From Candidatus Naiadarchaeum limnaeum (GTDB lineage: Archaea > Undinarchaeota > Undinarchaeia > Undinarchaeales > Naiadarchaeaceae), in contig DVAB01000010.1 of assembly GCA_014189685.1 (NCBI GenBank), positions 1 to 15,202 of the forward strand: a stretch of DNA of 15,202 nucleotides, in the 5' to 3' direction. Below are positions 1 to 15,202 of the stretch, piece by piece. Each line of letters opens with the position of its first letter. Within the stretch, counting starts at the first letter, position 1. The notes beneath the pieces were generated by a model, which was not told where the DNA came from, ran no database searches, and saw only the letters and a list, made by a program, of their open reading frames with translations. Position numbers and translations under genes: made by a program.

Positions 1-183
1 CTTTTTTGAAAATTTTTCGCCAAGATAAAAAAGTGCAAGCGAAATTGCAATAATCAAAACTGCTTTCCGGCTTGGGAAATAATTTGCTGAAAAAACAAGG
101 AAAAGCGTGCCTAAAATCAGCAGGGTGCTTGGCTTTAGGGCAATGCTCTGCTTGAATTCAGAGGAAAGATTTTGGAGATTCAT
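1..183 (-). CDS. Partial membrane protein (N-terminal 61 residues)
   Basis: This open frame begins with ATG at 183-181 and runs off the left edge, so only the N-terminus is visible. It starts MNLQNLSSEF and contains two hydrophobic segments, roughly residues 20-36 (around STLLILGTLFLVFSANYF) and 40-57 (around AVLIIAISLALFYLGEKF), separated by a short PSRK turn. This looks like a helical hairpin in the membrane. Its start codon overlaps the stop codon of the upstream gene by one base (TAATG), which points to translational coupling and a shared operon with the 271-aa protein. I do not recognise the family, and no catalytic motif can be seen in the visible part. Confidence 0.6.
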   Translation of the reverse strand, partial: MNLQNLSSEFKQSIALKPSTLLILGTLFLVFSANYFPSRKAVLIIAISLALFYLGEKFSKK

Positions 184-998
184 TATTGCACTGGCTTTGT
201 TATGATTTTGAACAGGAAAATTTTTAATCCGGTGTTTTCAGCCTTGCCCTGCAGGACATCCCTGCCTTCGGGCGGAATATTTTTTGTGCGAATAAAAATT
301 TCAAGCCTGCCTGTGGCAATTTTTTCAACATCCAGCCCCTCTCTGGAAAGAAGCCTGCCTGCATTTTCAAGGTCATTGAGGTTTGCGTTGTTTAACTTTA
401 AGATTAATCCGCGCTCAAACAGGACATATTCATTTCCCGGGCGCAGGGCGTTGTTCAGTTCCTGGATAATTGTGGGCATAACTGTTTTTGCAGAATCAAT
501 TGTAATATCCCCGCTTATTCCAACCTCGGAAATATTTTCGCGGGGAACAAGCGAGGCTGAAAATTTATCAAGCTTATCAGTTAAAGAAGAAACATCCTTG
601 TACATCAGCGGCTCAAGCCCGGCTTTTACAACTGCCCTGTGGTTCGGGGCTAAGCTCAGTGAAACTGCCTGGATATCGTCAATGCTTGAGAATGGCCCGC
701 CAACAGTTACTTCCCTTCCATTCAGCAAAATTGTAAAACTTGCCAGCTCGGCATTTAGTATTAAACCTTCAGAATCAATTTTTTCATTGTTATCAGTCCA
801 TTTCCCGGAAAATTTTAAATTTACTGAAAATCCCTGCTCCTGCATTGCGGCATAAACATAAACAGCGCGATAAACATTCGGCCCGCTGAAATTAAGTGTC
901 ATTTCCTCTGAAATGTTAAAGCGCAGCGCAATCGCTACAATAAGGGCTACAGCAATAACTACAATCAATAAATTTACAACATTCTTTTTTCCCACCAT
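183..998 (-). CDS. Membrane-anchored hypothetical protein, 271 aa
   Basis: The protein has one N-terminal hydrophobic helix (about residues 8-26, around VNLLIVVIAVALIVAIAL) after a short MVGKKN basic start. That pattern is an uncleaved signal anchor with the rest outside the cell. The remaining 245 residues look like soluble alpha/beta sequence with alternating hydrophobic strands (for example FTILLNGREVTV, and LEIFIRTKNI near the C-terminus). There are no cysteines and no catalytic signature that I recognise, so the function is unknown. A TATA-like box at 1021-1030 lies about 27 nt upstream of the ATG at 998, so the transcript is probably leaderless. The stop codon overlaps the next start (TAATG), so it is very likely co-translated with the partial membrane protein at the window edge. 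Confidence 0.75.
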   Translation of the reverse strand: MVGKKNVVNLLIVVIAVALIVAIALRFNISEEMTLNFSGPNVYRAVYVYAAMQEQGFSVNLKFSGKWTDNNEKIDSEGLILNAELASFTILLNGREVTVGGPFSSIDDIQAVSLSLAPNHRAVVKAGLEPLMYKDVSSLTDKLDKFSASLVPRENISEVGISGDITIDSAKTVMPTIIQELNNALRPGNEYVLFERGLILKLNNANLNDLENAGRLLSREGLDVEKIATGRLEIFIRTKNIPPEGRDVLQGKAENTGLKIFLFKIITKPVQ

Positions 999-1034
999 AG
1001 AGGCTTATTAAGACGCGGGGCTTATAAAAGTATT
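999..1034. promoter_or_regulatory. Interleaved divergent leaderless promoters
   Basis: Only 36 bp separate the two divergent start codons. CTTATTAAG at 1004-1012 lies about 27 nt before the plus-strand ATG at 1035. The element CTTTTATAAG, read on the minus strand from 1030 to 1021, lies about 27 nt before the minus-strand ATG at 998. Each TATA-like box therefore falls within the stretch between the other box and its start, so both promoters can fit only if transcription starts at or next to the start codons. No Shine-Dalgarno sequence fits between them. Confidence 0.5.
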
Positions 1035-1604
1035 ATGCTTTGGGTTATTGAACACTTGGAAAATTTGAGCGAATGGGTTAAATTGGAGTATGCGCATTGT
1101 TCAAGAATAATAGGAAAAAGAAATTTGCTTTTTACAAATGTGCGCGCGGAAACTGAAAGAAGTTTTTTAAGGAAATTTGGAAAAGTTGAGGAAAAAAGCG
1201 CGGTTGAATTATTTGCAAAGGAAAAAATTATTGTTTTAGAGCCGCGCGCGGGGAAATTTTTAGCTGGGGGAGATTTTAAAAAATACAAAAATATTTTAAT
1301 CGGCAGAATGCTTGGAGATTTTCCACAGCGCGGCCGGACTTTTGAATTGTTAACAAGCAAATTAAAAAATGCGGTGCCTAGAAGTTTGGGAAATTATCAG
1401 TTTTCAATTGATGGCGCGGCTTTTGTTGCGCGAAAAATTCAGTTAAAACAGGAAAAAGATTTGGGAATTTTAAATCAGCCGGAAATTGAATTAAGCGATG
1501 AGCATTCAATTGAGCTGCATTATGCGGTTCCGGTTTTTAAAGGAAAAATTATTTTTACGCCTGGGCTTGTAAGCTATTTGAAAAATGAGGAGAGTTGGGA
1601 ATGA
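1035..1604 (+). CDS. SFM1/DUF431-type SPOUT SAM-dependent methyltransferase
   Basis: The 189-aa protein resembles the SFM1 family of SPOUT-fold methyltransferases. The N-terminus WVIEHLENLSEWVKLEYAH matches the family opening (IEHxE...SEWVxLEY). VLEPRAG at 68-73 corresponds to the CLLDPRA motif. ILIGRMLGDFPQRGRTFEL at 87-105 matches the conserved GGILGDHPPRDRTKEL loop, which in the SPOUT fold helps form the SAM-binding knot. The tail VPRSLGNYQFSIDGAAFVARKI follows as in the family. Yeast Sfm1 methylates an arginine of ribosomal protein Rps3. Archaeal members were first annotated as RNA methyltransferases, and the substrate here is not known. Length is close to that of the yeast protein. The start is the only ATG before the family motif, placed for a leaderless transcript. 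The gene ends one base before the antisense tRNA-Gly. Confidence 0.85.
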   Translation: MLWVIEHLENLSEWVKLEYAHCSRIIGKRNLLFTNVRAETERSFLRKFGKVEEKSAVELFAKEKIIVLEPRAGKFLAGGDFKKYKNILIGRMLGDFPQRGRTFELLTSKLKNAVPRSLGNYQFSIDGAAFVARKIQLKQEKDLGILNQPEIELSDEHSIELHYAVPVFKGKIIFTPGLVSYLKNEESWE

Positions 1605-1605
1605 G

Positions 1606-1676
1606 TGCGCTAGCCGGGATTCGAACCCGGATCGCCACCTTGGCAAGGTGGAGTCCTACCGTTAGACTACCAGCGC
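1606..1676 (-). tRNA. tRNA-Gly (anticodon GCC)
   Basis: On the minus strand the sequence folds into a full 71-nt cloverleaf. The acceptor GCGCTGG pairs with CTAGCGC (one G-T pair) and is followed by discriminator A. The D arm is GTCT/GGAC. The anticodon stem CCACC/GGTGG has loop TTGCCAA, giving anticodon GCC. The T arm is CCGGG/CCCGG with loop TTCGAAT. No CCA is encoded and there is no intron. A TATA-like element at 1701-1710 lies about 30 bp upstream of the 5' end. The 3' end sits two bases from the stop codon of the convergent SFM1-like gene, so any T-run terminator (TTTTT, minus strand, about 1586-1582) lies inside that coding region. Confidence 0.97.
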
Positions 1677-1699
1677 ACGAGGAAGTATTATATTTAGCA

Positions 1700-1718
1700 A
1701 CATATTTATACATTTAAT
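1700..1718. promoter_or_regulatory. Shared bidirectional TATA region
   Basis: ACATATTTATACATTT contains a nearly symmetric TATA-like core at 1702-1710. Its centre is about 30 bp from the tRNA-Gly 5' end (minus strand) and about 27 bp from the ATG at 1733 (plus strand). One box could therefore serve both divergent units, with the protein gene leaderless. The placement comes from spacing only. Confidence 0.4.
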
Positions 1719-1732
1719 CGAATAGAAATAAA

Positions 1733-2239
1733 ATGGATTTTTTCGCACACATCTTTTGGACCGCAATAATCTTCAGGAATCAAAGTCCTTTATGGATTCC
1801 GCTTTTATTTGGAGCAATTCCAGATTCTACTTCGTGGGGAGTTTGGTTTGTACAAATAATAGTTACAGGAAAATTCAGGAAGACTTTTAAAAATTTCAGG
1901 AAGCGGCCGCCGGATTTCAGCAAGCTGCCAAAATGGGTTTGGACTTTGTATGGGGCGAGCCACAGCATTTTTTCATTTGCGGTTGTATTTGGGACTTTAT
2001 CTTTAATAACAGGAAAAATTTTTATTCCAGTGCTTGCATGGCTTGTGCACATCTTATTGGATCTTCCAACGCACAGCAGGGAGTTTTTAGGAACTCCGTT
2101 TTTGTGGCCACTCTCAGATTGGAAATTCCCAGGATTTACTTGGGGAAAATTATGGTTTATTTTATTAAATTGGGGCGCGATAATATTTTTTATAATTTAT
2201 TTGTTTGGAATAAGAGGTGAGACTTTAATTTTGTTTTAA
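1733..2239 (+). CDS. YdjM/DUF457-like membrane-bound putative metal-dependent hydrolase
   Basis: This is a 168-aa integral membrane protein with about four hydrophobic segments (near residues 8-30, 35-45, 76-108 and 140-160). It carries the histidine/aspartate pattern of the YdjM/YbcI (DUF457) family: DFFAH with His6 at the N-terminus, GAIPD with Asp31, ASHS with His77, then HILLDLPTHS giving His106, Asp110 and His114, followed by the TPFLWPLS stretch at 121-128. These residues sit near membrane boundaries and probably bind metal. Family members are called putative metal-dependent hydrolases from motif alone, and their substrate is unknown. The start at 1733 fits a leaderless transcript. The gene stands alone between tRNA-Gly and an acetyltransferase. 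Confidence 0.8.
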   Translation: MDFFAHIFWTAIIFRNQSPLWIPLLFGAIPDSTSWGVWFVQIIVTGKFRKTFKNFRKRPPDFSKLPKWVWTLYGASHSIFSFAVVFGTLSLITGKIFIPVLAWLVHILLDLPTHSREFLGTPFLWPLSDWKFPGFTWGKLWFILLNWGAIIFFIIYLFGIRGETLILF

Positions 2240-2246
2240 GACAACC

Positions 2247-2262
2247 ACTAGTTATTTAAGTT
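2247..2262 (+). promoter_or_regulatory. TATA-like promoter of the 177-aa acetyltransferase
   Basis: GTTATTTAAG at 2251-2260 is centred about 27 bp before the ATG at 2283. This is the spacing expected for a leaderless archaeal transcript, and there is no Shine-Dalgarno match just before the ATG. Confidence 0.45.
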
Positions 2263-2282
2263 TTCAAGAATACTGTTTAATT

Positions 2283-2816
2283 ATGAAAGGTTTCACGCTT
2301 AGGCGATTGGGAGGGAGTGATCTGAGGGTACTTGAGAAAATTGCATTTGAGATTTTTTATCCATCTTCATTAGTTGCAAGAGAAGTTATGCAAAGTTACA
2401 GGCTTTATTTTAAAAAAGGGCATGGAAACAGGAAAATAGAAAAAAGTGTGGATGATTGGATAAGCATTGAGTACTATGTTTTGGTTGAGGACAAAACAAA
2501 AAGAATTGTTGGCATAACAGGACTTTACAGAATAAACTGGGGTTCTCCGGATTCTTTTTGGCTTGGGTGGTTTGGGGTAGATAAAGCTTTTAGGGGCCGC
2601 GGGTTGGGAACAGAACTATTGGCAATGACAGAGCGAATTGCAAAAGAAAGAGGGGCAAAATATTTTTGCATTGAGAGCTCGGATTTTCCTGCTAACCAGC
2701 ATGCGGCTAAACTTTACACAGAAATGGATTATAAAAAATTCGGACCGATTCCAAATTATTGGCCTGGCTTCAGAAATGAACGATATGGCTTGGTAATTTT
2801 TATTAAAAAGCTCTAG
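2283..2816 (+). CDS. GNAT-family N-acetyltransferase, 177 aa
   Basis: The protein fits the GCN5-related N-acetyltransferase fold. A strand WLGWFGVDKAFR (93-104) runs into the acetyl-CoA pyrophosphate loop RGRGLGT at 104-110 (consensus Q/RxxGxG/A), followed by the helix ELLAMTERIAKERGAKYF. The C-terminal part has the usual N...A..LY...Y pattern (NQHAAKLYTEMDYKKFG, 138-153). It probably transfers acetyl from acetyl-CoA to a small molecule or protein amine. The substrate cannot be read from the sequence. The final TAG overlaps the TAG of the convergent gene within a CTAG palindrome. A second GNAT-like protein lies next to it, but the two are dissimilar in length and sequence, so a recent tandem duplication is unlikely. 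Confidence 0.87.
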   Translation: MKGFTLRRLGGSDLRVLEKIAFEIFYPSSLVAREVMQSYRLYFKKGHGNRKIEKSVDDWISIEYYVLVEDKTKRIVGITGLYRINWGSPDSFWLGWFGVDKAFRGRGLGTELLAMTERIAKERGAKYFCIESSDFPANQHAAKLYTEMDYKKFGPIPNYWPGFRNERYGLVIFIKKL

Positions 2817-3649
2817 CCTGAGAATGCCTTAATTCTGGATGTGGCGCCTTTTGCTTTATGAACTGAATACAGCAACTTCACTTCTCCCTTTGATTTTATT
2901 TCACTGAGCATTCTTATTGATTCTGGCTCTTTATCAGGGTTAACTTCAATTCCAAACTCCAGAAATTTTCTAAGGATTACTGAATATTCATCTGCTGGAA
3001 TGCTCATGCTCTTTTGCCAGTGTTTGTACTCAGGCCTGAACATTTGCATCAAATAGCGAACAGCCTCCCCCTCTTCCCCTGGCTTTATTGGCTGAGCATA
3101 ACCAAAATCAGCCTCAAAAAAATGGAGGTTAAACCAAAAAACAAGCCTGTGTCTTGGGTCTATAGTATCTTCTTCAATTTGCTCGCGAGTCATTTTAGTT
3201 GGATCGTTGACTTCTATTAAAGTTCCGCCATAGTTTCTGTGAAAAATTTCTTTAGCTATGTGTTCCATTTCAACTATGGCTTTTTGGACTAGGATTGAAC
3301 CCAGCCCATGCCTGAAAAAATCTTTCGCAGACACGACATACCAAATAATTCCAAAAGCGGTATTTCGAGTTGCTGCAATTGTTTCTGTTATTGCAAATCC
3401 TACAATTCCTGCCTTTTTTGATTTTATTGCAATTACTTTTACTAAATGTCCCTCATTTATGCTTTCCTTTCCATATTTATCGCTGGTATATTCTGCAATC
3501 CATTCTTTTGAGTCCCTTTCGCTGGGGTCAGGAAAGGCATCTACATAGATTTTATAAAAATTTTCAAAATCAGGGGTATTTGGTTTTATTGCAATTATTT
3601 CGACTATGCCCAAATCAGTTAAGCGTTTCCAGAATTTTGCGAGCGACAT
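2813..3649 (-). CDS. GNAT-like acetyltransferase, 278 aa
   Basis: The N-terminal half resembles a GNAT domain: strands around LVKVIAIKSKKAGIVGFAITETI (69-91) and FGIIWYVVSAKDF (99-111) lead to RHGLGSILVQKAI at 113-125. That is a good match to the acetyl-CoA loop (RxxGxG/A-like, here R113-H-G-L-G117). Later, LHFFEADFGYAQP fits the C-terminal strand of the fold. The last 90 residues (from about 190) are outside the usual GNAT length and form a predicted helical/strand extension that I do not recognise. The substrate is unknown. The divergent start at 3649 lies about 29 bp from a TATA-like tract at 3674-3683, again leaderless. It could be a helper domain fusion. I am fairly sure of the fold and not of the function. 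Confidence 0.72.
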   Translation of the reverse strand: MSLAKFWKRLTDLGIVEIIAIKPNTPDFENFYKIYVDAFPDPSERDSKEWIAEYTSDKYGKESINEGHLVKVIAIKSKKAGIVGFAITETIAATRNTAFGIIWYVVSAKDFFRHGLGSILVQKAIVEMEHIAKEIFHRNYGGTLIEVNDPTKMTREQIEEDTIDPRHRLVFWFNLHFFEADFGYAQPIKPGEEGEAVRYLMQMFRPEYKHWQKSMSIPADEYSVILRKFLEFGIEVNPDKEPESIRMLSEIKSKGEVKLLYSVHKAKGATSRIKAFSG

Positions 3650-3660
3650 AACATAAGGAA

Positions 3661-3685
3661 ATGTTTAAATGCATATATATAAATT
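3661..3685. promoter_or_regulatory. Divergent TATA tract for GNAT-like and DUF192 genes
   Basis: The 43-bp gap between ATG 3649 (minus) and ATG 3693 (plus) holds GTTTAAATG at 3663-3671, centred about 26 bp before 3693. It also holds TTTATATATAT, read on the minus strand at 3683-3673, centred about 29 bp before 3649. Both genes would be leaderless with interleaved boxes, as in the gap at 999-1034. Confidence 0.5.
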
Positions 3686-3692
3686 ATGAATT

Positions 3693-4163
3693 ATGAAAGC
3701 AAAAATATTCTTTGTAATTTTAGCAATTGCAATTTTTGCAGCTGCATTTTTAATTTTAAGCCAGCAAAAAGATGTTGAGCAGGGAAATTTGCTTGAAATT
3801 AGATTGGTAAATTCAGAGGGCAAAGAAATAAAAATTTTCGCAGAAATTGCAGATAATGAGACAGAATTAGCAACTGGGCTGAGCGGCCGCGGAAAAATCC
3901 CAGAAAATAGAGGAATGTTTTTTATTTTTCCAGAGGAAGGAACTTTATCCTTTTGGATGAAGGACATGAAATTTCCGTTGGACATGATATTTTTTGATTC
4001 GCAGTTTAATATTGTGGATATAAACGAGAATGCGCAGCCGTGCAGAACAGTAATAGGCTGCCCGATTTATCCCTCAAAAAAGCCGGCAAAATATGTTTTG
4101 GAAATAAATGCCGGACTGATAAGAAAGTATAATATCAAAATAGGAGATAGGGCAATAATTTAA
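3693..4163 (+). CDS. DUF192-family protein, membrane anchored
   Basis: The protein is 156 aa with an N-terminal hydrophobic helix (4-23, around IFFVILAIAIFAAAFLIL) that acts as a signal anchor or signal peptide, so the domain is extracytoplasmic. Residues 33-156 are a complete DUF192 domain: ELATGLSGRGKIPENRGMFFIFPEEG (58-83), then SFWMKDMKFPLDMIFFD (86-102), then AQPC..IGCPIYPSKKPAKYVLEINAG (114-141) and the closing KIGDRA. Cys117 and Cys123 are spaced to form a disulfide and are family-typical. DUF192 is widespread and its biochemical role is not established. An out-of-frame ATG at 3686 is discarded because the chosen start gives the hydrophobic helix and fits the TATA spacing. The gene converges on the beta-helix gene with a 13-bp gap. 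Confidence 0.9.
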   Translation: MKAKIFFVILAIAIFAAAFLILSQQKDVEQGNLLEIRLVNSEGKEIKIFAEIADNETELATGLSGRGKIPENRGMFFIFPEEGTLSFWMKDMKFPLDMIFFDSQFNIVDINENAQPCRTVIGCPIYPSKKPAKYVLEINAGLIRKYNIKIGDRAII

Positions 4164-4164
4164 G

Positions 4165-4182
4165 AAATAAAAGGTTTTATTT
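4165..4182. terminator. Bidirectional AT-rich hairpin terminator between convergent genes
   Basis: AAATAAAA (4165-4172) and TTTTATTT (4175-4182) form a perfect inverted repeat with a GG centre. It lies just after the DUF192 stop and overlaps the stop of the opposite gene. Transcripts from either side end in a U-rich arm, which fits archaeal termination at T-runs. The hairpin itself may be incidental. Confidence 0.45.
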
Positions 4183-7100
4183 TGTAGTGGTTGGCTTCAT
4201 TGTAACTCGGCTCAGTTCAGTTGCGTCCATGTATGGAATGTCTTTGTAAATTTTCACAACACCGCCAACTTTTATCAAATCCCCGACTTCAGTTGTTGTG
4301 TAATAGGGGTATCTTACGTGCAATCTTTCGCCGCTTGTATCTGCGATCAGGAAAACTTTTCCTTTCTTAGTATCTGTTATTGATTTCACAGCTCCTGCAA
4401 GCCTTACTCCGCCTGCGAATTTTGCAGGATTTCGCTTTACTTCTCCTATAGAAATTATTCTAAAGAACATCCACCATATGAAAAATCCCCCAAGAGATGC
4501 TGCTACTGCGACTCCTACTAAAATAACAATGCCAATTAGGCTTGTGAAAGCTGCTATGATTACAGCAGCAGGGTTTATTGAACGAGCAACTTCAATATCA
4601 GCAACAAATTTTGAGATGTCTGTTGACACCTGATCCGCTTTTGATTTAGCATCGTCATAAGCGCCTGAATCAAAGCTTGCCCTTGACTGCTTAATTGTAC
4701 CGTTTATGGATTTCAGAGTCGTTTCAAACTGGGAAACATTTGCGACTGAGCCTTTAATCAAGGTAAAGTTTTTCTCTAAATCTGCAAATATTTTTTCAAG
4801 AGAGGTTAAGCTATTGTTCAGGGCAGCAATTGTTGTGGTTGTCCAAACTTGAGTAATAGTTAGATTCATTCCGCGCTCGGCTATTGCTAAGGAATCTTTA
4901 TCTTTTGCGCGCCATGTTCCGGCGTATGTTTTTGAGAGAGCAGAGCTTGGAAGTATAATGCGAACATTATATACGACTGTCTCTCCGCTTGAAAGATCTT
5001 CTGTGGCCAAGCCTGTTGTTGAGACGTTTATCCTATACCAAGTGCTTGATATTTCATTATTTTTTGATGCTATAATTAGGCCAACATCCTCCAATGCACG
5101 CAAACCAGTGTTTTTTACAGTAACTTTTACAAGTTTTGTTTCACCCTGGGCCATTGTTAGCTTTCTGTCGTATTCTGTGATTACGAGCTGATAATTACCA
5201 GCGCCCTCGCCTCCACCACCACCGCCTGTTCCGCCGCCACCCCCATCTGTGACATTTGCACCTGCGGCAACATATACATCTAGATGAGTCGAGTTTGTTC
5301 CGTTTGCGCCATGGGAATCCAAAATCCATATGTCTGCTGTGCGTCTGATTGAGCTGCTTTCTGTGGGAGTCAGTGTTTTTGAGAATGCGCCGCTTATGCT
5401 TATATTGCTGTATCCTATGCTGTGCAAATAAGAAGTTGCGCTGCTAATGTAAAATGAAGCGTTTCCACATTGGCTGCATCCGCCAAGTGCAGTTCCATTG
5501 TGCGCATAGGACGCTGTTCCTGCTATTGTAATTGCTGTTCCGCTTGTTACATTTTGATTCGCGTTACTCCAGAAACTTCCGCTGTTATTTCCAGTAAGGT
5601 TTATGCGCGGCAGCATAGTAAAATTAATTGCACAGGACGAACTTGAGCATTCGCTCACATTCACGGTGTAATTGCTACTTGGATAAGATGCATTTGCAAG
5701 TTGCGTGTAATTTCCAGAAGATACATTGATTGTATAGACTCCAAATGGAACATCAATTGTTGCAATTCCCGCGGCAGATGTATTTGCTGTAAGGTTAAAG
5801 CTGCCATTTGTTAGGGAAACAAGAGCGTTTTGCACAGTATAACCAGCTGCAGCGCCGCTTCCTTTTACACTAATTGTAACAGTTGAAAGAGTCAAGTTAA
5901 TAGTTACATTTCTGTTTAAGAATAAACCGTTATTTGTAACAATAACGCTTGTGTTTGCTGTTGTTGCGTTTCCCTTTGTCGCATTAAACCAGTAATTTGA
6001 ATAATTAGCAGTAACATTTGTACCCATTGTTGCATTGTAATAGACTATAAAGCTTGTCAGATTTATTCTGGGGAAAGTTCCGCTTGAGTTTGTCGTATAA
6101 GTGCGCAACTCGGTTGATAAATTCGCGGTGCTGTTTATTACAACTGTTGCGCCCTGAACAAAACTGCTGTTTGAATTGTTTGACCTTACATAAACATCAA
6201 CATACCATTTTTCAGTTAAGTTTGCGGTATTGTCCCCATAAAAAGTAATGTTTGTGTTTGTCCAACTTGGGTTAACAAGAGTAACATTCGAGTTGTTAGA
6301 ACTTACATTGAAATAGAAAAGAGAGGCGTTGGGGAATCCTGTGGAACCCATTGAGCGCGCGTTTGTAAAGGATGAGTCAACAAATATCGCGCGCGAATTG
6401 GATTTTGGAAATACGCCAAATGTACTATTATCGATTGAAATGTTTAAAAAGGTAAGATTTGAATTTGTCAAAACAATTCCAAATGTTTGATTTGAGAGCG
6501 TAACATTTGTTATGGAAGCACCATTTGAATTTGTTATATTCAGACCGGCATCTGTTGTTGTGTCTGCTGTGAGCTTAATTGATATGTTTGTAATAGTTGG
6601 AGAAGAATTCCAAACCAAAATTCCTGCAGGATTGTTGAAAAATGTAGAATTTTTTATTGTTGGCGAGCCGCTGGAAATATTGAAAGCATAACCAAGCGAA
6701 TTGTTAATTGTTGAGTTTGAAAATTCAAAGGAGCTTGTTTGGATATTTATTCCATTGCTTCCTGTAAAGTTTTGCAGCCCACTAATAGAACTATTATTTA
6801 TAAAGCCGGAACTTCCACCATAATAATAAAAGCTGTATCCAAGCGCGGTTCCGTTTGCTGAGAAGATTGTTGAGCCATTATCAATTTTTAAAGTTCCTCC
6901 GCTTTCAACTGCGACTCCAAGTGTTTCGGTTATGCTTCCGTTAAAAGAGATATTTATGTCCTGCAAATGAAGTGTCCCCCCGGTTCTAATAGTAATATTA
7001 CTGATATTTTCTACTTTCATCGGCCCGAGGCAGAGAGTTGAATTGGCTATAATCCAAGTTCTATTAGTTGCGGCGTTAGAAGAATAGTTAGCATAATTAG

Positions 7101-7194
7101 TACAGTTCCTAAGTGATTGCGCATTTGCGCCAAAAGCACTTATTGAGAGAAAAATTACAGCAAATATTACAATGATTAGAAACTTTTTATTCAT
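4177..7194 (-). CDS. Giant surface protein: beta-helix ectodomain, TM helix, cytoplasmic OB-fold
   Basis: This 1005-aa protein opens with a clear signal peptide (1-25, ending near FGANA). Residues about 30-330 are short repeating turns rich in N, S, T and I (for example SGSPTIKNSTFFNNPAGILVWNSSPTITNISI), typical of a right-handed parallel beta-helix. Dozens of N-x-S/T sequons imply heavy N-glycosylation. About 330-655 looks like Ig or carboxypeptidase-regulatory modules. A Gly hinge follows near 660, then a CARDB/NEW3-like beta domain (about 675-785, KVTVKNTGLRALEDVGL), a helical coiled-coil-like stretch (786-871) and a transmembrane helix (872-911). The C-terminal 94 residues resemble an OB-fold (GEVKRNPAKFAGGVRLAGAV...GKVFLIADTSGERLHVRY...VGDLIKVGGVVKI) and should be cytoplasmic. 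A GGTGG Shine-Dalgarno-like motif precedes the ATG by six bases. A role in adhesion or cell-surface sensing is inference. Confidence 0.85.
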   Translation of the reverse strand: MNKKFLIIVIFAVIFLSISAFGANAQSLRNCTNYANYSSNAATNRTWIIANSTLCLGPMKVENISNITIRTGGTLHLQDINISFNGSITETLGVAVESGGTLKIDNGSTIFSANGTALGYSFYYYGGSSGFINNSSISGLQNFTGSNGINIQTSSFEFSNSTINNSLGYAFNISSGSPTIKNSTFFNNPAGILVWNSSPTITNISIKLTADTTTDAGLNITNSNGASITNVTLSNQTFGIVLTNSNLTFLNISIDNSTFGVFPKSNSRAIFVDSSFTNARSMGSTGFPNASLFYFNVSSNNSNVTLVNPSWTNTNITFYGDNTANLTEKWYVDVYVRSNNSNSSFVQGATVVINSTANLSTELRTYTTNSSGTFPRINLTSFIVYYNATMGTNVTANYSNYWFNATKGNATTANTSVIVTNNGLFLNRNVTINLTLSTVTISVKGSGAAAGYTVQNALVSLTNGSFNLTANTSAAGIATIDVPFGVYTINVSSGNYTQLANASYPSSNYTVNVSECSSSSCAINFTMLPRINLTGNNSGSFWSNANQNVTSGTAITIAGTASYAHNGTALGGCSQCGNASFYISSATSYLHSIGYSNISISGAFSKTLTPTESSSIRRTADIWILDSHGANGTNSTHLDVYVAAGANVTDGGGGGTGGGGGGEGAGNYQLVITEYDRKLTMAQGETKLVKVTVKNTGLRALEDVGLIIASKNNEISSTWYRINVSTTGLATEDLSSGETVVYNVRIILPSSALSKTYAGTWRAKDKDSLAIAERGMNLTITQVWTTTTIAALNNSLTSLEKIFADLEKNFTLIKGSVANVSQFETTLKSINGTIKQSRASFDSGAYDDAKSKADQVSTDISKFVADIEVARSINPAAVIIAAFTSLIGIVILVGVAVAASLGGFFIWWMFFRIISIGEVKRNPAKFAGGVRLAGAVKSITDTKKGKVFLIADTSGERLHVRYPYYTTTEVGDLIKVGGVVKIYKDIPYMDATELSRVTMKPTTTK

Positions 7195-7199
7195 TCAAG

Positions 7200-7243
7200 C
7201 CCACCAGAATTGGTTGCGAATAGCAGTGGACGGTTTATAAACC
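7200..7243 (-). promoter_or_regulatory. Promoter and RBS of the beta-helix gene
   Basis: GGTTTATAAACC at 7232-7243 is a palindromic TATA box whose centre is about 43 bp before the ATG at 7194. This predicts a leader of about 18 nt, long enough to carry the GGTGG motif (minus strand, 7205-7201), which is complementary to the 16S 3' end. This gene and trmB are the only ones in the window with a visible ribosome binding site. Confidence 0.5.
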
Positions 7244-7289
7244 TTTCTTTAAGTGCAAAAATTAAAAATTTAAAAGTATTTTTGTGGCT

Positions 7290-7394
7290 ATTTTTTATCC
7301 ATATGGATAATAATTCAAAATCGATATGCAGCAAAAATAAAAACTAGATTTGTATGGAAATTTTAGCGATTTTTTATCCATATAGATAATAATT
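7290..7394. repeat. Two direct copies of a 26-bp palindrome-containing repeat
   Basis: Copy one (7290-7315) and copy two (7369-7394) are identical except at one base and lie 79 bp apart. Each begins ATTTTTTATCC and ends AATAATT. Copy one contains the perfect 16-bp palindrome TTATCCATATGGATAA (7295-7310). In copy two (7374-7389) one base breaks the symmetry. Both sit between the protease stop codon and the beta-helix promoter, the nearer one about 54 bp upstream of the TATA box. An operator for a dimeric regulator is the simplest reading. Confidence 0.6.
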
Positions 7395-10300
7395 AAACAG
7401 TTTCCTGCCCTTTTTTCTGAGCAAAAAGTTTTCTATGGCCTCCTTTTAAACGAACAAACAAAACTAAAGCAGCAATTAAAACAACAATTGCAACAGCAAT
7501 AACAACAATATATGTTGGAATTGCAAATTCTTCTTTCTCTTTTGGCGCAGCAGTTGTGATGTTTGTTATAATTTTCTCCTCTATAGAAATATTTTCTTCC
7601 TTAACTTCAGCAACAGCTCCAATTTCTGCCTGTAAAAGAGTTGTTATTGTAAAGAACGAAAAGCTCACATTTTTTGCACTGTAAATATATTGTTCAGAGG
7701 TTTCTCCAACACGCTTTATTGGCAAAGCTTTCCATTCTTTTTCAAATTCTCTTAAAACTATGTTATCAGGGAAATATTTTTTCTGCGCAAGCCAGCTTTT
7801 GTTGACAACAAATTGCAGTTCAGTATTTTTAATAGAGGAAGATTTGAAATTAATTGGATCAATGCTAAGATGGGCAAAAGCGTCTGCTTTTATATCATGT
7901 GTTTGGCCCGGCCGCTCATTGAAACGTATTACTCTTACAATTGCACCTCTCAGTTCATCAATAGTATCAAACTTAATCTGCCCAATGTAGTGCTGCTCTG
8001 TTTTTTCGAAATTTTTCAAAACAAATTGCCCCTTTTGGACATTTCCAATTAAAAGATTTTCAGTCGGAAGCGCAATTCCACCACCGCCCCCACCACCTCC
8101 TCCGCCTCCACCACCTCCGCTGCCATCTCCTCCGTCTCCTCCAGAAGTTATTGTAAGCGTTCGATTTGTTCCAAAAGCAGAATTCGCAGAAGTATCATTT
8201 GCCATGCAATTCCAAATATAGGTTCCAGTTGCCAAAGTTTTTGAAAATGTTGTTGAGTTATCCACTCCGCTCAAATTTTTTGTTTCATTTAAGCTCCAGT
8301 TTCCTGTAAAGTCTGCCCACAGTGAAATGTTGCTCAGGGCATAGTTATCAGTTGCAGAACAATTAAAAGTTTGCGAAGTTGTAGAAGTGCTTGTTGAATT
8401 TGCAGGCGAGTTTAAAGAAATTGTTGGATTACTCGTATCTGCGGTTGTGCTCAGAGATGTATTTGTCCAGTTTCCAATATTTCCTGCATTATCCACAGCG
8501 CGCAGCTGGAATGTGTAAGAGGTGCTTGCGGTTAATCCTGTCTGATTATTATAATTGGTCGGAGCAGAGACATTTGTCTGGAAAACGTTATTCCTCCATA
8601 CTTCTGTGTGATTAATTCCAGATGTATCTGTAGGCAAAGTCCAAGTAACATTTATCCATCCTGCATCGCGCGTTGAAAAAGTAACTCCAGAAACATTTGC
8701 AGGAATTGCCGCATCAATTATAATTTGGTTTATTGCGCTGCTAACATTTGAAATGTTATCTGAAACATTTACCCAGAAATTATAAATTCCGTCTGAGAGC
8801 GCAGTTGAAGTTAAATTAGTTGGCGTGTTGTTTTGCGCGCTTTCATTGCTCGCGCGCGTTGTTCCATTGAAATAAAGAATTGCATGCCCAGTTGTGTTAT
8901 CCGCATCTGTGAAATTAAATGTTATTGTTGAAGTATTGTCATTTGTAGAAGTGTTATTTGATGATGGGCTCATAATATAAACAACTGGTTGCGGAGGAGG
9001 AAGAACATTGCATTTTAGTGTTAGATTAGTTCCTCCTTGGGTGCTGTTGCTTGAATTAACTAAATATAAGGCCTCATAAACTCCTACTGGATTCGATCCT
9101 GTTGGTGAACATGTAAATTGCACTGTTGGAGTTGAGTTAACTACAAGATCCCCAAGAGTTGTTGCGTTCTGGGTTAAAATAGCAGTTCCGTTCCCAGAAA
9201 TTTCAGAAACATTACTGTTGTTATTTTGTGTAAATGAGAGGACAAGAGCTGTTGTTGTGTTGCTCGAGCTTTGGGTTGCATTAATTTCAATTAAAGTTGT
9301 ATTCCAAGTTATATTATCTAAAAACATAGCATTGCTTGAAACCAAAGAAAAATTTTGTCTTGCTCCAACAGCAACGCTTGCATTTACTGCAACCGTCCAA
9401 ATTCCTGCGGGAACAGAATCATTGATTAAAACTTGCTCTAAATTATCAATTGTGTTTGTCTGGTTTCTGCTTGCATTTAAAATCCTAGTTGCATTGCTCA
9501 GCGTCCATGGAAACATTCTTGTTCCATTGGGGGCAATCACTAAAAGATCTAAATCATTCACAAGTTCTTTTGCTGCTGTCACAGTCCCAAGAACATCATC
9601 CCATGCAAGCGTAACTCTAAATTCGCTCTGTCCTTCTGGAACTCTCACATTAAATGTGCGATTTGCGTTGTTTGTTATATTATTTTCATGAATGACATCT
9701 GTTGCATTTGTGGAATTATCGCGCAGAATTAAATCAATTGCTTTTGTTGCGTTTATTAAACCATATCCTGTTGCAAAATCAGGGCCTGTATTATTGAGAT
9801 CCCTTGCTGACTGGACTAAAATTATTTTTGCAGTTGCGGGCTTGAAAGATTGATTGCTATGTGTATTTCTATAAGCCTGCATCATCAACCCAATTGTTCC
9901 TGAAACGCCAGGAGCTGCCATTGATGTCCCTGTTTTTACACCATATTGATTACTTGTTGACTCTGTGCTCGTTACAGCATCTCCATGAGCAACAATCTCT
10001 GGTTTTAATCTTCCGTCTCTTGTTGGACCCCAGCTTGGAAAATATAAATTATTTGGCCACACCTCCGGATCTGGCCAGAAATAATTGCTTATTGCCCCAA
10101 CTGTAATAACATTTTTTGCAGTTCCGCCTGGGCCTGGAACACTCCCATACCCATCATTATCTGCGCCCCCAGGAGTTCCAAGGCAACCAGTAATGTTAGA
10201 GCGCTCGTTGCCAGCTGCAAAAACAACTATTAATTCTTTCCCACCTGCAATAACGCTAGAGTTTCCATAGATAATATTATCATACGCTTGTGTAAAACTA

Positions 10301-11370
10301 TCATATTTCCCTTCTAAAGAACACGAACCTGCTGTATTGTATGCCCAAGAATTTTGGCTTAGTACTGCTTCGCTCACAACAGAGAGATTTGATTCATTAT
10401 AGAGCTCATTTGACCCAGAATCGGGCCATTCATAAGTTATGTATGTTGCATTTGTTGCCATTCCCCTCCACTGAGCAGCTGCGCCACTTTGATTTATGCT
10501 ATTAGCCCCATCTCCCAACATAGTTCCTGCAACATGTGTAGAATGCGATGTTGTTGAACCTCCCTGATCCCCCTGAGTTTTTCTTGAATTAAAGTCAACA
10601 TGATTTCCATAACCAGAATCCCATTCAGCAAGTGTAACTCCGCTTCCATTTAAATTATAAGGAGAGGTTTGAACTGTATTAACACCTGCCCCAGCCCTTG
10701 ATGCATTATTAGATACAGCAAGCGGTGCTGGAATTGCCTCGACCCACTGCACAATATCTTCAGTTGCAAAATCATTTAATTTATTTTCAGGAAGAACAAT
10801 TTTCCAAACATCGCCAACTAATGGGGGCTCATAATTAATTGCATAATTTTTTAATATATTTTCAACCTCAGCATCATTTGCATCATCAAAAAACATTACT
10901 GAAAAATTTGCAGTCCCATCAGAATTTTTTGTATAATTTGGAATTCCAAAGCTCAATAAATCTGGATCAATTTTATCCTGTGCATTCAAAGAATCAATAA
11001 AAGTCACATCAGCATTTTGCGCGGCTGCGTTGAAATTTTTAACAGAGGCGAGCCATGCTTTATCAGGAATATAATTTAATAATAAAATCCCATCTTCCGC
11101 TAATTGTTTTCTTTCTCCCTCACTTGGAATATGGTCCAATTGAATTAAAGCATGTGTTTTTCCTTTTTGCTGCGCAATTAGAGAGATTTCATCTTGCGCT
11201 TGCGAAGAAAATTTTTCCACAGGAACAAATTGCCTTGACTTTAGAAAAATTTTTTCTGCTTTTGCAGACTTGGAATTTTCATTTTGCGCAAAAATATTTA
11301 TAGAGAAGATACTTGCGGATAAAATAAAAATTATTAATAGTGCCAAAATAATTTCTGCAGTGCGACCCAT
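7393..11370 (-). CDS. Kp43-type subtilisin (S8) with Ig/FN3 modules, PGF-pre-PGF domain and C-terminal membrane anchor
   Basis: This 1325-aa protein starts with a signal peptide (1-28). A propeptide-like region precedes the S8 catalytic domain (about 236-565), where the triad is visible: Asp251 in AEWDSG, His276 in SHSTHVAG, Ser483 in GTSMAAPG, with oxyanion Asn388 in FAAGN. The usual HGTH is HSTH here. Residues 575-700 match the Kp43 jelly-roll (RVTLAWDD, NDLDLLVIAPNGT). Ig-like and FN3-like modules follow (FN3 near 890-975, TYTFQLRAVDNAGN), all rich in N-x-S/T sequons. A polyglycine hinge (1077-1098) leads to a PGF-pre-PGF-like domain (1099-1245) and a transmembrane helix (1287-1306) with a basic tail (RLKGGHRKLFAQKK). 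No PGF-CTERM tripartite sorting end is present, so it should stay membrane anchored with the protease outside. Substrate and processing are unknown. A TATA-like box about 28 bp upstream fits a leaderless start. Confidence 0.92.
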   Translation of the reverse strand: MGRTAEIILALLIIFILSASIFSINIFAQNENSKSAKAEKIFLKSRQFVPVEKFSSQAQDEISLIAQQKGKTHALIQLDHIPSEGERKQLAEDGILLLNYIPDKAWLASVKNFNAAAQNADVTFIDSLNAQDKIDPDLLSFGIPNYTKNSDGTANFSVMFFDDANDAEVENILKNYAINYEPPLVGDVWKIVLPENKLNDFATEDIVQWVEAIPAPLAVSNNASRAGAGVNTVQTSPYNLNGSGVTLAEWDSGYGNHVDFNSRKTQGDQGGSTTSHSTHVAGTMLGDGANSINQSGAAAQWRGMATNATYITYEWPDSGSNELYNESNLSVVSEAVLSQNSWAYNTAGSCSLEGKYDSFTQAYDNIIYGNSSVIAGGKELIVVFAAGNERSNITGCLGTPGGADNDGYGSVPGPGGTAKNVITVGAISNYFWPDPEVWPNNLYFPSWGPTRDGRLKPEIVAHGDAVTSTESTSNQYGVKTGTSMAAPGVSGTIGLMMQAYRNTHSNQSFKPATAKIILVQSARDLNNTGPDFATGYGLINATKAIDLILRDNSTNATDVIHENNITNNANRTFNVRVPEGQSEFRVTLAWDDVLGTVTAAKELVNDLDLLVIAPNGTRMFPWTLSNATRILNASRNQTNTIDNLEQVLINDSVPAGIWTVAVNASVAVGARQNFSLVSSNAMFLDNITWNTTLIEINATQSSSNTTTALVLSFTQNNNSNVSEISGNGTAILTQNATTLGDLVVNSTPTVQFTCSPTGSNPVGVYEALYLVNSSNSTQGGTNLTLKCNVLPPPQPVVYIMSPSSNNTSTNDNTSTITFNFTDADNTTGHAILYFNGTTRASNESAQNNTPTNLTSTALSDGIYNFWVNVSDNISNVSSAINQIIIDAAIPANVSGVTFSTRDAGWINVTWTLPTDTSGINHTEVWRNNVFQTNVSAPTNYNNQTGLTASTSYTFQLRAVDNAGNIGNWTNTSLSTTADTSNPTISLNSPANSTSTSTTSQTFNCSATDNYALSNISLWADFTGNWSLNETKNLSGVDNSTTFSKTLATGTYIWNCMANDTSANSAFGTNRTLTITSGGDGGDGSGGGGGGGGGGGGGGIALPTENLLIGNVQKGQFVLKNFEKTEQHYIGQIKFDTIDELRGAIVRVIRFNERPGQTHDIKADAFAHLSIDPINFKSSSIKNTELQFVVNKSWLAQKKYFPDNIVLREFEKEWKALPIKRVGETSEQYIYSAKNVSFSFFTITTLLQAEIGAVAEVKEENISIEEKIITNITTAAPKEKEEFAIPTYIVVIAVAIVVLIAALVLFVRLKGGHRKLFAQKKGQETV
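8077..8142 (-). repeat. GGN codon tract encoding the polyglycine hinge
   Basis: Twenty-two codons, nearly all GGN, encode a run with 14 uninterrupted glycines just before the PGF-pre-PGF domain. The third bases vary, so the tract is held by selection on the protein and is not a simple trinucleotide expansion, though it remains liable to slippage or misassembly. Confidence 0.7.
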
Positions 11371-11394
11371 AGTACTTGCAAATACATTTGAATG

Positions 11395-11405
11395 TTATTT
11401 AATAA
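11395..11405 (-). promoter_or_regulatory. TATA box of the subtilisin gene
   Basis: On the minus strand TTATTAAATAA is centred about 29-30 bp before the ATG at 11370. No ribosome binding site is seen directly before the ATG, so a leaderless or near-leaderless transcript is likely. Confidence 0.5.
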
Positions 11406-11430
11406 TTTCCAATGGGTTTATTTCTAGAAT

Positions 11431-11450
11431 AAAAAGGCTCAAAAAGGCTT
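11431..11450. repeat. Tandem decamer AAAAAGGCTC/AAAAAGGCTT
   Basis: Two head-to-tail copies of AAAAAGGCT with a period of 10 bp lie in the divergent gap between the protease and trmB. One helical turn of spacing would present both copies on the same face of DNA, so a regulator site is possible. Nothing else supports it. Confidence 0.35.
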
Positions 11451-11580
11451 TATTTTGGAAAAAAAGAATTATTTAGCCTATTTTTTAGGAATGAAAGAAT
11501 TAGAAATCTTTAAAGTTGTTAAGTTTCCAGCCAGGCTTTAAGTAATTTTCCAGACAGAAGAAAGATTGGAAAAATATTCT

Positions 11581-11588
11581 GAGGTGAT
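11581..11588 (+). promoter_or_regulatory. Strong Shine-Dalgarno site that fixes the trmB start
   Basis: GAGGTGAT is fully complementary to the archaeal 16S 3' end (ATCACCTC) and ends four bases before the ATG at 11593. A further in-frame ATG at 11566 lies upstream of this site and would put it inside the coding region, so 11593 is the likely start. A possible TATA element, GGCTTTAAG, lies at 11534-11542. Confidence 0.8.
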
Positions 11589-11592
11589 TGAA

Positions 11593-11979
11593 ATGAAAGA
11601 ACATGTGGAATACCTCCAAAATCTTGGACTGACCGAGTATCAATCAAGAGCGCTGATAGTGTTGTTTGCAAAAAGAGAATTGAGCGCAGAGGAAATCTGC
11701 AAATTCAGCGGAATTCCTCAAACAAAAATTTATCAAGTGATGAACACGCTGCGCGACAAAGAACTGATTGAGTGCACAATTAGCAAGCCGCGCATCTACA
11801 GGTGCGCTGAGCCTTTAGAAGTGCTGAACACTCTAATACAAAAAGTGATGAAACGTTTAGAGTGGTTGAAAAATGCAAAGCGCGATCAGATAAAGAAAAT
11901 AAAAGCAATTGATTTGCAAGTTGTAACAAAGGAAAAAGTTCATCCAATGTTCAATACAGATTTGGAAATTGAGGCCTAG
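11593..11979 (+). CDS. TrmB-family transcriptional regulator, HTH domain only
   Basis: From the chosen start the protein is 128 aa. Residues 1-70 are a TrmB-type winged helix: LQNLGLTEYQSRALIVLFAKRELSAEEICKFSGIPQTKIYQVMNTLRDKELIE has the family's LGLTxYExxxY-like opening and the recognition helix at GIPQTKIYQVMNTL. A basic wing (ISKPRIYRC) follows. Residues 75-115 form a helix likely to dimerise as a coiled coil (VLNTLIQKVMKRLEWLKNAKRDQIKKIKAI). Full-length TrmB proteins carry a C-terminal sugar-binding domain, which is absent here, so any ligand sensing must differ. It is divergent from the subtilisin gene with a 222-bp gap, so it may control that gene or itself. This link is inference. Confidence 0.87.
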   Translation: MKEHVEYLQNLGLTEYQSRALIVLFAKRELSAEEICKFSGIPQTKIYQVMNTLRDKELIECTISKPRIYRCAEPLEVLNTLIQKVMKRLEWLKNAKRDQIKKIKAIDLQVVTKEKVHPMFNTDLEIEA

Positions 11980-12206
11980 AGGAAGTTCGTAGTAAGCAAG
12001 AGAGTGATAGCTCGCTTTGTGAGCGCAATGCGAACTTCCTTCGGGTTATCTAAATTCCTAAATAATTCTATCAAATTTTCATTTAACATTTTAAAAAGAA
12101 GTTCTTTTTCGTTTTCAGAAAAAATTTCGCTGCTATTAATGGCTTCTATTGCCTGATCCCTGCTCAAACTCCCCCCCGTTTCAGCGCTGAAAGGATCGCG
12201 TTTCAC
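11976..12206 (-). CDS. Small hypothetical protein, about 76 aa
   Basis: I do not recognise this protein. The GTG at 12206 is preferred because a TATA-like TTTATATAC (minus strand, 12240-12232) lies about 30 bp upstream, as for the other leaderless genes. A TTG at 12224 would add six residues. The body is charged and mostly helical (DQAIEAINSSEIFSENEKELLFKMLNENLIELFRNL), with no membrane segment, cysteine pair or motif. The last 20 codons run through an inverted repeat, and the stop shares a CTAG with the convergent trmB stop. A run of seven G residues in the N-terminal part (C7 at 12171-12177 on the plus strand) is a possible frameshift spot. It may be a real small gene or a spurious ORF, and I lean slightly to real because of the promoter. 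Confidence 0.5.
   Translation of the reverse strand: MKRDPFSAETGGSLSRDQAIEAINSSEIFSENEKELLFKMLNENLIELFRNLDNPKEVRIALTKRAITLLLTTNFL
11980..12040. repeat. Inverted repeat AGGAAGTTCG ... CGAACTTCCT
   Basis: Ten-base arms at 11980-11989 and 12031-12040 are perfectly complementary, separated by 41 bp that hold a smaller GCTC/GAGC hairpin. It begins right after the trmB stop codon, so it can act as a 3' hairpin for trmB. It also lies inside the 3' end of the opposite small ORF. Confidence 0.6.
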
Positions 12207-12247
12207 CTTAATGCGAGCTAACAAAAAGTAGTATATAAAGGTTTTTC

Positions 12248-13312
12248 TTAAAATTTCCGCAATTTTTTCAAATTTTTAGCTGTAAAAACTCCAAATTCTG
12301 TAATGTAACCGTTGATATATCGCGCTGGGGTAACATCAAACCCAGGATTTTTCACTTTAGAACTCAAATTTGATATCGGAACTTTTGTTTTTCCATCTGT
12401 CGCATATAAAACTTCCTCATCTGCGCGAAATTCAATTGGAATTTTCTCTCCGCTTTTTGTTTTAAAATCAAAAGTTGTCAAGGGAGCTGCAATATAAAAT
12501 GGAATTCCATTCTCGCGCGCGAGAACCGCTTTTTCATAAGTTCCAATTTTATTTGCTGTGTCTCCGTTTGCTGCAATCCTGTCTGCCCCAACAATACAAA
12601 TGTCAACATCTCCTCGCTGCATAAACAACCCAGCAGCATTATCAGCGATTACTGCGTGAGGAATTTTTTCCTGCGCCAATTCCCAAGCAGTTAATTTGCT
12701 TCCCTGCAAGCGCGGCCGAGTTTCATCAACAAAAACAAAAATTCTTTTTCCATTATTGTGCGCAAATCTGATAGGTGCAAGTGCAGTTCCAATATCAACT
12801 GTTGCAAGTGCACCTGCATTGCAATGTGTTAAAATTTTCGCGCCGCTATGAATTAATTTTTCGCCATTTTTTCCAATTCTTTCGCAGACTTTTATGTATT
12901 CCCTTGAAATCAGATTAGCCTGAAAAACAGCAGTAGTTTTCGCCTCTCTAACGCTATGCGCTTTTTTTATAATTTTTAAAACTCTATCCACTGCGTGAGC
13001 TAAATCAATTGCTGTTGGCCGCGCGGTTTTAAGAAATCGAGCAGCATCTCGCATGTACGCAAAAAATTTCTTTAAATCTTTTCCTTTAAATTCAAGAGCT
13101 GCCTGAGCAGTCGCAAAAGCTGCAGTTGCTCCAATTGCAGGCGCTCCGCGAACAATCATATTGCGAATTGCTTCTCTTGTTTGTTTGTAAGTTTTTGCAG
13201 AATAAATTGAAAATTTAAAAGGCAATTTTGTTTGGTCAATAAGCTTCACGCTACGATTTTCAAACCAGACTGTTCTGTAATTTTTTGTTTTCCCACCTAC
13301 GCGAATTTTCAT
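12248..13312 (-). CDS. mtnA: S-methyl-5-thioribose-1-phosphate isomerase (MtnA)
   Basis: This 354-aa protein is a full-length member of the MtnA/eIF2B-alpha-like isomerase family. It converts 5-methylthioribose-1-phosphate to 5-methylthioribulose-1-phosphate in methionine salvage, in the cytosol. Family signatures are all present: IVRGAPAIG at 53-61, THCNAGALAT at 162-171 with catalytic Cys164, FVDETRPRLQGSKLTAWEL at 194-212, VGADRIAANGDTANKIGTYEKAVLA at 241-265 with catalytic Asp244, and the C-terminal NPGFDVTPARYINGYITEFGVF. The closely related eIF2B subunits and ribose-1,5-bisphosphate isomerase lack this full set, so MtnA is the best call. No other salvage gene is nearby. It lies 48 bp downstream of nreA with no TATA box in the gap, so the two are probably co-transcribed. 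Nested hairpins occupy the gap and reach the start codon. Confidence 0.93.
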   Translation of the reverse strand: MKIRVGGKTKNYRTVWFENRSVKLIDQTKLPFKFSIYSAKTYKQTREAIRNMIVRGAPAIGATAAFATAQAALEFKGKDLKKFFAYMRDAARFLKTARPTAIDLAHAVDRVLKIIKKAHSVREAKTTAVFQANLISREYIKVCERIGKNGEKLIHSGAKILTHCNAGALATVDIGTALAPIRFAHNNGKRIFVFVDETRPRLQGSKLTAWELAQEKIPHAVIADNAAGLFMQRGDVDICIVGADRIAANGDTANKIGTYEKAVLARENGIPFYIAAPLTTFDFKTKSGEKIPIEFRADEEVLYATDGKTKVPISNLSSKVKNPGFDVTPARYINGYITEFGVFTAKNLKKLRKF

Positions 13313-13364
13313 GAGCGTAGCGAATGAAAATGTGAGAAAGCTTTAGCTTTCGAAGCATTTTCAT
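13305..13364 (-). promoter_or_regulatory. Competing hairpins spanning the nreA stop and mtnA start
   Basis: On the minus strand three segments follow in order: ATGAAAATG (13364-13356, overlapping the nreA stop), CATTTTCAT (13332-13324), and ATGAAAAT (13312-13305), which is the mtnA start codon. The middle segment can pair with either neighbour. The first pairing also encloses a perfect GAAAGC/GCTTTC hairpin with loop TAAA. The second pairing has an 11-nt loop and buries the start codon. This could be a translational switch or coupling element. Confidence 0.45.
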
Positions 13365-14581
13365 GCCCTTGCAAAATCAGTAAGTCTGCGCTGATATATT
13401 AAATCTTTCAAAACAGCAGAGTTTTTAATCCACACTTCAATTGGAATATCAAATTTCATTTTTATATAATTAAGAGAATCCTGTAAAGTTCCAAATTTTT
13501 GTGGCCGAGTTTTTAAAGCTGCACGCACAGACTCGCGAACATTCCAAACACCAACTGGAACTAGATATCCTGAATGAGTTTCGCGCATAATTACAGCGCC
13601 TGCCTGCCTTTTTTCTCTGTTTAATAATTCCCCGACTGCCAATCTTGCAGAATAATAGCAGCCACCAATATCAGCATAAGTCGTGCGGCCATCAAAAAAT
13701 TCATGGTCAGAAAAAATAACAATTTCCCGGCTTTGATTCCATAGAGTATCTGGATACCATGCCTCAATTAATTCATAGCAAAATTCGCGCGGCATCATTA
13801 AAATTATCCATCTATTGTCAAGGCTGTTTACTTCATAAATTCTGAATTCGTTTATAATTGGAAATTCTTTTGCAGCAGTAACAAGTTCTTTTCCAATTGT
13901 ATCATCAACTGCTGTTATGCTCCAGCGCGTTGGGACAAATTTTCTATTATCAGCTAAGCCAAAAGCACCAACTGAAAAAGATTTTTGAATTTTAGAAACT
14001 AAAACTCCGCGCTCATATAAATTTAAAACAGCATCCCTTGCTTTTAAATCAGTATCATAAAATGCTTTTTCAATTTTTGGCTCGTATTTTATATTTGAGC
14101 TTTCAACATCTACAAGCGGAGCAGACGGACCAAACGGCTGAGTACTTTCATCTTTAATCTTAGAAAGCCGCGGTTTTTTTGAAAAATAAGTTTCAATATC
14201 AGATGGATCTTTTGCAAGTGCAATTTCGCGGGTTTTTTCAATAATTTTTCCCTCAAAATTGTAAATGTCTGTTAAAAATTTTCCGCGCACTAATGAAAAT
14301 CTAAAGTCAATTATTTTTTCAATTGGAACACCAAACCATTGCTCGGGAGTATCTAATAAAGAAGTGTCTCCGCTGTAAGGAGGAACAAGCGGCCCAACAA
14401 GAACTTTTGGATATCCAAATCTGCCAACAAAAACAGAGGGCGGAGTTGAACCTTTAATTTCTGTTTTATCAATCAGAGGGGCAACTTTCTGCATTGAGTA
14501 AAATTTCGCGACAGCTGCTTCATAATATCTGTCATATACTTTTTTTGAACTAGAGATAATTTGGTAGTTGAAGGATATCAC
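13361..14581 (-). CDS. nreA: DNA repair protein NreA, zinc-finger-less form
   Basis: The protein carries the conserved archaeal Nre blocks: PPSVFVGRFGYPKVLVGPLVPP at 48-69, SLLDTPEQWF at 75-84, ARDAVLNLYERGVLVSKIQ at 182-200, then the highly conserved VPTRWSITAVDDTI at 217-230, NEFRIYEV, EAWYPDTLWN, and GRTTYADIGGCYYSARLAVGELL with RQAGAVIMRE and GYLVPVGVWNVRESVR. Nre proteins act in repair of DNA damage in archaea and bind PCNA. Known members start with a cysteine zinc motif, which is absent here. The C-terminus has QRRLTDFA (398-405), a weak match to a PCNA-interacting box (QxxLxxF). The start is GTG at 14581, about 27 bp from a TATA box at 14604-14611; an adjacent in-frame TTG at 14584 gives the residue numbering used here. 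The gene probably leads an operon with mtnA. Confidence 0.9.
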   Translation of the reverse strand: MISFNYQIISSSKKVYDRYYEAAVAKFYSMQKVAPLIDKTEIKGSTPPSVFVGRFGYPKVLVGPLVPPYSGDTSLLDTPEQWFGVPIEKIIDFRFSLVRGKFLTDIYNFEGKIIEKTREIALAKDPSDIETYFSKKPRLSKIKDESTQPFGPSAPLVDVESSNIKYEPKIEKAFYDTDLKARDAVLNLYERGVLVSKIQKSFSVGAFGLADNRKFVPTRWSITAVDDTIGKELVTAAKEFPIINEFRIYEVNSLDNRWIILMMPREFCYELIEAWYPDTLWNQSREIVIFSDHEFFDGRTTYADIGGCYYSARLAVGELLNREKRQAGAVIMRETHSGYLVPVGVWNVRESVRAALKTRPQKFGTLQDSLNYIKMKFDIPIEVWIKNSAVLKDLIYQRRLTDFARA

Positions 14582-14600
14582 CAAACTTCGATACGCTTTT

Positions 14601-14613
14601 TGATTTTATAAGT
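14601..14613 (-). promoter_or_regulatory. TATA box of the nreA-mtnA unit
   Basis: ACTTATAAAATCA on the minus strand is centred about 26 bp before the GTG at 14581, so the transcript is likely leaderless. Confidence 0.5.
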
Positions 14614-14658
14614 TTTCCAGACTTCACTAAAAGGAATCAAAACACAAAGCACATAATA

Positions 14659-14725
14659 GCGCCGCGGGCGCACTCCTTTTCTTTTTTCCCGGGTTTTTTC
14701 TTTTTGAGAAAAGAAAAAAGCCGAA
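14659..14725 (-). terminator. Hairpins and T-rich tract downstream of tRNA-Thr
   Basis: Directly after the tRNA 3' end on the minus strand comes GGCTTTTTTCTTTTC, a strong T-rich archaeal stop signal. AAAAGAAAAAA (14709-14719) pairs perfectly with TTTTTTCTTTT (14694-14704) around a TGAG loop, giving an 11-bp A/T hairpin. Beyond it lie a CCCGGG core and a GC hairpin GCGCC/GGCGC (14659-14671), which is out of character for the AT-rich surroundings. Confidence 0.55.
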
Positions 14726-14797
14726 AGCCTCCAGCGTGAATTGAACACGCGACCTTTTGCTTACCATGCAAACGCTCTACCACTGAGCTACGGAGGC
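14726..14797 (-). tRNA. tRNA-Thr (anticodon GGT)
   Basis: The minus strand gives a 72-nt cloverleaf. The acceptor GCCTCCG pairs with TGGAGGC (one G-T pair) and has discriminator T, as is usual for archaeal tRNA-Thr. The D arm is GCTC/GAGC, and the anticodon stem TTTGC/GCAAA has loop ATGGTAA (anticodon GGT). The variable loop is AGGTC, and the T arm GCGTG/CACGC has loop TTCAATT. There is no CCA and no intron. The first 15 bases plus two upstream bases recur at 14929-14945, further upstream in the same orientation. Confidence 0.96.
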
Positions 14798-14945
14798 ATT
14801 GTTCTTTTTATTATTCTATGCCTATTTAGGGGCTTCGCGATTATAAATTTCAATGAGAGCGAATGCCCCTAAGGTAGTCCGAAGCGCCAGCCGATTCTAA
14901 GTCACATAAACGTTCATGTCGGCGGCTGCTGAGCTACGGAGGCAT
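14783..14945. repeat. 17-bp direct repeat of the tRNA-Thr 5' end
   Basis: CTGAGCTACGGAGGCAT occurs at 14783-14799, as the start of tRNA-Thr with its two leader bases, and again at 14929-14945, 146 bp away and in the same orientation. The second copy has no matching remainder of a tRNA, so it is a fragment. Attachment-site duplication, gene-conversion debris and a deliberate tRNA-like 5' end of another RNA are the possible sources. Confidence 0.75.
14819..14928 (-). ncRNA. Candidate structured RNA between the tRNA-Thr copies
   Basis: No ORF is present here, yet two stable foldings are visible. TTAGGGGC-TTCGC (14826-14838) pairs with GCGAA-T-GCCCCTAA (14859-14872), giving 13 bp with one bulge around a 20-nt AT-rich loop. 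GCC-A-GCCGA (14886-14894) pairs with TCGGC-GGC (14919-14926), giving 8 bp with one bulge. The stems are GC-rich against the AT-rich background. A TATA-like tract (14973-14990) upstream on the minus strand could drive it together with tRNA-Thr. I see no clear C/D or H/ACA boxes, so the class is not assigned. Confidence 0.35.
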
Positions 14946-14970
14946 ATTTTGGAGAATAGATAAGCCACTT

Positions 14971-14996
14971 AATTTAAATAAGTATTTAAATATACA
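14971..14996. promoter_or_regulatory. Divergent promoter with repeated ATTTAAAT boxes
   Basis: ATTTAAAT occurs at 14972-14979 and 14984-14991, 12 bp apart. The right copy, within TATTTAAATATAC, is about 30 bp before the ATG at 15019. The left copy is about 30 bp before the tRNA-like copy on the minus strand. They probably serve opposite directions. Confidence 0.45.
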
Positions 14997-15018
14997 AAAG
15001 CTATTCTAAAAATATATC

Positions 15019-15202
15019 ATGCCACAAGCAACGAGCAAAACCGGAAATAGGGTATCGCTAAAAGATATTTTGAATCTTCGATTTTTGACTGCTGCAGCGC
15101 TTATTATTTTAGTTGTAATAATAATTCTGCAATTGGATGGTTTTACAGGACAACTTGGAGCAACACCAGCCACACCAGCACAACCATCACCAGGTGCAGA
15201 GC
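15019..15202 (+). CDS. Partial membrane-anchored protein with Pro/Thr/Ala-rich linker
   Basis: The frame opens at ATG 15019 and runs off the right edge after 61 codons. It begins MPQATSKTGNRVSLKDILNLRF and has one hydrophobic helix (about residues 23-41, LTAAALIILVVIIILQL). After that comes a low-complexity stretch, GATPATPAQPSPGAE, of the kind that lifts a domain off the membrane. The basic N-terminal segment before the helix suggests a signal anchor with the C-terminus outside. The functional domain lies beyond the window, so no function is assigned. DPANN surface or thioredoxin-like proteins often begin this way, but that is only a possibility. The start is set by the TATA spacing and the lack of an upstream in-frame start. 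Confidence 0.65.
   Translation, partial: MPQATSKTGNRVSLKDILNLRFLTAAALIILVVIIILQLDGFTGQLGATPATPAQPSPGAE

Follow-up and report, generated by a model that had tools for sequence, protein, structure and literature searches.

Why would a large surface protein end, on the inner side of the membrane, in an OB-fold, and what could such a domain bind there? The question is raised by a gene at 4177-7194 (minus strand) in a window of 15,202 nucleotides, which is contig C44 of a 0.98-Mb archaeal MAG that is 98% complete. An earlier note made from the letters alone had described the product as a surface beta-helix protein with a cytoplasmic OB-fold tail.

Domain architecture of the surface protein

The open reading frame is intact and encodes 1005 amino acids. 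From the N-terminus to the C-terminus it comprises the following features:

7117-7194, minus strand: signal peptide, residues 1-26 (MNKKFLIIVIFAVIFLSISAFGANA|QS), from hydropathy and sequence, with a predicted cleavage site
6325-7101, minus strand: beta-helix ectodomain, residues ~32-290, from Pfam Beta_helix/Pect-lyase/NosD matches and alignment
5245-6237, minus strand: beta-sandwich-type region, residues ~320-650, from a CarboxypepD_reg match in L010 and alignment, the rest by eye
5197-5247, minus strand: Gly-rich linker, residues 650-666, from the sequence, present in relatives too
4855-5196, minus strand: NEW3 (NPCBM_assoc) domain, residues 667-780, from PF10633 in relatives and Foldseek
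4579-4848, minus strand: helical (coiled-coil-like) stalk, residues 783-872, from AlphaFold helices
4462-4569, minus strand: transmembrane (TM) region, residues 876-911, from hydropathy, with a single TM at the same place in relatives
4180-4461, minus strand: OB-fold tail, predicted to be cytoplasmic, residues 912-1005, from AlphaFold, Foldseek, VIA-align and Pfam

Alignment revealed equivalent signal sequences in the relatives L010, L007 and L008. The beta-helix ectodomain is rich in N-X-S/T sequons, and a Cys pair close to its N-terminus is conserved in the relatives. The beta-helix claimed for this part by the earlier note was borne out by Pfam Beta_helix matches in two relatives (best E 3e-8) and by weaker matches of the window ectodomain to Pect-lyase (2e-5) and NosD (1e-3), both below the gathering cut-off, while a PDB sequence search with the beta-helix returned chance-level matches only. 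In L007, L008 and L010 the region corresponding to residues ~320-650 contains extra material in the alignment. The ectodomains of these three carry an extra repeat region, absent from the window protein, that resembles an alpha/alpha toroid by eye. PF10633 scored above its cut-off in three relatives (L007, L009 and L010), and the Foldseek matches of the NEW3 region were GH123/sialidase beta-sandwich domains. We are highly confident of the overall architecture, that is, a beta-helix surface protein with NEW3 domain and helical stalk, one TM and a cytoplasmic OB-fold. Computation supports its fold and order of domains, its conservation across the phylum, the purifying selection on it and its topology.

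Orientation in the membrane

Hydropathy of the whole protein showed a signal sequence at residues 5-23 and one internal hydrophobic region at ~875-911. Because a signal sequence is followed by a single later TM, the tail is predicted to lie in the cytoplasm whether the signal is cleaved or not. The distribution of sequons is consistent with this placement. The window protein has 69 sequons in 882 ectodomain residues and none in 93 tail residues. Six homologues together have 363 N-X-S/T sequons in 5,227 ectodomain residues (1.8-7.8 per 100 residues) and none in 560 tail residues, a count over related sequences in which Asn is nearly absent from the tails and two of the six proteins are cut short by the end of a contig or an assembly break. 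The ectodomain is probably N-glycosylated, and an STT3/AglB oligosaccharyltransferase is encoded in the same genome. The inside location given in the earlier note thus agrees with the signal sequence, the one TM and the lack of a sequon in any tail. That residues 875-911 instead form a helical hairpin with both ends extracellular, leaving the OB to bind oligosaccharide or extracellular DNA, is the least probable of all readings considered: the stretch is long for one helix (37 residues) and exported OB proteins exist in archaea, but every relative has a single TM of 22-28 residues at the stalk-tail junction, basic residues follow the TM, and the six tails are free of the sequons that are dense outside.

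One exported or membrane-anchored OB-fold protein of 185 amino acids is encoded in the window's own genome (L042:2133-2687, plus strand). The five other genomes of Undinarchaeota gave no match to it.

Fold and family of the tail

AlphaFold modelled the tail alone as a five-stranded OB barrel (pLDDT 87.7, pTM 0.77) with strands at positions 22-34, 37-43, 49-54, 65-75 and 78-89 of the 97-residue model, and a run that included the stalk and the TM agreed with it. The C-terminal OB-fold that the earlier note had proposed was therefore recovered over the last 93-94 residues. Of the two motifs taken there as strand starts, VGDLIKVGG does begin strand 4, whereas FLIAD ends strand 2. A Foldseek search of the PDB with the tail had STN1, RPA32, PolD DP1 and aminoacyl-tRNA synthetase anticodon domains among the matches listed, and the leading ones were mostly nucleic-acid OBs. 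With VIA-align, the best Z was 13.5, obtained with STN1 (rmsd 2.2, 92 aligned), followed by AspRS/AsnRS anticodon domains (12.5-13), the archaeal RPA domain 3e0e (12.9), RPA32 (12.8) and PolD DP1 (12.3). For the RPA32/STN1 class the values were 12-13.5 at rmsd 2.1-2.4 over ~92 residues, and the Z-scores to RPA, STN1 and aminoacyl-tRNA synthetase domains amount to a tie.

At the sequence level, the tail of L010 exceeded the gathering cut-off of PF01336 (28.8 bits; cut-off 27), whereas those of L007 (22.9), L009 (14.8) and the window protein (12.9) remained below it. A PDB sequence search with the tail alone found a single match, to an immunoglobulin (E 0.66), and the best E in a PDB profile search was 0.15, a similarity too weak to point to a single OB family. 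RPA-like, DP1-like and TM-OB classes had tied best-domain scores of ~16-19 bits, so no exact OB subfamily was assigned. By predicted fold and family the tail is a nucleic-acid-type OB with a putative ligand.

The OB domains of RPA32 and STN1 belong to the same class and are among the best structural matches. However, these proteins are soluble and have neither ectodomain nor TM. Winged-helix domains follow the OB in RPA32 and STN1, whereas the tail protein lacks such a region and ends ~10 residues past strand 5. The NfeD family also places an OB-fold after transmembrane segments, but these are several instead of one, and NfeD acts with stomatin/ClpP-type partners. No NfeD was among the matches listed in a Pfam search of the tail with E up to 10.

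Distribution and conservation

Among the genomes searched, the OB tail was confined to Undinarchaeota, where it occurs throughout the phylum as a single copy. Each of the six Undinarchaeota genomes, which represent four genera, carries one copy. The absences reported for this phylum are soft, as five of its six MAGs are 75-86% complete. A frameshift, misassembly or chance fusion was ruled out, since the six MAGs share the same stalk-TM-OB fusion without an internal stop at the match. The earlier note had envisaged the tail on other ectodomains elsewhere. None was found, and no tail match reached a comparable score in 388 other archaeal genomes. Weak matches in other archaea (E 1e-4 to 1e-3) were RPA-like, PolD DP1-like, RecJ/DHH-like and exported or TM-OB proteins, and no relative was found among viral contigs.

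The relatives are 51-56% identical to the window protein over the tail including the TM and 56-59% without most of the TM, compared with ~50% in the NEW3 region and ~30% in most of the ectodomain. Hence the tail is more conserved than the ectodomain between families. Comparison within one genus showed purifying selection on the tail (dN/dS 0.04-0.10), with a constraint no greater than that on the rest of the protein. The tail alignment contains 37 invariant positions. They include K944, G945, K946 and F948 in loop 1-2 and strand 2 as well as H959, V960, R961, Y962, Y964 and Y965 in strand 3 and just beyond. In all six tails the net charge is positive (+3 to +10).

A widespread stalk with exchangeable tails

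The novelty of the protein is its tail, as many archaeal surface proteins combine the NEW3-helical-TM stalk with a tail of another kind. When archaeal genomes were searched with a profile built from NEW3, stalk, TM and OB, 70 of 297 gave matches, including 64 of the 291 outside Undinarchaeota, where the matches span the stalk with E down to 5e-23. Like the window protein, such proteins combine a large ectodomain and a stalk with a single C-terminal TM and a cytoplasmic tail. Their tails, however, are usually, though not by strict definition, short and basic or helical. We inspected the C-termini of 30 stalk proteins outside the phylum and of one paralogue from the same genome (L078 and L081 had no usable C-terminus). 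A helical SHOCT-like hairpin forms the end of about half of them, and most others have a short basic tail. The OB profile gave no score with any inspected tail, and none of the 30 outside-phylum C-termini has an OB. As the stalk is widespread and the OB was found only in Undinarchaeota among the genomes searched, the OB was fitted onto a common archaeal stalk, most economically by a single gain on the inner end in the ancestor of the phylum. Archaeal NEW3-stalk surface proteins thus swap cytoplasmic tails, comprising helical hairpins, basic tails, one zinc-finger motif and the OB, and this exchange offers a handle on tail function.

A cytoplasmic hairpin of a form like LLExExKEGIIsxxAYxELkkRNxEKL recurs at the end of many archaeal stalk proteins, as in L050, L051, L057, L060, L068 and L069. 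Against Pfam these hairpin tails matched SHOCT only, and weakly (E 0.016). The protein L064:3-1268 (plus strand) of another archaeon is a NEW3-stalk surface protein whose long basic cytoplasmic tail has a C2H2 zinc-finger motif at its end (CGICGKDFRNIHELELHRKYSH).

In a literature search that covered mainly open-access papers, we found no description of a surface protein with a cytoplasmic OB, and the statement of the earlier note that no system with this layout has been described was not contradicted there. S-layer candidates in Undinarchaeota have been reported in a review (PMC12175726); our analysis gave no link between them and the gene at 4177-7194.

Genomic context

Two neighbours of the gene are of interest:

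7393-11370, minus strand: surface subtilase with a PGF-pre-PGF domain and a C-terminal TM, directly upstream, from Pfam/NCBIfam
11566-11979, plus strand: TrmB-type regulator (PF01978), divergent from the surface genes

In L010, too, a PGF-pre-PGF protein lies upstream of the stalk-OB gene. According to the ORF maps, the TrmB-type regulator occupies the same position in L007, L008 and L011, and beyond it lies a gene for an eIF-2B-related isomerase in these three and, by eye, in the window. This arrangement suggests that the surface genes are co-regulated; the neighbours do not identify the ligand of the OB. The window also contains a gene at 183-998 (minus strand) whose membrane-anchored product has a TM at the N-terminus and partially matches the TrmB effector domain (PF11495, E 3e-7).

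Putative ligands of the OB-fold

The reading we favour, tentatively and at somewhat less than even odds, is that the OB binds nucleic acid or nucleoprotein at the inner face of the membrane. A secreted, N-glycosylated beta-helix would be held off the membrane by the NEW3 domain and the helical stalk, and after a single crossing the protein would end in a cytoplasmic OB of the PF01336 (tRNA_anti/RPA32-like) type. This OB could bind ssDNA, RNA or nucleoprotein beside the membrane, and the surface molecule might then be anchored to, positioned by or reporting to a cytoplasmic partner. We prefer this reading because of the fold and family of the tail, its net positive charge and the invariant basic and aromatic residues on strands 2-3. 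OB-folds usually contact their ligand at loop 1-2 and strands 2-3, and the invariant residues of K944-F948 and H959-Y965 would lie at this face, judging from strand alternation. It is further favoured by the PF01336 hit of L010, by the predominance of nucleic-acid OBs among the leading structural matches, by the RPA-, DP1- and RecJ/DHH-like and membrane OB proteins among the weakly similar archaeal sequences, and by a tail conserved above the ectodomain between families and under purifying selection within a genus. Moreover, L064, with its zinc-finger motif, is another case of a stalk protein whose inner end carries a nucleic-acid-type module. Counting against it are the tied Z-scores, the weak family similarity and the absence of extra constraint on the tail within the genus. 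In addition, PF01336 includes OBs that mainly bind proteins, and the mostly short basic or helical tails of other stalk proteins need not bind nucleic acid. An OB at the cytoplasmic end of a surface protein is an unusual wiring of surface and interior. Single-copy and phylum-wide in probably host-dependent archaea, it is a testable candidate for a surface-to-interior link. A bolder version, which we consider rather unlikely as it stands, holds that Undinarchaeota couple an adhesin-like surface glycoprotein to their own cytoplasmic ssDNA or RNA, tethering the chromosome or transcripts at contact sites or receiving DNA from partner cells.

Just behind nucleic-acid binding, and nearly as likely, we rank protein docking: it is possible that the OB, by pairing as in RPA14/32 or STN1/TEN1, connects the surface protein with a scaffold or an enzyme in the cytoplasm, in place of the helical hairpin tails. 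The STN1-TEN1 and RPA14/32 heterodimers are among the closest solved folds, the coiled-coil-like tails of many homologous stalks are of a kind that usually binds proteins, and a single OB alone often binds nucleic acid weakly. On the other hand, no candidate partner was seen, no OB gene adjoins, and the invariant basic and aromatic residues occupy the usual ligand strands. It is improbable that the OB is a passive stop or retention domain without a ligand, kept after one capture in the ancestor of the phylum, since 37 positions are invariant over four genera and identity between families exceeds that of the ectodomain, even though short basic tails suffice for other stalk proteins.

Possible relation to DNA uptake

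Equally improbable is a role in DNA uptake, in which ssDNA entering by a TctA-like permease would be received by the OB and the ectodomain would collect DNA or partner cells on the outside of the cell. Natural transformation of Methanococcus maripaludis requires both the single-TM OB protein MMJJ_13020 and the TctA-like permease MMJJ_13030 (PMC10133366), and it has been proposed that Undinarchaeota use DNA from outside by means of pili (PMC7414124). All six Undinarchaeota genomes encode one TctA, and a stand-alone TM-OB partner is clear in only two of them, a shortage that is soft at the completeness of these MAGs. However, the sole TctA match of the window's genome is on contig C50, away from the gene, and genome G001 has both a stand-alone TM-OB protein and the OB tail, which excludes a simple replacement of the transformation partner by the tail. 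Proteins of the MMJJ_13020 type resemble the tail protein in being tethered by one TM and in having a nucleic-acid-type OB. Unlike it, they are small, lack an ectodomain and adjoin TctA, and with their N-terminal TM the OB is probably outside, whereas in the tail protein the OB follows a C-terminal TM and a large ectodomain.

Single-TM OB proteins adjacent to TctA were observed in three archaea, one of them a member of Undinarchaeota (L026:140-1111 with 1108-2334; L029:1441-1773 with 284-1444; L092:3050-3433 with 1817-3046), those of L026 and L029 being weakly matched by the tail profile. By analogy, these archaea may carry a DNA-uptake pair like MMJJ_13020/13030.
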